Shown: positions 1 through 64,000 of the stretch, piece by piece
Layout: each line of letters starts with the position of its first letter
Numbering within the stretch: the first letter of the stretch is position 1
Assembly (NCBI RefSeq): GCF_001687585.2
Contig: NZ_CP016537.2
Coordinates: 654,001-718,000 of the forward strand
Origin: Planococcus halocryophilus
GTDB taxonomy: Bacteria > Bacillota > Bacilli > Bacillales_A > Planococcaceae
Direction: 5' to 3'
Length of the DNA stretch: 64,000 bases
Notes under the pieces: model-generated
Seen by the model: the letters and a program-made list of their open reading frames with translations, nothing else
What the model was told of the DNA's origin: nothing
Database searches by the model: none
Translations under genes and position numbers: made by a program

Positions 1-987
1 TGCTGTCAGCTCAGAAGCAGTGATGACACCAACGCCCGGGATGCTTAATAAGATTCCACCGTCCGTTTGGAGAAGCACCTGTTCCATCTCCGCCTTGACC
101 TGTGCCGCTTGTGCTGCCTTCAATTCCAGCTCATCGAGCTTCAGACGCAACATCAGAAGCTCCGCTTGCAGGAACATTTTGGGTTTAGAAACCGATTGAC
201 GGGCAAAACGGACAAGACGCTCAATGGATTGATCGCGCATTTTCAAATTTTGTTCGATTGAAACCTGGCGTAGTCCAGCTTCTCCCAACTTTAAAATGTC
301 CGAAGGATGTGGATAATGGCGCATCAAGAAACGGGATGATTTGGAGTCGAAGGTAGAAAAGATTTTTAAGATGACTTTTTCACCATCCACTTCCTCCACA
401 ATTCCCTGAAACTCTCGGAAGATATGGTCCATATAGAGACGGATATGGTTAATCGTCTGCGAATGGGTATTCACCAATGCCCGGTGCGCACGTGACAACA
501 TTTTGAGCTGTTCCAATAACGGAAGGGCCTCCTGGCTCGTCTGCCCGCGTCCGTGCAGGAGTGACTGGGTGATGGCCATGAGATCCACGTTGTCAGTCTT
601 CGTATAATTAAGTACGGTTTCCCGTTCTTTCGCCGTTGTCGCGGCGTTGATGATCCGGACGATGAATTTTTTCTGTTCACAAAGGCGGACCAAATCTTCG
701 TAGTAATGCCCCGTTGTCTCGATGCCTACGACCACTTCTTCGAACGCATATCCTTCTTTCGCCTCTTCAATTTCCTTCACCAGCCGGTGAAAGCCAGTGG
801 AGGAGGCATTGAACTCAAACGGTTTGACGAGAATATCGCCGTATACATTGCAGATCATGGCGGCGTTTACAAACTTGGCAGCGTCGATCGCGACAATACA
901 AATCTTTTCGGCATTTTCGCCTCTCATCAAGCGGTTCCAATGACTTCCGTTGCTCCCCTGAATATGGTTAAATGTAGATAGAACCAT
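1..987 (-). CDS. IS110-family transposase, N-terminal part (runs off left edge)
   Basis: This is a DEDD-type transposase of the IS110 family, the enzymes that act with a structured non-coding (bridge) RNA in related elements. About 329 residues are visible from ATG at 987; the C-terminus lies beyond position 1. The RuvC-like N-terminal domain is clear: an Asp in CIVAIDAAK, a Glu in VVVGIETTGHYY, and the downstream KTDNVDLMA acidic motif. Near the left edge the Transposase_20-like helix-hairpin-helix begins (LLSIPGVGVITASELTA). An AAGGAG Shine-Dalgarno precedes the start. The start codon lies inside one arm of a perfect 15-bp inverted repeat (980-994 / 1052-1066). An IS66 element is inserted 109 bp upstream. 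Whether the copy is intact cannot be judged because the gene is cut by the window edge. Confidence 0.9.
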   Translation of the reverse strand, partial: MVLSTFNHIQGSNGSHWNRLMRGENAEKICIVAIDAAKFVNAAMICNVYGDILVKPFEFNASSTGFHRLVKEIEEAKEGYAFEEVVVGIETTGHYYEDLVRLCEQKKFIVRIINAATTAKERETVLNYTKTDNVDLMAITQSLLHGRGQTSQEALPLLEQLKMLSRAHRALVNTHSQTINHIRLYMDHIFREFQGIVEEVDGEKVILKIFSTFDSKSSRFLMRHYPHPSDILKLGEAGLRQVSIEQNLKMRDQSIERLVRFARQSVSKPKMFLQAELLMLRLKLDELELKAAQAAQVKAEMEQVLLQTDGGILLSIPGVGVITASELTA

Positions 988-1066
988 TGTTTTCAGCTCC
1001 TTTTGGGTGGGTGTTTCGGAAGTTCTGTGATTGGTACTTCTTATATACCCAGAAAACAATGGTTCT
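980..1066 (-). promoter_or_regulatory. 15-bp inverted repeat overlapping the IS110 transposase start codon
   Basis: AGAACCATTGTTTTC at 980-994 and its exact reverse complement at 1052-1066 are separated by 57 bp. In the transposase mRNA the downstream arm contains the ATG start codon, so readthrough transcripts could fold it into a stem. Sequestering starts in this way is a known means by which some insertion sequences block expression from outside promoters; applying it here is inference. Confidence 0.6.
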
Positions 1067-1095
1067 TTGTGTTGTCGTTTATCTATTTTATATAG

Positions 1096-1374
1096 GTAAG
1101 CGTCTAATAATGAACACCTGGTTTCTTAGAAAAGAAAATGCCTTTCCGATTTTTTGTCGGAAAGGCATTTTTTATTTTTTCTTTTGGATATAACAGTCTT
1201 TCGGAAGTTCCTTCGACCACAGCATGAGATGCTCGGTAAGCGTCTAATAATGAACACCTGGTTTCTTAGAAAAGAAAATGCCTTTCCGATTTTTGTCGGA
1301 AAGGCATTTTTTATTTTTTCTTTTGGATATAACAGTCTTTCGGAAGTTCCTTCGACCACGGCATGAGATGCTCG
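1096..1374. repeat. Tandem duplication (140 + 139 bp) of the IS66 terminal region
   Basis: Positions 1096-1235 and 1236-1374 are near-identical. They differ by one T in the hairpin loop and one A/G change near the inner edge. Each unit starts with the terminal inverted repeat GTAAGCGTCTAATAATGA, contains the terminator hairpin and ends with the last codons of tnpC. The inner unit holds the real tnpC 3' end. The outer unit is an extra copy with no upstream gene body. Confidence 0.92.
1276..1314 (-). terminator. Terminator hairpin at the end of the IS66 operon
   Basis: AAAATGCCTTTCCGA pairs with the GTCGGAAAGGCATTTT arm across a short T-loop, with A/T runs on both sides, so it can work in both directions. 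An identical hairpin sits in the outer duplicated end at 1136-1176. Confidence 0.75.
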
Positions 1375-2897
1375 AGGTTCAGGTCCGCCGTCATGTCCAG
1401 CTGCGGAAGTTCTTCGAAAAGAAATTGAAGGTAGAAAAATGGATTTAAGCCATTCTCTTTGGCTGTCTCTACGAGACTGTAGATGATGGCACTGGAATTC
1501 GCTCCGCTTGTCGAAACGGCGAACAGCCAATTTTTTCGTCCAATGACGAACGGTTTAATCGACCGTTCCGCACGATTGTTGTCGATCTCGATGCGTCCGT
1601 CTTTCATGAATGTTGTCAGCTTATGCCATTGATTCAACGAATAGGTGATGGCTTTCCCGGTGGCTGATTGCGGCGCAATGATTTCTTTTTGTTCATGGAG
1701 CCAAGCCAAATAAGCATCCAGCACAGGCTGACTGTCTTTTTGTCTTATTTTCAACCGCTCTTTGGCGTCCAACTTCTTGATTTTTCGTTCAATCGCGAAT
1801 AATTGGTTACAGAAGTTGAGGCCCTTTTTGGCAATCGTCGATCGGGTGGAACTTGATGAGGGGCTCTTCAATGCCTTCAGCGCCTCATCGAATTTCCGAC
1901 GGGCATGTGCCCAACAGCCCGCGAGCTCCACATTTTCGAGCGATTCATAACCGGCATATCCGTCGACGTTGAGGTAGCCTTCGTATCCCTTCAAGAAATC
2001 CTTCGGATTTTTACTCGATCGGTTCGCTCGGTAATCGAAAAGGACCATCGGTTTTTTCGTTACAGAACTCGTGCGATAGAGCCACATGTACGACTTGGAT
2101 TGTGCTATCTTGCCGGGTTCATCGAGAACTTGCAGGCTGGTCTCATCGGCATGAAGCAACTCTTCCTGCAGGAGTTGACGGTGGAGAAGATCATAAAACG
2201 GGCGCAACCAGCGGGTCGTACTTGAAATCATCCAATTCGAGAGTGTCTGGCGGTTCAACGGGATGCCCATCCGTTCCAGCTGCTTTTCCTGACGATAAAG
2301 CGGAAGACCATCCGCAAATTTTTGCGTCATGACAAAGGCGATTGCGGAAGGTGAAGCCAATCCCTTTGGGATGACTGGATTTGGCATTTTCGCTTTGACG
2401 ATGGGAGTCGTGATGGCATGCTTCTCACAATGACGGCAGCTGTAAATGTGCTGAACGTGTTCCACCACTTTGACCTGCGCCGGAACGACCTTCAATTCTT
2501 GCCGGGTTTGGTGGCTCATTTCATGAAGTTCGTGATTGCATGCCAAACAGACCTTCTCTGCATCAGAAAGGTCGTAATGGATGGTTTCGACCGGCAGGTC
2601 TTTCAGTTTTTCTGCACGGCCGCCAATTTTTTTGCGCGTGTAGTTGATGGTCTCCATTGTCGGTTCCGCCAATAAGACGGCAGAAGAGATTTCGGCTTCG
2701 TTGAAAAGCTGAAGCGTCAACTGGTTGTCGTCCGTCTTTTCGCTGGATACACCAAAGCGTTTCTGCTGGGCCAATCGAAACTGCTCTTCGTACCACTGCA
2801 CCTTCAGCTCCAGTGTCTTCATCTGGTTCTCTAGCTGCGCGTTCTTCTTTTCCAATTCTTCAATTGTGGGTGAGGTCTTTCCGTCCATTATTTTCAT
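1311..2897 (-). CDS. tnpC: IS66 family transposase TnpC
   Basis: This is the catalytic DDE transposase of the IS66 element. Domains in order are an N-terminal leucine-zipper-like segment (about residues 8-60), a zinc-binding region with CLAC...CRHC cysteine pairs, and the long DDE_Tnp_IS66 domain. Catalytic-type acids are visible in LLHADETSLQV, LNVDGYAGY and the Glu of DNNRAERSIKPF. The C-terminal tail LMPWSKELPKDCYIQKKK is encoded inside the inner copy of the duplicated IS end. The start is uncertain: ATG at 2897 gives 528 residues, while a TTG at 2930 would add 11. Neither has a strong ribosome site, as expected if translation is coupled to tnpB, which ends 39 bp upstream. Length fits the family. 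Confidence 0.93.
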   Translation of the reverse strand: MKIMDGKTSPTIEELEKKNAQLENQMKTLELKVQWYEEQFRLAQQKRFGVSSEKTDDNQLTLQLFNEAEISSAVLLAEPTMETINYTRKKIGGRAEKLKDLPVETIHYDLSDAEKVCLACNHELHEMSHQTRQELKVVPAQVKVVEHVQHIYSCRHCEKHAITTPIVKAKMPNPVIPKGLASPSAIAFVMTQKFADGLPLYRQEKQLERMGIPLNRQTLSNWMISSTTRWLRPFYDLLHRQLLQEELLHADETSLQVLDEPGKIAQSKSYMWLYRTSSVTKKPMVLFDYRANRSSKNPKDFLKGYEGYLNVDGYAGYESLENVELAGCWAHARRKFDEALKALKSPSSSSTRSTIAKKGLNFCNQLFAIERKIKKLDAKERLKIRQKDSQPVLDAYLAWLHEQKEIIAPQSATGKAITYSLNQWHKLTTFMKDGRIEIDNNRAERSIKPFVIGRKNWLFAVSTSGANSSAIIYSLVETAKENGLNPFFYLQFLFEELPQLDMTADLNLEHLMPWSKELPKDCYIQKKK

Positions 2898-2936
2898 AAG
2901 TCTAAGAATAGCACAAAAGTTTTGCCTCAAATAGAC

Positions 2937-3293
2937 CTAAATGATTTTTTTCGCCGCAACGGATGGATGCGCCTGACGTTGGTTCAGCGGCAGGCCATCA
3001 AGCAACCAGTTCAACTGCCGAGACGTGATTGGAAGGGGCAGGCTGGACCCAAGGTCCGGCCAATCGAACAACCCTTTTTCCAATCGGCGGTAGTAGAGCC
3101 AGAAGCCATTGTGATCCCAGAATAGAATCTTGAGCTTGTCTTTCTTCCGGTTACAAAACACAAAGAGCGCGTTGGAAAAAGGATCGAGCTGAAATAATTC
3201 CTGGACGATAACCGCGAGCCCATCAATTGACTTTCGGAGGTCTGTCGGTCCGGTAGCCAAATACACCCGCTCGACAATTCGGCCATTCATCAT
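2937..3293 (-). CDS. tnpB: IS66 family accessory protein TnpB (Orf2)
   Basis: This 118-residue protein is of the IS66 Orf2/TnpB type, required with TnpA and TnpC for transposition in characterised IS66 elements. Recognition rests on the family hallmarks VYLATGPTDLRKSIDGL near the N-terminus, NALFVFCNRKKDKLKIL in the middle and GFWLYYRRLEKGLF after it. The start codon overlaps the tnpA stop by 4 bp, so translation is probably coupled. No damage is visible. Confidence 0.93.
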   Translation of the reverse strand: MMNGRIVERVYLATGPTDLRKSIDGLAVIVQELFQLDPFSNALFVFCNRKKDKLKILFWDHNGFWLYYRRLEKGLFDWPDLGSSLPLPITSRQLNWLLDGLPLNQRQAHPSVAAKKII

Positions 3294-3595
3294 AATTGAT
3301 TAAGTGTCCGAAGGACCTTCAGTAACAGTTCGTCCTGGAAGCCACTCATCACCTCAATTTCCACATTTTTTATTTTCAACGTAAGCGTCGTCTCGCTCGA
3401 AGGTTCTTCTACCAGACAGGAGACCCAAGCGGTCTCTTGCGACTTTTTGGATACGGGCGACTGTTTGCGCAGCCAGTATTTCATCGTGTGGAGTTTGATG
3501 TCCTTCCTCTCGCACCATTGAACTAAAGTTTCTCCACTTTCCCGATATTCACTGATTTGACCTGTCCAATATAATTCTTTCTCTTTTCTTTTCAA
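3290..3595 (-). CDS. tnpA: IS66 family accessory protein TnpA (Orf1)
   Basis: This 101-residue protein is the first gene of the IS66 operon. The N-terminal half carries a helix-turn-helix-like region typical of IS66 TnpA (WTGQISEYRESGETLVQWCE, then HTMKYWLRK), and the C-terminal half a short beta-rich segment. A GGAGGAG-type Shine-Dalgarno precedes the start. The right IS end follows about 85 bp upstream of the gene. The frame is intact and overlaps tnpB by 4 bp. Confidence 0.88.
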   Translation of the reverse strand: MKRKEKELYWTGQISEYRESGETLVQWCERKDIKLHTMKYWLRKQSPVSKKSQETAWVSCLVEEPSSETTLTLKIKNVEIEVMSGFQDELLLKVLRTLNQL

Positions 3596-3689
3596 AAAAA
3601 CTCCTCCCAGAAATTTAAGTCTGGAAAGAGCATCTCATGAAGAATCTTCTATTAGAACGTGCTCATTATTGGACGCTTACTTATATAGT

Positions 3690-3935
3690 AGGGAAGGTCC
3701 GGGGACAATTTAACCTGGATAGTGGAAGAAAAAATCGCTTTCCTGTGTTAAAAAATTCTAAACGACCCTGACAATCCATACTCCATACAAAGTCACACCT
3801 GCAGCAATACTGCGAGTGTGACTTTTCCGGTTTATTCATTTCCTCATGAAACAAACGCTTGTGTAAACGGGAACAAAACAGGGAACTCTTATATCAATAG
3901 GTTAATCACCTGACTTGATCAGAAAAGGAGCAGTT
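3690..3935 (+). repeat. Displaced copy of the UvrA-like gene's leader (no gene attached)
   Basis: This 246-bp block is nearly identical to 5696-5943, which is the leader and ribosome site (GATCAGAAAAGGAGCAGTT) immediately before the UvrA-like gene at 5948. Here the block breaks off right after the ribosome site. In place of an ATG and coding sequence there is an interspersed repeat starting at 3944. The block begins 2 bp after the IS66 target duplication. Confidence 0.88.
3736..3885 (+). repeat. Interspersed terminator repeat, copy 1 (inside displaced leader)
   Basis: The left end ATCGCTTTCCTGTGTT, the conserved AATTCTAAACGA box and a terminator-like hairpin (3792-3825, GTCACACCTGC / GCGAGTGTGAC) are present. 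The right end is a degenerate AAACAGGGAA. It matches copy 6 at 5741-5893 because the whole leader is duplicated. Confidence 0.7.
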
Positions 3936-3943
3936 GATAAAAA

Positions 3944-4103
3944 CGCGTCCCTGGGAAAGAAACAATTCTAAACGATTTCAACAATACACAACAATTTATA
4001 TCATATACATTACTGCAACCGCTGCATCTATGTTTAAGGTGCAGCTTTTTCATATTATTCATCTGTATAAATTGTGTGGGAATTGTTTCGCTCCCAGGGA
4101 AGC
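3944..4103 (+). repeat. Interspersed terminator repeat, copy 2 (best-preserved ends)
   Basis: This 160-bp element has imperfect terminal inverted repeats of about 24 bp: CGCGTCCCTGGGAAAGAAAC at the left and, at the right, GTTTCGCTCCCAGGGAAGC, its near reverse complement. A central hairpin with T-run (4021-4050, GCTGCA / TGCAGC) resembles a Rho-independent terminator. No clear target duplication is visible. It stands where the UvrA-like coding region would begin after the displaced leader. Confidence 0.8.
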
Positions 4104-4774
4104 AATATCTCGATTCTAAAAAAATTTGTCTGTACACATTTACACTGCACACAGCACCGCTCTGAGAAAATCAACTTTCCTCAAGCGGTTTTCTTATTAA
4201 CCGGGAACAAAACCTTCAGGTATGAGACAAAAAGAAACGTCAATGTCTAGAAAAAATCAGACTTCAACAACGCCCTAGAGAAAGAAGCAATTTTAAAAAA
4301 TAGGGGAATGAAACATCGAGAGATCAGCGGAACGTGATAGAATATCAATTAGTGGGACATTAAATCTTCTTATAGTAAGCTGTATTATCTTGCCTAGAAG
4401 GAATTACTCCATTCATAGATGATAGATGAATTAAAAAGGATAGATAGCAAAGGGGACAAAACAGTAGAACAAAAATGAACGAGATACTCCGGAAACCGCT
4501 TCCCTGTGTTGAACACAATTCAAGGTATACAATAATACTGCATAAGAAAATAGAAAAATCCATATTAGAAAGAATTCCGATTGCATTTATATGGTTATCG
4601 TTAAGTATTCATAATTGAGGGACGCACAGGGGCCAATACTAAAATTAAATTACATATACAAGTTTCCCTATAAGCGCAATATTCATAGATAGAAATTTTA
4701 AATTTTATCCAGAGATATGAAATGTGTGGAAGTTGTTTCGCTCTAGGGAAGCGGAATGAAAGTAGGTAGACTCT
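4104..4774. other. Intergenic remnant DNA without a convincing gene
   Basis: There is a weak terminator-like hairpin at about 4157-4197. A degenerate copy of the interspersed repeat seems split here: its left end is at 4497-4543 (CGCTTCCCTGTGTTGAACAC) and a right end at 4722-4754 (GAAGTTGTTTCGCTCTAGGG), with about 180 bp of unrelated AT-rich DNA and no hairpin between. The only reading frame, at 4360-4563 on the minus strand, lacks a ribosome site and any recognisable motif. Confidence 0.55.
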
Positions 4775-5350
4775 TTGAATAAGTTGTATAAGCCAAAATT
4801 ATTAGCAGCAATACCTATATTTTTAATTATTATTAGTTTATTAGCTGATGTATTTACTTTAACTAGTTTTAATACTATTGAATATATAAGAGGATATGCC
4901 CCATATTCCTATTTAGCAGTGTTAGTAATTCCAGTTTGTGTATATATGTTCTCAGTTGCTTTAAACCTTAGAAATTCTCGAAAAAAGTTTGAAGGTGAAA
5001 TATCTTTCGACTACTCAAGAAACAGTGGGGTGTTACAGATAGGAGAGGAAGAATATTTGTTTGATACAAAATGGACTAAAGCAAGCGATCAATCTATACA
5101 TGTCTATTCAGATGAAGAAAATATTGAAAACATTGGTCACTTAAGAGGTACATATGAATTTCCCAATGCTAATAACTTCAATGACTTTTTTAAAAATAGT
5201 TCACGCTCATACACAGTCGGAGTAGGAGATATAGTTTTGTGGCGGAATAAATGGGGGAAACATGCAGCTGTAAAAGTAAAAGAAATAAGAGATAATTCTA
5301 GAGGAGCAGAAGAAGATAAGTTATCACTAGAATACAAAATTTATAATTAA
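4775..5350 (+). CDS. Hypothetical membrane protein with two N-terminal helices
   Basis: I do not recognise this 191-residue protein. It has two hydrophobic segments (about residues 9-30 and 44-63) followed by a hydrophilic domain of about 125 residues, rich in Asp, Glu and Asn, with no cysteine cluster or known motif. The chosen start is TTG at 4775. The ribosome site (AGTAGG) is weak, so the start is uncertain. The gene is markedly AT-rich compared with the UvrA-like gene downstream and is bracketed by interspersed repeats (right end at 4722-4754, left end at 5364), which suggests recently acquired or poorly conserved DNA. Confidence 0.6.
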   Translation: MNKLYKPKLLAAIPIFLIIISLLADVFTLTSFNTIEYIRGYAPYSYLAVLVIPVCVYMFSVALNLRNSRKKFEGEISFDYSRNSGVLQIGEEEYLFDTKWTKASDQSIHVYSDEENIENIGHLRGTYEFPNANNFNDFFKNSSRSYTVGVGDIVLWRNKWGKHAAVKVKEIRDNSRGAEEDKLSLEYKIYN

Positions 5351-5363
5351 TATAAAATAAAAT

Positions 5364-5410
5364 CGCTTCCCTGTGTTGAACCCAATTCAAGACATACAAC
5401 AATACTGCAT
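5364..5410 (+). repeat. Interspersed terminator repeat, partial copy 4 (left end only)
   Basis: CGCTTCCCTGTGTTGAACCC followed by AATTCAAGACATACAACAAT matches the left end of the partial copy at 4497 and, more loosely, the full copies. No hairpin follows. It lies 14 bp after the stop codon of the membrane-protein gene. Confidence 0.55.
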
Positions 5411-5543
5411 AAATTCGTGTATCAAGAGTGGAATTGACTTTAGGTTTCTTCTTTCGAATAATCATGCTGTCATCCCCTGTCTACGGAATCAGGTATTTTT
5501 GTATAGAGTATACCCGTTTTTGTCCATTTTAAGGGGGTAAAAA

Positions 5544-5702
5544 CGCGTCCCTGGGAAAGAAACAATTCTAAACGATTTCGACAATACACTACAATTTTTA
5601 TCGCATACATTACCACACCCTCTACGTCTACATTGTGGGTGTGGTTTTTTGATTTTATTCATCTCTAAGAATTGTGTAGGAATTGTGGGGCACACAGGGA
5701 AG
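5544..5702 (+). repeat. Interspersed terminator repeat, copy 5
   Basis: The left 40 bp are almost identical to copy 2 (3944). The central hairpin is at 5613-5650 with stem CCACACCC / GGGTGTGG and a T-run. The right end (TGTAGGAATTGTGGGGCACA then CAGGGAAG) runs directly into the UvrA-like leader block, whose duplicate at 3690 starts at the same base. Confidence 0.8.
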
Positions 5703-5943
5703 GTCCGGGGACAATTTAACCTGGATAGTGGAAGAAAAATCGCTTTCCTGTGTTAAAAAATTCTAAACGACCCTGACAATCCATACTCCATACAAAGTCA
5801 CACCTGTAGCAGCAACACTGCGGGTGTGGCTTTTCCTGTTTATTCATTTCCTCATCCAATAAACGCTTGTGTAAACGGGACCAAAACAGGGAACTCTTAT
5901 ATCAATAGGTTAATTACCTGACTTGATCAGAAAAGGAGCAGTT
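5696..5943 (+). promoter_or_regulatory. Leader region of the first UvrA-like gene (duplicated at 3690)
   Basis: This 248-bp block ends in the ribosome site AAAAGGAG and directly precedes the ATG at 5948. It contains an interspersed-repeat copy with a terminator-like hairpin (5798-5835, GTCACACCTG / GGGTGTGGC plus T-run), so a terminator stands between any upstream promoter and the gene. It could act as an attenuator or simply end transcription of upstream genes. Confidence 0.6.
5741..5893 (+). repeat. Interspersed terminator repeat, copy 6
   Basis: Same architecture as copy 1: CGCTTTCCTG left end, AATTCTAAACGA box, hairpin at 5798-5835 and AAAACAGGGAA right end. Compared with copy 1 the stem differs at several positions. 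Confidence 0.7.
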
Positions 5944-5947
5944 CACC

Positions 5948-8218
5948 ATGGCAGAAAAAAGAGATGAAATCATCCTGAGAGGGTTGCAGGAAAATAATTT
6001 GAAGAATGTCGATTTGAATATCCCGAAAGAAAAGATAAATGTGTTTACCGGCCTGTCGGGTTCAGGCAAAAGCTCAGTTGTCTTTGATACATTAGCGACA
6101 GAAAGCAGGAGGCAGATGACGCTGAACTACCCACTGTATATCCGGCACCAGATGCCGAGGTATGAACGGCCGCGTGCCGATTTGATGCAGCACTTAAGTC
6201 CGGTGGTCGTTGTCGAGCAGAAACCGGTAAGAGGAAATTCGCGTTCGACTGTCGGCACTTATATGGATATCGATCCGTTGATCCGCTTGCTATTTTCGAG
6301 GATCGGCAGCCCGCCGATCGGCTCAGCCGCCGAGTTTTCGAGTGACAGTTCTTTCGGCAAATGTCCGGAGTGCAGTGGACTCGGCGAAATTATTGCGCCG
6401 GATGTCCACAAACTCATCGATCATACGAAGTCACTCCGGGAGTCCGCGGTGAGATTCAGACCGCTCGCGCCACCCGGCTGGCAAGGCAGATGGATGGTGG
6501 ATGGTGGATTGTTTGATCCCGATCTTCCCATCAAGGATTACACGGAAGAAAAATACAATCTTCTGGTCTACGGTCCGCGGGAAGGCGAGCGGGCATTCAG
6601 TACTTATTATTATAAAGTAGGCAATCGAGATATCGAATGGGACGGCATTCTTCCCCGGTTTATCCGCCTGTACATTAACCGCGACCTCTCAAAACTGAAA
6701 GTAACGTCACAGGAAGATGTGCTGGCGGTGACGGCACGTACACTGTGTCCGACCTGCGAAGGTTCTGGATTGAATCCGAAAGTGCTGGAAAGCAAAATCA
6801 ACGGCTTGAATATCGCGCAATACGACCGGCTGGAAATGACGGATTTACTGAGTGAGCTGGCGAAAATAAACAATCCGGTTGGCACATCGATTGCGCAGCA
6901 GGTGTTACCAGGTGTCAAGCAGCTGGTCGATTTGGGACTTGGCTATTTGTGTCTGGCGCGAAAAGTTGGCACGTTGTCTGGAGGAGAAGCGCAGCGTGTG
7001 AAAATCGCGCGCCATTTGGGCAGCAGTCTGAACAATATCACGTATATATTCGATGAACCGAGTGCCGGGCTGCATCCAGAAGAAATCGAGAAGCTGACGC
7101 ACATGCTGAAAAGTTTGAGAGACAACTACAACACTGTCGTCGTCATCGAGCACAATTTGGCCGTCATTAAAACAGCGGATGAAATTATCGAAATGGGTCC
7201 AGGCGCAGGTGTGACCGGCGGTCGAGTAGTTTATCAGGGCGCGCAGGAAGGCTTGCAGAAAGCATCCGCGATCACTGATTTAAACCATAAAGTCGCTGTC
7301 AATAAAACACCGCGACAGGTAGAAAACAGTTTTTCGATCATCAATGCATCTGCGAATAACTTGAAAAATGTAAGTGTGGAAATCCCGAAAAACGTGCTGG
7401 TGTCGGTATGCGGCGTTTCGGGTTCCGGGAAGAGTTCGTTAATGTTTGACGCATTTATAGAAAATTATCCCGAAACCATCGCGGTGAGGCAAAGCAGCAT
7501 CGGAACCTCGAGCCGTTCGACACTCGCGACCTATATGGGGATCATGGATGACATCCGGTCGATTCTTGCCAAAGAAACAGGGCAGCCTGTGGGCTTGTTC
7601 AGCTTTAATTCAATAGGAGCCTGTCCTGTTTGTGAAGGCAAAGGCGTCACCACGCCGGACGTGGCATTCGCGGATCCCGTCACCGTTACTTGCGAAGCGT
7701 GCAGAGGGACGCGCTATTCCGATGAGGCGCTGTCGTATCGCCACTTAGGGAAAAATATTGTAGAGATTTTGGAACTGTCGATTGACGAAACCAATCACTA
7801 TTTGAAAATGCCGAAAATCGTCAAAAAAGTGGATACCTTAAAAGATGTCGGCTTGGGCTACCTGACACTCGGGCAGACGACCAGTTCGTTGAGTGGCGGC
7901 GAAGTGCAGCGCCTCAAACTCGCCAGTCACCTGAAAAAAGAAGGCCAGATTTACTTGCTCGATGAACCCTCATTGGGACTGCACACAAAAGACAATGCGC
8001 ATCTATTGGCCGTGTTTCAAGGACTCGTCGACAGAGGGAATTCGGTGATCCTCATCGAGCACAATCTGGACTTTATCGCGGCAAGCGACTGGGTCATCGA
8101 AATGGGTCCAGGTGGTGGTAAAAGAGGAGGAGAAATCCTATTTGAGGGAACACCGGAAGCGATGCTCGAGTCGGATACGGTGACGGCGAAGTGGCTGAGA
8201 AAAGATGCGGAGAGATGA
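5948..8218 (+). CDS. Short UvrA-like ABC ATPase (excinuclease A paralogue), copy 1
   Basis: This 756-residue protein has the two ABC modules of UvrA but is shorter than canonical UvrA (about 940 residues). Module 1 has Walker A GLSGSGKSS (about residue 35), signature LSGGEAQRVKIA and Walker B YIFDEPSAGLHPEE. Module 2 has GVSGSGKSSLMF, LSGGEVQRLKLASHL and IYLLDEPSLGLHTKD. Zinc-finger cysteine pairs CPEC, CPTC, CPVC and CEAC are kept. ATG at 5948 follows AAAAGGAG. The missing length lies mainly in the N-terminal inserted domains (in UvrA, UvrB binding and DNA contact), so a role outside classical nucleotide-excision repair, such as protection from DNA-binding drugs, is possible but unproven. 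A close paralogue lies at 19923-22190. This copy prefers C/G at third positions more than the paralogue does. Confidence 0.88.
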   Translation: MAEKRDEIILRGLQENNLKNVDLNIPKEKINVFTGLSGSGKSSVVFDTLATESRRQMTLNYPLYIRHQMPRYERPRADLMQHLSPVVVVEQKPVRGNSRSTVGTYMDIDPLIRLLFSRIGSPPIGSAAEFSSDSSFGKCPECSGLGEIIAPDVHKLIDHTKSLRESAVRFRPLAPPGWQGRWMVDGGLFDPDLPIKDYTEEKYNLLVYGPREGERAFSTYYYKVGNRDIEWDGILPRFIRLYINRDLSKLKVTSQEDVLAVTARTLCPTCEGSGLNPKVLESKINGLNIAQYDRLEMTDLLSELAKINNPVGTSIAQQVLPGVKQLVDLGLGYLCLARKVGTLSGGEAQRVKIARHLGSSLNNITYIFDEPSAGLHPEEIEKLTHMLKSLRDNYNTVVVIEHNLAVIKTADEIIEMGPGAGVTGGRVVYQGAQEGLQKASAITDLNHKVAVNKTPRQVENSFSIINASANNLKNVSVEIPKNVLVSVCGVSGSGKSSLMFDAFIENYPETIAVRQSSIGTSSRSTLATYMGIMDDIRSILAKETGQPVGLFSFNSIGACPVCEGKGVTTPDVAFADPVTVTCEACRGTRYSDEALSYRHLGKNIVEILELSIDETNHYLKMPKIVKKVDTLKDVGLGYLTLGQTTSSLSGGEVQRLKLASHLKKEGQIYLLDEPSLGLHTKDNAHLLAVFQGLVDRGNSVILIEHNLDFIAASDWVIEMGPGGGKRGGEILFEGTPEAMLESDTVTAKWLRKDAER

Positions 8219-8574
8219 AAAGATTCTTCTGTGTGGGGCGGCATAAAATCGCGCTCCTGTGCAGAAAACAATACACGACAATTTATTTACTATACATTGC
8301 TGCACCTACCACATGAAAAATTGGGGTGCAGCTTTTTGATTTTATTCCCCTCTATAAATTTGTGAGAATTGTACGAAACACATCGAACACACACTGCAAC
8401 TAATTCATCTATGTTAAATAAATCAGTTTGCAGGAGTAGGTTTAAGGGAAAGTGCATTTATAAGGGAGTTTTTAGTTAGGATAGGCAACTCTTAATCAAT
8501 TTCCGATGTTTGATTTCTGAGAACTGAATTTTATAGTTACTCAGTTAAAATCTTAAAAAAGAGGAGGAAAAACG
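8219..8574. other. Intergenic region with repeat copy 7 and promoter of the next gene
   Basis: After the repeat (8250-8386) about 190 bp of AT-rich DNA leads to the ribosome site GAGGAGG before 8575. I see no further gene. Confidence 0.5.
8250..8386 (+). repeat. Interspersed terminator repeat, copy 7
   Basis: It starts 32 bp after the UvrA-like stop codon with CGCGCTCCTGTGCAGAAAAC. The central hairpin at 8300-8337 has stem CTGCACC / GGGTGCAG and a T-run. The right end GAATTGTACGAAACACAT is eroded. It is well placed to terminate the UvrA-like transcript. Confidence 0.72.
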
Positions 8575-9888
8575 ATGACGAAAATTTCGTGGTCAAAATT
8601 AATGTTCTCTGCAATGCTGATGTCTGTATTAACTTTAGCAGCATGTGGTAATGATGATACTGCAGACGAAAAATCAACGGATGACTCGGAGGCTGTAACA
8701 GAAGAAAATGCTGAAGAGGGCTCTGAAGAAGAAGCAAATGAAAGCGCAGAAACTGAACCAAAAGTTACTGAGTTTGAACCCGCATTTCCAGAACAAACAA
8801 GAGCACCTGCAGTAGAGACTGAAACAGAAATTGAAACAGAAGTTATTGTTGAGGGTCTTGGCGTCTCTTGGGGTATGGCAGAGTTTGAACCAAATCGCTT
8901 ACTTGTTACGCAAAGAGATTCAGCAGAACTTCTTATTGTAAACCTTGAAGATGGCTCTGTTTCAGATCCAATCGAAGGTACACCAGAAGTAAATAACGAA
9001 GATCAAGGTGGTTTACTTGATGTAGCCATTGCACCTGATTTTGACGAATCGCGATTAGTCTTTATGACGTTTGCTCAAGATATTGAAGGTGGTACGGTAA
9101 CTGCTGTCGGTAAAGGTGTTTTATCTGAAGATGAAGCTTCACTTGAAGATTTTGAAGTCATCTTCCAAGCGACACCAGCATATGAAGGTACTTTACACTA
9201 TGGCGGACGGATTATCTTTGATGATGATGGCAACCTATTCTTAACAACTGGTGAACGTTCAGATGACGAAAGTCGCGATCGTGCACAAGAATTAGATGCT
9301 TATTTAGGTAAAGTCATTCACATCACACAAGACGGAGAACCAGTAGATACGAATCCATTTGTCGAAGATGAAAACGCACTAGATGGTATATACAGCTACG
9401 GCCACCGTAATATTCAAGGTATAGATTACAACCCTGCAACAGGAGACTTATGGATTGTTGAATTCGGTCCACAAGCTGGGGATGAACTGAATATTATTGA
9501 ACCAGCCAATAACTATGGATGGCCAATTGTTTCTTATGGCATCGAGTACACGGGTGAATTAGTCAATGATGGTATTTCAGAACACGAGGCGCAAGGATTT
9601 GTTGAACCAAGATATTATTGGGATCCAACAAGTGCACCAAGTGGTATGGCATTCTATGACAACGACGCCATTCCGGAGTGGGAAAACAACTTGTTCATCG
9701 GTGCTTTAGCGCCGAGCTATATTGTCCGTGTCGTTATTGAAGATAACATGATCGTTGGAGAAGAACGTCTATTAACTGACGAAGGCGAACGCTTCCGTGA
9801 TATTCTTGTCACTGAGGATGGCGCGCTTATTGCCATCACTGATGGCGGTAAGGTTTATAAGCTTTCTGCAGCAGGGGAAAGTAACTAA
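8575..9888 (+). CDS. PQQ-dependent sugar dehydrogenase family lipoprotein
   Basis: This 437-residue exported lipoprotein is of the soluble glucose/aldose dehydrogenase (GSDH) beta-propeller family. The signal peptide ends in a lipobox LAAC (Cys about residue 24), followed by an acidic Asp/Glu/Ser linker to about residue 65. Propeller hallmarks follow: GGLLDVAIAPDF, GGRIIFDDDGNLFLTTGER, YGHRNIQGIDYNP and ELNIIEPANNYGWPIVSYG. In characterised members this fold oxidises sugar aldehydes with PQQ. No PQQ biosynthesis gene is in the window, so activity would need external cofactor or the protein may have another role. A GAGGAGG site precedes the ATG. The gene stands alone, closed by repeat copy 8. 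Confidence 0.87.
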   Translation: MTKISWSKLMFSAMLMSVLTLAACGNDDTADEKSTDDSEAVTEENAEEGSEEEANESAETEPKVTEFEPAFPEQTRAPAVETETEIETEVIVEGLGVSWGMAEFEPNRLLVTQRDSAELLIVNLEDGSVSDPIEGTPEVNNEDQGGLLDVAIAPDFDESRLVFMTFAQDIEGGTVTAVGKGVLSEDEASLEDFEVIFQATPAYEGTLHYGGRIIFDDDGNLFLTTGERSDDESRDRAQELDAYLGKVIHITQDGEPVDTNPFVEDENALDGIYSYGHRNIQGIDYNPATGDLWIVEFGPQAGDELNIIEPANNYGWPIVSYGIEYTGELVNDGISEHEAQGFVEPRYYWDPTSAPSGMAFYDNDAIPEWENNLFIGALAPSYIVRVVIEDNMIVGEERLLTDEGERFRDILVTEDGALIAITDGGKVYKLSAAGESN

Positions 9889-9910
9889 GTTAAAGTCGAC
9901 GACGTAGAAT

Positions 9911-10070
9911 CGCGTTCCTAGGAAAGAAAGAATTCTAAACGATTCTAACAATACGCGACAATTTGTATCACACATATTGCCACATCCGCTATTATTCACT
10001 TTGCGGGTGTGGTAATTTTATTTTGTTCATCTGTACAATTTTGTGGGGATTGTGCTCTGGGAAACAAAGC
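9911..10070 (+). repeat. Interspersed terminator repeat, copy 8
   Basis: The left end CGCGTTCCTAGGAAAGAAAG plus AATTCTAAACGATTC starts 22 bp after the dehydrogenase stop. The hairpin at 9980-10018 has stem CCACATCCGC / GCGGGTGTGG. The right end is GGGGATTGTGCTCTGGGAAA. Confidence 0.78.
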
Positions 10071-10119
10071 GATAATATGCAATGATAGTATAAGCAAGTA
10101 AATTTAAAGGAGTGACACA

Positions 10120-10581
10120 ATGGACGGATTAGTAAAACAAAAATTAGGTGAGATACTCGATGTGTTTGAGGGGCTTCCTCATTGTAAAGTTGAGCCGAGT
10201 GTAGACGATCAACTTGTAATCACCAGTGATAAACCAGTCGTTTGGAGTGACTCACTCGAGAATCAGGATGCGGAATCCACGCATAAAATTGGAACGATTA
10301 AACCTCATAAACTTTCACTCGGTCTTTACATCGATTTTCCGCACGGATACTTAGATGCTGACAAGTTGGAAAAAATTATAAACCCTGAAGGAACGTTAAC
10401 GTATTATCCGCCGGGCACAAAGGCGCCTACTGTGAAAAGCTGGTGGCGTTTCCGCTCTGATGAGAAATTTGATAGTATCCACCTGGTTCTAAGAAAAATC
10501 GAGTTAGCCTATTATAATTTTAAAAGAGAAGATTGGATTGAGTTAATGCGAGAGATTACTGAAGCTCATGAAGAAAAATGA
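10120..10581 (+). CDS. Hypothetical cytoplasmic protein, 153 residues
   Basis: I do not recognise this protein. It has no signal peptide, membrane helix or cysteine cluster. It looks like a compact mixed alpha/beta domain with aromatic-rich segments (GTLTYYPPGTKAPTVKSWWR near residue 90) and a charged C-terminal helix. AAAGGAG lies 7 bp before the ATG, and codon use resembles neighbouring genes, so it is probably real. It is a single-gene unit flanked by copies 8 and 9 of the interspersed repeat. Confidence 0.72.
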   Translation: MDGLVKQKLGEILDVFEGLPHCKVEPSVDDQLVITSDKPVVWSDSLENQDAESTHKIGTIKPHKLSLGLYIDFPHGYLDADKLEKIINPEGTLTYYPPGTKAPTVKSWWRFRSDEKFDSIHLVLRKIELAYYNFKREDWIELMREITEAHEEK

Positions 10582-10584
10582 AAA

Positions 10585-10748
10585 CCGGCTCCTTAGATAG
10601 AAGTAATTCTAATAGATGACGACAACAAACAATAATTTATAATTCATACATTGCTACACCTGCTAAATCAACAGCGCAGGGGTAGCTTTTTTATTTTATT
10701 TATTCATAAAGGTTGTATAAGAATCGTTTGGCTCTTTGAGAAGGGAAA
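10585..10748 (+). repeat. Interspersed terminator repeat, copy 9
   Basis: It begins 4 bp after the preceding stop codon. The left end is eroded (CCGGCTCCTTAGATAGAAG). The hairpin at 10654-10692 has stem CTACACCTGC / GCAGGGGTAG with a T-run. The right end TTTGGCTCTTTGAGAAGGGA is weak. Between this copy and the next gene, 10749-10927 holds only AT-rich promoter-like DNA. Confidence 0.68.
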
Positions 10749-10927
10749 TCGTAAGAATATAAATTAATTAAGTGGTACTTAAGCGTAGATGTAAAAAAAT
10801 ACGGATATAAACAAACGAATTATCAATTTATTTTCTAGTCCAATACTTTACATTTATAGAAAAAAGTTGTCATTCCGATTGCCCAGCCGTTATACTTTTA
10901 AAAAAGATTAAACAGGAGGAGAACGTC

Positions 10928-11644
10928 TTGGGTATATTCGATAAAATTCTTAAAAAGCAGAAAAAGGAAGAACCAATCAGCGGAATTTCTTTGAAGAAAA
11001 AAGCGGCGACGATTGTTCTAGAGAAGAAGCAACTGACTGATGTCACTGCACGAGTAGGTGTTGTCCTTGATATTTCAGGTTCCATGAGAAAATTGTATAA
11101 GGAAGGTGTCGTACAGGAAGTGGTGGAGCGGGTGTTAGCAGTCGCGAGTCAGTTTGATGATGACGGTGATTTGGATGTTTGGGTCTACGACAACGAATTC
11201 TCACGTCTACCAGAAGCGACAGAGGCAACATTCATGGGTTATGTGGAAAAAAATATCCTCTCGAATGACAGCGTGCACAAGTTCGGCCGCAACGATGAAC
11301 CGAAAGTGATGGAAGATGTAATCCGTAAGTATACGAAAGAAGAACTAAGTGACGATCCTGTATTTCTTGTTTTCATCAATGATGGTGGATGTAAATCGGG
11401 CATTAAGAAATTCATCGTGGAATCATCAGGTCAGCCGATCTTTTGGCAGTTTGTAGGGATAGGCGACTCGAATTTCGATGTGCTGCGAAAATTAGATACC
11501 ATGGGTGGACGAGTGGTCGACAATGCGAACTTCTTCCACCTTGAAGACATCAGCCAAGTATCTGATGAAGAATTATATGATCAGTTGTTGAATGAGTTTC
11601 CGATGTGGCTTAAGGAAGCCAAGGAAAAGCGGATTTTGCGCTAA
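10928..11644 (+). CDS. vWA domain protein, TerF-like
   Basis: This 238-residue protein consists of a basic N-terminal stretch (LKKQKKEEP), a short linker of the sort preceding vWA domains in tellurite-resistance TerF proteins, and a von Willebrand A domain from about residue 40. The metal-ion-dependent adhesion site DISGSMR is intact, and VFINDGG supplies the later conserved acid. Such cytoplasmic vWA proteins usually serve as scaffolds in stress complexes. The TTG start at 10928 is set by AGGAGG 7 bp upstream. No TerD/TerC gene is nearby. The gene at 11926 is separated from it by repeat copy 10. Confidence 0.82.
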   Translation: MGIFDKILKKQKKEEPISGISLKKKAATIVLEKKQLTDVTARVGVVLDISGSMRKLYKEGVVQEVVERVLAVASQFDDDGDLDVWVYDNEFSRLPEATEATFMGYVEKNILSNDSVHKFGRNDEPKVMEDVIRKYTKEELSDDPVFLVFINDGGCKSGIKKFIVESSGQPIFWQFVGIGDSNFDVLRKLDTMGGRVVDNANFFHLEDISQVSDEELYDQLLNEFPMWLKEAKEKRILR

Positions 11645-11651
11645 GTAAAAA

Positions 11652-11800
11652 TACTTCTATGCGAAAGAAACAATTCTAAACGATTCCGATAATACACAAC
11701 AACATATAATTTATCCATTGCTACACCTGCGAAATCAACAGCGCAGGTGTAGTTTTTTTATTTTATTCGTTTTCAAAAATTATGCTTAATCTAAAGAATA
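11652..11800 (+). repeat. Interspersed terminator repeat, copy 10
   Basis: It begins 7 bp after the vWA stop. GAAAGAAACAATTCTAAACG is conserved. The hairpin at 11721-11760 has a perfect stem CTACACCTGC / GCAGGTGTAG followed by seven T. The right end has decayed. Confidence 0.72.
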
Positions 11801-11925
11801 GGAAGGTAAGCTCCTGCGAAATTGGGTAAAGATGAATAGAGTGAATCGATTTACCTGAAATCTAAAGCGTAATTAGAAAGCTTTTATTTGCGTTCCAGGA
11901 CTATTTAAGAAGTGAGGGAAAGCCC

Positions 11926-13161
11926 GTGGAATACATTTTCATCTCGATTGCAGTGATACTGACTTTGCTGGTTGCCGTCTTAATATACATTAGAAAAGAT
12001 AGGCAGACCTTACCGCAAATAGAAGAACCACACGTTGAAGAATCGACAGAAGAAAGTAAATCGGTTGAACCAGAGCCAGAAGATGACGACAGCCATTTAG
12101 ACCCGAAAGTATCGGAAGTAGATAAAAAGGAAGTCGTCAAAAGCGGATATGAGAAAATCGAACTTCCCAAGAATATGATTCCGATTATCGCACAGACCCT
12201 AAAAGACGGGGCGGTCGTGCTCCACCAAAGTCGGACGTACCGCGTAGAGTTCAGCCCGGAAGTAGTGAAGGGTCTGAAAGATAAGAGCATGAAGTTGATT
12301 GGGCGGGTAGACGGCAAAGGTTATGTGCCGGCAGTGAAAAAAGATGGCGTGAAAGGGATTTATGAACAAGCGATTCTCGTGAAGCGTATAAATCCAGCGC
12401 TCTTGGCGCACGCCAGCATGAACTTGTTGACGACGGTCGTTGGCCAGCAACAGCTTATGGAAATCCAAAGCTCCTTGAAAAGCATGGAACAAAAGCTCGA
12501 AGCTTTGATTCAGCACCGGGAAAATGATTTTACAGGACGGATCGAAGCGCGCTTTGGCTATTTCAAGGAAGTCATCGAACGGTTCTGCCGAAACGGCATT
12601 ACGCTTGGTGGTGTGGAAGATGCAGAAATTGAGGGGTTTTATACGGCTACCTTGCAAGATTTGAACGTATTGATGAAAGACTTGAAGGGGATCGTTGCGA
12701 ACATCGAAGGCTTGAAAGAACACGAAACGCTACGGAAATGGGGAGAAGCCCCCGTGAAAAAAGAGTACGAGCAGCTTGTCGGGCAGTTTAATGCCAAACA
12801 AGAGCTTGTGCTGCTCAATGTGCAGTTTATTGAGGAATGCTATGAGCCGTATCTCCGCACCATCCGGAACTACGAAGAAGTGAGCGTCAAATCCCAGGCT
12901 TTGGCGGCGATTGTTGTAGAGAATCATTCCATTATCGAAGCTATCGAAGAAAAAGTGACAAGCATCGAAGAAAACTATAGAGTGAAGATCAATTTTGGCA
13001 TCAAGGCTTTGAAATACCGCAATTTGGAGAGCTTAAAGGAACTGGCTCCCAAGAAAATCAGCCAGCAACAACCGGCAGAAAAAGAGATTCCGTCCGAATT
13101 GCTGGTCGAAGTGACGGAAGATGATAAAGCTTATGCATACGTGCGCGCGGAAAACGAATAG
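11926..13161 (+). CDS. Membrane-anchored coiled-coil protein of unknown function
   Basis: This 411-residue protein has one N-terminal membrane helix (about residues 4-22), then an acidic low-complexity linker (about 30-70, EEPHVEESTEESK type), then a large helical domain with coiled-coil character (about 165-380). The GTG start at 11926 follows GAGGG. I recognise no catalytic motif. The topology, a tail in the cytoplasm anchored by a leader helix, is reminiscent of anchoring or toxic-anion-resistance-type scaffolds. Its position after the TerF-like vWA gene suggests a possible shared stress function. This is an inference from context only. Confidence 0.75.
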   Translation: MEYIFISIAVILTLLVAVLIYIRKDRQTLPQIEEPHVEESTEESKSVEPEPEDDDSHLDPKVSEVDKKEVVKSGYEKIELPKNMIPIIAQTLKDGAVVLHQSRTYRVEFSPEVVKGLKDKSMKLIGRVDGKGYVPAVKKDGVKGIYEQAILVKRINPALLAHASMNLLTTVVGQQQLMEIQSSLKSMEQKLEALIQHRENDFTGRIEARFGYFKEVIERFCRNGITLGGVEDAEIEGFYTATLQDLNVLMKDLKGIVANIEGLKEHETLRKWGEAPVKKEYEQLVGQFNAKQELVLLNVQFIEECYEPYLRTIRNYEEVSVKSQALAAIVVENHSIIEAIEEKVTSIEENYRVKINFGIKALKYRNLESLKELAPKKISQQQPAEKEIPSELLVEVTEDDKAYAYVRAENE

Positions 13162-13174
13162 TTAAAATCATACC

Positions 13175-13238
13175 AAAAAACACCCTCTGTTGAGCGGTCG
13201 GCATCTTCATGCTGACGTTTCAATAAAGGGTGTTTTAA
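13175..13238. terminator. Bidirectional terminator between convergent genes
   Basis: AAAACACCCT and AGGGTGTTTT pair around an inner hairpin (GTCGGCATCTTCATGCTGAC). The structure serves the coiled-coil protein gene and the convergent amidase gene. Confidence 0.8.
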
Positions 13239-13253
13239 CTGTCTCAACTAAAT

Positions 13254-14711
13254 TTAATAAGATTCTAGATCCGGTGCTTTCCGTTTCATAGTCGCCTGTT
13301 CATAAGAGTAAGCCAATTCAATCAAACGCGCTTCGCTGAACGCCTGTGCGCTAAACGTAACACCAACGGGATGCCCGCTGCTCGTATAGCCGGCCGGGAC
13401 GGTGATGGATGGATAGCCTGCTTTTGCGGGCATCGCAGCGCCGCGGTTGTTTTGGAACAACAGTGTATCGAGTTGGTGTTCTTTCACGACGAGATCCAAT
13501 CCTTCTGATGTGGAAGTTCGTAAATCAGTTTCGCGGTGTTCTAAATAGGTCGAATCGTTCGGATCGTCGCTTAACGTTTGTGATTTTTCCAGTTCTACTT
13601 GGCCGAATTTCATGCGGCGTTCTGGGTCTTGTTTATTAAACTTGATAACGTCCGCGAGTGATTTGACTGGCACTTTGGCCGGTGTAGTGCGCAAATAATC
13701 ATTGACGTTTCGCTTGAATTCATACCACAAGACGTCTGATTGGAATGATGATTTAGGAATCGCCACTTCAATAACCGTAGCGCCGAGTGCTGTGATTTGC
13801 TCGATTGCTTCATCCATAATGGCGCGTTCTTCCGGTGCTTCATTGTTCAAGAAGCTGAGGTCGACGCCGATGCGGGCGCCGCTCAAACCGTCTTTTTTTA
13901 GGTGCGGCGTGTAATCAGTGAGTGCTTGGCCTGCGCTTTTTTGTGTTGCCGAATCCTGTTCGTCGACGCCGGTCATAGCGCCGAGCAAGATCGCGGCATC
14001 TGTCACAGTACGCGCCATCGGTCCTGCGGTATCCTGACTTTCAGCGATCGGGATGATGCGTGAGCGGCTAATGAGGCCAACTGTTGGCTTAATGCCGACA
14101 ATCGAATTGGCACTTGCTGGACTTAAAATCGAGCCGGATGTTTCTGTGCCGACACCCACCACGGCGAAATTCGAGGCAATCGCTGCGCCTGTCCCTGAAC
14201 TCGAACCGCCAACGTCTTCTGCTTTAAAGACACCAATGCCATATGGGTTCAGCACTTGTCCGCCGAGTGAACTATAACCGCTCGGGCCGTCTTGCGACAT
14301 GAAATACGCCCATTCGCTCAAATTTACTTTGCCAAGAATAATAGCGCCGACGTTTCGCAATTGCTTGGCAACAAATGCATCTTCTTTTGCAAAATTCTCT
14401 TCAAGTGCAATGGCACCCGCTGTTGTCGGCATCAGGTCCGCGGTTTCGATATTATCTTTTAGTAAGACGGGGATACCGTAAAGTGGACCTTGGTTATTCT
14501 GCCCGCGTTTTTCGTCTAGTTCTGCTGCGATTTCTAGCGCGTCCGGATTGATCGTCAGGACGGAATTGATTTTTGGTCCATTCCGGTCGAAAGCTTCAAT
14601 CTGGTCTAGGTAAGCTTGAACCAATTCCACGGAAGTGAGTTTATTGTCATGAAAAGCTTGTTGAATGTCTTCGATTGTTGTTTCGATCAGTTTGAATGTG
14701 CTTGTTTCCAT
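13254..14711 (-). CDS. Amidase signature family amidohydrolase
   Basis: This 485-residue cytoplasmic enzyme of the amidase signature family hydrolyses carboxamides by a Ser-cisSer-Lys triad. The triad is visible as Lys85 in PVLLKDN, Ser170 in DVGGSSSGTG and Ser194 in GTETSGSILSPAS. Length and order fit standalone amidases related to peptide amidase and the GatA fold, but no gatB/gatC is present, so it is not part of the tRNA amidotransferase. Substrate unknown. A GAGGAG ribosome site precedes the ATG. Just upstream lies a 10-bp inverted repeat (14730-14760) that could be an operator. Confidence 0.88.
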   Translation of the reverse strand: METSTFKLIETTIEDIQQAFHDNKLTSVELVQAYLDQIEAFDRNGPKINSVLTINPDALEIAAELDEKRGQNNQGPLYGIPVLLKDNIETADLMPTTAGAIALEENFAKEDAFVAKQLRNVGAIILGKVNLSEWAYFMSQDGPSGYSSLGGQVLNPYGIGVFKAEDVGGSSSGTGAAIASNFAVVGVGTETSGSILSPASANSIVGIKPTVGLISRSRIIPIAESQDTAGPMARTVTDAAILLGAMTGVDEQDSATQKSAGQALTDYTPHLKKDGLSGARIGVDLSFLNNEAPEERAIMDEAIEQITALGATVIEVAIPKSSFQSDVLWYEFKRNVNDYLRTTPAKVPVKSLADVIKFNKQDPERRMKFGQVELEKSQTLSDDPNDSTYLEHRETDLRTSTSEGLDLVVKEHQLDTLLFQNNRGAAMPAKAGYPSITVPAGYTSSGHPVGVTFSAQAFSEARLIELAYSYEQATMKRKAPDLESY

Positions 14712-14729
14712 ATGTAGGCTCCTCGCTAT

Positions 14730-14760
14730 ATTGATGTACTGTCGTTAATTGTACATCAAT
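14730..14760 (-). promoter_or_regulatory. Inverted repeat (putative operator) before the amidase gene
   Basis: ATTGATGTAC and its exact reverse complement GTACATCAAT are separated by 11 bp. The repeat lies about 20 bp upstream of the amidase start codon. Its size and symmetry suit a dimeric repressor. No regulator gene adjoins it. Confidence 0.5.
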
Positions 14761-14914
14761 TCATAATTTTAAATAAAGTATAGTGTGCTGCTGAAATGGA
14801 ATTTAAAGTGAATTTTGTTTCAGGGGATTTGCGCCACGAATCCGAAACCGAATCGTTTGAGTTTAGAGAGATGTAAGAGTAATCTGAAAATAGAAGCGAG
14901 AGGAGTGGAAGTAG

Positions 14915-15757
14915 ATGGAAAAAGCAATTCCAGAAGTCACCTTAAACGACGGAACGACTTTGCCGGTTATTGGACTTGGTACATACGGACTGTGGGGCAA
15001 TGCAGGAGCAAACGCAGTCAGCAGCGGGATCAATGCCGGGTACCGGTTGATTGATACGGCGTATAATTACGAAAACGAAGGTGCGGTCGGGGAAGGCATA
15101 CGACGCAGCGGCATTGGGCGTGAAGAGCTATGGGTGACATCCAAGCTGCCGGGACGTTATCACACGTACGAAAAAGCCTTAGTGGCAATTCAAGAATCGT
15201 TGTACCGTTCCCAACTGGATTATTTTGACCTCTACTTGATCCACTGGCCGATGCCAAATCAAGACACCTACGTGGAAGCGTGGCAGGCATTGATTGATGC
15301 GAAGAAATGGGGGCTCGTCCGGTCGATTGGTGTCAGCAATTTTCTACCGGAGCACTTAGAGCGCATTATTAGTGAGACCGGGGTGACACCGAGTTTGAAC
15401 CAAGTAGAATTGCATCCGTTTTTTAACCAGGCACACCAGCGCAAAGTGCACGCGGATCACGGAATCCAAACACAGTCGTGGAGCCCGATTGCCAAGGCGA
15501 AAGACATTTTGACGAACGACGCCATTAGTAAAATTGCTGAAGCTCATAACAAGACCATTGCCCAAGTCGTGCTGCGCTGGCAATACCAAATCGGCTCTGT
15601 CTCTATTCCACGCTCTACCTCGCCCGAGCGGCAGCGGGAAAACTTGGACATTTTCGATTTTAGATTAAGCGAATCCGACATGATCACAATTTCAGAACTG
15701 TCCCGCCCGGATGGCCGATTGTTTGATATGGATCCGGCAACGCATGAAGAATTTTAG
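14915..15757 (+). CDS. Aldo/keto reductase
   Basis: This 280-residue NADPH-dependent aldo/keto reductase is of the 2,5-diketogluconate reductase / YvgN-like subgroup. The catalytic tetrad is complete: Asp47 and Tyr52 (LIDTAYNYEN), Lys77 (VTSKLPGR) and His110 (YLIHWPMP). SIGVSNF, NQVELHPFF and the cofactor-phosphate loop IPRSTSPERQREN follow in the usual order. Such enzymes reduce small aldehydes including methylglyoxal. GAGGAG precedes the ATG. The gene appears monocistronic, with a terminator at 15814-15843. Confidence 0.92.
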   Translation: MEKAIPEVTLNDGTTLPVIGLGTYGLWGNAGANAVSSGINAGYRLIDTAYNYENEGAVGEGIRRSGIGREELWVTSKLPGRYHTYEKALVAIQESLYRSQLDYFDLYLIHWPMPNQDTYVEAWQALIDAKKWGLVRSIGVSNFLPEHLERIISETGVTPSLNQVELHPFFNQAHQRKVHADHGIQTQSWSPIAKAKDILTNDAISKIAEAHNKTIAQVVLRWQYQIGSVSIPRSTSPERQRENLDIFDFRLSESDMITISELSRPDGRLFDMDPATHEEF

Positions 15758-15813
15758 GAGTTTGAGTGAATAACAACTGCACTATGGATTCGGGAATTTT
15801 AATAATGTGATTC

Positions 15814-15843
15814 AGACTCATTCAGTGGAATGAGTCTTTTTTT
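15814..15843 (+). terminator. Terminator after the aldo/keto reductase gene
   Basis: AGACTCATTC / GAATGAGTCT stem followed by seven T. Confidence 0.85.
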
Positions 15844-15958
15844 AAACACGCAAGAACTAAGAATGAAATATACCAACTAATTTCGTCTGCCTTTTTACCG
15901 AGAAAATTTTCGTGTATAGGGAAGCGGGAGAAAAATCGAAAGCGAAGGGGTGTGTCTG

Positions 15959-16633
15959 GTGAAACGACTTTTGGCAATCAGTGATATTCACGGAGAGCTT
16001 GAATTGTTTAATGAGTTATTGGAGAAGGTAGAGTATGACGCCGCTGTAGATCAGCTGATTTTGTTAGGAGATTATGTAGACCGAGGGCCGAATTCAAAAA
16101 GGGTATTAGACCGCGTCATGGAATTGAAAAAGCAGGGAGCAATTGTTTTGCGGGGCAATCATGACCAAATGATGCTAGAGGCGGCAGACGGGGAACCTGG
16201 TGCGAAAGAGAATTGGGTACGGAACGGGGGACTGGCTACATTGCAAAGCTACGGTTCTTCCATACAAAATACAACGCTCCCAGTGTCAGAAGTTTTTAGG
16301 GAACATGTGGAGTTTATTCAGGAAATGGATCATTACTATGAAACGGATGACTATATTTTTGTCCATGCGGGTGTTCAACCGGGCGTTCCGCCTCAAGAAA
16401 CGGACCCGTATCTACTAATATGGATTCGCCAGGAATTTCATGCAGGGTATTCAGGAAATAAGACTGTGATCTTTGGTCATACACCGACGTTTGTACTTCG
16501 AGGGACGAAAAATTACGATGTTTATTTCGGTAACAATCAGATTATCGGAATTGATGGTGGCGCGGTTTACGGCGGGCAATTGAATTGTTTGGAGCTGCCG
16601 AGTAGGAAGGTTTATAGTGTGAGGAAAAGCTAA
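15959..16633 (+). CDS. PrpE-like metallophosphatase (PPP family)
   Basis: This protein of about 224 residues is in the PPP metallophosphoesterase family that includes Bacillus PrpE and bacterial diadenosine tetraphosphatases. All five metal and catalytic motifs are present in order: SDIHGE, GDYVDRGP, RGNHDQ, VHAGV and FGHTP. GTG at 15959 is preferred because AAGGGG lies 8 bp upstream; an in-frame GTG at 15950 overlaps that site. Protein phosphatase or Ap4A hydrolase activity is likely. Upstream, at about 15905-15930, TATAGGGAAGCGG resembles a right end of the interspersed repeat. A terminator follows at 16650-16689. Confidence 0.88.
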   Translation: MKRLLAISDIHGELELFNELLEKVEYDAAVDQLILLGDYVDRGPNSKRVLDRVMELKKQGAIVLRGNHDQMMLEAADGEPGAKENWVRNGGLATLQSYGSSIQNTTLPVSEVFREHVEFIQEMDHYYETDDYIFVHAGVQPGVPPQETDPYLLIWIRQEFHAGYSGNKTVIFGHTPTFVLRGTKNYDVYFGNNQIIGIDGGAVYGGQLNCLELPSRKVYSVRKS

Positions 16634-16649
16634 TATGGGGTAGTTATCT

Positions 16650-16689
16650 ACATAAAAAAGTCGCATTTTTATATGCGGCTTTTTTATGT
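16650..16689 (+). terminator. Terminator after the PrpE-like gene
   Basis: ACATAAAAAAGTCGCAT pairs with ATGCGGCTTTTTTATGT. This long AT-rich hairpin may act in both directions. Confidence 0.8.
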
Positions 16690-16963
16690 GAATGGAATCT
16701 TCTAGTTCACCTAACTCGCTAGTCTGGACATCTGAAAGTGTTTCCTGAATTGTGCCGTTTACTGTGAAATGCAATATATACACCAACCAATGAACCAATG
16801 CAAAAAATATATGGTAGTTCAGTAGTCCCCATAGAGGCTGTATCATTTGATTTATTTTTTAAAATATTCAAATTATTTCGCATTCCGTAGTTGTTATAAT
16901 GATTTCCATTTAATAGAATAAAGTATAAATAAGATTAATTTTCCAAAAGGAGGAAATATATTG

Positions 16964-18349
16964 ATGATTAAAAAGTCGTTTGCCCATGTAATGCTTGCTT
17001 CAGTACTGGCGCTATCAGTAGTCCCTACCGCTTTTGCGCACGATGAACTCGATAGTTCAGGTGTATCAAAAGGAGAGCAAGGGGTATTTTCCAATGAAGA
17101 AATTGCAAATCTGAACGAAGCGAAGGTGGAAGGATCTAAAAATCTTTCATACCTGAGGGAAGCTGGCACAGCACAGTTAAAAGAAATTGACGGCGTCCAG
17201 AACAACACAGCGGATGTCTTCGCCCATAAAGGCTATGCCTATGTCGGCACGCATACAGCCAATGGCGGCAACGGCGGTGTCCGAGTTTTTGACTTGAAAG
17301 ACCCTGCCAATCCGGTAGAAGTTGCGGTCTTTGCAAACGAGGATGTAGAAAATACGTGGCAGGAAAAAGTCATCGTCAAAAGTATTAATACTCCCGACTT
17401 CAAAGGCGACCTAGCCGTCGTCAGTGTCCAGCAGCTGAACCGCAATGCGAAAGATACATCTGGCGGATTCCTGTTGTATGACGTAACCGATCCGACCAAT
17501 CCCAAAAAGCTAGGTTACTGGGAAACTTATGAAAACACGCGCGGTACCCATGAACTTACTTTGACGATGCAAGGAAACAAAGCACTTGTGCTGGCTTCCA
17601 ATCCATACGCTGATTATTACAGCGACGGCGAACACAAAGACTTTACGATTGTCGATGTTTCCAATCCGGCAGAACCGGAAACACTTTGGGAATTCGATCC
17701 GCGGATTCTAGATGAAGTACCAGCCGATTTTAATGGCTACCACTGGAAATCGCCGGATGGCAAAACTCGTCCTGTGTTTAATCACAGTGTCATCACCGAC
17801 AACAATGCGCAATACGCTTATGTCTCCATGTGGGATTTAGGCACGATCATCTTTGATATTACAGACCCGGAAAATCCGGTCTATTTGAGCAGCACGGACT
17901 ATGCATCCAATCAGCAAGGCTCAGCCCATTCAGCAGCTTTGGCTAAAGGCGGCAATGTGCTGATTGAAACACGGGAAGTCTCTACACCAGTGCGCCCAGG
18001 ATACGAAGAATCCTATGGCTATACGCGAATCTTTGATATCAAAGATAAAGCGAATCCTGTTTTATTGAGTGAGTTTAAAACGGACTTGACCGAAAAAGTC
18101 GAAGACGGACCGACGTTTGCCAATACGGTGCACGATCCGAAAGTGCATGGCAACACGCTTTACTTAAGTCATTATGCGGGCGGAGTTTATGCAGTGGATA
18201 TCACCGACCCGGCCAACCCGAAACAAATCGGGCAATATACGCCTGACCAAGCAAATGTCTGGGGTGTATTCGTGGACCGCAATTACGTACTGGCTTCCGA
18301 TATGGCTCAAGGTTTGAAAGTGCTTGTAAAGAATAACGCCAAAAAGTAA
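16964..18349 (+). CDS. Secreted LVIVD-repeat beta-propeller protein
   Basis: This secreted protein of about 461 residues has a signal peptide ending in TAFA-HDEL (cleavage near residue 25) and about six LVIVD-type repeats, each of the form VFDL.DP.NPV (for example GGVRVFDLKDPANPVEVAVF, FTIVDVSNPAEPETLWEF and GGVYAVDITDPANPKQIGQY), which form a beta-propeller. The function of this bacterial surface family is unknown. AAGGAGG is followed by TTG (16961) and ATG (16964). ATG is chosen; spacing allows either. A strong terminator follows at 18408-18449. Confidence 0.9.
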   Translation: MIKKSFAHVMLASVLALSVVPTAFAHDELDSSGVSKGEQGVFSNEEIANLNEAKVEGSKNLSYLREAGTAQLKEIDGVQNNTADVFAHKGYAYVGTHTANGGNGGVRVFDLKDPANPVEVAVFANEDVENTWQEKVIVKSINTPDFKGDLAVVSVQQLNRNAKDTSGGFLLYDVTDPTNPKKLGYWETYENTRGTHELTLTMQGNKALVLASNPYADYYSDGEHKDFTIVDVSNPAEPETLWEFDPRILDEVPADFNGYHWKSPDGKTRPVFNHSVITDNNAQYAYVSMWDLGTIIFDITDPENPVYLSSTDYASNQQGSAHSAALAKGGNVLIETREVSTPVRPGYEESYGYTRIFDIKDKANPVLLSEFKTDLTEKVEDGPTFANTVHDPKVHGNTLYLSHYAGGVYAVDITDPANPKQIGQYTPDQANVWGVFVDRNYVLASDMAQGLKVLVKNNAKK

Positions 18350-18407
18350 TTGGATTAAATGCTGTAAATCGATTAAATGGTCGATAGAGCGGAAAAGATA
18401 AACTAGA

Positions 18408-18449
18408 AAGGAGCAGTGCCAGTTATCTCCCTGGCGCTGCTCCTATTTA
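18408..18449 (+). terminator. Terminator after the LVIVD protein gene
   Basis: AGGAGCAGTGCCAG pairs with CTGGCGCTGCTCCT with a T-rich tail. The next 150 bp to 18600 show no gene. Confidence 0.88.
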
Positions 18450-18600
18450 TTTCGCTTAATTCCGTAAAATGATGTAGATGATGGCTAAAACCGAATCTTT
18501 AAATTGACGGTTAACGGATGGATAGCGGATACGGCTTTAGCATGTTTATCTGTAAAATAAAAAGTTATAAGTGTTTGCGACACAGGAGGCAATCTTACAA

Positions 18601-19650
18601 TTATTTCTCCGCCTCCCGCGCAGCCTTCACACTCCCTGGATCAAAAAACTTATCTACCAAATCGTAAATCGTGATCAGCTCATAAAGAATGGTGAATTCG
18701 GGTGGAAATTCAGTAGGGCGCATGGCGTCGCTTGCTGTGATGCCTTTGCTGTTGTCCCAAAACAGATTAGTAATATTTTTTAATTGGCATTGATGCTTTT
18801 CGTGATCATAGTCAATCGAGTGTTTCAAGTCGTTCGCAAGTTCAGTTACGGCATGCATAATAACTTCTCGCTCCGCGGTTGTCCACGTCAGCTTATGCAG
18901 CGGGATATAAAGCAAAGCATCTAAATGGAATTCTAAGTTATGTAAGAAGAGCAATTGCTTTTCTGCCATTTGAAGCTCGGCTTCTCGCTCGCGAACCCAC
19001 GGGTACAAACTGGATTCGTCGCGCTGGAAATGGATTAACTTCTCGGTCTTTCGAATTTCCGTGACAAGTTCTTTTACAATCAACTGCTCTTTTTGACGAT
19101 TCGCGTCACTGACAAAAAGGATGGTCTGGAATGTCTGTTCCAACATATTACCGGCTCGTTCTCCAATGCTTTGAATACTTCTCAAAATATCTTTCCGGTA
19201 GTTAGGTGGGAACACCAGCATATTGACAGCGGTAGACACCAGCAATCCAATGGTCGTTGTCCCTAAACGAATAAAGAATGAGATCAAAATATGTTCATGG
19301 ATTACTTCGACCATCGCGACAGATGTTAATGTGGCAACGAGTAAACCAGCATGCAGATTAAGTTTATAACAAGCTAAAATCGTTGCAACTGCAGCGAGTG
19401 TATAGGTAATCGGGGAATTCCCGAAGAGTGTAATAAACAAGACAGCGAATGCAGAGCCAATCGCGGATGCTGGGAACCGAACGAGTCCCTTTTTAATCGA
19501 GTCGCTAACTGTGGGTTCGATTGTCACGATTGCAGTGATTACCGCAAAAACCGGTGGCCAACCAAACCATTCACAAATAATGGCTGTTAAAAAGATAGCG
19601 ATTCCGGTTTTGACAATTCGGCTGCCATTAAAGTGAAAAGAACGCATCAT
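18601..19650 (-). CDS. Aromatic acid exporter family (FUSC-like) membrane protein
   Basis: This 349-residue protein is of the ArAE_1/FUSC-like family (YqjA type). The N-terminal half has about six hydrophobic segments from residue 10 to 150 (for example ITAIVTIEPTVSDSIKKGLV between helices, a family hallmark). The C-terminal half, from about 155, is a cytoplasmic helical domain with charged heptads (ArAE_1_C). Proteins of this family are predicted to export aromatic acids or affect membrane stress; substrate unknown here. ATG follows a GGAGA site. The gene is divergent from the second UvrA-like gene. Confidence 0.82.
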   Translation of the reverse strand: MMRSFHFNGSRIVKTGIAIFLTAIICEWFGWPPVFAVITAIVTIEPTVSDSIKKGLVRFPASAIGSAFAVLFITLFGNSPITYTLAAVATILACYKLNLHAGLLVATLTSVAMVEVIHEHILISFFIRLGTTTIGLLVSTAVNMLVFPPNYRKDILRSIQSIGERAGNMLEQTFQTILFVSDANRQKEQLIVKELVTEIRKTEKLIHFQRDESSLYPWVREREAELQMAEKQLLFLHNLEFHLDALLYIPLHKLTWTTAEREVIMHAVTELANDLKHSIDYDHEKHQCQLKNITNLFWDNSKGITASDAMRPTEFPPEFTILYELITIYDLVDKFFDPGSVKAAREAEK

Positions 19651-19783
19651 TTTTACTTCGCTATCTCCTTTCCGTAGAGCTTTTACTGTTGTTTAGTATA
19701 ACATTCCTATGTATAGGAGAGAAACTGTGTTTTTGGACCTAACCCAATCTGTAACAGCTTTTACAGCAGCCATTGAATACAGA

Positions 19784-19822
19784 GACACATTCGCAAGCGG
19801 ACGATTGCGAATGTGTCTTTTT
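19784..19822 (+). terminator. Orphan terminator-like hairpin upstream of UvrA-like copy 2
   Basis: A perfect 13-bp stem GACACATTCGCAA / TTGCGAATGTGTC is followed by TTTTTG. It lies between two divergent genes, so it terminates neither. It sits about 100 bp before the UvrA-like start, where an attenuator would be. Confidence 0.75.
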
Positions 19823-19922
19823 GCTTGTTCAGTGAGAGTAGTTGTGTGAGACTGTCCAAAACAGGGAAACCAATTAACAATGAGAAGAATTCGTGGTTGG
19901 ATTGAAAAAGGAGGATGTCGAC

Positions 19923-22190
19923 ATGGCAGATAAAAAAGATGAAATCATTTTAAGAGGACTTCAAGAAAATAATTTAAAAAATATAGATTTGAATATACCA
20001 AAAGAAAAAATCAATGTGTTTACGGGTCTCTCGGGATCTGGAAAAAGTTCAGTGGTGTTTGATACATTAGCAACAGAAAGCAGAAGACAAATGACATTGA
20101 ACTACCCGCTGTATGTCAGGCATCAAATGCCGAGATACGAGCGGCCCCATGCCGATTTGATGCAGCACTTAAGTCCGGTTGTGGTGGTGGAGCAAAAACC
20201 GATACGCGGCAATTCCCGCTCCACTGTTGGGACCTATATGGATATTGATCCGTTGATTCGTTTGTTATTTTCAAGAATTGGTAGTCCATCAATTGGTTCA
20301 GCAGCCGAATTTACGAGTGAGAGTTCTTTTGGCAAATGTCCGGAATGCGGCGGTTACGGAGAAGTCATTGCACCAAATATCCATAAATTAATCGATGACA
20401 CGAAATCTCTCAGAGAAGGGGCCGTGCAATTTAAGCCGCTGTCTCCTCCAGGTTGGCAAGGTAGGTGGATGGTCGATGGTGGATTGTTTGAACCGGATAT
20501 CCCGATAAAAGATTTTCCGAAAGACATGTACAACCTGTTGCTATACGGACCTCCAGAAGGTGAACGCGCATTCGGCACGTATTACACAAAAGATAGCTCA
20601 CAAGACTATGAATGGGACGGCATTATCCCGAGGTTTATTCGGCTGTACATTAATCGAGACCTCACAAAACTGAAAAAAACTTCGCCGGAAGATGTGTTGG
20701 CAGTGTCGTCGCACGGATTGTGTCCGACGTGCGAAGGTTCGGGGTTAAATCCGAAAGTACTGGCATGCAAAATCAATGGCTATAATATCGCGCAATACGA
20801 TCAGTTGGAATTGACGGAATTGCTGGGGGAACTAGAGCACATACAAGATCCTGTCGGCAAATCAATTGCCCAGCAAGCGTTTCCGAATGTGAAGCAATTG
20901 GTGGACTTGGGACTGGGCTATTTGAGTTTGGCTCGTAAAATGGGTACTTTGTCTGGCGGAGAAGCGCAACGCGTAAAAATTGCCCGTCATTTAGGCAGCA
21001 GTTTGAATAATATTACGTATATTTTCGATGAACCGAGTGCAGGACTTCATCCTGAAGAAATTGAGATGTTAACACAAATGCTCGAGAATTTAAGAGACGA
21101 TTACAATACGGTAGTAGTGATTGAGCACAATTTAGCAGTGATCAAAACAGCCGATGAAATCATCGAAATGGGTCCAGGAGCGGGAGTGAGCGGCGGCGAA
21201 GTGGTTTATCAAGGAGAGCAGGCAGGCTTGAAGAAAGTGTCAGCCATAACCAATTTAGATCATAAGGTTGCCCTCAATAAAAATCCGAGAGGAGTAGAAA
21301 ATAGCTTCTCAATCAAAAACGCCTCTGACAATAACTTAAAAGATATAAGTATAGAGATTCCAAAGAATGTATTGGTTTCTGTATGTGGCGTTTCGGGTTC
21401 TGGTAAGAGTTCGTTGTTGTTTGGTGCGTTTACAGAAAACTATCCGGAAACCATCTCGGTCAGTCAAGGCAGTATTGGCACGTCTAGTCGATCAACGCTC
21501 GCTACTTATATGGGCATTATGGATGATATTCGCTCGATTCTTTCTAAAGAGACAGGACAGCCTGCAGGATTGTTTAGTTTTAATTCATTAGGTGCTTGTC
21601 CAGTTTGTGAAGGGAAAGGAGTCACGATGCCGGATGTGGCGTTTGCGGATCCCGTGACAGTCACATGTGAAGCGTGTAGGGGCACAAGGTATTCAGATGA
21701 AGCATTGTCTTATCGCTACAAAGGAAAAAACATCGTAGAAATTTTGGAACTTTCGATCGGCGAAACCAATCATTATTTAAAAATGCCGAAAATCGTCAAA
21801 AAAGTAGATACCTTAAAAGATGTAGGACTCGGCTACTTAACATTAGGGCAGACGACAAGTTCTTTAAGTGGAGGAGAAGTGCAACGGCTGAAACTAGCCA
21901 GTCACTTGAAAAAAGAAGGACAAATCTATTTATTGGATGAACCGTCATTAGGTCTCCACACAAAAGACAACGCTCACTTATTAGAAGTATTCCAAAGCCT
22001 GGTGGACAAAGGCAACTCGGTTATCATCATTGAACACAACCTCAACTTTATCGCTGCCAGCGACTGGATCATCGAAATGGGTCCAGGTGGAGGTAAAAAA
22101 GGCGGCGAATTGTTGTTTGAAGGGACACCAGAAGAGATGCTTGGGGCGGAAACCGCAACCGCGAAGTGGCTGAGAAAAGATGTAGAGTAA
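19923..22190 (+). CDS. Short UvrA-like ABC ATPase, copy 2
   Basis: This 755-residue close paralogue of 5948-8218 can be aligned end to end with only scattered substitutions. Both Walker A motifs (GLSGSGKSS, GVSGSGKSSLLF), both signatures (LSGGEAQRVKIA, LSGGEVQRLKLA), both Walker B motifs and the CPEC/CPTC/CPVC/CEAC zinc cysteines are retained. ATG at 19923 is chosen because GGAGG lies just upstream (19911-19915); an in-frame start at 19893 has no ribosome site. Codon use is clearly more A/T-rich at third positions than in copy 1, so the two are not a fresh duplication. The gene ends next to an oxidoreductase fragment and a left-end scrap of the interspersed repeat. Confidence 0.88.
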   Translation: MADKKDEIILRGLQENNLKNIDLNIPKEKINVFTGLSGSGKSSVVFDTLATESRRQMTLNYPLYVRHQMPRYERPHADLMQHLSPVVVVEQKPIRGNSRSTVGTYMDIDPLIRLLFSRIGSPSIGSAAEFTSESSFGKCPECGGYGEVIAPNIHKLIDDTKSLREGAVQFKPLSPPGWQGRWMVDGGLFEPDIPIKDFPKDMYNLLLYGPPEGERAFGTYYTKDSSQDYEWDGIIPRFIRLYINRDLTKLKKTSPEDVLAVSSHGLCPTCEGSGLNPKVLACKINGYNIAQYDQLELTELLGELEHIQDPVGKSIAQQAFPNVKQLVDLGLGYLSLARKMGTLSGGEAQRVKIARHLGSSLNNITYIFDEPSAGLHPEEIEMLTQMLENLRDDYNTVVVIEHNLAVIKTADEIIEMGPGAGVSGGEVVYQGEQAGLKKVSAITNLDHKVALNKNPRGVENSFSIKNASDNNLKDISIEIPKNVLVSVCGVSGSGKSSLLFGAFTENYPETISVSQGSIGTSSRSTLATYMGIMDDIRSILSKETGQPAGLFSFNSLGACPVCEGKGVTMPDVAFADPVTVTCEACRGTRYSDEALSYRYKGKNIVEILELSIGETNHYLKMPKIVKKVDTLKDVGLGYLTLGQTTSSLSGGEVQRLKLASHLKKEGQIYLLDEPSLGLHTKDNAHLLEVFQSLVDKGNSVIIIEHNLNFIAASDWIIEMGPGGGKKGGELLFEGTPEEMLGAETATAKWLRKDVE

Positions 22191-22215
22191 ATCGTGTCCC
22201 TTGTGTGGAATATAC
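22191..22215 (+). repeat. Left-end scrap of the interspersed repeat after UvrA-like copy 2
   Basis: ATCGTGTCCCTTGTGTGGAA resembles the left ends ATCGCTTCCCTGTGTTGAA seen at 4497 and 5364. It starts at the stop codon of the UvrA-like gene, the same position as copy 7 after the first UvrA-like gene, but then breaks into unrelated coding sequence. Confidence 0.4.
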
Positions 22216-22600
22216 ATCGAACCCGATGTCGAATATATTGACCCTTATATTCAAGAAGGTGGCATTCGAAGTTGCGCAGGCGATAGCAAATGTGGCTACA
22301 CGACAAGAACTGAATTGGCTTATGCTTACGCGAAAATGCTTATAGAAGATCAGCATAATTCAGAAATATACAACCTTCACGGCGAAGCCATTACGCAGTA
22401 CGAGTTAGCGGACTACTTGGGCAATGCGTTTGATGCGCATTTAACTTATACGGCAATAAGTGTGGAGAAATTTAAAGAAGAACAAATCACTGAGTTAGGT
22501 GAGTGTAAGGGACGGTCGTAACCGGATTCTATCAAGGCATTAAAGATGGTAAGTCGAATAACCAGAGCCATTACGTAGAAGTTACGGGTAGAGCAACTGA
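22201..22600 (+). pseudogene. C-terminal fragment of an NAD(P)-dependent SDR/NmrA-type oxidoreductase, frameshifted
   Basis: The reading frame GIYIEPDVEYIDPYIQEGG, CAGDSKCGYTTRTELAYAYA, YNLHGEAITQYELADYLGNA matches the C-terminal half of atypical SDR (NmrA/YtfG-like) oxidoreductases. The nucleotide-binding N-terminal half (GxxGxxG) is absent. After ITELGECK the frame shifts: the other frame continues the family sequence as TVVTGFYQGIKDGKSNNQ, so one base has been lost or gained near 22505-22512. There is no ribosome site. The fragment is fused to the tail of UvrA-like copy 2. Confidence 0.82.
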
Positions 22601-22629
22601 CAACGTGAATTATATTAATTCGATAGATC

Positions 22630-22664
22630 AAAAAAGCGGAGCCTGTGTTGGGCTCCGCTTTTTG
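22630..22664. terminator. Bidirectional terminator
   Basis: AAAAAGCGGAGCC / GGCTCCGCTTTTT. It lies between the pseudogene and the convergent dehydrogenase operon. Confidence 0.88.
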
Positions 22665-22713
22665 CATGTGCTATGAATGTTGATGCAGTAATACTTCAAC
22701 ACGGACGGAACTC

Positions 22714-23169
22714 TCAAAGCCCTGATTCATCCCGAATATCTTCTTCTGTAATACTGCCATTTTTCCCGCTGCCTTTTACAGCATCCAAATCAACACCCAG
22801 TTCTTTTGCCAGGCGGCGTAATCTAGGCGATACACGCACAAAGCTACTCGACTCCTGGGCACTAGAATCGGTTTCATTATTTGTTGCAGTCGCAGCTGAT
22901 TCATCTTGAGCCACTATTTTTTCATCTGCAGCCCCATCCGGATCAAGCGTTGCCAGCACGTCACCAATTTTTGCAGAATCGCCACGTTTTACTTTTATTT
23001 CTTGAATGGTTCCGCTGCTTTCAGCGGTTATTTCAGAGACGGCTTTTTCAGTTTGTACTTCTACTAACGGCGCACCCTTTTCGACAAAATCACCAACGGA
23101 TACAAACCACAACACCATTAAACTTTCATCCACGTCATCTGCGAGCTTGGGCAAACAAACTTCAATCAT
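22714..23169 (-). CDS. Lipoyl-domain plus E1/E3-binding-domain protein (E2 without catalytic domain)
   Basis: This 151-residue protein starts like the E2 subunit of 2-oxoacid or acetoin dehydrogenase complexes. Residues 1-75 form a lipoyl domain with the lipoyl-lysine motif VQTEKAVSEI (Lys42). An Ala/Glu/Ser linker follows, then residues about 112-147 form a peripheral-subunit-binding domain (RVSPRLRRLAKELGVDLD, GSGKNGSITEEDI). Translation stops there at a clean TGA. The usual acyltransferase domain of about 230 residues is absent, and the 50 bp before the terminator encode none of it. GGAGGTG precedes the ATG. It is the third gene of the operon after E1-alpha and E1-beta. It may be a swinging-arm carrier that relies on another E2 core, or a truncated E2. 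Confidence 0.87.
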   Translation of the reverse strand: MIEVCLPKLADDVDESLMVLWFVSVGDFVEKGAPLVEVQTEKAVSEITAESSGTIQEIKVKRGDSAKIGDVLATLDPDGAADEKIVAQDESAATATNNETDSSAQESSSFVRVSPRLRRLAKELGVDLDAVKGSGKNGSITEEDIRDESGL

Positions 23170-23191
23170 CCTGACACCTCCGGCACTCCTG

Positions 23192-24214
23192 TTAAGCGTC
23201 TTCCATTATTTTTTTAACTTTTTCGTAAATGCTGTTGGGTCCTGGAATGACAAAGTCTTCAAGGACACCACTATAAGGGATAGGGACGTCTGGAATCGCG
23301 ATACGACTAATTGGCGCTTCCATTTCGAAAAAGGCTTCTTCAGCAACAATCGCCGAAACTTCTGCAGTCATTCCATAAGACAAGTAATCTTCATCGACCA
23401 CGAGAAGGCGATGCGTTTTCTTCACGGATTCGATGATGGTGTCTTTATCAATCGGTGCCAGTGACCGTAAATCGATCACTTCTGCCTCGATGCCTTCTTT
23501 TGAAAGACGTTTGGCCGCTTCTACTGCATAATGCGTCATCATTTGAATGCCGACGATGGTAATGTCTTTTCCTTCGCGGACCACTTTGGCTTTGTTTAAT
23601 GGCACCGTATAAGCTTCTTCGGGTACATGATCGACGGCGACGTCAAGTTGTTCCATCCATCCAAGTCCTTGAAGTGATTTATGGAACATGAAGACCACGG
23701 GGTTATCATCGCGAATGGCTGATACCATCATTCCCTTTAAATCATACGGATTGGACGGTGCCACGACTTTCATGCCTGGCATATGAGCGAAAGTTGCATA
23801 CAAAGTTTGCGAGTGTTGTCCTGCGTCACGGTAGCCGCCCCCAACCGCAGTCATCAAGACCATCGGCAGTTTAACGTTACCGCCAGACATGTATTGGATT
23901 TTGGCCATTTGATTGTAGATTTGGTCCATACAAACACCAAAAAAATCGACAAACATTAATTCTGTGATGGGCCGCATGCCTTCAGCTGCAGCTCCAATAG
24001 CCGCCCCGATAAAGGCTGTTTCAGAAATGGGTGTATCCAGAACGCGTTCAGGACCAAATTTTTCTATCAATCCTTGTGTCGAACCAAAGATGCCTCCGTA
24101 CTTACCGATATCTTCTCCTAATACAAAAACAGTCAGATCATTTTCCATTTCTTGCGAGATTGCTTCAGCCATCGCTTTGTTCCCGGTTAACATTCTTTTT
24201 TTCGCTGTTTCCAC
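23192..24214 (-). CDS. 2-oxoacid (pyruvate/acetoin) dehydrogenase E1 beta subunit
   Basis: This 340-residue E1-beta has a transketolase-like pyrimidine-binding domain (about 10-180, with GKYGGIFGSTQGL, DTPISETAF and TAVGGGYRDAGQHSQ) and a C-terminal transketolase domain (DITIVGIQMMTHYAVEAAKRL, VIDLRSLAPID, LLVVDEDY). It pairs with E1-alpha to decarboxylate a 2-oxo acid or cleave acetoin using thiamine diphosphate. The GTG start at 24214 follows AAAGGAG. It lies 23 bp after E1-alpha and 22 bp before the lipoyl protein, a compact operon. Acetoin versus pyruvate specificity cannot be settled from sequence alone; the small operon without E3 is more like acetoin or TPP-dependent accessory complexes. 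Confidence 0.92.
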   Translation of the reverse strand: METAKKRMLTGNKAMAEAISQEMENDLTVFVLGEDIGKYGGIFGSTQGLIEKFGPERVLDTPISETAFIGAAIGAAAEGMRPITELMFVDFFGVCMDQIYNQMAKIQYMSGGNVKLPMVLMTAVGGGYRDAGQHSQTLYATFAHMPGMKVVAPSNPYDLKGMMVSAIRDDNPVVFMFHKSLQGLGWMEQLDVAVDHVPEEAYTVPLNKAKVVREGKDITIVGIQMMTHYAVEAAKRLSKEGIEAEVIDLRSLAPIDKDTIIESVKKTHRLLVVDEDYLSYGMTAEVSAIVAEEAFFEMEAPISRIAIPDVPIPYSGVLEDFVIPGPNSIYEKVKKIMEDA

Positions 24215-24237
24215 ACTAAATCGGCTCCTTTCTATTT

Positions 24238-25251
24238 TTATGAATTAAAGACGTCTTCTAATGCGGCTTCTGGTTGAGGATAACTGCTGTCTCTCGCGAA
24301 TTGGTAGGCTTCATCAACTTGCTGTTTAGCGCGTGTTTCCATTTCTTCAAGATCAGCATCGCTAACATTTTCAGCTTCCGAAAGCATCATTTTTAATTTT
24401 GTAATTGGGTCGAGTTGACGAAGTCCGGGAACTTCCGTTTCATCCCGGTACAATTCCGGGTCGCCTTGGAAATGACCTAAATAGCGATAAGTTTCGATTT
24501 CGATAATGGTAGGACCTTGACCACTGCGGGCTCTTGCAACGGCTTGTTCAGATGCTTTATACATCGCAATAGGGTCGTTGTCTTTAACATAAGCTCCAGC
24601 AATTCCGTACGCGGAAGCTCGTAAATCATTGGATGCGACAGAAGTGGATGCTTTTTTAGACACAGAAATGCCGTATGAATTATCTTCCACGACAACAATC
24701 AGTGGTAAATTCCATACAGCTGCAAGGTTAAGAGATTCATGAAAAGAGCCGGCGTTTGCAGCACCTTCTCCAATGAAGGCAACGGCAACTGAGTCTTTTC
24801 CTTTCATTTTGCTGGTCATGGCGGCTCCAACTGCATGAGGAATACCCGCACCGACAATTCCGCCACACGAGAACTTCACTGCTGGATCAAACAAATGCAT
24901 ATGTCCGCCTTTGCCTTTGCCAAGTCCTGTTTCTTTTCCGAAAATTTCAGCGGTCATTTTCTTTAAATCCACACCCTTGGCAATGGCGTGATGATGCGGT
25001 CGGTGGGGAGCCGTGACGGTGTCTTCTTTTGTTAAATGAACACACATGCCAACTGCAGCGGGTTCTTGACCTGTAGCTAAATGCATTTCACCAGGCACTG
25101 TACCCGCGCCAATATTAAATACTGGCGTTTTTCCTTCCATGTACACTTCCGCCATTTGGTCTTCGTAATAGCGAATCTTCACCATCTGTTCATACATCCA
25201 TTTGAGCAGTTCTAACGATACTGCAGGTTTCTTTTCTTCGAAAATCGTCAC
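24238..25251 (-). CDS. 2-oxoacid (pyruvate/acetoin) dehydrogenase E1 alpha subunit
   Basis: This E1-alpha of about 337 residues carries the thiamine diphosphate motif GEGAANAGSFHESLN...VVEDN and the HHHAIAKG / KGKGGHMHLFD segments typical of AcoA/PdhA. The GTG start at 25251 is chosen because AAAGGAGG lies about 7 bp upstream; a longer in-frame start at 25290 would put the ribosome site inside the gene. It is the first gene of the minus-strand operon. The upstream gap to 25503 is about 250 bp and contains the divergent promoter region. Confidence 0.92.
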   Translation of the reverse strand: MTIFEEKKPAVSLELLKWMYEQMVKIRYYEDQMAEVYMEGKTPVFNIGAGTVPGEMHLATGQEPAAVGMCVHLTKEDTVTAPHRPHHHAIAKGVDLKKMTAEIFGKETGLGKGKGGHMHLFDPAVKFSCGGIVGAGIPHAVGAAMTSKMKGKDSVAVAFIGEGAANAGSFHESLNLAAVWNLPLIVVVEDNSYGISVSKKASTSVASNDLRASAYGIAGAYVKDNDPIAMYKASEQAVARARSGQGPTIIEIETYRYLGHFQGDPELYRDETEVPGLRQLDPITKLKMMLSEAENVSDADLEEMETRAKQQVDEAYQFARDSSYPQPEAALEDVFNS

Positions 25252-25502
25252 TACTTTTCCTCCTTTCGAATGCGTAACATCCAATGGCATATAGTAAGTT
25301 GGCTAAACATCTTCATGATAACATCTTTTTCTTAATTATGTAAATATTCAGATTATTAATAGGTATTCCAGGAAATAAAAAGGTAACAAAGATAGCGGAA
25401 ATTTTGGGTCTTAATAATTTTGCTGATCTACATGAGTTGGCCCTATGCTATGATGAAAGTACTTGTATAATATATCCATTTAGTAGAGGAAGGAAATCAG
25501 CT

Positions 25503-26024
25503 ATGGATTTTAAAACGAGAATTATAGAAACAGTTTTGGCAACTGAAATAGAAGTAAATAAAATAATAAAAGAGTATGAAATAACAATTGGAAATCAAAA
25601 AGATGTAATAAATCGACAAGAAGAAAAACTCCAAGAGCTTAAAGAAAAGTTGAAAAAGAGTGAGGAGGAAAAGTTACAACTTCAAGTTCATTTAGATTTA
25701 GAAATACAAAAAAATAAACCTACTTATGAAACTGCAAAATCTGTAATAAAGGAAAAACCGAAAACTGAAACGGTGAAGTTTGTTGTACCTAAACGACTCA
25801 AAGAGGACGAATGGGAAGAGACCTTGTTACAAGTGAGAAAAGATTTATCAGCGGCCGATGAAAAGAAAAAGCGTGAAAAGACATACTATAATAGCTCCTC
25901 AATTGAAAGTGAGTCTGTTTCAACTGACCTAACAGCATTAAACGATTTATCTAAGCCTTCTATTTATCGATATAAAGTCAATATTATCGAAGATACTGTA
26001 CTTGAAACATTCATAAAAAAATAA
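25503..26024 (+). CDS. Coiled-coil protein of unknown function
   Basis: I do not recognise this protein of about 173 residues. Residues 15-75 form a highly charged coiled coil (NRQEEKLQELKEKLKKSEEE). The rest is polar, with a serine-rich stretch near 135 and a short beta-like C-terminus (YRYKVNIIEDTVLE). ATG at 25503 follows AGGAAGG. A longer frame from 25404 has no ribosome site. Its stop codon overlaps the next start by one base, so the two genes are translationally coupled. The pair is AT-rich relative to the flanking operons, suggesting acquired DNA. Confidence 0.7.
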   Translation: MDFKTRIIETVLATEIEVNKIIKEYEITIGNQKDVINRQEEKLQELKEKLKKSEEEKLQLQVHLDLEIQKNKPTYETAKSVIKEKPKTETVKFVVPKRLKEDEWEETLLQVRKDLSAADEKKKREKTYYNSSSIESESVSTDLTALNDLSKPSIYRYKVNIIEDTVLETFIKK

Positions 26025-26335
26025 TGGGTACGAAACTATCTTCATCTTATACTCCGCTTGCAGATCCTTTATTCAGCGAACAAAGTGATTTAAATAAGAT
26101 GGGCTATCGAATTACAGGATCTACAAGAAAGGAACGGTGGGAAACGCTTAAAAAAGCAATTCCTGTAATGGGACTGAGAAAAATAGTTACTATTATCAGT
26201 GCGAATGTGAGGATAAAGAAGAAGCAGAAAAGCAGTGATCAACAATCCCACTATGCTATAACAGAATGGGAATACGATTTAAGTCAACTTAAGGAAAAGT
26301 ATTTTCATGGTGAATTTAAATGGCCTAATACGTAA
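26024..26335 (+). CDS. Hypothetical protein coupled to the coiled-coil gene
   Basis: This 103-residue basic protein has no signal or membrane segment. The central part GSTRKERWETLKKAIPVMGL then RKIVTIISANVRIKKKQKS looks like two helices with a helix-turn-helix feel, followed by AITEWEYDLSQLKEKY. Its start overlaps the preceding stop by one base, supporting a two-gene operon. I cannot assign a function. Confidence 0.65.
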   Translation: MGTKLSSSYTPLADPLFSEQSDLNKMGYRITGSTRKERWETLKKAIPVMGLRKIVTIISANVRIKKKQKSSDQQSHYAITEWEYDLSQLKEKYFHGEFKWPNT

Positions 26336-26365
26336 TACCTTTAACCCAGTCCTGAGAGTATTAAA

Positions 26366-26422
26366 TCTTGTCCCTGTATAAGAAAAAATCTAAACGATTC
26401 TGACTATACAGCACGATTTTTA
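26366..26422 (+). repeat. Interspersed terminator repeat, partial copy (left end)
   Basis: CTTGTCCCTGTATAAGAAAA followed by ATCTAAACGATTCTGACTAT matches the left half of the repeat of the 3.7-12 kb zone. The conserved hairpin is replaced by an unrelated terminator at 26453. It lies about 30 bp after the orphan gene pair, again a 3' flank. Confidence 0.6.
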
Positions 26423-26452
26423 CTCCGAATTTAAAAAAATATCACCCCCACC

Positions 26453-26488
26453 AAAAGCAGCTCCGCGTAACAGAGGAGCTGCTTTTTC
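26453..26488. terminator. Terminator before the amidohydrolase operon
   Basis: AAAAGCAGCTCC / GGAGCTGCTTTTT stem. It closes the orphan gene pair upstream. Confidence 0.85.
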
Positions 26489-26609
26489 ATTGAATTTATA
26501 TTCAGAACAATCAAAATTAAAGTAGCGCTTAATAAGTAGAATAGTGTACAATCTTTATTAACGGAATGATTAAGGTTTATTTCCTTAAATAGAAAAGCAG
26601 GTGACAGTG

Positions 26610-27785
26610 TTGAAAAAGCAAACACAAGAGTTGTTTAGAGAGATTCGCGCATTTAGACGGGATCTTCATGAGAACCCTGAATTGAGTGGCGAAGAAACGG
26701 AAACTTCTCGAAAAATACAAGCGAAACTTGATGAATATGGCATCCCATATTCTACGGGATATGCAAAAACAGGTGTCCTGGGTGTGATTAAAGGCGGCAA
26801 GCCGGGAAAAACAGTTGGGTTGCGTGCTGATATCGATGCCTTACCGATTTTAGAAAAAGCGGATGTGCCGTTCAAGTCTAAAGTCGATGGCAAAATGCAC
26901 GCATGCGGTCATGATGCGCATACGGCAATGTTGCTCGGAGTCGGAAAATTATTGCAAGACCAGAAAGCCGATATTGCTGGAACCGTGTTACTAATTTTTC
27001 AGCCAGCTGAAGAAAATGCACCGACGGGTGGTTCGGAGCAAATGATGGCAGATGGTGTTTTTGATACGTACCAACCGGACGTTTTAATCGCACAACATGT
27101 TTGGCCAGGTCTTCCGGCTGGGCAAGTTGGTGTCATAGACGGAGCCATCATGGGGAATTCTGACCGATTCCATGTGACGATCTACGGAGCGGGCGGACAC
27201 GCATCGATGCCTCATCAAACCGTCGATGCGATTATTATCGCAAACCAAGTAATGTCTGCGATCCAAACGATTGTTAGCCGGAATGCGAACCCGATGGACT
27301 CAGGCGTGATCACGATTGGGAAAATCACAGGGGGCTATCGTTACAATGTTGTAGCGGACACGGTAGTGCTTGAAGGGACAATTCGCTCTCTTTCAGACGA
27401 CACCAAGAAATTATTAAAAAAACGTTTCCATGAAGTGGTTCAAGGAGCCGCGGAAATGATGGGCGGTTCGTGTGAAATCGACTATTCGGATGGCTACCCG
27501 GCAACGATCAATACAAAACGTTGGGCTGAAGTGGTCCGGAAGTCGGCAAAACACCAATTAGGCGATGGCGGCACACCAGAAGTGATCGGCAGTATGGCCG
27601 GAGAAGATTTTGGCCGTTTCTTGAAAAAGTACGAAGGGGTTTATTACTGGTTAGGCACTTCGGTCGGAGAACATCAAAAACCGCTTCACGACCCTGGCTT
27701 TATGATCGATGAACAAGCTTTGTCGATTGGGACAGAGTTGATGACCCAAGCAGCGCTTGATGTGCTAACCGAATTGAATAAATAG
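26610..27785 (+). CDS. M20 family amidohydrolase (N-acyl amino acid hydrolase type)
   Basis: This zinc-dependent M20D amidohydrolase of about 391 residues is of the HipO/YxeP type, which removes acyl groups from amino acids. Metal and catalytic motifs are present: GLRADIDALPI, MHACGHDAHTAML, QPAEENAPTGG, and the later GSMAGEDFGRF and DPGFMIDE. TTG at 26610 is chosen because AGGTGA (26599-26604) gives proper spacing; GTG codons at 26601 and 26607 are in frame but too close. It is the first gene of a five-gene operon, 11 bp before the AbgA-like gene. Confidence 0.9.
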   Translation: MKKQTQELFREIRAFRRDLHENPELSGEETETSRKIQAKLDEYGIPYSTGYAKTGVLGVIKGGKPGKTVGLRADIDALPILEKADVPFKSKVDGKMHACGHDAHTAMLLGVGKLLQDQKADIAGTVLLIFQPAEENAPTGGSEQMMADGVFDTYQPDVLIAQHVWPGLPAGQVGVIDGAIMGNSDRFHVTIYGAGGHASMPHQTVDAIIIANQVMSAIQTIVSRNANPMDSGVITIGKITGGYRYNVVADTVVLEGTIRSLSDDTKKLLKKRFHEVVQGAAEMMGGSCEIDYSDGYPATINTKRWAEVVRKSAKHQLGDGGTPEVIGSMAGEDFGRFLKKYEGVYYWLGTSVGEHQKPLHDPGFMIDEQALSIGTELMTQAALDVLTELNK

Positions 27786-27796
27786 GAGGAACAGAA

Positions 27797-29113
27797 ATGG
27801 CAAATTCCATTAAACAATTTATGGAAGAGATTGAGCCGTATGTGATTGAACAACGACGCAAACGACATCAGTATCCTGAAATCGGTTTTGCGGAATATGT
27901 AACCACTTATGAGTTGAGCGAACAATTAGCAGGAAAAGGATTTTCACTTTTTTATGGAACGGACTTTTTAACAAGCGCAGAGCGCATGGGTGTACCGTGT
28001 GATCCAATGCTCGCGGAAAATGAACAGCGGGCGCTCCAAAAAGGCGTGCCACCTGAGTTTCTTGAAAAGATGAAAGGCGGACATACTGGATTTGCAGCCG
28101 TACTCGATACGGGGCGACCGGGACTGAACTTTGCTTATCGTTTTGATATTGATGCATTGCCAATTCAAGAAGCAGATTGTGCTGACCATGTGCCAGCACA
28201 ACTGGAGTTTCGTTCTCAAATTGCGGGAATGATGCATGCTTGCGGGCACGATGGTCATGCGGCAATTGGTCTCGGACTCGCAAAATATTTATCGGAGAGA
28301 AAAGACAACTTAAGCGGCACATATACGATTTTGTTCCAGCCTGCAGAAGAAGGTGGACGCGGTGCAAAAGCGATTGTCGATAAAGGTTGGCTTGATCACA
28401 TTGATTATTTTATGAGCGGCCATGTCGGTATTCACAATTTACCAGCAGGAACAGTCGCTGCGACCACATCAAAATTTTTGGCCAGTTCCAAAATCAATGC
28501 GAAATTCATTGGTAAGTCGGCGCATTCTGGATTAGAACCGAATGAAGGACGCAACGCTTTATTAGCTGCAGCATCTGCTGCATTACATCTACATAGCATT
28601 GCAAACCATAAAGATGGAATTACCCGTATCAATGTCGGCACGTTGCATGCTGGAGCCGGGCGCAATGTCATTGCAGACAAAGCGTTAATGGAAATTGAGA
28701 CGCGCGGTGAGACCAATAATTTGGATGCTTACATGAAAGAAAATGCAACGCGTATTTTACAGGCGAGTGCTGCATTATACGATGTCGAGCTGGAACTAGA
28801 ACACATGGGAAGGTCGGTTTCGACAGCTGCGGATCACAATTTTGCTAAAGTCGTAGAAAAAGCATGTGCATCGTCAACAAGCTTGAAGATTGTTCCGCAT
28901 TTGGAAGTGGGAGCTTCAGAAGATGTTACGTATATGATTGAGCGCGTCCGTGAACAAGGCGGAAAAGCGACATTTATGATTTTTGCAAGTCCGTTACCTG
29001 CAGGTCATCATCATCCTTGTTTTGATTATGAAGAACAGGCGTTGCTTGCTGGATTGGAAACGCTAATACGTACAACGGATTATTTGCTAAAGGAGGACGG
29101 ATTACGTGAATAG
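27797..29113 (+). CDS. AbgA-like M20 amidohydrolase
   Basis: This 438-residue M20 family enzyme most resembles the A subunit of p-aminobenzoyl-glutamate hydrolase (AbgA, about 436 residues). Hallmarks are HQYPEIGFAEY near the N-terminus, NFAYRFDIDALPI, MMHACGHDGHAA, LFQPAEEGGRGAKA, SAHSGLEPNEGRNALLAA and PAGHHHPCFDYEEQAL. GGAGG precedes the ATG. AbgA normally partners AbgB to split p-aminobenzoyl-glutamate; the M20 gene just upstream may be that partner. The AbgT-type transporter at the operon end supports such a substrate. Overlaps the next gene by 8 bp. Confidence 0.88.
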   Translation: MANSIKQFMEEIEPYVIEQRRKRHQYPEIGFAEYVTTYELSEQLAGKGFSLFYGTDFLTSAERMGVPCDPMLAENEQRALQKGVPPEFLEKMKGGHTGFAAVLDTGRPGLNFAYRFDIDALPIQEADCADHVPAQLEFRSQIAGMMHACGHDGHAAIGLGLAKYLSERKDNLSGTYTILFQPAEEGGRGAKAIVDKGWLDHIDYFMSGHVGIHNLPAGTVAATTSKFLASSKINAKFIGKSAHSGLEPNEGRNALLAAASAALHLHSIANHKDGITRINVGTLHAGAGRNVIADKALMEIETRGETNNLDAYMKENATRILQASAALYDVELELEHMGRSVSTAADHNFAKVVEKACASSTSLKIVPHLEVGASEDVTYMIERVREQGGKATFMIFASPLPAGHHHPCFDYEEQALLAGLETLIRTTDYLLKEDGLRE

Positions 29114-30344
29114 CTGGCTAATTGAACATTTACAACGGATGAATATGACTAATGCATTGGTTAGACCGGAAGGATTTACGCGAGAAGGCTATACATCGGA
29201 AGAAACAAGCGCGATGGAAGTTTTTAAAGACATTGCGAAAGAGCTAGGCTTGGCTGTGGAAGTAGACGCGGCAGGAAATATCATCGCGCGTTGGGAAGTT
29301 CCAGGCGGCGAAAATGCGGCGGTAGCTACAGGTTCTCATCTTGATACGGTGCCAAACGGTGGCGCATTTGACGGAGGAGCGGGCGTTGTATGTGGCCTGG
29401 GCGCAGTTAAATTGTTGAAAGAAGCCGATTTTAAACCAAAGCGGCCGATTGAAGTGATTTGTTTTCGTTCGGAAGAATCCTCGCGATTCGGCGTATCGAC
29501 AATTGGCAGTAAAGCGATGAGTGGATTATTGGATTCTTCTATTGGAACGCTTGTCGATCAACACGGCACGACGCTTGCAGAAGCGGTTAAAAGCCAAGGC
29601 TTTAACTGGGATGATTTGACCAAAGCAAAACGCTCGAAAGAAGAGCTAAAAAGCTTTGTTGAACTACATATTGAACAAGGCATGCATATAAACGAACATG
29701 AAAAAAATTACGGTATCGTCAAAGGCGTTGCTTGTCCGATTCGCTTAGCCGTTACGTTTAGCGGCAAAGCAGGACATACGGGCACGACGCCGATGGATCG
29801 CAGACAAGACGCTTTAGCAGCAGCGGCTCCTTTTATTTCATTTGTTCAAGATACAGCTCTTCAACTAAATGATGTATACGAGAAACCATTAGTAGCGACA
29901 GTTAGTACATTAACGTCTTCGCCAAACTCGATGAATGTGATTCCGCAAACTGTTATTGCCGGAGTCGATATTCGCAGCGTTGATGATGGGTTGAAAACGA
30001 AAATGGCTGACGCGATACGGAGCGAATTAGAACGTATTGAACAAGCGACAGGCGTATCCATCTCCATCGAAGTGTTGGTCGATAATCCATCTGTTTTGCT
30101 TGATGAAAATATAGCCCAGCAGTTAGTTGATGCTGGCAACCAAGAAGCTTACTTGGCACATCATATGGATAGCGGCGCGGGACACGATGTGATGAATATG
30201 GCACAAGTATGGCCGAGCGGATTGCTGTTTATACCTTGCAAAGGCGGCTTGAGTCATCATCCAGATGAATATGCAGCAGCTGAAGATTTGAAGATGGGTT
30301 CAGAGCTTTTAGCCCGTTATTTGATGGAGGCAACGGCGCTATGA
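29106..30344 (+). CDS. Zn-dependent hydrolase of the N-carbamoyl-amino acid hydrolase family (HyuC/AllC)
   Basis: This 412-residue enzyme of the M20 carbamoylase/ureidoglycolate-type group cleaves N-carbamoyl or related amide bonds. Motifs are ATGSHLDTVPNGGAFDGGAG, CFRSEESSRFG, ELHIEQGMHI, GKAGHTGTTPM, MDSGAGHDVMNMA and the C-terminal CKGGLSHHPDEY. GTG at 29106 is preceded by AAAGGAGG and overlaps the preceding gene by 8 bp; its stop overlaps the next start (ATGA). Confidence 0.9.
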   Translation: MNSWLIEHLQRMNMTNALVRPEGFTREGYTSEETSAMEVFKDIAKELGLAVEVDAAGNIIARWEVPGGENAAVATGSHLDTVPNGGAFDGGAGVVCGLGAVKLLKEADFKPKRPIEVICFRSEESSRFGVSTIGSKAMSGLLDSSIGTLVDQHGTTLAEAVKSQGFNWDDLTKAKRSKEELKSFVELHIEQGMHINEHEKNYGIVKGVACPIRLAVTFSGKAGHTGTTPMDRRQDALAAAAPFISFVQDTALQLNDVYEKPLVATVSTLTSSPNSMNVIPQTVIAGVDIRSVDDGLKTKMADAIRSELERIEQATGVSISIEVLVDNPSVLLDENIAQQLVDAGNQEAYLAHHMDSGAGHDVMNMAQVWPSGLLFIPCKGGLSHHPDEYAAAEDLKMGSELLARYLMEATAL

Positions 30345-31660
30345 CAGAAATCGTGAAAGTCGGGTTAATCGGGCCAAAAGATTCGGTTAATGAAACGATG
30401 AAAGCGGCCGGCAGTTTAGACGGCATCGAATTGATTCCGTTCATTTACCAGCAGACTGAAGAAACAAAAGAGATTATTAATGAAAATTCAGCACGTATTG
30501 GACATTGGCTTTTTTCAGGTCCTGCGCCTTATCATTTCGCATTAAAAGAAAAGGTAATTGATGCCGACCACGCGGATTATATTTTGCTGCATGGGTCGAG
30601 TTTACTCGGGACAATGCTGGATGCGATTATGCAAGAAGGTGTGGTTTTGTCGAGCATTAGCCTCGATTCGGTTCCACGTCAAGAAGTATTGAAAATGCTG
30701 AAAGACTTTGATTTGGAAAAGGTGAAAATTCATACGGCTCCAGAACTCGGCTATATTCCTGCCGAAGAGTTGGTCAATTATCACGAGGCACTTTATCGTT
30801 CAGGTGAAATACAGGCAGCGCTAACTTGTGTCCACAGTACGTATAATGCCTTAAAAGAAAGAGGCGTGCCAGTTTACCGGGTCAGCGTATCGGAACTGGC
30901 AGCGCATCGAGCCATTTCAGTTATTAAAGAAAGAAGCTTGTCGGATCTTTACCGGATGAAGCAATTGGCGATGATCGGCATCGAAATCATGTACCCAAGC
31001 CAAGCGCAACAACGCAAGACGCCTTTCAAAATAGAACGGCAAGAGCTCGCCACCAATCGCGTGCTCATCGATTTTGCTGAAGAAGTGAAAGGCTCGAAAG
31101 TGAGTATGGGGAATGGGATTTATTTCATCTATACAACACGAGGTGAACTAGAGCTATACGGCAAATTCCACCATTTGAAAGAGTTACAAGAAGAAATTTT
31201 TGCCAACAGCAATATGCACGTCCGCATTGGTGTTGGTTACGGCAGAACAGTCACGGACTCCGAACAAAACGTCAGATTGGCATTAGACTATACCCGAGAA
31301 AAAGAGAACGGTGTCGTTATCAATATTGACGAAGGCGGAAAAGTGACGGAGATCAATTCACTAGGAAACGAGCTCAGCTATAGCCGTCGCAGCAGTGAAG
31401 CAAAATGGCAAGAAGCACTAAAAGACGCAGCGATTAGTCAAACCGTTGTCGCACGTATTGAATCGCTATCTCGCCATTACGCAAAAGAAGAAATCACCGC
31501 ACTGGAATTATCACAGTGGATGAACAGCACCGAACGCAATGCACGCAGAATTTTGACAGAACTTGAAAGTGTTGGCGTAGCAGAAGTTTCAGGAGAAGAA
31601 TCTGGCCGAAGAGGACGTCCGCGGAAATTATACCGTTTACTATTTGGTTCAGAGAACTAA
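30341..31660 (+). CDS. Probable transcriptional regulator within the amidohydrolase operon
   Basis: This 439-residue cytoplasmic protein has three parts. Residues 1-200 resemble a ligand-binding alpha/beta domain (VKVGLIGPKDSVNETMKAAG opening). About 230-345 form a degenerate nucleotidyl-cyclase/GGDEF-like fold (NMHVRIGVGYGRTVTDSEQN) without an active GGDEF. About 370-430 form a winged HTH (TALELSQWMNSTERNARRIL, ESGRRGRPRKLYRL). The layout suggests a repressor or activator sensing the operon's substrate. It overlaps the preceding stop by 4 bp and ends 16 bp before the transporter. I know no characterised member to name. Confidence 0.72.
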   Translation: MTEIVKVGLIGPKDSVNETMKAAGSLDGIELIPFIYQQTEETKEIINENSARIGHWLFSGPAPYHFALKEKVIDADHADYILLHGSSLLGTMLDAIMQEGVVLSSISLDSVPRQEVLKMLKDFDLEKVKIHTAPELGYIPAEELVNYHEALYRSGEIQAALTCVHSTYNALKERGVPVYRVSVSELAAHRAISVIKERSLSDLYRMKQLAMIGIEIMYPSQAQQRKTPFKIERQELATNRVLIDFAEEVKGSKVSMGNGIYFIYTTRGELELYGKFHHLKELQEEIFANSNMHVRIGVGYGRTVTDSEQNVRLALDYTREKENGVVINIDEGGKVTEINSLGNELSYSRRSSEAKWQEALKDAAISQTVVARIESLSRHYAKEEITALELSQWMNSTERNARRILTELESVGVAEVSGEESGRRGRPRKLYRLLFGSEN

Positions 31661-31676
31661 ACGAGGAGGAATGGGA

Positions 31677-33191
31677 ATGACATCACCGACAGAAGAACAA
31701 GGCAAAAAAGGGTTTTTGAACTTTATTGAGAAATGGGGCAATCGCTTACCCGATCCATTCTTTATCTTTGTATATTTAGCAGTGTTTGTTGTCTTACTCT
31801 CATGGTTAGTTAGTTCGCTTGGTACGACCGTCATCCACCCAGGGACCGGTGAAGAAATGGCGATTCGAAGCATTGTCTCAGGTGAAGGAATTCGTTACAT
31901 TCTCGCAGAAACCATCAATAACTTCACCGGCTTTGCACCACTAGGCCTTGTACTTGTCATGATGCTCGGTATTGGTTTGGCTGAACGTGTTGGTTTGATG
32001 GAAACGGCTATTAAGAAATCTATCTTGAATGCACCAAAATCATTGATTACATACGCGGTGATCTTTACTGGTATTATGGGTAACTTAGCATCAGATGCCG
32101 CATTTATCTTAGTTCCACCACTTGCTGCGATGGTCTTTGTCTCAGTAGGTAGACATCCGCTCGCCGGTCTTGCAGCTGGATTTGCTGGAACGGGCGCTGG
32201 ATTTACAGCGAACATGTTGATCACCGGAACAGATGCATTGCTATCCGGGATTTCGACGGAAGCTGCACGAACGATTGATGAGACGTTTGTCGTCACACCA
32301 GTTGATAACTGGTATTTCATGAGCGCTTCCGTTATTATCATGGCAATTGTTGGGGCAATCATCACAGAGAGGTTGATCGAACCGCGCCTCGGCAAGTATA
32401 CAGGTAGAATGGATAAAACATTCGAACCCGTGACAAAGCAAGAAAACAAAGGGTTGTTAAATGCCTTAATCGCGGCAGCTGTCTATATTGGCTTGATCGC
32501 TTTGTTAGTGTTCTTACCAGGTTCTCCAGTTCGAAATGAAGAAGGCGGCATCATTCCGTCACCGTTCTTATCCGGCATTGTGCCGATTATTCTTTTCTTC
32601 TTCATCACGGTTGCTGTCGCTTACGGCGTCACAGTGAAGAAAATTACGGAATCTAAAGATGTTCCTGCTTATATGACGGATGCTATTAAAGACATGTCAG
32701 GCTATATCGTACTTATTTTTGCGGCAGCCCAGTTTATCAGTTATTTCAATTGGAGTAATCTCGGTATTTGGTTAGCTGTTAACAGTGCAGAATTCCTGAC
32801 AAGCATTAATATGACAGGATTGCCGGTCATGGTCGCTTTCAGTATTCTCGCTGCAGTATTGAATCTCTTGATTTTCAGTGGTTCTGCACAATGGGCGTTG
32901 ATGGCGCCAATCTTTATCCCTATGTTCATGTTGCTCGATTACCACCCAGCATTTGTTCAATTGGCGTTCCGTATTGCCGATTCTTCAACGAATATCATCA
33001 CGCCGCTTAATCCGTATATTTTGATCGTTCTCGCCTTTATGCGCGAATACGACAAAAAAGCGGGACTTGGTACGCTGATTTCGTTGATGTTGCCATACAG
33101 CCTGATTTTCTTTGGGGTCTGGGTTATTATGATGATCATCTTCGCATTGACGGGGCTACCAATCGGGCCAGGTATTAGCTTGCGAATGTAA
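31677..33191 (+). CDS. abgT: AbgT family transporter (p-aminobenzoyl-glutamate type)
   Basis: This integral membrane transporter of about 504 residues belongs to the AbgT family. Recognition rests on LPDPFFIFVYLAV at the start, NFTGFAPLGLVLVMMLGIGL, NLASDAAFILVPPLAA, GAGFTANMLITGTDALL and, near the end, RIADSSTNIITPLNPYI. About 11-12 hydrophobic segments are visible. ATG at 31677 is chosen because GAGGAGG ends 7 bp upstream; ATG at 31671 is too close, and a frame-internal TTG at 31644 lies inside the previous gene. Members import p-aminobenzoyl-glutamate or export sulfonamides. Being in one operon with three hydrolases, import of a conjugated amino acid is more likely. Confidence 0.93.
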   Translation: MTSPTEEQGKKGFLNFIEKWGNRLPDPFFIFVYLAVFVVLLSWLVSSLGTTVIHPGTGEEMAIRSIVSGEGIRYILAETINNFTGFAPLGLVLVMMLGIGLAERVGLMETAIKKSILNAPKSLITYAVIFTGIMGNLASDAAFILVPPLAAMVFVSVGRHPLAGLAAGFAGTGAGFTANMLITGTDALLSGISTEAARTIDETFVVTPVDNWYFMSASVIIMAIVGAIITERLIEPRLGKYTGRMDKTFEPVTKQENKGLLNALIAAAVYIGLIALLVFLPGSPVRNEEGGIIPSPFLSGIVPIILFFFITVAVAYGVTVKKITESKDVPAYMTDAIKDMSGYIVLIFAAAQFISYFNWSNLGIWLAVNSAEFLTSINMTGLPVMVAFSILAAVLNLLIFSGSAQWALMAPIFIPMFMLLDYHPAFVQLAFRIADSSTNIITPLNPYILIVLAFMREYDKKAGLGTLISLMLPYSLIFFGVWVIMMIIFALTGLPIGPGISLRM

Positions 33192-33214
33192 ATTAAGGAA
33201 TTATTCATCAATAA

Positions 33215-33516
33215 AAACTGCATCACCATTGTTAGTTGTGTCTAACGATGGTGATGCAGTTTTTTGTTGTAAAAGAATCGCTCCAGTCGCTTTGGGCATG
33301 GCTCACACCAAGAGCCGGGAAAAGCACCCGTCTCTTGGCTCCGCCTAGCCCGTAGACGCGCCTTCGCTGGTGTGAGGTTTGTATTCTTTTAGGAAGTAGC
33401 AGGGGCTTTGTTTCTATTTAGTTATGGTTTTATGCTAGAAGGAAAAAGCGATGACGAATTACGTGTTGATTATCAAAAGAAAAAAACGTGGTGGAATAGA
33501 ATCATTCCATCATCTT
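33215..33516. repeat. Tandem repeat unit 1 with terminator
   Basis: This unit of about 300 bp begins with a terminator hairpin (33215-33266: stem GCATCACCAT / ATGGTGATGC with loop TGTTAGTTGTGTCTAAC), followed by GC-rich structured DNA (CTTTGGGCATGGCTC, GTAGACGCGCCTTCGCTGG) and AGTTATGGTTTTATGCTAGA. Unit 2 at 33517 has the same order. Within each unit the GC-rich part can fold on itself. No coding potential is evident. Confidence 0.8.
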
Positions 33517-33813
33517 AAACTGCCCCACCCTTGTTAGTTGTGTCTAACAAGGGTGGGGCAGTTTTTAGTTGTGAAAATCACTTCGGACGCTTTGGGGATG
33601 GCTCCCGCCAGAAGCCAGGAAAAACACCTGTCTTCTAGCTTCGCCCACCCCGTTTGCGCGCCTTCGCTAGTATGGGTTTTGCATTTTTTTAGGTAAAAGC
33701 AGGGGGGGCATTTAGTTGTGGTTTTATGCTAGAAGTAAATAGCGATGGGGAAATACCTGTCGGTTATCGAAAGAAAAAAGGCGTTGGAATGATCCTCTTC
33801 CAACGCCTTTTGA
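33517..33813. repeat. Tandem repeat unit 2 with terminators at both ends
   Basis: The same layout as unit 1: hairpin 33517-33566 with stem GCCCCACCCT / AGGGTGGGGC around the identical loop, the GC-rich part, AGTTGTGGTTTTATGCTAGA, and a closing hairpin AAGGCGTTGGA / TCCAACGCCTT (33775-33813) that also terminates the gene at 33819 on the minus strand. Confidence 0.8.
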
Positions 33814-33818
33814 ATGTT

Positions 33819-34184
33819 CTATAGAATTGCTTCTGCAATAACTTTGTCTAGTTTGCGAATATCCACTTTCTTATTCAAGTTCAATTTGAATTTCCCGGCC
33901 GTTGTCCAAAGCTCGAGCTCGGTGTTCATATCGAATGTACCGCCATTTTCGGACGAATACATAGTAATTGATTTAAAAGGGATTGTATAAACCTCGACTT
34001 TTTTTCCCGTTATACCTTGTTTGTCGGAAATAATAATCCTTTTATTCGTTACTACCGCTGTGTCACGAATCGTTTTGTAGGCGATTTGTGCTTTTTCACC
34101 AGCAATCAATAAGTCGTTTACCGAATCTGGCACGTCAATTTCTTGTGTAAACGTCCATGCCATCATTGCATTTAAATCTGCCAT
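33819..34184 (-). CDS. Bacterial PH-domain protein
   Basis: This small protein of about 121 residues is of the bacterial pleckstrin-homology-like family (bPH/YozO type), one domain long. The pattern RDTAVVTNKRIIISDKQG, then IPFKSITMYSSENGG, then LELWTTAGKFKLNL is typical. ATG at 34184 follows a GGGGG-type site; the longer in-frame start at 34217 lies before that site. Function in Bacillales is unknown, possibly membrane or stress related. Monocistronic, sharing its terminator with the tandem repeat. Confidence 0.82.
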   Translation of the reverse strand: MADLNAMMAWTFTQEIDVPDSVNDLLIAGEKAQIAYKTIRDTAVVTNKRIIISDKQGITGKKVEVYTIPFKSITMYSSENGGTFDMNTELELWTTAGKFKLNLNKKVDIRKLDKVIAEAIL

Positions 34185-34420
34185 GTCATAGTTCCCCCTT
34201 AAAGTGTCTTTCTCCATTGTGGCATAAATTGGAATGTGGATAAAGGCAAACGCCTACCTGTGTGAGTGAGTTGTGGTCAATCTTCGGTAATTTTTTTTAT
34301 TTGATTAGAGATTTTAGTCATGTGAATAAAAGACAATATTTAAAAAATCTTTAGTTAATTTAGTATAATTAAGGGATTTATTTGATATAATTTACCTATC
34401 TAAAAGCTCGGGAGGATCAG

Positions 34421-35080
34421 ATGCTAAACAATCGACAAAAGCAATTTCGTAAACACATGAAAGAATTGGAGCGGGGAGAATCTCGTAAAAAAGATGTTTA
34501 TAGCTATAGGGACCAGCGATTTACAAGTGAAAAGCCAAAAAAGCGATACAAAAAACCACTTCTACAAATTGGAGGTGGAATTAGCTTAATCGTGCTTTTC
34601 TGGAATGTGTTCGCACTGTCTACTTGGGTATGGCCGGGGAATGGATTACCTAACTTATTGTCTACAAAACAGATAGAAGTTCACGAATTTATTCAAGCGA
34701 GTACAGAGATTGAGATGACTTTAACTGCTGAAGCAACGAAACTCATGAATCAATATAATGAAAAAACCTTAACGCCATTTCATATTGAAGAAGCTCAAAA
34801 AAATCTGTTTCAACTGCAAAAGAGTATGAAAACAGAAGATGCCCGGTTCTTACAATACACTTCATATCTTGATGAACAATTTAAACTAGCTTATCAACTA
34901 ACAAACGTGCTGAAAACAGAAGAATCAAATGTGAAATATACCGAGCTTTCTGGAATTGTTGAAAAGCAAAACGCACTTCTAGAAAGAAAGAGCAGTGCAT
35001 TACGAGAACTTCTAGACAGTGAAGGCATCTCTTATAATCAACTCGAAGATGGATCTATCAATTACAAAGTTGAAATGTGA
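34421..35080 (+). CDS. Hypothetical single-pass membrane protein
   Basis: This 219-residue protein is not recognised. It has a basic, Lys/Arg-rich cytoplasmic N-terminus (1-42), one membrane helix (about 45-68, GGGISLIVLFWNVFALSTW), then about 150 extracellular, mostly helical residues with coiled-coil character. A GGGAGG site precedes the ATG. A terminator follows at about 35199-35239. Confidence 0.72.
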   Translation: MLNNRQKQFRKHMKELERGESRKKDVYSYRDQRFTSEKPKKRYKKPLLQIGGGISLIVLFWNVFALSTWVWPGNGLPNLLSTKQIEVHEFIQASTEIEMTLTAEATKLMNQYNEKTLTPFHIEEAQKNLFQLQKSMKTEDARFLQYTSYLDEQFKLAYQLTNVLKTEESNVKYTELSGIVEKQNALLERKSSALRELLDSEGISYNQLEDGSINYKVEM

Positions 35081-35198
35081 AAAGAGATACAATATGAACT
35101 AAATGAACTTATGATTTTCATTTTTCTAGGTTTCGACGATGATTATTAAAAGCGCATAAATACAACCAATACAAGCTGTAACTCAAACCATAACGATC

Positions 35199-35239
35199 AC
35201 CGCTCAAAGGAAATAATACTCCTCTAAGCGGTTTTTTGT
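35199..35239 (+). terminator. Terminator after the membrane-protein gene
   Basis: ACCGCTCAAAGGA / CCTCTAAGCGGTTTTTT; an imperfect stem with a T-run. Confidence 0.65.
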
Positions 35240-35287
35240 TTTCTTCCAAACCGATTGATCTAAATAAGTTGTCCTTCTAGTCAGTTT

Positions 35288-35313
35288 GTTTAAACATAAA
35301 AGCATTCGGGAAC
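35288..35313 (+). promoter_or_regulatory. Putative SigB-type promoter of the DJ-1/PfpI gene
   Basis: GTTTAA (35288-35293), a 14-bp spacer and GGGAAC (35308-35313) match the general-stress sigma-B consensus (GTTTAA, GGGWAW) except at the last position. The -10 box ends 44 bp before the start codon at 35358. Confidence 0.6.
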
Positions 35314-35357
35314 AACTAGTATTAGGATGATTTATCAATCAGAGGAGGAAACAAAAC

Positions 35358-36035
35358 ATGGCAAAAGTATTAGCAGTATTATCAAGTGGACACAAAGACA
35401 CAGAAAATAATTACGAAACTGGCTGGTGGGCCGAAGAGTTATTTGCACCGATGGAGATTTTAGAAAAAGCAGGACATCAAATGGATCTAGCTTCACCACT
35501 AGGCGGCAAACCGACGCTTGATAAAGTCAGCATCAGCGAAGATTATGATCCTGAAGGCAAATACAAAAAACTGTATGAATCAGGATTAGCAGACAACACA
35601 ACAGCTCTTTCAGATGTTAATGCAAAAGAGTACGACGTGGTATTCATCGTTGGAGGTCACGGGGCTATGTATGACCTGGCTGAAAGTGAAGAGCTGCGTG
35701 ACATTATCAATACGGTTTACGACAACGGAAACATCGTTTCAGCTGTCTGCCACGGACCGGCTCCATTAATTTGGACGATGCGTCCAGATGGCAAGAGCAT
35801 CATTGATGGCTTAGACGTAACGGGCTATCCAGAAGCGGTTGAACCTGAAGGCCTTCCTGCTATTCTGCCGTTCAGCTTAGAAGGAAAAATGAACGAAGTA
35901 GCTAATTATAGCGCTGAAAATAAAGTGGTATGGGGCAATGAGCAATTAGTAACTGGGCGCGACCCGTTTTCTGCTGAAGAATTAGCAAACGAATTGGTTA
36001 AAGCTTTAGATAAAAGAAACAACAAGGACAACTAA
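35358..36035 (+). CDS. DJ-1/PfpI family protein (type 1 glutamine amidotransferase-like)
   Basis: This 225-residue protein of the DJ-1/PfpI superfamily is of the Hsp31-like/YDR533C group. The nucleophile elbow is SAVCHGPAPLI with Cys131-His132, and the conserved acid is in GWWAEELFAP. Members act as glyoxalase III/deglycase or stress chaperones. GGAGG precedes the ATG. A SigB-like promoter lies upstream. It forms a two-gene unit with the monooxygenase-fold gene that follows at once; both fit an aldehyde or oxidative stress response. Confidence 0.92.
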   Translation: MAKVLAVLSSGHKDTENNYETGWWAEELFAPMEILEKAGHQMDLASPLGGKPTLDKVSISEDYDPEGKYKKLYESGLADNTTALSDVNAKEYDVVFIVGGHGAMYDLAESEELRDIINTVYDNGNIVSAVCHGPAPLIWTMRPDGKSIIDGLDVTGYPEAVEPEGLPAILPFSLEGKMNEVANYSAENKVVWGNEQLVTGRDPFSAEELANELVKALDKRNNKDN

Positions 36036-36323
36036 ATGATGGAATCAATCGTTATTACTGCGATTCTAAAGCCAAAAGAAAACATGGAAGATCAATTATT
36101 AACGGAATTGAAAAAAGTTCTAGAAGCTTCCCGAGCAGAAGCGGGTTGCTTAAACTATGTTCTCCATCAATCAATTGAAGACGACACGTTTGTCCTTCAC
36201 GAAACGTGGAAAGACAAAGACGCGTTAGAAAGCCATGTTGCGTCTAATCATTACCAAGAATACCGTACAAATACGGCGGACTTGGTTGAAAGACGAGAAG
36301 TCTTTAAGTTAAAAACTGTCTAA
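36036..36323 (+). CDS. Antibiotic biosynthesis monooxygenase (YgiN-like) family protein
   Basis: This 95-residue dimeric alpha/beta-barrel protein of the ABM superfamily shows SIVITAILKPKE, AGCLNYVLHQSIED, FVLHETWKDKDALESH and the C-terminal LVERREVFKL. Related proteins are quinol monooxygenases or heme-independent oxygenases. AAGGAC precedes an ATG-ATG start that directly abuts the previous stop, so it is co-translated with the DJ-1-like gene. Substrate unknown. Confidence 0.87.
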   Translation: MMESIVITAILKPKENMEDQLLTELKKVLEASRAEAGCLNYVLHQSIEDDTFVLHETWKDKDALESHVASNHYQEYRTNTADLVERREVFKLKTV

Positions 36324-36350
36324 CAGCACATATAATTTCATAACTACTAT

Positions 36351-36398
36351 ATGCAGCACTTTGTGATGATCTATCGCAAAGTGCTGCATTTTTTTTAG
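36351..36398 (+). terminator. Terminator after the DJ-1/YgiN operon
   Basis: ATGCAGCACTTTG / CAAAGTGCTGCAT with eight T. Confidence 0.9.
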
Positions 36399-36554
36399 CT
36401 AGAGTAAAGCGACAACTAGTATTATTGTTTATAAAATATAAACGAGAAAAAAATTCGATTTAAGTTGAAAATCTCTTGGAAATCAACTAGGTTTAAGTAA
36501 TACATATAAAATAAAAGTTAGGTAGAATTTGTAGAGAAAGGTCGGAGAGTCTAA

Positions 36555-37559
36555 ATGGTATCGTCAAAAGATGTGGCAAAGTATGCGGGTGTTTCACAAA
36601 CGACAGTGTCACGCGTAGTAAATACACCTAATTTAGTAAAAGAGCCGACATATAGAAAAGTAATGGCCGCAATTGATGAATTGAATTATATACCAGATGG
36701 TAATGCGCGGTCTCTCGTACAAAAGAGAAGTGATACAATCGCATTAATTTCTGGGCCTTTGTACAATCCTTTTTTTGTTGAAACGACCACATCCATTGTT
36801 AATTATGCAAATGAACATGGATTTAAAATAAACGTCCATTTTTCTAATGACGAAAATATAGAGGAGATTTATAACGCTATTTTTGAAAAAAAAGTAGATG
36901 GCATCATTTTGTCATCGGTGTTATTAGAAGATCCGGTTTTTGCGAAGTTAGAGAAATCAGGAATTCCGTTTATTTTGTACAACAGAAAACACGAAAGCAA
37001 TAAAAATTTCGTAGAGATGGATAACGAACAAGCAGGCTTTTTGGCGACGGATTATTTATTTTCACTTAATCATGATGAGGTTTGTTGGATAGGTGGTCCG
37101 ACAGAAATGAGCACTTTTAAAGGCCGTTATGATGGGTTTTTAAAAGCATTTCAAAAAAATAATACAGCGATAAATCCAGAAAAAATATTCATCGGAAATA
37201 CAAGTAAAGAAAATTTGTATCAAACTTTCTTGAAGTTAGAAGAGCTTTCAGAAAAGCCCACTGCAATTTGCGCGGCGACAGATGCGATTGCCATACAAAT
37301 GATGGATTTTTATATTTCTGCAGGTTATAAAGTGCCAGAAGACATTAGTATTATTGGAATTGATAACGTGAAAATTGGGCAACATGCCTCGATTAATCTA
37401 ACGACTGTCGGTATTTCTTCACCTATCGATTTAGGTCGAATTGCGATTGAAAAGCTTATTAAGATGATCCAACAAAAAAATAAACCTTGTGTTCAAATAA
37501 CAGAAGCTGTTAGACTATTTGAAAGAAAGACAATAATTAAAAAGAAAAAGGAGGCATGA
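36555..37559 (+). CDS. LacI family transcriptional regulator
   Basis: This 334-residue LacI/GalR regulator has an N-terminal HTH and hinge (SSKDVAKYAGVSQTTVSRVV, NARSLVQKRSDTIAL) and a periplasmic-binding-protein-like effector domain to the C-terminus (SIIGIDNVKIGQHA). It most likely controls the permease-ALDH-ADH operon just downstream, since two LacI-type operators lie in the gap (37578-37623). Effector unknown. The ATG follows a GGTCGGAG site. Confidence 0.92.
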   Translation: MVSSKDVAKYAGVSQTTVSRVVNTPNLVKEPTYRKVMAAIDELNYIPDGNARSLVQKRSDTIALISGPLYNPFFVETTTSIVNYANEHGFKINVHFSNDENIEEIYNAIFEKKVDGIILSSVLLEDPVFAKLEKSGIPFILYNRKHESNKNFVEMDNEQAGFLATDYLFSLNHDEVCWIGGPTEMSTFKGRYDGFLKAFQKNNTAINPEKIFIGNTSKENLYQTFLKLEELSEKPTAICAATDAIAIQMMDFYISAGYKVPEDISIIGIDNVKIGQHASINLTTVGISSPIDLGRIAIEKLIKMIQQKNKPCVQITEAVRLFERKTIIKKKKEA

Positions 37560-37577
37560 GTTCTTTTTTTAAGTTAA

Positions 37578-37623
37578 ATGGTTACGTAACCATTTTTTTA
37601 ATCACAAATGGTTACGCTTCCAT
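37578..37623 (+). promoter_or_regulatory. Two LacI-type operators before the permease operon
   Basis: ATGGTTACGTAACCAT (37578-37593) is a perfect 16-bp palindrome with the central CG typical of LacI-family sites. ATGGTTACGCTTCCAT (37608-37623) is a one-half-matched copy, 30 bp centre to centre, which puts both on the same DNA face. The leader to 37687 has no other gene. Confidence 0.8.
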
Positions 37624-37686
37624 TTTTTACAGGGGATTAAGGGGATTTGTAAATAACGATACTAACAAAGAGATAGGGGATATGTT

Positions 37687-39084
37687 ATGAAATGGAAAAA
37701 TCGAAAGTTTGGTGAAGAATCGCCGTTTATACCAGCTGGACCGTTTAAAATTCGTTTGCCGTTTATTCATTACCGGTTCGAATGGCCAGATTATGTTCAA
37801 GGGTTATTGATGTGTGCGGTTGATTTGGCAGCCATTCCGTTATTAATAGAATTACTCGGAATGTCATTTGAAGTTGCTTTAGCGATTGTCATGTTAAATG
37901 GCGTCTTTTATTTATTGCATCATCTTCTAGGTGATCCAACGATTCCAGGATGGATTACACCAGCCATTCCACTCATTATGCTGTACTGTCTTCAATTTCC
38001 AGAAGGTCCAGAAAGGGTACATGCTTTAATCGCATTTCAATTGACCTTAGGGTTGTTTGCCATTTTCTTAGGATCTACAGGATTAGCCTCAAAAGTAGTA
38101 TCAAGTATTCCATCTGCGATTAGATCAGGTATTATATTAGGCGCTGGTTTTGCTGCAGTTGCTTCTATTTTCGAAGTAGGTGGCCGTTTTGAAACGTATC
38201 CTTGGACGATCTCGATTGCTGTAGGAATCGGTTTTTATTTACTTTTCTCTAAACATTTCACCAAGCTTAAATTGACGAATAATTTCTGGGGCACAATCGG
38301 CAAGCTCGGCATTTTCCCAATCATTATTATCGCAATTGTTATTGCACCACTGTTTGGTGAAGCTCCGTGGCCAGCCATTGAATGGGGAATTAGTTCTCCC
38401 GATTTCATCGGTTTATGGAGTGGTTACACGGTTTTCGGCTTAGGTTTCCCACCATTAATGTTGTTTATTACAGGCATTCCAACTGTTTTTGCAGCTTATA
38501 TCGTATTGTTTGGTGACGTATTGCAAACAAAAGCTTTGGTAAAAGAAGCAGATTTATCTCGTGAAGACGAAAAAATTGATTACAATGCGAATCGTGCGCA
38601 CTTGATTTTTGGAACAAGAAATTCTGCAATGAGTATCCTTGGACCCGATGTTACGATGGCAGGTCCGTTATGGGCTGCTATGCAAGTAGTACTTGTTCAA
38701 CGTTTTAAAGACGGAAGAAAAGCGATGGATTCCTTTATTGGTGGTGCTGGTTCATTCCGTTGGGGGACTAATACCGGGTTATTATTATTACCGATTGTTA
38801 GTTTAGTTCAACCGATTCTAGGTGTAGCACTTGCTTTAACACTTCTTATTCAAGGCTATGTCAGTGTGAAAGTTGGTATTTTAGAAGCAAGAAGCCAAAG
38901 TGACTTAGGGATCGCGGGGATTATCGGAGCGGTTTTGGTCATCAAAGGAGCAGCTTGGGCCTTTGCGATAGGAATTGTCTTATGCTTATTAATTTACGGT
39001 AAAGACTTCTTTAAAAATGAGACAGACAAAACGTTCACGAAAGATGTACCTTTACAAGTTAAAGAAGAAACTTCTGTTTTATAA
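37687..39084 (+). CDS. NCS2/SLC23-like permease, substrate unknown
   Basis: This 465-residue integral membrane protein has about 12 hydrophobic segments. The architecture resembles the nucleobase-cation symporter-2 (SLC23) fold: HLLGDPTIPGWITPAIPLI near residue 80 and GPDVTMAGPLWAAMQ about residue 320. The first 27 residues are hydrophilic. GGGGA precedes the ATG. The substrate is not visible; the downstream enzymes suggest a compound degraded through an aldehyde. It is the first gene of the operon controlled by the LacI-type regulator. Confidence 0.75.
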   Translation: MKWKNRKFGEESPFIPAGPFKIRLPFIHYRFEWPDYVQGLLMCAVDLAAIPLLIELLGMSFEVALAIVMLNGVFYLLHHLLGDPTIPGWITPAIPLIMLYCLQFPEGPERVHALIAFQLTLGLFAIFLGSTGLASKVVSSIPSAIRSGIILGAGFAAVASIFEVGGRFETYPWTISIAVGIGFYLLFSKHFTKLKLTNNFWGTIGKLGIFPIIIIAIVIAPLFGEAPWPAIEWGISSPDFIGLWSGYTVFGLGFPPLMLFITGIPTVFAAYIVLFGDVLQTKALVKEADLSREDEKIDYNANRAHLIFGTRNSAMSILGPDVTMAGPLWAAMQVVLVQRFKDGRKAMDSFIGGAGSFRWGTNTGLLLLPIVSLVQPILGVALALTLLIQGYVSVKVGILEARSQSDLGIAGIIGAVLVIKGAAWAFAIGIVLCLLIYGKDFFKNETDKTFTKDVPLQVKEETSVL

Positions 39085-39101
39085 AAGAAAGGATGTACCG
39101 C

Positions 39102-40523
39102 ATGAAAAAGAATCTTTATATTGATAAGCAATGGGTAGAGACCACTGACTATGTTGAGCTGTTTTCACCATATTCAAATGAAAAAATTGGAGACATTCCA
39201 AAAGCGTCAAAAAGAGATGTTGAACATGCTATTGATGCTGCTGCAAACGCTAGTGAAGAAATGGCAAATTTGACGGCGTATCAACGGGCAGAAATTCTTG
39301 AACAATTGGTTTTACTATTTATCGAACATAGAGAAAGAGCAGCAAAACTTATCTCATTAGAATCCGCAAAGCCATTAAAATATGCTTTAGGCGAAGTGGA
39401 TCGCACGATTGAAACTTATAAATTCGCAGCAGAAGAAGCAAAGCGCTTAACTGGTGAAATGGTTCCGATGGATGCAGCAAAAGGCGGAAGCAATCGCTTA
39501 GCCTATACGTTGCGCGAACCAGTAGGCGTTGTCGCTGCCATAACACCTTTTAACTTTCCACAAAATTTAGTTGCGCATAAAATTGGACCGGCTATTGCTT
39601 CAGGAAATACGATGGTTTTAAAACCAGCTTCTCAAACACCGTTATCTGCTTTTTTACTGGCAGAATTATTGGACCAAACAGATTTACCAAAAGGTGCTTT
39701 TAATTTGGTGACCGGCAGTGGGAAAACGGTTGGTGACGTTTTAGTTGAAAGTGAAAAAGTGAAGATGGTTACTTTTACAGGGAGCCCCGCTGTGGGTAAA
39801 GGCATTCGAGACAAAGCCGGATTGAAAAAAGTAGCGTTAGAACTTGGTTCAAATTCAGGGCTTATTATTGACGAAGGTGTAGACATGGATACGGTGATTG
39901 AAAAGGTTGTAATCGGATCTTTTTCAAACCAAGGACAAGTGTGTATTTCGTTGCAGCGGATTTATATAATGGAGAGCTTAATCGAAGAGTTTCTCACTCG
40001 TTTTAAAGAAGCAACGACAAAACTGAAAGTTGGAGATCCACTGGATCCAGCAACAGAAATTTCAGCTATGATTTCTAAAGAAGAACAACAGCGAGCTGAA
40101 ATGTGGGTACAAGAAGCTGTTGCTGAAGGTGCCCAGTTAGTTATTGGAGGGAAAGTTGAAGATGGAGTATTCCAACCGACCATACTTACACAAGTTTCTG
40201 CTGACTCAAAAGTTTCGTGCCAAGAAGTGTTTGCGCCTGTTGTAATCGTCAACCCAATCCAATCAGTTGAACAAGGCATAAGTGAAATCAACAATTCCGA
40301 TTATGGCTTACAAGCTGCTATTTTCACCAATGATATTAAGACCGCGTTCAATGCATCTAAAAAGCTGCAAGTGGGCGGCGTACTCATCAATGACATCCCA
40401 ACTTTCCGTGTGGATCAAATGCCATATGGTGGAGTGAAAGAAAGTGGTAATGGTAAAGAAGGACTGAAGTATACGATTGAAGAAATGACTGAGATGAAAC
40501 TCGTCATTTGGAATCAATCTTAA
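39102..40523 (+). CDS. NAD(P)-dependent aldehyde dehydrogenase
   Basis: This ALDH-superfamily enzyme of about 473 residues is closest in style to lactaldehyde, sulfolactaldehyde and phosphonoacetaldehyde dehydrogenases. Key parts are AITPFNFPQNL, FTGSPAVGKGIRDKAG, the general base in LELGSNSG, the nucleophilic Cys in FSNQGQVCISLQR and the C-terminal VDQMPYGGVKESGNG. ATG at 39102 is preferred because AAAGGATG sits 7 bp before it; ATG at 39093 overlaps that site. It probably oxidises the aldehyde made by, or competing with, the alcohol dehydrogenase encoded next. Confidence 0.9.
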   Translation: MKKNLYIDKQWVETTDYVELFSPYSNEKIGDIPKASKRDVEHAIDAAANASEEMANLTAYQRAEILEQLVLLFIEHRERAAKLISLESAKPLKYALGEVDRTIETYKFAAEEAKRLTGEMVPMDAAKGGSNRLAYTLREPVGVVAAITPFNFPQNLVAHKIGPAIASGNTMVLKPASQTPLSAFLLAELLDQTDLPKGAFNLVTGSGKTVGDVLVESEKVKMVTFTGSPAVGKGIRDKAGLKKVALELGSNSGLIIDEGVDMDTVIEKVVIGSFSNQGQVCISLQRIYIMESLIEEFLTRFKEATTKLKVGDPLDPATEISAMISKEEQQRAEMWVQEAVAEGAQLVIGGKVEDGVFQPTILTQVSADSKVSCQEVFAPVVIVNPIQSVEQGISEINNSDYGLQAAIFTNDIKTAFNASKKLQVGGVLINDIPTFRVDQMPYGGVKESGNGKEGLKYTIEEMTEMKLVIWNQS

Positions 40524-40568
40524 AAAAATCCTTTTTACACGTAAGATATTTGAAAAGGAGTGTTTAGA

Positions 40569-41744
40569 GTGTCAAACAAAATTACGTTTGTGCCGATCAG
40601 TTATACAGGTTGGGATTCATTAGATCATTTGGTAAGTGAGGTAGAACGCTTAAATGCCAGCAACATTTTAATAGTGACAGATCCATTCTTAGAAGAATTG
40701 GGGATGACCAATAAAATTATTGAACCGCTTCAAGCACAAGGGTGGAAAACAACTGTTTATACAGAAGTGGTTCCGGAACCTCCTTTAGAAGTTGGTGAGA
40801 AATTAGTAGCCTTCACGAGAGAACATAAATTTGATTTGGTGATTGGGTTAGGCGGAGGAAGTGCGCTCGATTTAGCTAAATTGGCCGGAGTTCTCGCAAC
40901 ACATGAAGGGAAAGTTGCTGACTACTTGAACTTAACGGGGAGTCGTACGTTAACTCATAAAGGCATACCAAAAATATTGATCCCCACAACATCTGGAACA
41001 GGATCAGAAGTGACCAATATATCGGTGCTGTCGTTGGAATCCTCGAAAGATGTGGTAACTCACGACTATCTATTACCTGACGTGGCAATAGTGGATCCGG
41101 CATTAACAACATCGTTGCCACCAAAAGTAACGGCTGCTACGGGGATCGATGCGTTAACACATGCAATTGAAGCCTATGTGTCTAAAAATGCGAACCCAGT
41201 GACTGATGCACTTGCCTTGCAAGCAATCCGTTTAATTAGCGGCTCTATCCGAACGGCTGTAGCAGATGGAGAAAATAAAGAAGCGCGTATGGATATGAGC
41301 TATGGAAGCTATTTGGCCGGTTTATCGTTTTTCAATGCGGGCGTAGCGGGTGTTCATGCGTTAGCCTATCCTTTAGGCGGGCAATTCCACATTTCACATG
41401 GTGAATCGAATGCTGTCTTATTGCCGTACGTCATGGGCTATATTCGCCAAAGCTGCGAAAAAAGAATGAAAGATATTTTAGAAGCGATGGGCTTTAGTTC
41501 GAATCAGTTGTCTCAAGAAGAAGCTTCTTTAAAATGCATTGACGAGCTGAAAAAATTAGTGGCTGATGTAGGAATTCCATTGTCATTAAAAGAATTCGGC
41601 ATTCAAGAAGACGCTTTGGATAGTCTTGCGGATGACGGCATTAAGCAAAAGAGAATTTTAGCAAGAAGTCCAATGCCATTAGAAAGAGAAGACATTTTCG
41701 CGATTTACCAAGCAGCTTTTAAAGGTGAAGTTGTAGAGAAGTAA
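40569..41744 (+). CDS. Iron-containing alcohol dehydrogenase (group III)
   Basis: This Fe-dependent alcohol dehydrogenase of about 391 residues has the NAD-binding GGGSALDLAK, IPTTSGTGSEVTNISVL, and metal-ligand His/Asp in DALTHAIEAYVS and GVHALAYPLGGQFHISHGESNA. GTG at 40569 follows AAAAGGAG by 8 bp. Members include 1,3-propanediol, lactaldehyde, 4-hydroxybutyrate and sulfoacetaldehyde reductases; the specificity cannot be read. It is the third gene of the LacI-controlled operon. Confidence 0.93.
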   Translation: MSNKITFVPISYTGWDSLDHLVSEVERLNASNILIVTDPFLEELGMTNKIIEPLQAQGWKTTVYTEVVPEPPLEVGEKLVAFTREHKFDLVIGLGGGSALDLAKLAGVLATHEGKVADYLNLTGSRTLTHKGIPKILIPTTSGTGSEVTNISVLSLESSKDVVTHDYLLPDVAIVDPALTTSLPPKVTAATGIDALTHAIEAYVSKNANPVTDALALQAIRLISGSIRTAVADGENKEARMDMSYGSYLAGLSFFNAGVAGVHALAYPLGGQFHISHGESNAVLLPYVMGYIRQSCEKRMKDILEAMGFSSNQLSQEEASLKCIDELKKLVADVGIPLSLKEFGIQEDALDSLADDGIKQKRILARSPMPLEREDIFAIYQAAFKGEVVEK

Positions 41745-41804
41745 AGATTAAGTAACAACTAAAGCAGACTGGATTACAGAGAGCATTAACGTTCACAAGT
41801 GATC

Positions 41805-41846
41805 AAAAAAACCGTCACTCCTTTTCTGGAGTGGCGGTTATTTTTG
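41805..41846. terminator. Terminator between convergent genes
   Basis: AACCGTCACTCC / GGAGTGGCGGTT with A/T runs. It serves the alcohol dehydrogenase operon and the convergent acetamidase gene, whose stop is about 2 bp away. Confidence 0.85.
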
Positions 41847-41848
41847 TA

Positions 41849-43150
41849 TTATCCGTATTGAGTTTTGACCAGATCAAGTAAGCCAGTTTTCGTTAAATAC
41901 GGTTCTGGGGCGAGGAATGTTACCGTCACTACACCTGGATGGCGACCGATTTCAATGGCGCCCGTAATCGTTGAGCGATTCATGATTTCCGGGATGGTCA
42001 CGCCGAAAAAGTCAGCGGCGCGTTTTAAGCCGTTATCGGTAGCGTCATTTAAGTTTGGTCCAGATCCGATAAACGAAACGGGATAGGATTCTTCTATTTT
42101 GGTAACGTTCCAATTGTCCGCAATTTGCTGAGCGGATCTTTTTTCTTCCGCTGTGAATGGTTTTGCGGTATATGGCAAATCCTCGACATTTGGCAGCAAA
42201 ATCGGTCCTTTAATATTCAATCCTTTGAGAACATGAACTTGAAGATGCGTTATTCCTGAAACGTCAGTTGTATGCCCTGCAATTTCACCGTCTCCTTGCA
42301 TGGCGTGCATATCTCCAAGATAAATACCACCACCTGCGACTTTAACCGGGCAAATAAGGATAGCGCCAGCACGCACGCGGTTAACATCCAAATGACCGTC
42401 TGTTCGGTGGGTTTCCAACTCTTCTTGAGTGCTCTTATAGTCATGAGTGGCACCAACCAAGAACGAACCGAAATCTCCAGCATTATGGGAATCTGGTGTT
42501 GGTCGTGAAGGCGTCGTGCCTAATTGGCCGAGGAAGGGACGCATACGCGCCATCGTGCCAACAAGGTCATGTGGTGCAAACGTGACGACTGGATTTTGAA
42601 TAGATGCTTCAGGAGTTTTCATGTAAAACTGGCCAGCTTCTGCAATCGTTTCCGCTGCGCCTTGTGGTAAAGTGAGGCCAACATCACCATTTTCACCAAA
42701 GAACATGGTATAGCCATTCGTGAAAATAAATGGAGTGGCATCTGCACCGCAATTCGCACAGCGGATGGCTTCCATGCCAATTCCTTTGATAACGGTTTCT
42801 GGATTTTTTGTTCCACATTCTGGACATTTCGCTGCCACATAGCCATCACCATCTGCACGATCTTCTATCATTTGGTCGTTTCCAGACGCTGTTGCTTGGG
42901 AAGTTACAGTGATCGCCTGAATCCGAATCGCAATGGCATCACCCGGTTCTGCACCTTCGACATAAACAGGTTTTGTAACTTCGTGTCCTCCTTTAATGCT
43001 TGGCGTCATCATCGGTCCCCAACAACCAGGAGCCGTATTTGCAATAATATACCCTCCGTCTTTTACAGGTCCCAACATCTCTTTTTCTGGATCCAAAATA
43101 CCATCTACGAAGTGATTGACAAATAAAGTTTCTACAGCCGTTTTGTTCAC
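41849..43150 (-). CDS. Acetamidase/formamidase family protein with zinc-ribbon insertion
   Basis: This enzyme of about 433 residues is in the FmdA/AmdA family that hydrolyses short-chain amides. Family segments are GCWGPMMTPSIKGG near the N-terminus, GEPGDA-like spacing (EGAEPGDAIAIRIQ), ATHDY, GGGIYLGDMHAMQGDGEI and the C-terminal DLVKTQYG. A CPECGTK ... CANCGAD pair (about residues 110-140) forms a zinc ribbon inserted in the core. GTG at 43150 is chosen because GAGGAGG precedes it; an ATG at 43165 overlaps that site. It is convergent with the alcohol dehydrogenase operon. Confidence 0.9.
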   Translation of the reverse strand: MNKTAVETLFVNHFVDGILDPEKEMLGPVKDGGYIIANTAPGCWGPMMTPSIKGGHEVTKPVYVEGAEPGDAIAIRIQAITVTSQATASGNDQMIEDRADGDGYVAAKCPECGTKNPETVIKGIGMEAIRCANCGADATPFIFTNGYTMFFGENGDVGLTLPQGAAETIAEAGQFYMKTPEASIQNPVVTFAPHDLVGTMARMRPFLGQLGTTPSRPTPDSHNAGDFGSFLVGATHDYKSTQEELETHRTDGHLDVNRVRAGAILICPVKVAGGGIYLGDMHAMQGDGEIAGHTTDVSGITHLQVHVLKGLNIKGPILLPNVEDLPYTAKPFTAEEKRSAQQIADNWNVTKIEESYPVSFIGSGPNLNDATDNGLKRAADFFGVTIPEIMNRSTITGAIEIGRHPGVVTVTFLAPEPYLTKTGLLDLVKTQYG

Positions 43151-43426
43151 GCTAATCCTCCTCATCTTCGAATTGTCAGACTACTTGGATTATATATCTT
43201 TGGTTAGCTTTTAACAATTTAAAGAGACTGAAGAATGTTTTGGAAAAGAAAGGGGAAATAAGCAAAGTAGTTCAGTAAGAGAATTCAATCGATTTTTCTA
43301 GCTATACTTTCATAATGTAAACTCGCAAACCATATCTCCACAAAAAAATCGGCACCCAAAGGTACCAAGTTTTCTTATTTTTTATAAGCCTACATCAGAA
43401 GTTTCGTTGTCCGTATTATCACGCTC

Positions 43427-43921
43427 TCAATGGTGCCATTTAGCGCCGCCGCGTTGTTTAGGAAGTTCAACTCCAAGCGCTTCAAGCTGAGCTTGAGCTT
43501 CTACTTTCGTTAACGTGCCATCTTTTAGTTCATCCATAATCGCTTTTGCTTGAGTTTGAGTTTCCTCATCTAAATCTTCGAATGGATTGCCGTGACGATT
43601 GCCTTTCCCTTGATGTTCGCCCATCTTAGGCAATTCAATACCAAGTGCTTCAAGCTGAGTTTGAGCTTCTTCTTTTGTAATTGTGTCGTCTTGGAGTTCA
43701 TCTAGGATTGCTTTTGCTTGATCTTTTGTTTCGTCATCCAAATCGGCAAATGGACTACGGCGCTCTCCTTTATCTTTTGAAAGAGTTGTTGCGCTTTGTT
43801 CAGTTGCGTTTTCTGTTAAAGTTTCTGTTGTTTCTGATGCAAATACGGGGCCCACTGGGGATCCTACAACTCCAATTGATAATGCACTTGTAGCAAGTAA
43901 TAACGATATTTTTTTGTTCAT
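43427..43921 (-). CDS. Small secreted protein with two tandem repeats
   Basis: This 164-residue exported protein has a signal peptide ending PVFA-SETT (about residue 28), a Thr/Glu-rich linker, then two copies of a unit of about 45 residues: PFADLDDETKDQAKAILDEL with DTITKEEAQTQLEALGIELP, and PFEDLDEETQTQAKAIMDEL with DGTLTKVEAQAQLEALGVEL. Each is a helical hairpin reminiscent of short helix-turn-helix domains in Bacillales stress proteins. I do not know the function. AGGAGG precedes the ATG. It is divergent from the two-component system; a direct repeat in between may be the regulator's site. Confidence 0.85.
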   Translation of the reverse strand: MNKKISLLLATSALSIGVVGSPVGPVFASETTETLTENATEQSATTLSKDKGERRSPFADLDDETKDQAKAILDELQDDTITKEEAQTQLEALGIELPKMGEHQGKGNRHGNPFEDLDEETQTQAKAIMDELKDGTLTKVEAQAQLEALGVELPKQRGGAKWHH

Positions 43922-43977
43922 TTACGATTCCTCCTAAGTTTTGAAGTGATATCTTACACTGCTTACTATAAAGAGGG

Positions 43978-43997
43978 TTAGTGAAAGTTTAGTGAAA
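43978..43997. promoter_or_regulatory. Direct repeat (putative response-regulator box)
   Basis: TTAGTGAAA occurs twice at 43978 and 43989, exactly 11 bp apart. This is the spacing typical of OmpR/PhoB-type regulators that bind head-to-tail. On the minus strand it reads TTTCACT, and a TATAGT -10-like box for the secreted-protein gene lies about 6 bp beyond. Confidence 0.65.
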
Positions 43998-44082
43998 TTG
44001 AAAAAGAATTTTCATTTGTTTTTCTTAAAGGTGTGTTATTTTTAAAAAAGATAAAAGGGATTTTTGAGAGAGGGGTATTCAC

Positions 44083-44757
44083 ATGAAAGTGCTGCTAGCT
44101 GAAGATGATGACCGCCTTGGTGAACTGGTTGTTCATTTATTAAAGAAAAAAGGAGCTTCTGTTGTCGACTGGGTAACAGAAGGTGAAGATGCCATTGCTT
44201 ATGCGCAATCCTCTTTTTATGATGTCGTCATTCTCGACTGGATGATGCCAAATGGCGATGGCGTATCAGTTTGTCGACATTTACGAGCAGCGGGTTATAG
44301 CGGTGCGGTATTGATGTTGACGGCCAAGGGGGCTGTGCCGGACCGAGTAGAAGGACTTGATGCCGGAGCGGATGATTATATCGTAAAGCCGTTTGAAATT
44401 GAAGAATTATGGGCGCGGCTCAATGCGCTAACGCGACGTACGCGTGCGCCAATCCGAGAAGAAACGGTGATGCTTGGCGAGTTGTTGCTAAATCGAACGA
44501 GTCATACGCTCTACTATCAAGAAGTAGAGATTTTACTTACACCACGTGAGTTTCAGTTGTTTGAACTGCTCGTAGTAAATCGTGGACAAGTGCTGACCCG
44601 TGAGTTGATACTCGACCGCATATGGGGACTTGATGCCGAAGTGTCTTTAAAAACGATTGATGCTACGGTGAAGTTATTAAGGAAGAAAATCAACCGCACC
44701 AGCAAAGAGGATTTTATCAAAGCGGTTCGCGGAGTGGGGTATAAAATTGAAGCGTGA
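44083..44757 (+). CDS. Two-component response regulator, OmpR/PhoB family
   Basis: This 224-residue protein has a receiver domain (1-118) with Asp9/Asp10, phospho-acceptor Asp52 (VVILDWMMP), Thr80 and Lys102, and a winged-helix DNA-binding domain (128-224, LLTPREFQLFELLVVNRG, TIDATVKLLRKKI). It is the partner of the histidine kinase whose start overlaps by 11 bp. A GAGAGG ribosome site precedes the ATG. Confidence 0.94.
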   Translation: MKVLLAEDDDRLGELVVHLLKKKGASVVDWVTEGEDAIAYAQSSFYDVVILDWMMPNGDGVSVCRHLRAAGYSGAVLMLTAKGAVPDRVEGLDAGADDYIVKPFEIEELWARLNALTRRTRAPIREETVMLGELLLNRTSHTLYYQEVEILLTPREFQLFELLVVNRGQVLTRELILDRIWGLDAEVSLKTIDATVKLLRKKINRTSKEDFIKAVRGVGYKIEA

Positions 44758-46111
44758 CAAAAGAACAAAGCAGGCTAAAAAAACGACAGATGTCTTTCGT
44801 TCAACGCATAAACGTTTGACCTTGTTTTACAGCGGCATTTTTTCCGTCTTTTTAATCCTCTTTGTAGCGATTGTGTTATTTATCTTGTACCAAGTCGTCT
44901 TTACTGAACAAGAGAGGGAACTAAGACAGCTTGCCGAACAGGAAATAGCGGAACTCCGAAGAGAAACCTTTGGCGCAACTGCTCCCACAAGAAGACTGCC
45001 GCGACAGCAATTTTTAGCAGAAAATCAATTGTTCTATTATGTACAAACAGCAGAAGGTGAACTTGTAGTATCTAATGAAGGAATCGACCAGCTACAGCCA
45101 CTTTATTTGAACCTTATTTCTAGTTGGACTCCTAACGAAACAGAAATTAGACAAGAGACCATCACGATTCCGCTGGAAAATCCTGACTTTAGTGAGTTCC
45201 AAAATTTTGATTTTACGGTTCTCGCTCTTGCACGTCCGGTCCAGGTTGACGGCGAAGTTGTCGGTACGATGTATATCGGTCTCGACATTTCCAATATCAC
45301 ACGGATTTTCCGTTGGGCGGTCATCGTACTTACTGGGCTAGCTGTTCTCTTTATCGGTCTCGGAATTGTGCTTAGTTATATCATGTCAAAGCGGGCGCTT
45401 GTTCCGGTTCAGCGGAGCTATAACCAGCAACGTGAATTGGTAGCGAACGCATCGCATGAGTTGCGGACACCGCTGAGCACTATTTTATCTTCTATAGAAG
45501 TACTTGAAATGGAGAGGGAAGAAAAAGACTCTTTTACCGGGCGTATTTTGGATGGGTTAAAACATGAAGTTCGTCGAATGACCGTATTGGTTAGTGATTT
45601 GCTGACACTAGCACAGGCGGATTCACCAGATGCCAACGCACTGATTCGTAACTGGTGCAATTTAACTCCGGCGAGCGAACAGTTAATAGAATCTTTCAAG
45701 GCAAGAGCTACTGTTAAAAAAATCGATTTAACAATAGAAGCACCTGCAGAAGTAAATGTATACGCAGATTGCGATAAACTAATTCAGTTGCTATCGATTC
45801 TTCTCGACAACGCGATTAATTACACACCAGAAGGCGGCAGTGTCGCTGTCACATTGCAAATGCGCAGCGATTCTTTACTACTTGCCGTACGTGATACCGG
45901 CATTGGTATTGAAGCTGCCGACCAGGAGCATATTTTCGAACGCTTTTACCGAGCAGACAAAGCACGGACGCGAAAAGAAGGTGGACATGGACTTGGTTTA
46001 GCAATCGGCAAATGGATTGTCGACGCACACGGCGGAACGATTTGGGTGGAAAGTGCCCCAGGAGAAGGATCGTTATTTCAAGTATCGATTCCAAGTGGTA
46101 AGGATAGGTAG
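44747..46111 (+). CDS. Two-component sensor histidine kinase
   Basis: This 454-residue membrane kinase has transmembrane helices at about 24-50 and 188-212 that enclose an extracellular domain of about 135 residues, followed by a HisKA domain with His237 (ANASHELRTPLS) and a HATPase domain (LLDNAINYTPEGG, GHGLGLAIGKWIVDAHGG). The TTG start overlaps the regulator gene by 11 bp. The signal is unknown; a role in envelope sensing is plausible given the secreted neighbours. A terminator follows at 46163-46204. Confidence 0.93.
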   Translation: MKRDKRTKQAKKTTDVFRSTHKRLTLFYSGIFSVFLILFVAIVLFILYQVVFTEQERELRQLAEQEIAELRRETFGATAPTRRLPRQQFLAENQLFYYVQTAEGELVVSNEGIDQLQPLYLNLISSWTPNETEIRQETITIPLENPDFSEFQNFDFTVLALARPVQVDGEVVGTMYIGLDISNITRIFRWAVIVLTGLAVLFIGLGIVLSYIMSKRALVPVQRSYNQQRELVANASHELRTPLSTILSSIEVLEMEREEKDSFTGRILDGLKHEVRRMTVLVSDLLTLAQADSPDANALIRNWCNLTPASEQLIESFKARATVKKIDLTIEAPAEVNVYADCDKLIQLLSILLDNAINYTPEGGSVAVTLQMRSDSLLLAVRDTGIGIEAADQEHIFERFYRADKARTRKEGGHGLGLAIGKWIVDAHGGTIWVESAPGEGSLFQVSIPSGKDR

Positions 46112-46162
46112 TTTTTTTCGAATCGCTCCACTCTACTATTTAAGGTGAAAAATGAAACAAGT

Positions 46163-46204
46163 AAAAGCCGCTAGCAGAAGTTATTCTGTTTGGCGGCTTT
46201 TTAA
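46163..46204 (+). terminator. Terminator after the two-component genes
   Basis: AAAAGCCGC / GCGGCTTTTT stem with T-run. Confidence 0.8.
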
Positions 46205-46359
46205 ATTGACTCGATTGCTTTTTCAAATTATCCATGCAAAACAATCGTTCGGATCTCTCCCATATATGGTAGAATAATCGTAATAAAATATTTTTGTAAA
46301 ATTGAGACAGCGGTGCAAAAAGAGAGAAATCCGCATTACTAAAAGACAGGGGGATGGAT

Positions 46360-46821
46360 ATGTTAGGTGATAGAGAAGAAGACGTATTTGCGAAGAAAAC
46401 GGTAGAAAAACGTAGGCTCGGAGAACCGACTGGCGCGTTTAAAGGTGCATCTTGGGGTGCGTTGCTCATTGGGGTATCAACGTATTTGATCGGTTTATAT
46501 AATGCAGGAATGGAGTTAAACGAAAAAGGCTATTATATTACAGTCATGATTCTTGGACTTTACTCGGCCGTGTCTCTTCAAAAAGCGGTAAGAGACCGCG
46601 ATGAAGGAATACGCGTTACCAACTTGTATTACGGCATTAGTTGGTTTGCACTCATTTCTGCAATCGCACTTATGGCGATTGGTTTGTTTAATGCCGGTAG
46701 TATCACGTTGAGCGAAAAAGGCTTTTACGGCATCTCGTTCGTCTTGAGTTTGTTTGCTGTTGTAACCGTACAAAAAAACGTGCGCGATACAGAAGAAGCG
46801 AACAATATGGATGAGTCGTGA
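46360..46821 (+). CDS. YiaA/YiaB two-helix domain membrane protein
   Basis: This protein of about 153 residues has four membrane helices arranged as two similar pairs: GALLIGVSTYLIGLYNAGMEL with GYYITVMILGLYSAVSLQKAVRD, then ALISAIALMAIGLFNAGSIT with GFYGISFVLSLFAVVTVQKN. The duplication of a YiaA/B-type pair is visible. ATG at 46360 follows AGGGGG by 6 bp; an earlier ATG at 46354 abuts that site. Function unknown. Confidence 0.87.
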   Translation: MLGDREEDVFAKKTVEKRRLGEPTGAFKGASWGALLIGVSTYLIGLYNAGMELNEKGYYITVMILGLYSAVSLQKAVRDRDEGIRVTNLYYGISWFALISAIALMAIGLFNAGSITLSEKGFYGISFVLSLFAVVTVQKNVRDTEEANNMDES

Positions 46822-46893
46822 GAGGCATAAGAACTTTGTAAGATCAATCTACCGATCAAAGGCAAAATTTAACGAACAGAAAGAGGAAACCAA

Positions 46894-47796
46894 TTGAAAA
46901 TCCAAGTTAAAAAATTAATGTTATCGGCTATCGTAACAAGCGTTGTATTTACAGGAGGAGTCGGTAATGTCTTTGCACAAGAAACATTGGCAAACGCTAA
47001 GCCAAAAACGGAACAAATGCAGCATCACAAACAAGATACTAAGTATTCTAAAAAAGTGATGGAAGCTATCCGCGTTGCTTTAGGAGAAGGTGCAAAATCT
47101 ACGCAAAAAGATAGCGCCATCAACAAATTGCCGAAAACGGAAGTCATGGATTACTATTTGGTGTCATTCGGTAAAAAGCTTAAAGGCAACGAAATTCGTC
47201 GAGCGGTAGAAGAAGTCTTTTCAATCGATTTGAATACGGTTTCGAAAAAGGATTACGGCAGCAAGCTGACAGTATATTCTAATGACATTATGGAAAGTTT
47301 GCGAGTTTCTCTGAAAGAAGCACCAACATCTAAGTTAAAAGACGAGCAGATTATGAGCATGACGAAAAACGAAGTAATGGACCGCTATATTAAAGAACGT
47401 GATTATGCACTTAGCGGAGCAGCGAGTCGATTGTTGATTAATAGTATTTATGGTGTTAACTTGCAAGGGATTTCTAATTTAGAATACATGCAAATAGCCA
47501 TCCACTCTAAAGGACAATGGATTATAAAAAGTGACAAGGATTTATTTATGTTAAAATCTAGCCTCGACGATGTGGATGTTTCGATTTCGACAACTTCGTA
47601 TTTTAAAGAAGTGACAGGCAGCGACCAATTGCCAGCATCTTTAAAAAACCAATTTCTAGATATGGGCTTTACTTATATTGAAGAAACAAACCTTCTGTAT
47701 TACAAAGAACCAACCGGCAAATCGATTCCAGATCAATTTAAAGGCCAAGTAATTGGGCTTCTTGCTAAAACAGTAGCAAGTCAATACCAAAAGTAA
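46894..47796 (+). CDS. Secreted protein with internal duplication, function unknown
   Basis: This 300-residue protein has a signal peptide ending in VFA-QET (about residue 28). Two tandem units of about 68 residues follow (YSKKVMEAIRVALGEGAKST...PKTEVMDYYL and YSNDIMESLRVSLKEAPTSK...TKNEVMDRYI), then a C-terminal region of about 105 residues. The units share VMxxY and a terminal V/LN..IS pattern, so the gene grew by internal duplication. TTG at 46894 follows GAGG. I recognise no family. Confidence 0.78.
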   Translation: MKIQVKKLMLSAIVTSVVFTGGVGNVFAQETLANAKPKTEQMQHHKQDTKYSKKVMEAIRVALGEGAKSTQKDSAINKLPKTEVMDYYLVSFGKKLKGNEIRRAVEEVFSIDLNTVSKKDYGSKLTVYSNDIMESLRVSLKEAPTSKLKDEQIMSMTKNEVMDRYIKERDYALSGAASRLLINSIYGVNLQGISNLEYMQIAIHSKGQWIIKSDKDLFMLKSSLDDVDVSISTTSYFKEVTGSDQLPASLKNQFLDMGFTYIEETNLLYYKEPTGKSIPDQFKGQVIGLLAKTVASQYQK

Positions 47797-47832
47797 TTAA
47801 CAAAAGCTTAAATAATATCACTGAATATATAG

Positions 47833-47875
47833 ACCGTTAGAGAAAAAATCACCGTTTTTCTCTAACGGTTTTTGA
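47833..47875 (+). terminator. Terminator after the duplicated secreted protein gene
   Basis: ACCGTTAGAGAAAAA / TTTTTCTCTAACGGT, a 15-bp stem with T-run. Confidence 0.9.
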
Positions 47876-47953
47876 TTTTGTTTTTGTACATTGAAACTCT
47901 GGAAGACTTGAATCGTTAAAGGAGCAGAGAAGAATAAAAGGGGGCGAGTAAAA

Positions 47954-48442
47954 TTGAATCGACTGAATCGAGCTTTGGTTTTGTTAGTTGTTTTAACTTT
48001 ATTAAGCGGCTGTAATTCAAATGTAGACAATTCATCTGGTGATTTATTTAACTATAAAGACTCGTATCTAGGAGATAACAGTGCAGTAGTGAATACAGTG
48101 ATCTATTTGAAAGGGGCAGACTATTTTCGTGGAATAGAACTTCAAACAAAAGAACAACCTTATGGCATTATTGTCGACTATGATTGGTCAGAATCAGTTA
48201 TCGATCTACAAGAAACCGTTATTAACAATGCCTCGTATTTATTTACATTAATCCAAAATGTGGACTGGATCATGCTGAAGTTCGAAACAGTGGATGGTGT
48301 CGAAGAGTTTAAACTAACAAGAGAAGAACTAGAAGGCTGGTACGAAGTAAACTTAAGTAAAATTGAGAGTGAAGAAAAACTAAAAGAGCTTATCCAAGTG
48401 CATTTAAAAAATAGTGAAGAGGTAACGAAGCTGTTAAAGTAA
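47954..48442 (+). CDS. DUF4825-type lipoprotein
   Basis: This 162-residue lipoprotein has a lipobox LLSGC with Cys at about residue 21. The segment LFNYKDSYLGDNSAVVNTV followed by ELQTKEQPYGIIVDYDW is characteristic of the DUF4825 family of Bacillales. TTG at 47954 follows GGGGCG. The function is unknown. A terminator follows at 48465. Confidence 0.85.
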   Translation: MNRLNRALVLLVVLTLLSGCNSNVDNSSGDLFNYKDSYLGDNSAVVNTVIYLKGADYFRGIELQTKEQPYGIIVDYDWSESVIDLQETVINNASYLFTLIQNVDWIMLKFETVDGVEEFKLTREELEGWYEVNLSKIESEEKLKELIQVHLKNSEEVTKLLK

Positions 48443-48464
48443 AAGCCGCACCCTCAAGAACAGC

Positions 48465-48505
48465 AAAAACCCCGCAGCTGCCAGTTTGGCAACTGCGGGG
48501 GTTTG
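48465..48505 (+). terminator. Terminator after the DUF4825 gene
   Basis: AACCCCGCAG...CTGCGGGGGTTT; a GC-rich stem with inverted GCTGCCAGTTTGGCAACTGC inside. Confidence 0.88.
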
Positions 48506-48553
48506 TTGATTAGTTTGTGAAAGATGCTACCGCGAAATACTTAATCACCAGAG

Positions 48554-48784
48554 TTAAAGATCGGCTAAAAAGACGATTGGAAAGGTCAGAGAAGAATTTC
48601 CTTTTCTAAAAGGCATCGGGTAATGTTCACAAATGAAGATAAAACTAAGAAGCATTAATAATTCAAACGGTTTTTCGATAGCTGGCAAATGAAACAATGC
48701 ATAAACCACCAGAGACCAGCCCATTAGTGAAATGACCATCATGAAGAGTTGAGCACTATGATGCCTAGCAGTTATCTTTTTCAA
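48554..48784 (-). pseudogene. N-terminal remnant of a membrane sensor protein (HD-GYP/GGDEF type)
   Basis: This 76-residue frame has two hydrophobic helices (LFMMVISLMGWSLVVYALF and PFELLMLLSFIFICEHY) and then PMPFRKGNSSLTFPIVF, which resembles the start of the sensor region of HD-GYP or GGDEF proteins (where it usually runs on into more helices). It ends abruptly at a TAG. The TTG start has a GGTGAG ribosome site. No further sensor or catalytic domain follows in any frame. A truncated gene is more likely than a true small protein. Confidence 0.5.
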
Positions 48785-48982
48785 TCAGAACTCACCAGCC
48801 TTTTTGTATTTTTTTATTATTCTAACATTATAGAGCTTAGAAACGAAAGCTAGTAAAATAATCTTAATTTATCAGAAAAGTCAGTCTATTATAACGGGGA
48901 ACATGTTATATTAGAAAGAAAGTAAAGTACGTTCGAATTATCGCCCGTCAATCAACGATTTTATATGGAAGGAGGACGCGAA

Positions 48983-49429
48983 ATGTGGAATTTAAAAAAA
49001 TCTATTTATATTGATCGGGGGATAGGGGAAGTCTATCAATTCGCAACAAATCCGAAGTATTGGTATCAATGGTATGCAGGTTTGTCCGAAGCAGAAAATC
49101 TTCTTGGAACAGGCGCAAAAGGAACGAGTATGGATTTAAAGTATTTCTTTTTCGGAAGGGGGTTGGCAGTCCATGTGCTCGTGGAGGAAAATGCCGCTGT
49201 AGGAGATAGCTATGTATGGCGGTGCCTCGTTACAGGAGCGCTTGATGCGAGGCAAACATGGCGTTATTACCCAAAAGAAGGCGGTACCGAACTTCATTTT
49301 GAAATGGATTATAATCTTAATGGCAACATCATCGGAAAACTAGTGAATACACTTTATATTAAGAAGTTGATGGCCAATTCTATAGAACAAACTTTGCAAA
49401 ACTTAAAAGACATTAGTGAAAGTGAATAG
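48983..49429 (+). CDS. SRPBCC (START/Bet v1-like) family protein
   Basis: This protein of about 148 residues has the helix-grip fold of the SRPBCC superfamily: a start IYIDRGIGEVYQFATNPKYW, the beta-strand GGTELHFEMDYNL, and a C-terminal long helix (LMANSIEQTLQNLKDI). Such proteins bind hydrophobic ligands or act as polyketide cyclases. ATG at 48983 is chosen because GGAGG lies just upstream. Confidence 0.85.
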   Translation: MWNLKKSIYIDRGIGEVYQFATNPKYWYQWYAGLSEAENLLGTGAKGTSMDLKYFFFGRGLAVHVLVEENAAVGDSYVWRCLVTGALDARQTWRYYPKEGGTELHFEMDYNLNGNIIGKLVNTLYIKKLMANSIEQTLQNLKDISESE

Positions 49430-49499
49430 TTTGGAGAAATGAGTGGAAAAAACTCGATTGCTGCTATGCTAAATTTCAAATAAAACATGAAAAATAGGG

Positions 49500-49539
49500 A
49501 AGGCCAGTTGACGTGTACAACAAGTCAACTGGCCTTTTA
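49500..49539. terminator. Terminator between SRPBCC and universal stress genes
   Basis: AAGGCCAGTTGAC / GTCAACTGGCCTT with a T-run. It serves both convergent genes. Confidence 0.88.
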
Positions 49540-49548
49540 AAATTTCTT

Positions 49549-50004
49549 TTACTCTTCTGTTTTTTGCTCTCTTCGAACAACTAAAACATCACATGGACTA
49601 CTGCTCACAATATGTTGGGACACACTACCTAATATATATTGCTCAATCGCATTTAATCCTTGGGCTCCACAGACAATCAGATCGATATCCAAGCGTTTTG
49701 CGTAGTCACGCGATATGACCTTGTCAGGAGAGCCGGGGACAACGTAGACATGGACACTAGAGATTCCCGCTGCTAGGGCATCTTGTTTATAGTTATTCAA
49801 AAGTTCTTTTCCATGATCAAAAATCCGATCTTCGGGATCTGGCACACTTTTTGTCATGGCTGAATAGGAACGCGTATCCACCACATAAATTAAGTTCAGT
49901 GCGGCAGCATTTCTTTTGGAAATTTCAATCGATTTTTTAAATGCCCAATCCGCTTCCTTTGAACCATCAATAGCCACCAAAATACGTTTGTATTTTAAGG
50001 TCAT
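49549..50004 (-). CDS. Universal stress protein (UspA family)
   Basis: This 151-residue UspA-fold protein has the N-terminal YKRILVAIDGSKEADWAF and the C-terminal nucleotide-binding pattern GAQGLNAIEQYILGSVSQHIVSSS, consistent with an ATP-binding G2xG9xG(S/T) motif. AGGAGG precedes the ATG. A role in stress survival is typical. Confidence 0.93.
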   Translation of the reverse strand: MTLKYKRILVAIDGSKEADWAFKKSIEISKRNAAALNLIYVVDTRSYSAMTKSVPDPEDRIFDHGKELLNNYKQDALAAGISSVHVYVVPGSPDKVISRDYAKRLDIDLIVCGAQGLNAIEQYILGSVSQHIVSSSPCDVLVVRREQKTEE

Positions 50005-50232
50005 ACAAATTCCTCCTAAGGTTTTTTTTCGCGTCTTTACTATAATTCTTCAAAACTATTTTAAATCCTCTTTTAAATCTGAATATTCTAATTACTAATA
50101 TAGGTTATTCGATTAAACGACAATTTAAGGCTGCGCTTCTAAGTTGGGGGCTATAAAAGTCGGCTTAAATTGGAAAACATGTGGAGATCTTTTATATGAA
50201 GGTTCATGATGGTTTTTGGAAATTTCACATGA

Positions 50233-50269
50233 CTCCACACATTCTGCATGTATAGAGAGTACATTTAAA
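50233..50269 (+). promoter_or_regulatory. Upstream motif shared by the two SHOCT genes (copy 1)
   Basis: CTCCACACATTCTGCATGT...AGTACATTTAA resembles 54321-54357 at roughly three of four positions. It lies about 45 bp before the start of the first SHOCT gene, in a typical promoter position. The rest of 50005-50313 holds no gene. Confidence 0.5.
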
Positions 50270-50313
50270 GTTCAGAAATATACAAGAGTTCAACAGAATG
50301 GAGGTAGAAAGAA

Positions 50314-50556
50314 ATGATGGGACCAGGATGGGGAATGGGTTGGGGAATGGGAGGAGGAAGTTGGTTGATAGCAGGGTTAGTTGTACTTATCGGCTTCGCC
50401 ATCTACTACTTTATGAAGAACAACAACAACAACAACAGTTTTAATAGTTCGCAGAAAGACTCCAGCACAGACGCAATGGAAATAGCCAAAAAAAGACTAG
50501 CTAGAGGCGAAATAACTAATGCAGAATTTGAAGAAATTAAAAAAAGGCTTTTATAA
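50314..50556 (+). CDS. SHOCT-domain small membrane protein 1
   Basis: This 80-residue protein has a glycine/tryptophan-rich start (MMGPGWGMGWGMGGG), one membrane helix, an Asn run, and a C-terminal SHOCT domain (AMEIAKKRLARGEITNAEFE). A close paralogue lies at 54393. GGAGG precedes the ATG. It is co-directional with the Met-rich gene 14 bp downstream. Function unknown; SHOCT domains often sit at the ends of membrane or stress proteins. Confidence 0.88.
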   Translation: MMGPGWGMGWGMGGGSWLIAGLVVLIGFAIYYFMKNNNNNNSFNSSQKDSSTDAMEIAKKRLARGEITNAEFEEIKKRLL

Positions 50557-50570
50557 AAGGAGAGAGCGTA

Positions 50571-50879
50571 ATGAAAAAGACGATAATTAGTGGCGTATTA
50601 GCAGCAGTCTTGATTGTAGGAGGCGGAAATGGTCTGTACATGACATCGGCATCTGCAAAAGGAAATGTAGAAACCGCTATGCAGCATGAAGGCATGACTA
50701 TGGAACAGATGCATGAAATGATGGGTACTGGCCACATGAATTTCGGCCAGATGAAACCATTCATGAAGAAAATGCATCCAGATTTAAACACCAGCCAATT
50801 ACGGGTACTTTACAAAAAAATGCATGGTACTGGTGGTTCATCTCATAGCAAGAACTTTAAAGAGATGATGGGAAACTGA
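50571..50879 (+). CDS. Met/His-rich exported small protein
   Basis: This 102-residue protein has an N-terminal signal or anchor (about 1-28, ending TSASA-K), followed by a methionine- and histidine-rich stretch (QHEGMTMEQMHEMMGTGHMN, MKPFMKKMH). The density of Met and His resembles copper- or silver-binding exported proteins, but no metal site is proven. AAAGGAG precedes the ATG. A terminator at 50885-50928 ends the unit. Confidence 0.8.
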   Translation: MKKTIISGVLAAVLIVGGGNGLYMTSASAKGNVETAMQHEGMTMEQMHEMMGTGHMNFGQMKPFMKKMHPDLNTSQLRVLYKKMHGTGGSSHSKNFKEMMGN

Positions 50880-51473
50880 TTATCAAAAAACGCGATTTGG
50901 ATGCATAAATCCAAATTGCGTTTTTTTATTTGTGAAAATTTGTGGTAATTACATAACTAAATATGATTTAAGTGTTTGCTACAAAATACCAATTGGGTCG
51001 AATGACAAGTCTAGGTGAATCATTTTATGGACAACTTCTGTTGGAACATCGATAATTTTCATTACATCGTTCGAGTTAGCCAATTGTAATGTATAAAAAA
51101 TTCAGAGCAAGACATCGTAGAAACTAGTATATGTCTCATAAAGAATTCGCTCAAGCTATTGCTTGAGCGAGTTTTTTTTGTTTTCTCAATACCGAGCAAG
51201 TTAGGATTTAAGTAGCTATAGGAAACAGGTAAGAGATTGTCAATTTTTTATTATCTTTTAAAAGTCTTATGATGATTTTAATGATAAAATAAATTTACAG
51301 AATAATATACATGAATAACCAGTTATCTATTTCTTTTATAGGAGAAAATAGACTAACAATAATAAATTTATAAAAATTAATATACCTAACTGTTTTGTTA
51401 GAAGATCGATGATCAAATTTACATCTTTCACTAAGTTAATAAATTGATAGGTCAATGAATGGAGGCTTTGTTA
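50880..51473. other. Intergenic region before the GGDEF-EAL gene
   Basis: It contains a terminator for the Met-rich gene (50885-50928, AACGCGATTTGGAT / ATCCAAATTGCGTT) and a second, orphan terminator (51146-51180, TCGCTCAAGC / GCTTGAGCGA with T-run). The minus frame 50979-51083 encodes 34 residues (ANSNDVMKIIDVPTEVVHKM ...) from a TTG with no ribosome site, possibly the tail of a lost gene that the orphan hairpin once neighboured. The last 250 bp are AT-rich promoter DNA. Confidence 0.5.
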
Positions 51474-54248
51474 ATGGAAATTGAACAAACCAGGTATTCC
51501 CGGTTGGCCCATATAACGAAATTGATCAACACAAACTTTGAATTGCGCCCATTGCTAGAACATGTCATCACTGCTATATCCGAAGAAGTCGTACAATGCG
51601 ACTCTGTCGGAATTTACTTGCCGCAAGAAGACGGCAATTTCCGTGGATATGTAGGGAAACCAGCTGTTATTAACGGCATGACACTCGATATGCATGTGGT
51701 AGATACAGAGTACGATTTATTAGCAAAAGAAGTAATCGATACTAAACAAACGATTTATATAGCGGATACGTCCAAAGACAACCGTCCCGATCCAAGAGCA
51801 GTAGCAGGGTTTGGCATCAAATCGCTGCTAGCTCTTCCGATTTCATATGAAGGTGAATTGTTCGGACTTGTTTTCCTATTTGACTACGGGATTCCAATGG
51901 ATTTGACTGCAGATGAAATACAAACAGTGGAAGCGTATGTCAATATGGCGGGCGTAGCGATTCGAAATGTGAAGAACCTTCAACGAAAAGAAAGTATTCT
52001 AGCTGAAAAGCAATTGCTGCTGGATTTGACGCGAGATTTGTCTATGACTTCATCAATGGCCGATGTCATGGAAAAGTGCTTTCATTACGTGGGAACCGTA
52101 CTGAAAAACGATAATATTGGGGTGCATTTACTAGACCCTATTGCAGGTGCAAAAATCAAACCGGCCAATTTAAGTGCGAAAAGTGAATGGGCTGAAGAAG
52201 ACTGGTTAGAAAAGCATAATGAACTGCAGTTTGATCCTTCAAATGACCGCGTATTCGATGCAGTAGTCGCTTCTAAAAAACCGATTTGTATTCGTGACGT
52301 CACAAAAGACGATAGAGTCAACCAAGAGGTTTGTAAATCATTTGGCATTACAGGCATGTTGATGCTTCCTTTTGTCTCAATGGGAGAAGTTTTAGGAGCA
52401 CTCGTTCTTGTCAGTTTTGAGGAAACCAATCAGGTCTTTTGTGAGTCGGATATTGAACTTGCTCAATCCATCACAGAGGCTACTGCTTCGACATTGTCTA
52501 ACTTGCTGTATATGGAAAAGCAAGAAATGATCATCGAACAAAGAACGTCAGAAGTTGTTTTGAAAAACGATGAACTGAAAACAGTCGTAACTGAGTTAGA
52601 GAGTCTTAGCCGTGAAAAAGAACTAATTTTAAATTCAGTAGATGAGGGCATTTTTGGTTTTGATTTGAACAACAATATTACGTTTTGTAACCGAGCGGCA
52701 GAATCGATATTGGGTTATAGAAATGGCGAATTAATCGGACAATCATACAAAAATATTTTGCCTGAAAACCAAGACTTAATCCTCACTTCGGTTTCGTTAG
52801 AAGAAGATTTAAAGTTTCTTAAAAAGAGTGGCGATGATTTTTCTGTTGAATATGTCGTTTCTTCTATAAAAGAAAATGAACAGGTTATTGGTGAAGTTGT
52901 CACATTCAGAGATATTACGAAGAGAAAGCAATTGGAAAAAGAAATTAGTCATTTAGCATATTATGATCACTTAACAGATTTACCAAACCGAATTTTGTTA
53001 GAGGATTATTTAAAGCAAAAAACAGAAAAGGCAAAAGTTTCAGGACAAAAAGTGGCGGTATTATACTTGGATCTCGATCGTTTTAAAATTATAAATGATA
53101 GCTTCGGCCATAGTTATGGAGATATGTTGTTGAAGAACGTTGCAAATCGCATAAGACGGAGTGTACCGGCAGATGCATTTGTCTCACGTCAAGGAGGCGA
53201 TGAATTTACAATCGTCTTGCCAGGCTATGACAACAATCAAGAAGTATTAAATCTTGTAGATAACTTAATCGCGTCATTTACAGAACCATTTTCATTAAAA
53301 GGAAATGAAGTGTACATCAAAACAAGTATCGGGATTAGTGTGTTCCCAGAACACGGTAAGACTGCGGAAGTATTGATCAAAAATGCAGATGCTGCGATGT
53401 ACAAATCGAAAGAAAAATCCGGCACGTATCATCATTTCTTCAAGAGTGAAATGAGCGACTGGAGTATGGAAAGCATTTACTTGGAAAATGCCTTATACAA
53501 AGCACTTGAGAACGATGAACTGAGTCTTCATTATCAGCCACAAGTAGACAGTAAAACCAATCGCATCATTGGAGCAGAAGCTTTGCTTAGGTGGAACCAT
53601 CCAACAAGAGGTATGGTCTCACCAATTGAATTTATCCCAGTTGCAGAAGAGACAGGCTTAATCGTGCCAATTGGTAAGTGGGTTCTTTTAAACGCATGTA
53701 AACAGTTGAAAAAACTACACGCGCAAGGAAATTCGAATATGTCAGTTTCTGTTAATTTATCTGGAAGACAGTTTGAAGAAGATGACTTGATCCCAATGAT
53801 TGAAAGTATTTTAGTGGAAACAGGAATCGCTCCAGAATTTTTGCATATTGAACTAACTGAAAATCAAATTTTCAAAAATACACATGTAACTTTGGAAAAA
53901 ATGAGAGAAATAAAAGCATTAGGTATTAAAATAGCAGTGGATGACTTCGGAACAGGGTATTCGTCACTAGGTTATTTAAAAAACTTCCCCATTGATACGT
54001 TAAAGATAGACAGATCGTTCATGTTTGATATTTTGACGGATAAAGACAATGCCGCTATTACAAGTACCATTATCACGCTGGCTCAAAATCTTAATTTGAA
54101 TGTTATTGCTGAAGGCGTAGAAACAGCTGAACAATTAGAATTTCTAATGGCTAAAAATTGTTTTAACATCCAAGGGTATTATTACAGTAAACCATTGCCT
54201 GTCGAAGCATTGGAAAACTATATCGACATACTGACACCAAAAGTATAA
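51474..54248 (+). CDS. GAF-GAF-PAS-GGDEF-EAL cyclic-di-GMP protein
   Basis: This cytoplasmic protein of about 924 residues combines two GAF domains (about 15-165 and 185-340), a PAS domain (about 380-480, ILNSVDEGIFGFDLNNNITF), a GGDEF domain (about 490-650) with intact SRQGGDEF, and an EAL domain (about 665-915) with IGAEALLRW and DDFGTGYSSL. Both active-site signatures are kept, so both c-di-GMP synthesis and breakdown are possible. ATG at 51474 follows GGAGG, 8 bp upstream; the in-frame ATG at 51459 overlaps that site. It has no membrane helix, so the GAF domains probably sense a cytoplasmic ligand. A terminator follows at 54266-54300. Confidence 0.93.
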   Translation: MEIEQTRYSRLAHITKLINTNFELRPLLEHVITAISEEVVQCDSVGIYLPQEDGNFRGYVGKPAVINGMTLDMHVVDTEYDLLAKEVIDTKQTIYIADTSKDNRPDPRAVAGFGIKSLLALPISYEGELFGLVFLFDYGIPMDLTADEIQTVEAYVNMAGVAIRNVKNLQRKESILAEKQLLLDLTRDLSMTSSMADVMEKCFHYVGTVLKNDNIGVHLLDPIAGAKIKPANLSAKSEWAEEDWLEKHNELQFDPSNDRVFDAVVASKKPICIRDVTKDDRVNQEVCKSFGITGMLMLPFVSMGEVLGALVLVSFEETNQVFCESDIELAQSITEATASTLSNLLYMEKQEMIIEQRTSEVVLKNDELKTVVTELESLSREKELILNSVDEGIFGFDLNNNITFCNRAAESILGYRNGELIGQSYKNILPENQDLILTSVSLEEDLKFLKKSGDDFSVEYVVSSIKENEQVIGEVVTFRDITKRKQLEKEISHLAYYDHLTDLPNRILLEDYLKQKTEKAKVSGQKVAVLYLDLDRFKIINDSFGHSYGDMLLKNVANRIRRSVPADAFVSRQGGDEFTIVLPGYDNNQEVLNLVDNLIASFTEPFSLKGNEVYIKTSIGISVFPEHGKTAEVLIKNADAAMYKSKEKSGTYHHFFKSEMSDWSMESIYLENALYKALENDELSLHYQPQVDSKTNRIIGAEALLRWNHPTRGMVSPIEFIPVAEETGLIVPIGKWVLLNACKQLKKLHAQGNSNMSVSVNLSGRQFEEDDLIPMIESILVETGIAPEFLHIELTENQIFKNTHVTLEKMREIKALGIKIAVDDFGTGYSSLGYLKNFPIDTLKIDRSFMFDILTDKDNAAITSTIITLAQNLNLNVIAEGVETAEQLEFLMAKNCFNIQGYYYSKPLPVEALENYIDILTPKV

Positions 54249-54265
54249 GCGATTATAAATCAGGA

Positions 54266-54300
54266 TCCACGAGTTGGATTTATCCAACTCGCGTTTTTTT
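54266..54300 (+). terminator. Terminator after the GGDEF-EAL gene
   Basis: CACGAGTTGGAT / ATCCAACTCGCG with eight T. Confidence 0.88.
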
Positions 54301-54320
54301 TATGCCGCAACGGAGCCAAA

Positions 54321-54357
54321 CTTCACACAATCTGCACGTCAAAGGTGTACATTAAGT
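54321..54357 (+). promoter_or_regulatory. Upstream motif shared by the two SHOCT genes (copy 2)
   Basis: CTTCACACAATCTGCACGT...TGTACATTAAG matches the motif at 50233 in order and spacing. It lies about 36 bp before the SHOCT start. Confidence 0.5.
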
Positions 54358-54392
54358 GTAATAAGACACAATGAAATAAGGGGGGGAAAGTC

Positions 54393-54653
54393 ATGATGGG
54401 ACCAGATTGGGGAATCGGCTGGGGCATGGGAATGGGAGGAGGAGGACTTTGGGTGATAATTCTATTAGTAGTAATCATCGGCTTTGCACTATACTTCTTT
54501 ATGAAAAACAACAATAACAATAACACGAACAATAATTTTCCTAGTTCACGGAAAGATTCAAGTGCAGATGCAATGGAAATAGCTAAAAATAGGCTAGCGA
54601 AAGGAGAAATCACAACTGAAGAATTTGAAGAAATTAAGAAAAATCTTTTATGA
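54393..54653 (+). CDS. SHOCT-domain small membrane protein 2
   Basis: This 86-residue paralogue of 50314 is aligned from end to end: a Gly/Trp/Met-rich start (MMGPDWGIGWGMGMGGGG), one membrane helix, an Asn/Thr run, and SHOCT (AMEIAKNRLAKGEITTEEFE). GGGGGG precedes the ATG. The poly-Asn run is longer than in paralogue 1. A terminator follows at 54659-54699. Confidence 0.88.
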   Translation: MMGPDWGIGWGMGMGGGGLWVIILLVVIIGFALYFFMKNNNNNNTNNNFPSSRKDSSADAMEIAKNRLAKGEITTEEFEEIKKNLL

Positions 54654-54658
54654 AAATG

Positions 54659-54699
54659 AAAACCGCAATCTGGATAAGTGATTCCAAATCGCGGTTTTG
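54659..54699. terminator. Terminator between convergent genes
   Basis: AACCGCAATCTGGAT / ATTCCAAATCGCGGTT; imperfect stem with T-run, shared by the SHOCT gene and the convergent RsbR-like gene. Confidence 0.75.
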
Positions 54700-54712
54700 C
54701 TTTGTCTTTTAG

Positions 54713-55537
54713 TTATATCGCCAAATATTCTTTAAGTGCTTGCTGTAATGTGCCAAGAGTTTTGGTCTTTGGAGCAAACAATAACCCAAGTGATACCATT
54801 TTCCGAACGACTTCTGCACGTAGCCCAGTGATAATCGATTGGCAACCCATCATGGCAGAACCATTGATGATTTTCATGATGTGATGAATGACTTCAGGCT
54901 CCAATTCGACGATTCCAGACAAGTCTAGGATCAAGGTTTGAATGCGAGATATGCTGACTTCGGTCAAGACTTTTTCTTCGATAATTTCTGCTCGGAACGA
55001 ATCGACAGAACCGATTAATGGCAAAATAGAGACCGATGTACTAATAGGAATAATCGGAACAGACAAGCTTTCAACAAGTTGTCGATGGGCCAAAATCAGC
55101 GAATCTTTGTACGTCGAATAGCTGATGAAGAACGTATTCAAGAAGGTATCAACTCGTGTATTAATGTCTTTTTCCATAGCAAAAAAGTCAAATGCTACTT
55201 CACTAGGTGCAGCTTGGTCATATTGTTGAAGGAACGTCCAAAGCGTACGACGAATCGCTTGAATCCATTCTAATTTGAATGATAGCTCAATCGAATGCGT
55301 AGCCCATGCAATTCCTTCTTGCTTTGCAAAAAATTTAAGGTCCTCTTCTTGTCCATCGATAATGTACCTGACAACTTTATGGGCATTGGTTACAAGATCA
55401 ATATTGCCGACAGCTAAAATTTCATTGATTTTGTCTTTTACAGTGACGGCTTCCTCTAATAATGTTTCTTCAAATGCTATTTGATTTTGCAGAAAGTACG
55501 TTTTAATCTCTTCTGAACTTTGCAATGCCTCAGTCAT
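54713..55537 (-). CDS. RsbR-like STAS-domain protein
   Basis: This protein of about 274 residues has a non-heme globin-like N-terminal sensor (about 20-150) and a C-terminal STAS domain (about 160-270, SVPIIPISTSVSILPLIGSV, LILDLSGIVELEPEVIHHIM, IITGLRAEVVRKMV). It resembles stressosome RsbR co-antagonists that control SigB; the phosphorylated Thr positions of RsbRA lie at Ser/Thr-containing sites here (LDLSG; ITGLRAEV), which need checking. ATG at 55537 follows AAAGGAG. No rsbS/rsbT is adjacent, as for orphan RsbR paralogues. Confidence 0.85.
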   Translation of the reverse strand: MTEALQSSEEIKTYFLQNQIAFEETLLEEAVTVKDKINEILAVGNIDLVTNAHKVVRYIIDGQEEDLKFFAKQEGIAWATHSIELSFKLEWIQAIRRTLWTFLQQYDQAAPSEVAFDFFAMEKDINTRVDTFLNTFFISYSTYKDSLILAHRQLVESLSVPIIPISTSVSILPLIGSVDSFRAEIIEEKVLTEVSISRIQTLILDLSGIVELEPEVIHHIMKIINGSAMMGCQSIITGLRAEVVRKMVSLGLLFAPKTKTLGTLQQALKEYLAI

Positions 55538-55803
55538 TAGCTTTTCTCCTTTTTCCATAAATCTCTTTGATTACTTTAATTTTGTGTTTAGTACAGCATT
55601 AACGAAATGTCTTTCCTGCAGTTTTATTAGGACGAGGAACAATTTCAATTATACCCATAGGTGTATAATTGAAAACATTTTATTCAAGAAAAAGTTAGGA
55701 TTAGAAAACGATTTCTTGAAAATGAAATTTCATACAAATACTCCTTTTAAATGATGTGCTAGAAGAAAAAAGTCGCTAAATTTAACCGGTAGAGGAGCGA
55801 TCG

Positions 55804-55866
55804 ATGAACTATTCACTTGAAATAATTGCGCAGCTAGAGAATGCAAAAAGCAGTAAGACATATTGA
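55804..55866 (+). CDS. Possible 20-residue peptide
   Basis: The frame MNYSLEIIAQLENAKSSKTY has a strong AGAGGAG ribosome site 6 bp before the ATG. The hairpin 55846-55884 overlaps its end. It is either a very short gene or the start of a gene whose body was deleted, and the evidence for translation is only the ribosome site. Confidence 0.3.
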   Translation: MNYSLEIIAQLENAKSSKTY

Positions 55867-55884
55867 ATCGTCTCACTGCTTTTT
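55846..55884. terminator. Terminator hairpin
   Basis: AAAAGCAGTAAGAC / GTCTCACTGCTTTT. It ends transcription of the gene at 55893 on the minus strand. Confidence 0.8.
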
Positions 55885-55892
55885 AATGGGAG

Positions 55893-57518
55893 TTAATTTT
55901 TAACAGGTAAATCTTCCACGTCTTTTTCTTTCCTTTCTTCTTGTTCGATTTTGTGAAGCATACTGCCAACCGAAGAAATACGTCCTTGAATGTCTTTATG
56001 TGTTAAGTGTTTTCGTTCGAGCATGGTCGGAGATTCAACGCCTGCAGCCGCTGCCACGTTAAATAACCCCGCACGGAGCGACATCACGTAATTGGCAACA
56101 CGGTACATTTTCTCGCCAACTACTAAACCGTCTTGTAAGTCAGGATCAGTTGTTGCGACTCCAACAGGACAAGTATTTGTATGACAAACTCCCGCCATGA
56201 TGCAGCCAACACTAATCATAAAGCCTCTAGCGATATTCACAAGGTCTGCCCCCATTGAAAGGGCAATAGCTATTTTATCCGGTGTGATGAGTTTACCGGA
56301 AGCAATCAACTTCACACGGTCACGCACACCATATTGACGAAGTAATTCATCGACAATCGGTAGAGCAGTCAAGATGGGCAACCCGACTGAATCGGCAAGT
56401 TCTTGATAGGTCGCGCCAGTTCCGCCTTCACCGCCGTCAATGGTGATAAAGTCAGGACCCTTGCCACTGTCTTTCATGATTTGTACCATTTCCTCAAGTC
56501 CTTCAACATCCCCAACAACAATTTTCATGCCAACCGGTTTGCCACCAATTTCACGCATTTCTTCAATAAAGCCAAAAAGCTTTTCAAATGAATCGTATTC
56601 CGTGAAGCGGTTTGGGCTGTTTACAGTTTTACCCGGTTCAATCAACCGAATACGTGCAATTTCTTCGGTTACTTTTTGTCCTTCTAAATGGCCACCCCGT
56701 GTTTTCGCGCCTTGTGCGAGTTTCACTTCAAAAGCTTTTACTTTTTCCATGTCAGCTTTTTCTTTGAACGCTTCCCACGAAAACTCGCCGCCTGGTGTCC
56801 GAACACCAAAAAGACCGGGACCAATTTGCATGATCAAATCCGTGTCACCAGCTAAATGATGATCTGAAATTCCACCTTCCCCGGTATTCATCCACGTACC
56901 ACCTGCAATACCAAGCCCTTTTGATAGTGCTGTAATGGCATTTTCGCCCAAAGCACCATAGCTCATAGCGGACATACCCACTTGTCCTTTTATCCGGAAC
57001 GGTTGCCTGCAATAGCCGTCACCAAGCACTACCGCATCTTCATCGCGCAAATAATAAGGATCAGTCAGAATTTCTTCACGATGTTCTTTTCGGGACATTA
57101 AGCCTTCATTGTCAATGACATATTGATAAGTGGTTACTTTTTGGCTGTTGTCGACTTTCAATTCTGTCCGTAATTTTGGAAATAGTGAATTGCGGATATA
57201 GAAGCCGTCTTCTGCAAAATTACGACTAGATCCAAAACCAATTAAACGTTCATTGTATTTTCCAGCTTTGACGATATCTTGGTACTGCATACGTGAGAAA
57301 GGGAGTCCTTCGTTGTCTCCGGAAAATAAATATTGGCGTAGCTCAGGACCAACATGTTCAGCCATATACCGAACCCTTCCGAGTAACGGGAAATTGCGGA
57401 GAACCGCATGCTGCTTTTGATGATTATCTTTTTGATAAATATACGCAATATAAGCAAGTGGGGCCGCGATCGTCGATCCCACTAATGCCGATGGTAAGTA
57501 TTTCGTTATTTTCCCCAT
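55893..57518 (-). CDS. FMN-binding glutamate synthase-domain protein (YerD-like)
   Basis: This protein of about 541 residues corresponds to the FMN/[3Fe-4S] glutamate-synthase domain without the glutaminase domain, as in B. subtilis YerD. A hydrophobic N-terminal stretch (SALVGSTIAAPLAYIAYIYQ) may anchor it to the membrane. The FMN-domain signature MSAMSYGALGENAITALSKG and TIDGGEGGTGATYQEL, and the iron-sulfur cysteines GCIMAGVCHTNTCPVGVATT are intact. ATG at 57518 is chosen because AAGGTGG lies just upstream; GTG at 57527 falls within that site. Physiological reaction unknown. The upstream NAD(P)-binding gene is 22 bp away, so they form one transcription unit. Confidence 0.9.
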   Translation of the reverse strand: MGKITKYLPSALVGSTIAAPLAYIAYIYQKDNHQKQHAVLRNFPLLGRVRYMAEHVGPELRQYLFSGDNEGLPFSRMQYQDIVKAGKYNERLIGFGSSRNFAEDGFYIRNSLFPKLRTELKVDNSQKVTTYQYVIDNEGLMSRKEHREEILTDPYYLRDEDAVVLGDGYCRQPFRIKGQVGMSAMSYGALGENAITALSKGLGIAGGTWMNTGEGGISDHHLAGDTDLIMQIGPGLFGVRTPGGEFSWEAFKEKADMEKVKAFEVKLAQGAKTRGGHLEGQKVTEEIARIRLIEPGKTVNSPNRFTEYDSFEKLFGFIEEMREIGGKPVGMKIVVGDVEGLEEMVQIMKDSGKGPDFITIDGGEGGTGATYQELADSVGLPILTALPIVDELLRQYGVRDRVKLIASGKLITPDKIAIALSMGADLVNIARGFMISVGCIMAGVCHTNTCPVGVATTDPDLQDGLVVGEKMYRVANYVMSLRAGLFNVAAAAGVESPTMLERKHLTHKDIQGRISSVGSMLHKIEQEERKEKDVEDLPVKN

Positions 57519-57540
57519 AAAATCCACCTTTTTTAGTTTT

Positions 57541-58164
57541 TTATATGTTCTTTAATGCATTTTCGATTGAGGTATTTCCAGCTATCACTTTAATTGTTTT
57601 GTTGTATGTAGCCTTGTTGGTAAGCGATTCAACTAGTACAGCAGCGACATCTTCATAAGGAATTTCCATAACCTTTTTGCTTGGAGAAGTAATGATATCA
57701 ATCATGCCTTTTCCTGGTTTGTGAACCCCACGACTCGAATAGACGATGGTATAAGTAAAGACATCCTGCTTGATAAGTTCTTCAGGAATTTTCTTGTCGC
57801 CTGTTTCTTGGGATTTTGCGGATTCGTCTACACGAGCGGGACTCAAGTAAACTACCCGTTCAATCCCTTGTTTACGGGCTTCTTCCATCGCACGAGCAAC
57901 TGCTTCTTTATCGACAAGCACATTTCTGTTTTCGCCGGCTGTCGGATTTGCACCGGCTACATAAATTATTGCTTCGCATCCTGAAATTGCTTCTATAAAA
58001 TCATAATCCTTTGAGACATATACGCGGGAAGCACCAATCATTTTGAGTTCTTCTGCCCGGTTTTCCGTTTCTGCAATCGTGATGGCTTCATGGTTTTCTG
58101 CAGCAAGCTTCCGTAACAAATACTCACCAACTTCTCCGCCGCCACCAAATACGAATACTTTCAT
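57541..58164 (-). CDS. NAD(P)H-binding atypical SDR (NmrA-like) protein
   Basis: This protein of about 207 residues has a Rossmann nucleotide-binding start (VFVFGGGGEVGEYLLRKL), then the order typical of NmrA/NAD(P)-binding_10 proteins: ASRVYVSKDYDF, IIYVAGANP, VVYLSPARVDES, VYSSRGVHKPG and EDVAAVLVESL. ATG at 58164 follows GGGAGGG; the earlier start at 58197 has none. First gene of the two-gene minus-strand unit. Confidence 0.88.
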   Translation of the reverse strand: MKVFVFGGGGEVGEYLLRKLAAENHEAITIAETENRAEELKMIGASRVYVSKDYDFIEAISGCEAIIYVAGANPTAGENRNVLVDKEAVARAMEEARKQGIERVVYLSPARVDESAKSQETGDKKIPEELIKQDVFTYTIVYSSRGVHKPGKGMIDIITSPSKKVMEIPYEDVAAVLVESLTNKATYNKTIKVIAGNTSIENALKNI

Positions 58165-58269
58165 CCAATCCCTCCCTGTGTAAGTAACTGTATTCAACTT
58201 TTCCCTTCTGCTTGAGGGATGAAACCATTTAATAGGAAAGAACAGGTCTATTTGCGGAGGGAAGTAAAC

Positions 58270-58306
58270 GAAAAAGCAGAAACCTAGGAATGGTTTCTGC
58301 TCTTTG
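58270..58306. terminator. Terminator hairpin between units
   Basis: AAAGCAGAAACC / GGTTTCTGCTTT. It lies past the start of the SDR-like gene, and is the 3' end of the DinB pseudogene. Confidence 0.75.
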
Positions 58307-58333
58307 TATATATCTATACGATGATTTACAACT

Positions 58334-58856
58334 TTACTTTAGCACTCCTAAATATTCTTCCCAAGGTCCCACATCTTTTCGGTATCTTTCTGACATCACT
58401 CTTACAATCTGGGATATGTGTGTTAAATCGTGCACGATCCATGTAGAAATTAGTTCTCTTAGCTTTACTTCACCAAATACAGGATGTTTTCCTGTTAACT
58501 CGAACTGTGAGTCAGATTCAATGAGTTCTTTTACAATCTCGATATTCTTGTAATCGTAGATTTTTGAAGCCCATCAGTTTTTGATCGATTGAGGTCTTAG
58601 GTGGATTTGTTATATTGGCATCTCGATCAAATGGAGCAAAAGATTTGTTGTCGCTTTTCTTTAAAATGGTTTTTATACGTGGTATCCAATTATTGTTTTC
58701 ACATTCAATTAAATGATCAATAACTTGAGAAGAATTCCAGGTTCCGTCACCTTCGTTACAAGTAATCTAGCCGTCTGATAAATTAGATAAGAAGCTATCT
58801 AAGGTTTTGGGCGTTGCCTCTAGGATTTGAATGGCTTCGTCTAAAGAAAAATCCAT
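58334..58856 (-). pseudogene. DinB-family (DUF1569/DinB_2-like) gene with nonsense and frameshift mutations
   Basis: From ATG 58856 (preceded by AAAGGAGG) the frame reads MDFSLDEAIQILEATPKTLD...LSNLSDG and meets a TAG where family members have Trp. The same frame resumes as ITCNEGDGTWNSSQVIDHLI, ECENNNWIPRIKTIL, and then a single-base shift near 58540-58555 moves it to the frame IVKELIESDSQFELTGKHPV, GEVKLRELISTWIVHDLTHI, to stop TAA at 58334. The HDLTH histidine motif and WNSSQVIDHL helix mark the DinB/YfiT-like metal-binding four-helix family. Two independent lesions show recent inactivation; the ribosome site is intact. Confidence 0.87.
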
Positions 58857-59186
58857 CTATTTTCCTCCTTTAATTTTTTCCTGCATTCAATTTACTTAGG
58901 TAGCAGAATAACGAATGTGTGATTAAATATAATATATCTATAGATTTACCATTTAATTAAACTGAAAATGTTCTTTAATCATACTGTATATTTAAACTAT
59001 ACAAAAACTACATAAAATGAGTTTTTAAAATCAGTAGATAGGGAAAAAAAGGAGTATGTCGAAGCTTTGAAGAATCTAGTAAGTAATGGAGTCAATAGGT
59101 TGACGTCTCGATCTCCGAATAAATTTTACCGAAATAATCATGGGCATAAATAATGAAATACTTAGGAGAAGAAGGGCGGTACATAT
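58857..59186. other. Intergenic region upstream of crtP
   Basis: AT-rich DNA with no convincing gene. A short open frame at about 59005-59150 (VEALKNLVSNGVNRLTSRS) has no start and no ribosome site. The GGAGAAGAAGGG before 59187 supplies the ribosome site of crtP. Confidence 0.5.
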
Positions 59187-60692
59187 ATGAGTAATTCACA
59201 AAAATCCGTAATCGTAATTGGCGGCGGACTTGGCGGTTTGTCCGCAGCGATTTCTCTTGCGCAACAAGGATACGAAGTTTCATTATATGAAAAAAACGAT
59301 CATATTGGCGGCAAAGTAAATCGTTTAGAGCAGGACGGATTTGGGTTTGACCTTGGTCCATCCATTTTAACGATGCCACATATTTTCGATAAGTTGTTTC
59401 AAGGAAGCGGCAAGCGAATGGAGGATTACGTGCAAATTCAGCGACTCAACCGGGAGTGGCGCTCGTTTTTCCCCGATGGCACGGTACTCGATTTGTATCA
59501 CGACCTTGATTTAATGGAGCGGGAAAATCCTGCGCTTTCACGAAAAGACATGAAAGAGTATTACGCATTATTAAAATACGCGCAGAACATTTACAAAACG
59601 ACTGAACATAGTTATTTAAAAGAAGGTTTTGAGTCACCGAAAGAAGCAGTTGCGCAAAACGGTATTTTGGCGACATTAACTGGCTTTGATTTGACGTCCA
59701 CAATGTATAGCGCGATTTCCAAACGCATCAGCAATCCACATTTGCGTGACATGCTTTCTTATTATGTGAAGTATGTCGGTTCTTCTCCGTATAGTGCGCC
59801 TGCCGTGTTGAATATGATGATTTATATGCAACATGCGCAAGGCTGTTGGTATGTAAAAGGCGGCACGCATAAACTAGCCGAAGGTTTAACAAAACTAGCC
59901 GAAGAAATCGGTGTTAAACTCTACACAGGTATGGGTGTCATTCGTGCGCTAACAAGTGAAGACGACAAAATCGTTGGCATTGAACTAGAAGATGGTTCGT
60001 TTAAAAAGGCCGATTATTATGTGTCGAATATGGAAGTGATTCCGTTTTATAAAAAAATGGTGGCGGCAGACGAAAACTTTGTTGCGGATTTGAAGAAAAA
60101 ATATGAACCCGCAAGTTCAGGACTAGTGTTGCATCTCGGCGTTAAAAAAACCTACCCATTTTTAAATCATCACAACTTTTTCTTCTCGGAAAACTTGCAT
60201 GAGCAAATGGAGAAAGTGTTTGAAAAACACGAGTTGCCCGACGACCCAACCATTTACTTAGTCAACGTCAATAAAACCGATCCGACACAAGCGCCAGAAG
60301 GGCACGAAAACATTAAGATTTTGCCACACATTCCGTATATCCAAGACAATCCGTTTACACCTGAAGATTATGCGAAGTTTGAAGAAATTGTTCTCGATAA
60401 ACTAGAACGCATGGGCATGCATGGCCTTCGAGACAATATTGTCACACGTGACGTTTGGACGCCGCATGATATCGAACGGGTTTACGGTTCAGACCGCGGT
60501 GCAATTTATGGCACGGTTTCCGATAAAAAGAAAAACGGTGGCTTCAAGCATAAAAAGCAAAGCGAATTATACGACAACCTGTACTTTGTCGGCGGCACAG
60601 TGAATCCAGGTGGCGGTATGCCAATGGTGACATTGAGTGGTCAACAAGTGAGCGATAAAATTGTGAAGCGGGATCGAGCGCAGAGGAAATGA
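59187..60692 (+). CDS. crtP: Diaponeurosporene oxygenase (CrtP/CrtNb-type carotenoid oxygenase)
   Basis: This 501-residue FAD-dependent carotenoid enzyme matches S. aureus CrtP (diaponeurosporene oxygenase) from end to end as I remember that sequence, far better than the desaturase CrtN. Shared parts include VIGGGLGGLSAAISLAQQGY, DGFGFDLGPSILTMPHIFDK, RISNPHLRDMLSYYVKYVGS, PASSGLVLHLGV, LAHHNFFF-like LNHHNFFFSEN, GHENIKILPHIPYIQDNPFT and LYFVGGTVNPGGGMPMVTLS. In the staphyloxanthin/C30 pathway CrtP oxidises the terminal methyl of a yellow C30 carotenoid. No other crt gene is in the window. GGAGAAGAAGGG precedes the ATG. A terminator follows at 60701. Confidence 0.92.
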   Translation: MSNSQKSVIVIGGGLGGLSAAISLAQQGYEVSLYEKNDHIGGKVNRLEQDGFGFDLGPSILTMPHIFDKLFQGSGKRMEDYVQIQRLNREWRSFFPDGTVLDLYHDLDLMERENPALSRKDMKEYYALLKYAQNIYKTTEHSYLKEGFESPKEAVAQNGILATLTGFDLTSTMYSAISKRISNPHLRDMLSYYVKYVGSSPYSAPAVLNMMIYMQHAQGCWYVKGGTHKLAEGLTKLAEEIGVKLYTGMGVIRALTSEDDKIVGIELEDGSFKKADYYVSNMEVIPFYKKMVAADENFVADLKKKYEPASSGLVLHLGVKKTYPFLNHHNFFFSENLHEQMEKVFEKHELPDDPTIYLVNVNKTDPTQAPEGHENIKILPHIPYIQDNPFTPEDYAKFEEIVLDKLERMGMHGLRDNIVTRDVWTPHDIERVYGSDRGAIYGTVSDKKKNGGFKHKKQSELYDNLYFVGGTVNPGGGMPMVTLSGQQVSDKIVKRDRAQRK

Positions 60693-60700
60693 ATAGTTTG

Positions 60701-60737
60701 AGATTGCTAACGGAGCGAACGTTAGCAATCTTTTTTT
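60701..60737 (+). terminator. Terminator after crtP
   Basis: AGATTGCTAAC / GTTAGCAATCT with seven T; also in place for the convergent OsmC gene. Confidence 0.9.
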
Positions 60738-60765
60738 ATGCTAAATTCATGAAAAGAAGCCCTCG

Positions 60766-61200
60766 CTAGTCAGCGACGACTTCCTTTCCGTTTAATATGA
60801 GACGATAGTCAACTTCAGCTTTGAGCGAATGAGCAACAGGACAATACTTTTCTCCACTGACTTCGATGGCATGCAGCACTTTTTCTTTAGCAATTTCACC
60901 TGCAACGAAAAATGTAACTAAAAGCGACAAAAATTCTTTTGGTGGATTTTGTCGTTTGAAGCCTTCGGTGACGATTTCTAAGGAATGAATGTTTTTCATT
61001 TGAGAACGCAAAATCATAATGACATCCATTCCGACGCAACCTGCAAGTGACCCGAGCAAAGCCTGCATTGGCAATAAACCTTGATTATTTCCAACACCTT
61101 GATGAGCATCCATCGTCAGCGAATGACCACCTTGTCCAACTGCTGAGAACACAAAGTCGCCTTGCCATTTTGTGGTGATCGTCAATTGATCTGTCTCCAT
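60766..61200 (-). CDS. OsmC family peroxiredoxin-like protein
   Basis: This protein of about 144 residues belongs to the OsmC/Ohr superfamily. The two redox cysteines are Cys55 in GSLAGCVGMDV and Cys120 in GEKYCPVAHSL, in the usual positions. It probably reduces organic hydroperoxides. ATG at 61200 is preferred over 61215 because GGGGGG lies between them, though the ribosome site is weak. Confidence 0.9.
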   Translation of the reverse strand: METDQLTITTKWQGDFVFSAVGQGGHSLTMDAHQGVGNNQGLLPMQALLGSLAGCVGMDVIMILRSQMKNIHSLEIVTEGFKRQNPPKEFLSLLVTFFVAGEIAKEKVLHAIEVSGEKYCPVAHSLKAEVDYRLILNGKEVVAD

Positions 61201-61260
61201 TTCATCGCCCCCCATGCTTTTTGTCAGTGTACCACAAGTTATCTGAATATTCCTTTAACA

Positions 61261-61677
61261 TTAATCTGAAATGACGTCTTTTCCTTGTTCGCGCAAAGCT
61301 TTTAAAGAGGAGAGCATGTGGTTAATTTCTTCCTCAGTATGTCGTTGCCAAGATCCCAACTCAGCCACAATTTTTAATGGAGAGGTAGATCTATACGACC
61401 GTGTTGGGTTACCGGGGAATCGTTTATTGGTTAAGTTTGGATCGTCTTCGAATTTACCTAAAGGTTCAACAATGTAAATACGTTCTTTAAAGTGTGCTGT
61501 CGCCAGTTCAGCTCCCCATTTGGCCGCGTCTAAGGAAGCCGTAAAATAAATATGGTTGGATTTTTTGTCTTGATAATTCGATTGATTTTGAGGTTCTAAT
61601 AAATCACCAATCTGTAAAGCTGCTTTGGTTCCATGGAAAAAAGGACCTTTGTCTAAAAGATCTTCGTTTTCTTTCAT
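61261..61677 (-). CDS. arr: NAD(+)-rifampin ADP-ribosyltransferase
   Basis: This Arr protein of about 138 residues inactivates rifamycins by ADP-ribosylation. The family core is complete: FFHGTKAALQIGDLLEPQN with catalytic-type His15, HIYFTASLDAAKWGAELA with Tyr44, and FEDDPNLTNKRFPGNPTRSY with the acid at about 78-79. ATG at 61677 follows GGAGG by 9 bp; ATG at 61683 is closer to the site. In M. smegmatis the equivalent residues are His19, Tyr49 and Asp84. Chromosomal arr genes of this kind are widespread in environmental Bacillales and mediate intrinsic resistance; no mobile element adjoins it. Confidence 0.93.
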   Translation of the reverse strand: MKENEDLLDKGPFFHGTKAALQIGDLLEPQNQSNYQDKKSNHIYFTASLDAAKWGAELATAHFKERIYIVEPLGKFEDDPNLTNKRFPGNPTRSYRSTSPLKIVAELGSWQRHTEEEINHMLSSLKALREQGKDVISD

Positions 61678-61762
61678 TAGCATTTACCTCCAAAATGATA
61701 TTTTTCAATCAACTTATGTAGTAGTATAATGAATATAAGAAGATTCAGAAAGGGGCAACTCA

Positions 61763-61906
61763 ATGAGCTTCATGGATGATTTAATCTGGGCGATTTCCGC
61801 TTTATTGAAACTCTTTGGTTATTTTCTTGTTGGGGTAATCATCGTGTCGATTGTCATGTACGGACTTGCTGGGTTGTTCGATTTGATTACTCATTTCTTT
61901 TATTGA
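61763..61906 (+). CDS. 47-residue single-pass membrane peptide
   Basis: The frame MSFMDDLIWAISALLKLFGY followed by FLVGVIIVSIVMYGLAGLFD forms one long hydrophobic helix. AAAGGGG lies 7 bp before the ATG and the region before it has promoter-like AT-rich DNA. It looks like a genuine small membrane protein. Function unknown. Confidence 0.65.
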   Translation: MSFMDDLIWAISALLKLFGYFLVGVIIVSIVMYGLAGLFDLITHFFY

Positions 61907-61916
61907 AATGTGAATA

Positions 61917-62382
61917 GTAGAAAAGCCATCTTTGAAAAAATCAAAGATGGCTTCAGCTTGTAGACAAAAGAATAGTAATTCATTGTTTCGTATTTATATG
62001 GGATCCTCTGCATCAAACGGACGCTTTCCGCGGACGAAGCTAGCGTAGCGATGCAGGAGCATATCTTTGCCCTTCGCCGTTTGATGCTCCAGATTCGTGA
62101 GTGACTGGTTAAAAAGACTTCGGAACGTTTTTATTGGTAGAAAGTAGACAAAGATAACTCACTTTAATATAAGCAAGAAGATTCCAAGCGGGCTGGCCAC
62201 GAAGACTCCTGTGGGACAGCGAAAGCTGAAGACCCCGCAGGAACTCCAGTGACGAGGAGGCTGAAGCTGAGCCCACGGAAAGCGAAGTGGCTAGCCCGCT
62301 TGGAGGTTATACACAGATATTCACTTTAATGAGACTTTGTCTACAGAAAAGCCATCTTTGAAAAAATCAAAGATGGCTTTTC
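61917..62382. repeat. GC-rich structured repeat region flanked by identical hairpins
   Basis: Two copies of the hairpin AAAAGCCATCTTTGA / TCAAAGATGGCTT (61920-61953 and 62346-62378) flank this block. Next to them are TTGTAGACAAA (61960-61970) and TTTGTCTACA (62336-62345), which are inverted. Inside are two GC-rich hairpin-forming stretches, one around 62020-62095 (GCATCAAACGGACGC...CCGTTTGATGC) and one at 62187-62307 (CCAAGCGGGCTGGCCAC...CTAGCCCGCTTGG), the latter of a type repeated across Bacillales genomes. No coding sequence is visible. It ends the small membrane gene and the FadR-type gene. Confidence 0.75.
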
Positions 62383-62404
62383 TGTATTTAAAGAGATTTA
62401 AAAT

Positions 62405-63100
62405 TTAAGAAGAGCTGTGCAATTCAGAGCGAATACGCGAAATATGCTGGCTCATGAGTTTCTTGGCCAAGTCACTATTTTGAGATGCGATGGCATCGTA
62501 TATTTCTTCGTGTTCGTAAAGTGTATCTTGATGACGATTGAAATCGGTAAAGCGGTGTTTGCGTGTTTCACGGATATTTTCTTCCATCCGCATGGCTAAT
62601 GTTGCCATTAAATCAATCAATAATTGGTTTTTCGTAGCATAGGCAACTTGTAAGTGGAAGTCTAAGTCTGCTTGAACTCCTTTTTCAGGATCATTTTTTG
62701 CATCAGCCATTTGGATGAGGACGTTTTTGATAGCTTCTAGGTTTTCAGGAGTGGCTCGTTGCGCTGCTAGAAAAGCGGCTTCGACTTCAAAAGCACGTCG
62801 CAACTCAAGCATTTCGTCAATCAAAATCGCTTTTGCTTTGTCGATATGCGTTCGAAGTTCATTGCCAAGAAGGTCGCGCTTTGATGCAGCACGAAAGCTT
62901 CCGCCGCCTTGCCGTATTTCAATGAATTCTTTACTTTCCAAGTTTTTTAAAGCTTCCCTGATGGAGTTTCGACTGACACCAAGCAAACTCGCGAGGTCTC
63001 GTTCGGAAGGGAGCCGGTCACCTGGCTGCAGATTTTTTTCCAGGCAGAGAAGATTAATTTGTTCCACTATCAGTTCATAAGTTTTTTTCTTTGGATTCAA
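62405..63100 (-). CDS. FadR/GntR family transcriptional regulator
   Basis: This protein of about 231 residues has an N-terminal winged HTH (about 12-65, GDRLPSERDLASLLGVSRNS, IREALKNLESKEFIEIRQGG) and a C-terminal FCD ligand-binding domain (about 80-225, with helix motifs DLDFHLQVA and HEEIYDAI and the metal-type histidines). TTG at 63100 follows GGGAG; a longer frame from 63163 has no ribosome site. It is divergent from the D-lactate/glycolate dehydrogenase gene and its probable operator lies in the gap (63214-63230), so it likely represses that gene until a hydroxy acid is present. Confidence 0.9.
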   Translation of the reverse strand: MNPKKKTYELIVEQINLLCLEKNLQPGDRLPSERDLASLLGVSRNSIREALKNLESKEFIEIRQGGGSFRAASKRDLLGNELRTHIDKAKAILIDEMLELRRAFEVEAAFLAAQRATPENLEAIKNVLIQMADAKNDPEKGVQADLDFHLQVAYATKNQLLIDLMATLAMRMEENIRETRKHRFTDFNRHQDTLYEHEEIYDAIASQNSDLAKKLMSQHISRIRSELHSSS

Positions 63101-63179
63101 AATAAAAGCTCTCCCTGCTTGTTTTTTAAAGTTTAACTTTATTATACAGAATAAAACCTGCAATAGCTTAAAGAAAACG

Positions 63180-63230
63180 TTGTACTTTTCAGATTATTAT
63201 GTATAATTGGGTTAATTGGTTGGACCAATT
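63180..63230 (+). promoter_or_regulatory. Sigma-A promoter and FadR-family operator of the dehydrogenase gene
   Basis: TTGTAC (63180-63185), a 16-bp spacer and TATAAT (63202-63207) form a near-consensus promoter. AATTGGTTGGACCAATT (63214-63230) is a palindrome containing TGGTTGGACCA, which fits the FadR-subfamily consensus TNGT-N3-ACNA, directly over the probable transcription start. Confidence 0.8.
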
Positions 63231-63253
63231 TTTAAAAAAGGGAGCGAACATCT

Positions 63254-64000
63254 ATGACAATTGCAAATCAAGAGACCATCCTCGATCACTTAAAAGAACA
63301 TTTAAAAGCTGAGCAAATTAGCATGAACGAAACCATTAAAGAACTTCATGGTCAAGATGAGTCTTATCATAAAATGAAATTACCCGATATGGTGGTTTTT
63401 CCAGAAACAACAGAACAAGTTTCTGAAATCATGAAAATATCCACACAATATCAAATTCCAGTAGTGCCATTTGGTCTCGGTTCAAGTTTAGAAGGACATG
63501 TGATTCCGGAAAATGGCGGAATAACCATTGATTTTTCATTGATGAACCGAGTATTAGAAGTGTCTGAAGAAGACTTTTTGGTGACCGTACAACCAGGAGT
63601 TACACGTTCACAGCTCAATAAGGAATTGAAGAAATACGGCTTATTTTTCACAGTAGACCCTGGAGCAGATGCAACACTCGGTGGCATGGCTGCGACAAAT
63701 GCCAGTGGCACAACTTCTGTGAAATACGGGGTCATGCGCGATCAAGTGCGTGATTTGGAAGTGGTCATGGCGGATGGAACCGTTATTCATACCGGCAACA
63801 AAGCCGCCAAATCTTCATCGGGTCTGCACTTAAATGGTTTGTTTGTCGGTTCTGAAGGAACGCTCGGCTGCTTTACCGAAATGACGCTTCGCGTTTACGG
63901 CATTCCTGAATTTGTGACTGCGGCTCGTGCATCGTTCCCAACAGTAAAAGACGCTGTTGAAGCCGTTGTATCGATCTTGCAGGCTGGTATTCCAATTGCG
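63254..64000 (+). CDS. FAD-linked D-lactate/glycolate dehydrogenase (runs off right edge)
   Basis: The first 249 residues belong to the FAD-binding oxidase (PCMH/GlcD-like) family: MVVFPETTEQVSEIMKISTQ, VVPFGLGSSLEGHV (FAD pyrophosphate loop), TVQPGVTRSQLNKELKKYGL, DPGADATLGGMAATNASGTT and GSEGTLGCFTEMTLRVYGIP. This pattern is typical of cytochrome-linked D-lactate dehydrogenase and glycolate oxidase subunit GlcD. GGGAGCG precedes the ATG. The rest of the gene lies beyond position 64000. The divergent FadR-type regulator and operator support hydroxy-acid control. Confidence 0.9.
   Translation, partial: MTIANQETILDHLKEHLKAEQISMNETIKELHGQDESYHKMKLPDMVVFPETTEQVSEIMKISTQYQIPVVPFGLGSSLEGHVIPENGGITIDFSLMNRVLEVSEEDFLVTVQPGVTRSQLNKELKKYGLFFTVDPGADATLGGMAATNASGTTSVKYGVMRDQVRDLEVVMADGTVIHTGNKAAKSSSGLHLNGLFVGSEGTLGCFTEMTLRVYGIPEFVTAARASFPTVKDAVEAVVSILQAGIPIA

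Follow-up and report, generated by a model that had tools for sequence, protein, structure and literature searches.

Repeats with covarying, terminator-like hairpins in Planococcus: replication-linked orientation, module boundaries and association with RAYT and comM genes

Repeats of the window and their family

We analysed a 64-kb stretch of a Planococcus genome (G000), hereafter the window, whose positions 4501–4632 correspond to G000:C1:658501–658632. Repeats of two subfamilies, R1 and R2, are interspersed there with genes, and all of the following features lie on the + strand (CM, covariance model):

3733–3876, +, R1 variant shortened by a small internal deletion; duplicates 5738–5884 (CM 55.7 bits)
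3941–4103, +, full-length R1 (CM 177 bits)
4021–4050, +, intrinsic-terminator-like hairpin and T-run from a scan, within the full-length R1 copy 3941–4103
4501–4632, +, repeat of the second subfamily, R2 (R2 model, E 1.9e-9)
4697–4752, +, right-half repeat fragment
5357–5412, +, left-half repeat fragment, resembling 4493–4545 (91% over 53 nt)
5541–5703, +, full-length R1 (CM 172.7 bits)
5738–5884, +, R1 variant upstream of the UvrA-like gene (CM 62.6 bits)
5948–8218, +, UvrA-like gene, 756 aa
8247–8389, +, R1 with shortened left arm (CM 82 bits)
9908–10066, +, R1 (CM 127.4 bits)
10582–10744, +, R1 (CM 122.7 bits)
10928–11644, +, TerF-type vWA gene, 238 aa
11649–11805, +, R1 (CM 80.8 bits)
26366–26505, +, degenerate R1 (nhmmer E 2.5e-16)

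Six near-complete copies proposed by an earlier, sequence-only reading were recovered (3941–4103, 5541–5703, 8247–8389, 9908–10066, 10582–10744 and 11649–11805), together with the terminal inverted repeats, the AATTCTAAACGA box and the stems that differ between copies yet stay paired. Two more, placed by that reading at 3736 and 5741, exist as shorter variants (3733–3876 and 5738–5884) but are not independent, as they belong to a local duplication of 246 bp (3690–3935 matches 5696–5943 at 93–100%). Of its partial copies, the one at 4497 is instead an R2 copy, those at 5364 and 4722 are fragments (the former resembling the left part of the R2 copy, the latter a right half only), the one at 26366 is a repeat in degenerate form, and the one at 22191 found no support (sole match E 4.7, on the opposite strand). 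Copy 3941–4103 is predicted to fold as a single long stem (RNA, -58.3 kcal/mol; z -8.3), and copy 8247–8389 is absent from the matching place in a related genome, G029. Rfam returned zero matches in the window at gathering scores.

The repeats form a genuine family of elements about 140–180 nt long, in which inverted end motifs of the type CCCTGTG..ACAATT / AATTGTGT..CACAGGG surround a hairpin; in R1, the subfamily of the window, this hairpin is a predicted intrinsic terminator. When the R1 covariance model was scanned over G000 and its relatives, as the sequence-only reading had proposed, it found 13 copies in G000 (15 matches) plus fragments, and matched 45/46 Planococcus genomes. Arrays of related repeats also occur in Filibacter and Sporosarcina. 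All R1 blastn matches in G000 lie on one strand within 42 kb (638.9–680.4 kb). Confinement to this locus, one of two outcomes that the sequence-only reading had named as contrary, holds for these matches but fails across the genus and for R2 on the other chromosome arm. R2 has 7 matches in G000 (one copy counted on both strands).

Two stems of the repeat covary, an outer stem and the terminator stem. Double-change cells numbered 49, against 23.1±4.0 in shuffled alignments (0/500 reached 49) and 19–31 in slid versions, a count made on 25 chosen copies that were aligned without structure and from whose alignment the structure itself was derived. This alignment (A2) is a 30-copy alignment (A1) from which five divergent rows were removed by eye (L015:8119, window 8247, window 11651, L036 and the seemingly wrong-strand L019); RNAalifold returned no structure on A1. 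Two window copies are thus left out of this count, and both are included in a second test of 174 copies, which were aligned to the model, a procedure that favours pairing. Here the terminator stem formed at least 7/10 pairs in 109/174 copies (arm-swapped control 76.9±4.3, maximum 86 in 200 draws) and the outer stem at least 6/9 pairs in 137/174 (arm-swapped 100±4.8, maximum 111). At least five T within 8 nt after the stem were present in 139/174 copies versus 8.6% of flank 8-mers, and 97/174 copies combined a good terminator stem with a T-run. At the level of sequence, the repeat therefore has the G+C-rich covarying stem and following T-run of an intrinsic terminator.

The covariation claimed by the earlier reading exceeded its controls in these counts, and the other contrary outcome named by that reading, no covariation, did not occur. 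Its expectation that most copies would lie within 50 bp of a stop codon was half right (62/128 copies with a same-strand upstream neighbour; 165 assessed). Covarying stems, T-runs and placement after genes all fit its description of a mini-element, mobile or duplicated, that has been domesticated as terminators; the reading had overlooked the replication-strand orientation, the RAYT/comM locus and the role of repeats as boundaries of exchanged gene units.

Orientation and module boundaries

Repeat orientation was uniform inside every Planococcus block (34/34 blocks; 175/175 copies), and 138/441 genes within the array spans point opposite to the repeats. Block orientation agreed with the sign of GC skew in 34/34 Planococcus blocks, most of which represent one orthologous locus and so are not 34 independent tests, and in 6/6 blocks of Filibacter and G225, the latter having two of 42 copies opposed to their block. 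Another 12 loci, situated around the comM-RAYT place, hold copies that all obey the same rule (59/59). Arrays occur on both chromosome arms, and weaker single copies elsewhere on the chromosomes lie nearly all on the predicted strand, with the arm judged from the coordinate. The rule is broken in another genus (G072; 13 copies - and 9 +, where the two strand scores of a strong copy differ by about 30 bits), and one Planococcus match (G009:687057) scores almost the same whichever strand is read, with a slight advantage for the strand that contradicts the rule.

The repeats also behave as module boundaries. Comparing the flanks of repeat pairs, we found one-sided homology in 121 (51+70) versus two-sided homology in 17; flanks were unmasked for neighbouring repeats, and some one-sided pairs stem from neighbouring copies. 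Clean gain or loss of a gene+repeat unit was seen twice: the counterpart of the UvrA-like gene with its following repeat is present in G002 and not in G030, and the TerF-type vWA gene with its repeat is present in G000, whereas the corresponding place in G002, G029 and G030 lacks it. Nine gene-unit rows were considered, four of which back these two cases and five of which were set aside as several units apart or geneless, often with 74–78% left identity. Exactly one gene occupied 49/141 inter-repeat intervals, and many intervals held none or several. In 53 one-sided pairs (non-independent), change points located by pairwise alignment were spread over the interior of the repeat and past both of its ends, and no single fixed crossover position was found among them. 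Clean empty-site pairs with a target signature were likewise not found, the candidates being a G029 deletion and weak cases. A junction at G030:545632 was rejected, since by eye it resembles an IS insertion.

Association with RAYT and comM

Y1_Tnp genes are present in 29/46 Planococcus genomes. In G000 the R2 subfamily surrounds a RAYT-kind HUH/Y1 transposase gene on the other arm (201 aa, class 2 motifs; PF01797, E 3.8e-17), and R2 copies make up an array at the comM-RAYT locus. A search of RAYT against solved structures gave no match at 1e-3. We examined 27 RAYT loci (26 of 39 Planococcus matches plus Filibacter), each selected for an ORF with the HUH motif, and all 27 ORFs carry the Y...NP signature, which is that of class 2 Y1 transposases (PMC6006769, in the part cited). 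An R-like palindrome lay at most 450 nt downstream of RAYT at 14/27 loci (one of the 27 had just 137 nt of downstream sequence) and upstream at 0/27, compared with 4/488 control windows, which overlap one another and were chosen without matching for intergenic sequence (Fisher p 6e-17). A repeat thus borders the RAYT gene at about half of the loci, and not directly in G000, where IS genes lie immediately downstream; the RAYTs of G019, G062 and G066 also lack a downstream repeat. RAYT genes lie between repeat copies in Filibacter G085, G225 and G072 and adjoin a copy in G027, and R1-model matches sit beside RAYT in G027, G032 and G065.

RAYT and comM often lie as a tight pair; in 24/25 other genomes searched, comM was not found. 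Genomes with a comM match beside RAYT averaged 11.3 R1 matches (n = 12) versus 2.6 where RAYT lies elsewhere (n = 14; p 1e-4, ignoring phylogeny and leaving three RAYT genomes, G006, G021 and G069, unclassed). R1 number did not track RAYT presence overall (average 6.0 in 17 genomes without and 6.4 in 29 with); the figures count matches, and a palindromic copy may be counted once per strand. A search of one open-access library brought up neither a description of such repeats from Planococcus or Sporosarcina nor one of comM adjoining RAYT.

Relation to known systems and interpretation

The repeats resemble the REP/REPIN elements of RAYT (TnpA-REP) systems (PMC3733652, PMC6006769, PMC3116915, PMC2817692, in the parts cited) in that they are palindromic and extragenic, frequently follow genes, end in inverted motifs and are sited at an HUH/Y1 transposase gene with the class 2 signature. 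A REPIN consists of two REPs in inverted orientation that form a larger hairpin; the inverted end motifs and pairing outer stem seen here might correspond to such a structure if the half units were REPs. The repeats differ in length (REPs are 20–40 nt), in their built-in covarying terminator, in the GTAG/CGTC foot, which is not conserved in alignments A2 and A5, and in forming one-orientation arrays, in G000 mostly at two loci, rather than many dispersed copies. Among the phyla that the cited parts of PMC3733652 and PMC6006769 name for tagged REPs, Bacillota does not appear. The same parts describe TIRtrons/TIRYT, in which long terminal inverted repeats flank a RAYT-like gene; the families of these repeats are moderately abundant and sometimes clustered, and a GGGGWSAS motif is reported. 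Here too longer repeats in small clustered families border a RAYT-like gene, but copies flanking the gene (G002, G085) share one orientation, each is itself palindromic, and the RAYT is paired with comM. IS200/IS605 elements have an enzyme superfamily in common with RAYT, and two members reportedly prefer the lagging-strand template (PMC6006769, in the part cited); they differ in that a transposase between two repeat ends as one mobile unit was not demonstrated here, and the G000 RAYT is a 201-aa protein with class 2 motifs.

Our best reading is that the repeats are a terminator-bearing REPIN/TIR-like variant in Bacillota, and we consider it probable that they are non-autonomous palindromic elements of a RAYT (HUH/Y1) system in Planococcaceae. 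On a single-stranded lagging-strand template the repeat would fold, and RAYT would cut and join it there, mobilising it. Since enzymes of this type act on one strand, a single orientation of the copies with respect to the fork would result. Those that ended up after stop codons may act as terminators in vivo and be retained for that. Direct repetition would make the repeats crossover zones for gain, loss and exchange of gene+repeat units, and the main route is probably homologous recombination from one copy to another.

Integron cassette arrays (attC, CALIN) are likewise directional arrays of genes and folded repeats whose units are gained and lost. The repeat could by analogy be an attC-like folded single-strand site at which an unknown or lost recombinase exchanges units, as its uniform, replication-linked orientation, the alternation with single genes, the excess of one-sided homology and the two clean single-unit indels might suggest. 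Yet the repeat looks unlike the attC core boxes, change points scatter, many intervals hold no gene or several, and neither an integron integrase nor another site-specific recombinase was found beside the G000 array: its four tyrosine-recombinase and three resolvase matches all lie more than 400 kb away. The tyrosine-recombinase matches of G009 number just two, presumably XerC/XerD. We regard this account as improbable. Somewhat less unlikely is that an old terminator-bearing intergenic sequence spread along a single plastic region by homologous recombination and local duplication alone, no dedicated enzyme being involved. The 42-kb confinement of the R1 blastn matches in G000, the independence of R1 number from RAYT presence, the local duplication in the window and the scattered breakpoints suit this explanation, against which stand the RAYT association in several genera, the weaker single copies elsewhere, nearly all on the predicted strand, and the arrays on both arms. 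That the repeat is a classical MITE, derived from a DDE transposon and having terminal inverted repeats and target duplication, is disfavoured and seems very improbable: inverted ends and a length near 160 nt are as in bacterial MITEs (PMC3733652, in the part cited), but no target duplication was recognised, with few empty sites to judge by, and the uniform orientation, covarying outer stem and link to a Y1 transposase point elsewhere.

If the RAYT-associated reading is right, RAYT-linked repeats would extend into Bacillota, and the conserved terminator of their own, the close coupling of orientation to replication strand and the accessory comM-RAYT pair beside exchanged modules would be new. 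An array whose gene-end-like repeats mark gene exchange, with genes perhaps swapped in and out between them, would make two possible benefits of domesticated RAYTs to their hosts testable, termination and gene exchange.

ComM branch-migrates DNA taken up by transformation. One further arrangement, which we think doubtful, is that comM, RAYT and repeats make up a single-strand gene-capture system, an integron-like device built on an HUH enzyme: ComM would branch-migrate incoming DNA while RAYT cut and joined at folded repeat hairpins, and gene+repeat units would thereby enter arrays at the repeats. The comM-RAYT pair is accessory, closely spaced and surrounded by repeats in Planococcus and Filibacter, and in G072 comM and RAYT both lie among repeat copies.

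Covariation and spread of the R repeats

The sequence-only reading had proposed a family of repeats whose terminator stems covary, and this was upheld by double changes in an alignment of 25 R1 copies (R1 being the window's main subfamily of the palindromic repeat family R) from several species and by an arm-swap test on 174 copies. Under a four-helix structure, 85.0% of cells in the 25-copy alignment were paired, with 49 double changes compared with 23.1 ± 4.0 in shuffles and 19–31 in slid controls. The outer stem covaried (double changes at 7/9 pairs), as did the terminator stem (8/10 pairs), while the two middle stems were conserved in sequence and provide little evidence either way on pairing. 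Across the 174 copies, pairing in both the outer and the terminator stem was better when the two arms came from one copy than when arms were exchanged among copies, in a model-fitted alignment that is biased towards pairing. At least five T within 8 nt after the terminator stem were present in 139/174 copies versus 8.6% of flank 8-mers. One R copy folded with a z score of −8.3 when treated as RNA and of −5.7 for the bottom strand as DNA.

R1 (~160 nt) was found where it had originally been reported, subject to corrections; for example, one element belongs to the second subfamily, R2:

Window 4501–4632: R2 element

The source genome is a Planococcus (G000; 3,424,893 bases, one contig), and the window spans G000:C1:654001–718000. 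Whole-genome blastn gave 12 R1 matches, every one on the + strand and within 638.9–680.4 kb. A covariance model distinguished 13 separate copies within the stretch retrieved, and the whole-genome count was 15 matches (E ≤ 0.01), where palindromic copies may count on both strands, as they do in another covariance-model run. With the covariance model (E ≤ 0.01), 45/46 Planococcus genomes had an R1 match, some of them a single weak one. In an order-wide draw, 63/200 genomes matched, those outside Planococcus weakly. These weak matches belong to genuine arrays. Using models built from each genome's own copies, fetched stretches contained 40 repeat copies in Filibacter tadaridae (G085), 42 in G225, which shares a genus group with G085, and 22 in G072, from a different genus. 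Repeat cores were similar by eye between genera, named Sporosarcina contigs also carry the G225-type repeat, and no description of such a family was found in the literature searched. At 590–630 kb of G225 contig C1 (L154, L155), R copies formed head-to-tail pairs:

594025 + 594175, 600434 + 600582, 610094 + 610243, 620297 + 620444, 629185 + 629332: head-to-tail R pairs in G225

Orientation and replication strand

More informative than the terminator stems are a replication-bound orientation, the link to RAYT (a REP-associated HUH/Y1 transposase), often with a comM partner, and the way R marks boundaries of moving gene units. Across 34 Planococcus blocks of R copies, 175/175 copies were uniform within their own block. 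Within the array spans of these blocks, 138/441 genes ran opposite to the repeats, thus gene direction alone is insufficient to explain R orientation. Orientation followed the sign of GC skew in 34/34 Planococcus blocks and 6/6 G085/G225 blocks, many of the tested blocks being one locus repeatedly sampled. Complete chromosomes also carried copies on the other arm, mostly at 2.3–3.1 Mb, on the opposite strand. At 12 loci of this type, 59/59 copies agreed with GC skew. Two of the 42 G225 copies were opposite to their own block. G072 breaks the orientation rule, with both strands represented within the same arrays (L149, L150, L145) at clear score margins, and a nearly strand-neutral match at G009:687057 also counts against it.

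The G000 repeat loci lie at 639–680 kb and 2.630–2.638 Mb, with similar placement in G027, G065, G061 and G035. If numbering begins near the origin, the two loci are roughly mirror-symmetric across the arms, as if parts of one array had passed between replication forks.

RAYT genes and their comM partner

None of the tyrosine and serine recombinases of G000 was near the R1 array. The repeats are instead linked to the Y1 transposase family, whose genes sit between copies in G085, G225 and G072 and adjoin copies in G027. The Planococcus Y1 transposase gave 39 matches in 29/46 genomes, a few being, by length, of the shorter IS200 kind. We examined 27 RAYT loci (26 Planococcus, 1 Filibacter), each chosen for an ORF carrying the HUH motif; Y...NP, which PMC6006769 gives as the signature of the RAYT class, was present in all 27. 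By a strict pattern, an R-like palindrome occurred ≤450 nt downstream of RAYT at 14/27 loci and upstream at 0/27, compared with 4/488 control windows that were not matched for intergenic sequence (Fisher p = 6 × 10^−17). Since R departs from REPs in size, foot and dispersal, we term it RAYT-associated and REPIN/TIR-like, and not a REP.

A shorter, ~87-nt repeat version was also seen downstream of RAYT (CCCTGTGC..CACAATTT, a terminator-like hairpin, TGAATTGTGT..GCACAGGG). Such versions and lone right halves lie beside RAYTs without an adjoining comM (L321, L322, L359, L364, L368).

An R2 array surrounds the comM-RAYT pair. In G000, IS21- and IS66-looking genes separate RAYT from the far R2 copy:

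2629721–2629863: R2 copy, ~190 nt upstream of comM
2630055–2632172 (L380:8055–10172): comM-RAYT gene pair
2637585–2637727: R2 copy, far side of RAYT

G061 had five R2 matches and no R1 match. By a strict rule comM was directly upstream of RAYT at 7/27 loci, with several more showing start or truncation differences, and 7–10 nt separated the end of the comM match from the RAYT ATG. The pair occurs in several Planococcus species and Filibacter. Because comM was not found in 24/25 other genomes searched (E ≤ 1e-60), and in the sole exception (G072) lies near RAYT among repeats, comM and RAYT look like an accessory pair.

RAYT presence does not explain R1 match number, the mean per Planococcus genome being 6.0 without RAYT (n = 17) and 6.4 with it (n = 29). 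Among RAYT genomes, three of them unclassed, those with an adjoining comM had 11.3 R1 matches (n = 12; partial comM only in G027 and G060, a short comM stretch in G032) versus 2.6 in the others (n = 14; p = 1 × 10^−4, by statistics that ignore kinship). Large arrays were also present without RAYT in G030 (17 matches) and G003 (13); our guess is that these are survivors of a lost transposase.

Repeats at the boundaries of gene units

G029, G002 and G030 have a single repeat at a place where G000 has two, one behind the 153-aa gene and one behind the vWA gene; the first of these matches the left part of that single repeat and the second its right part. Gene order in G002 is gene-R-[UvrA-like gene-R]-GSDH gene, and the G030 counterpart is gene-R-GSDH gene. 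Over all copies, flank homology was on the left only in 51 pairs, the right only in 70 and both sides in 17, with neighbouring repeats left unmasked. Change points were scattered over 53 one-sided pairs, many of which have copies in common, and some coincided exactly with the R left end. A single site-specific crossover in R is disfavoured by this scatter; the scattered and left-end change points suit homologous recombination from repeat to repeat, together with some events that are precise at the boundary.

Among the genes that lie between repeats are ones for a sortase, an AAA_13 protein and a TerF-type vWA protein (L015:2–487 and 5630–8050; window 10928–11644). An IS66-like element is inserted in one R copy, where 8 bp of target, CTAAAAGA, are duplicated. 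ORFs in a similar set also lie by the left-arm RAYT locus:

650650–653266 (L015:10650–13266), minus strand: IS66-like element, three ORFs, named from ORF layout
Window 1311–3595: second copy of the IS66-like element
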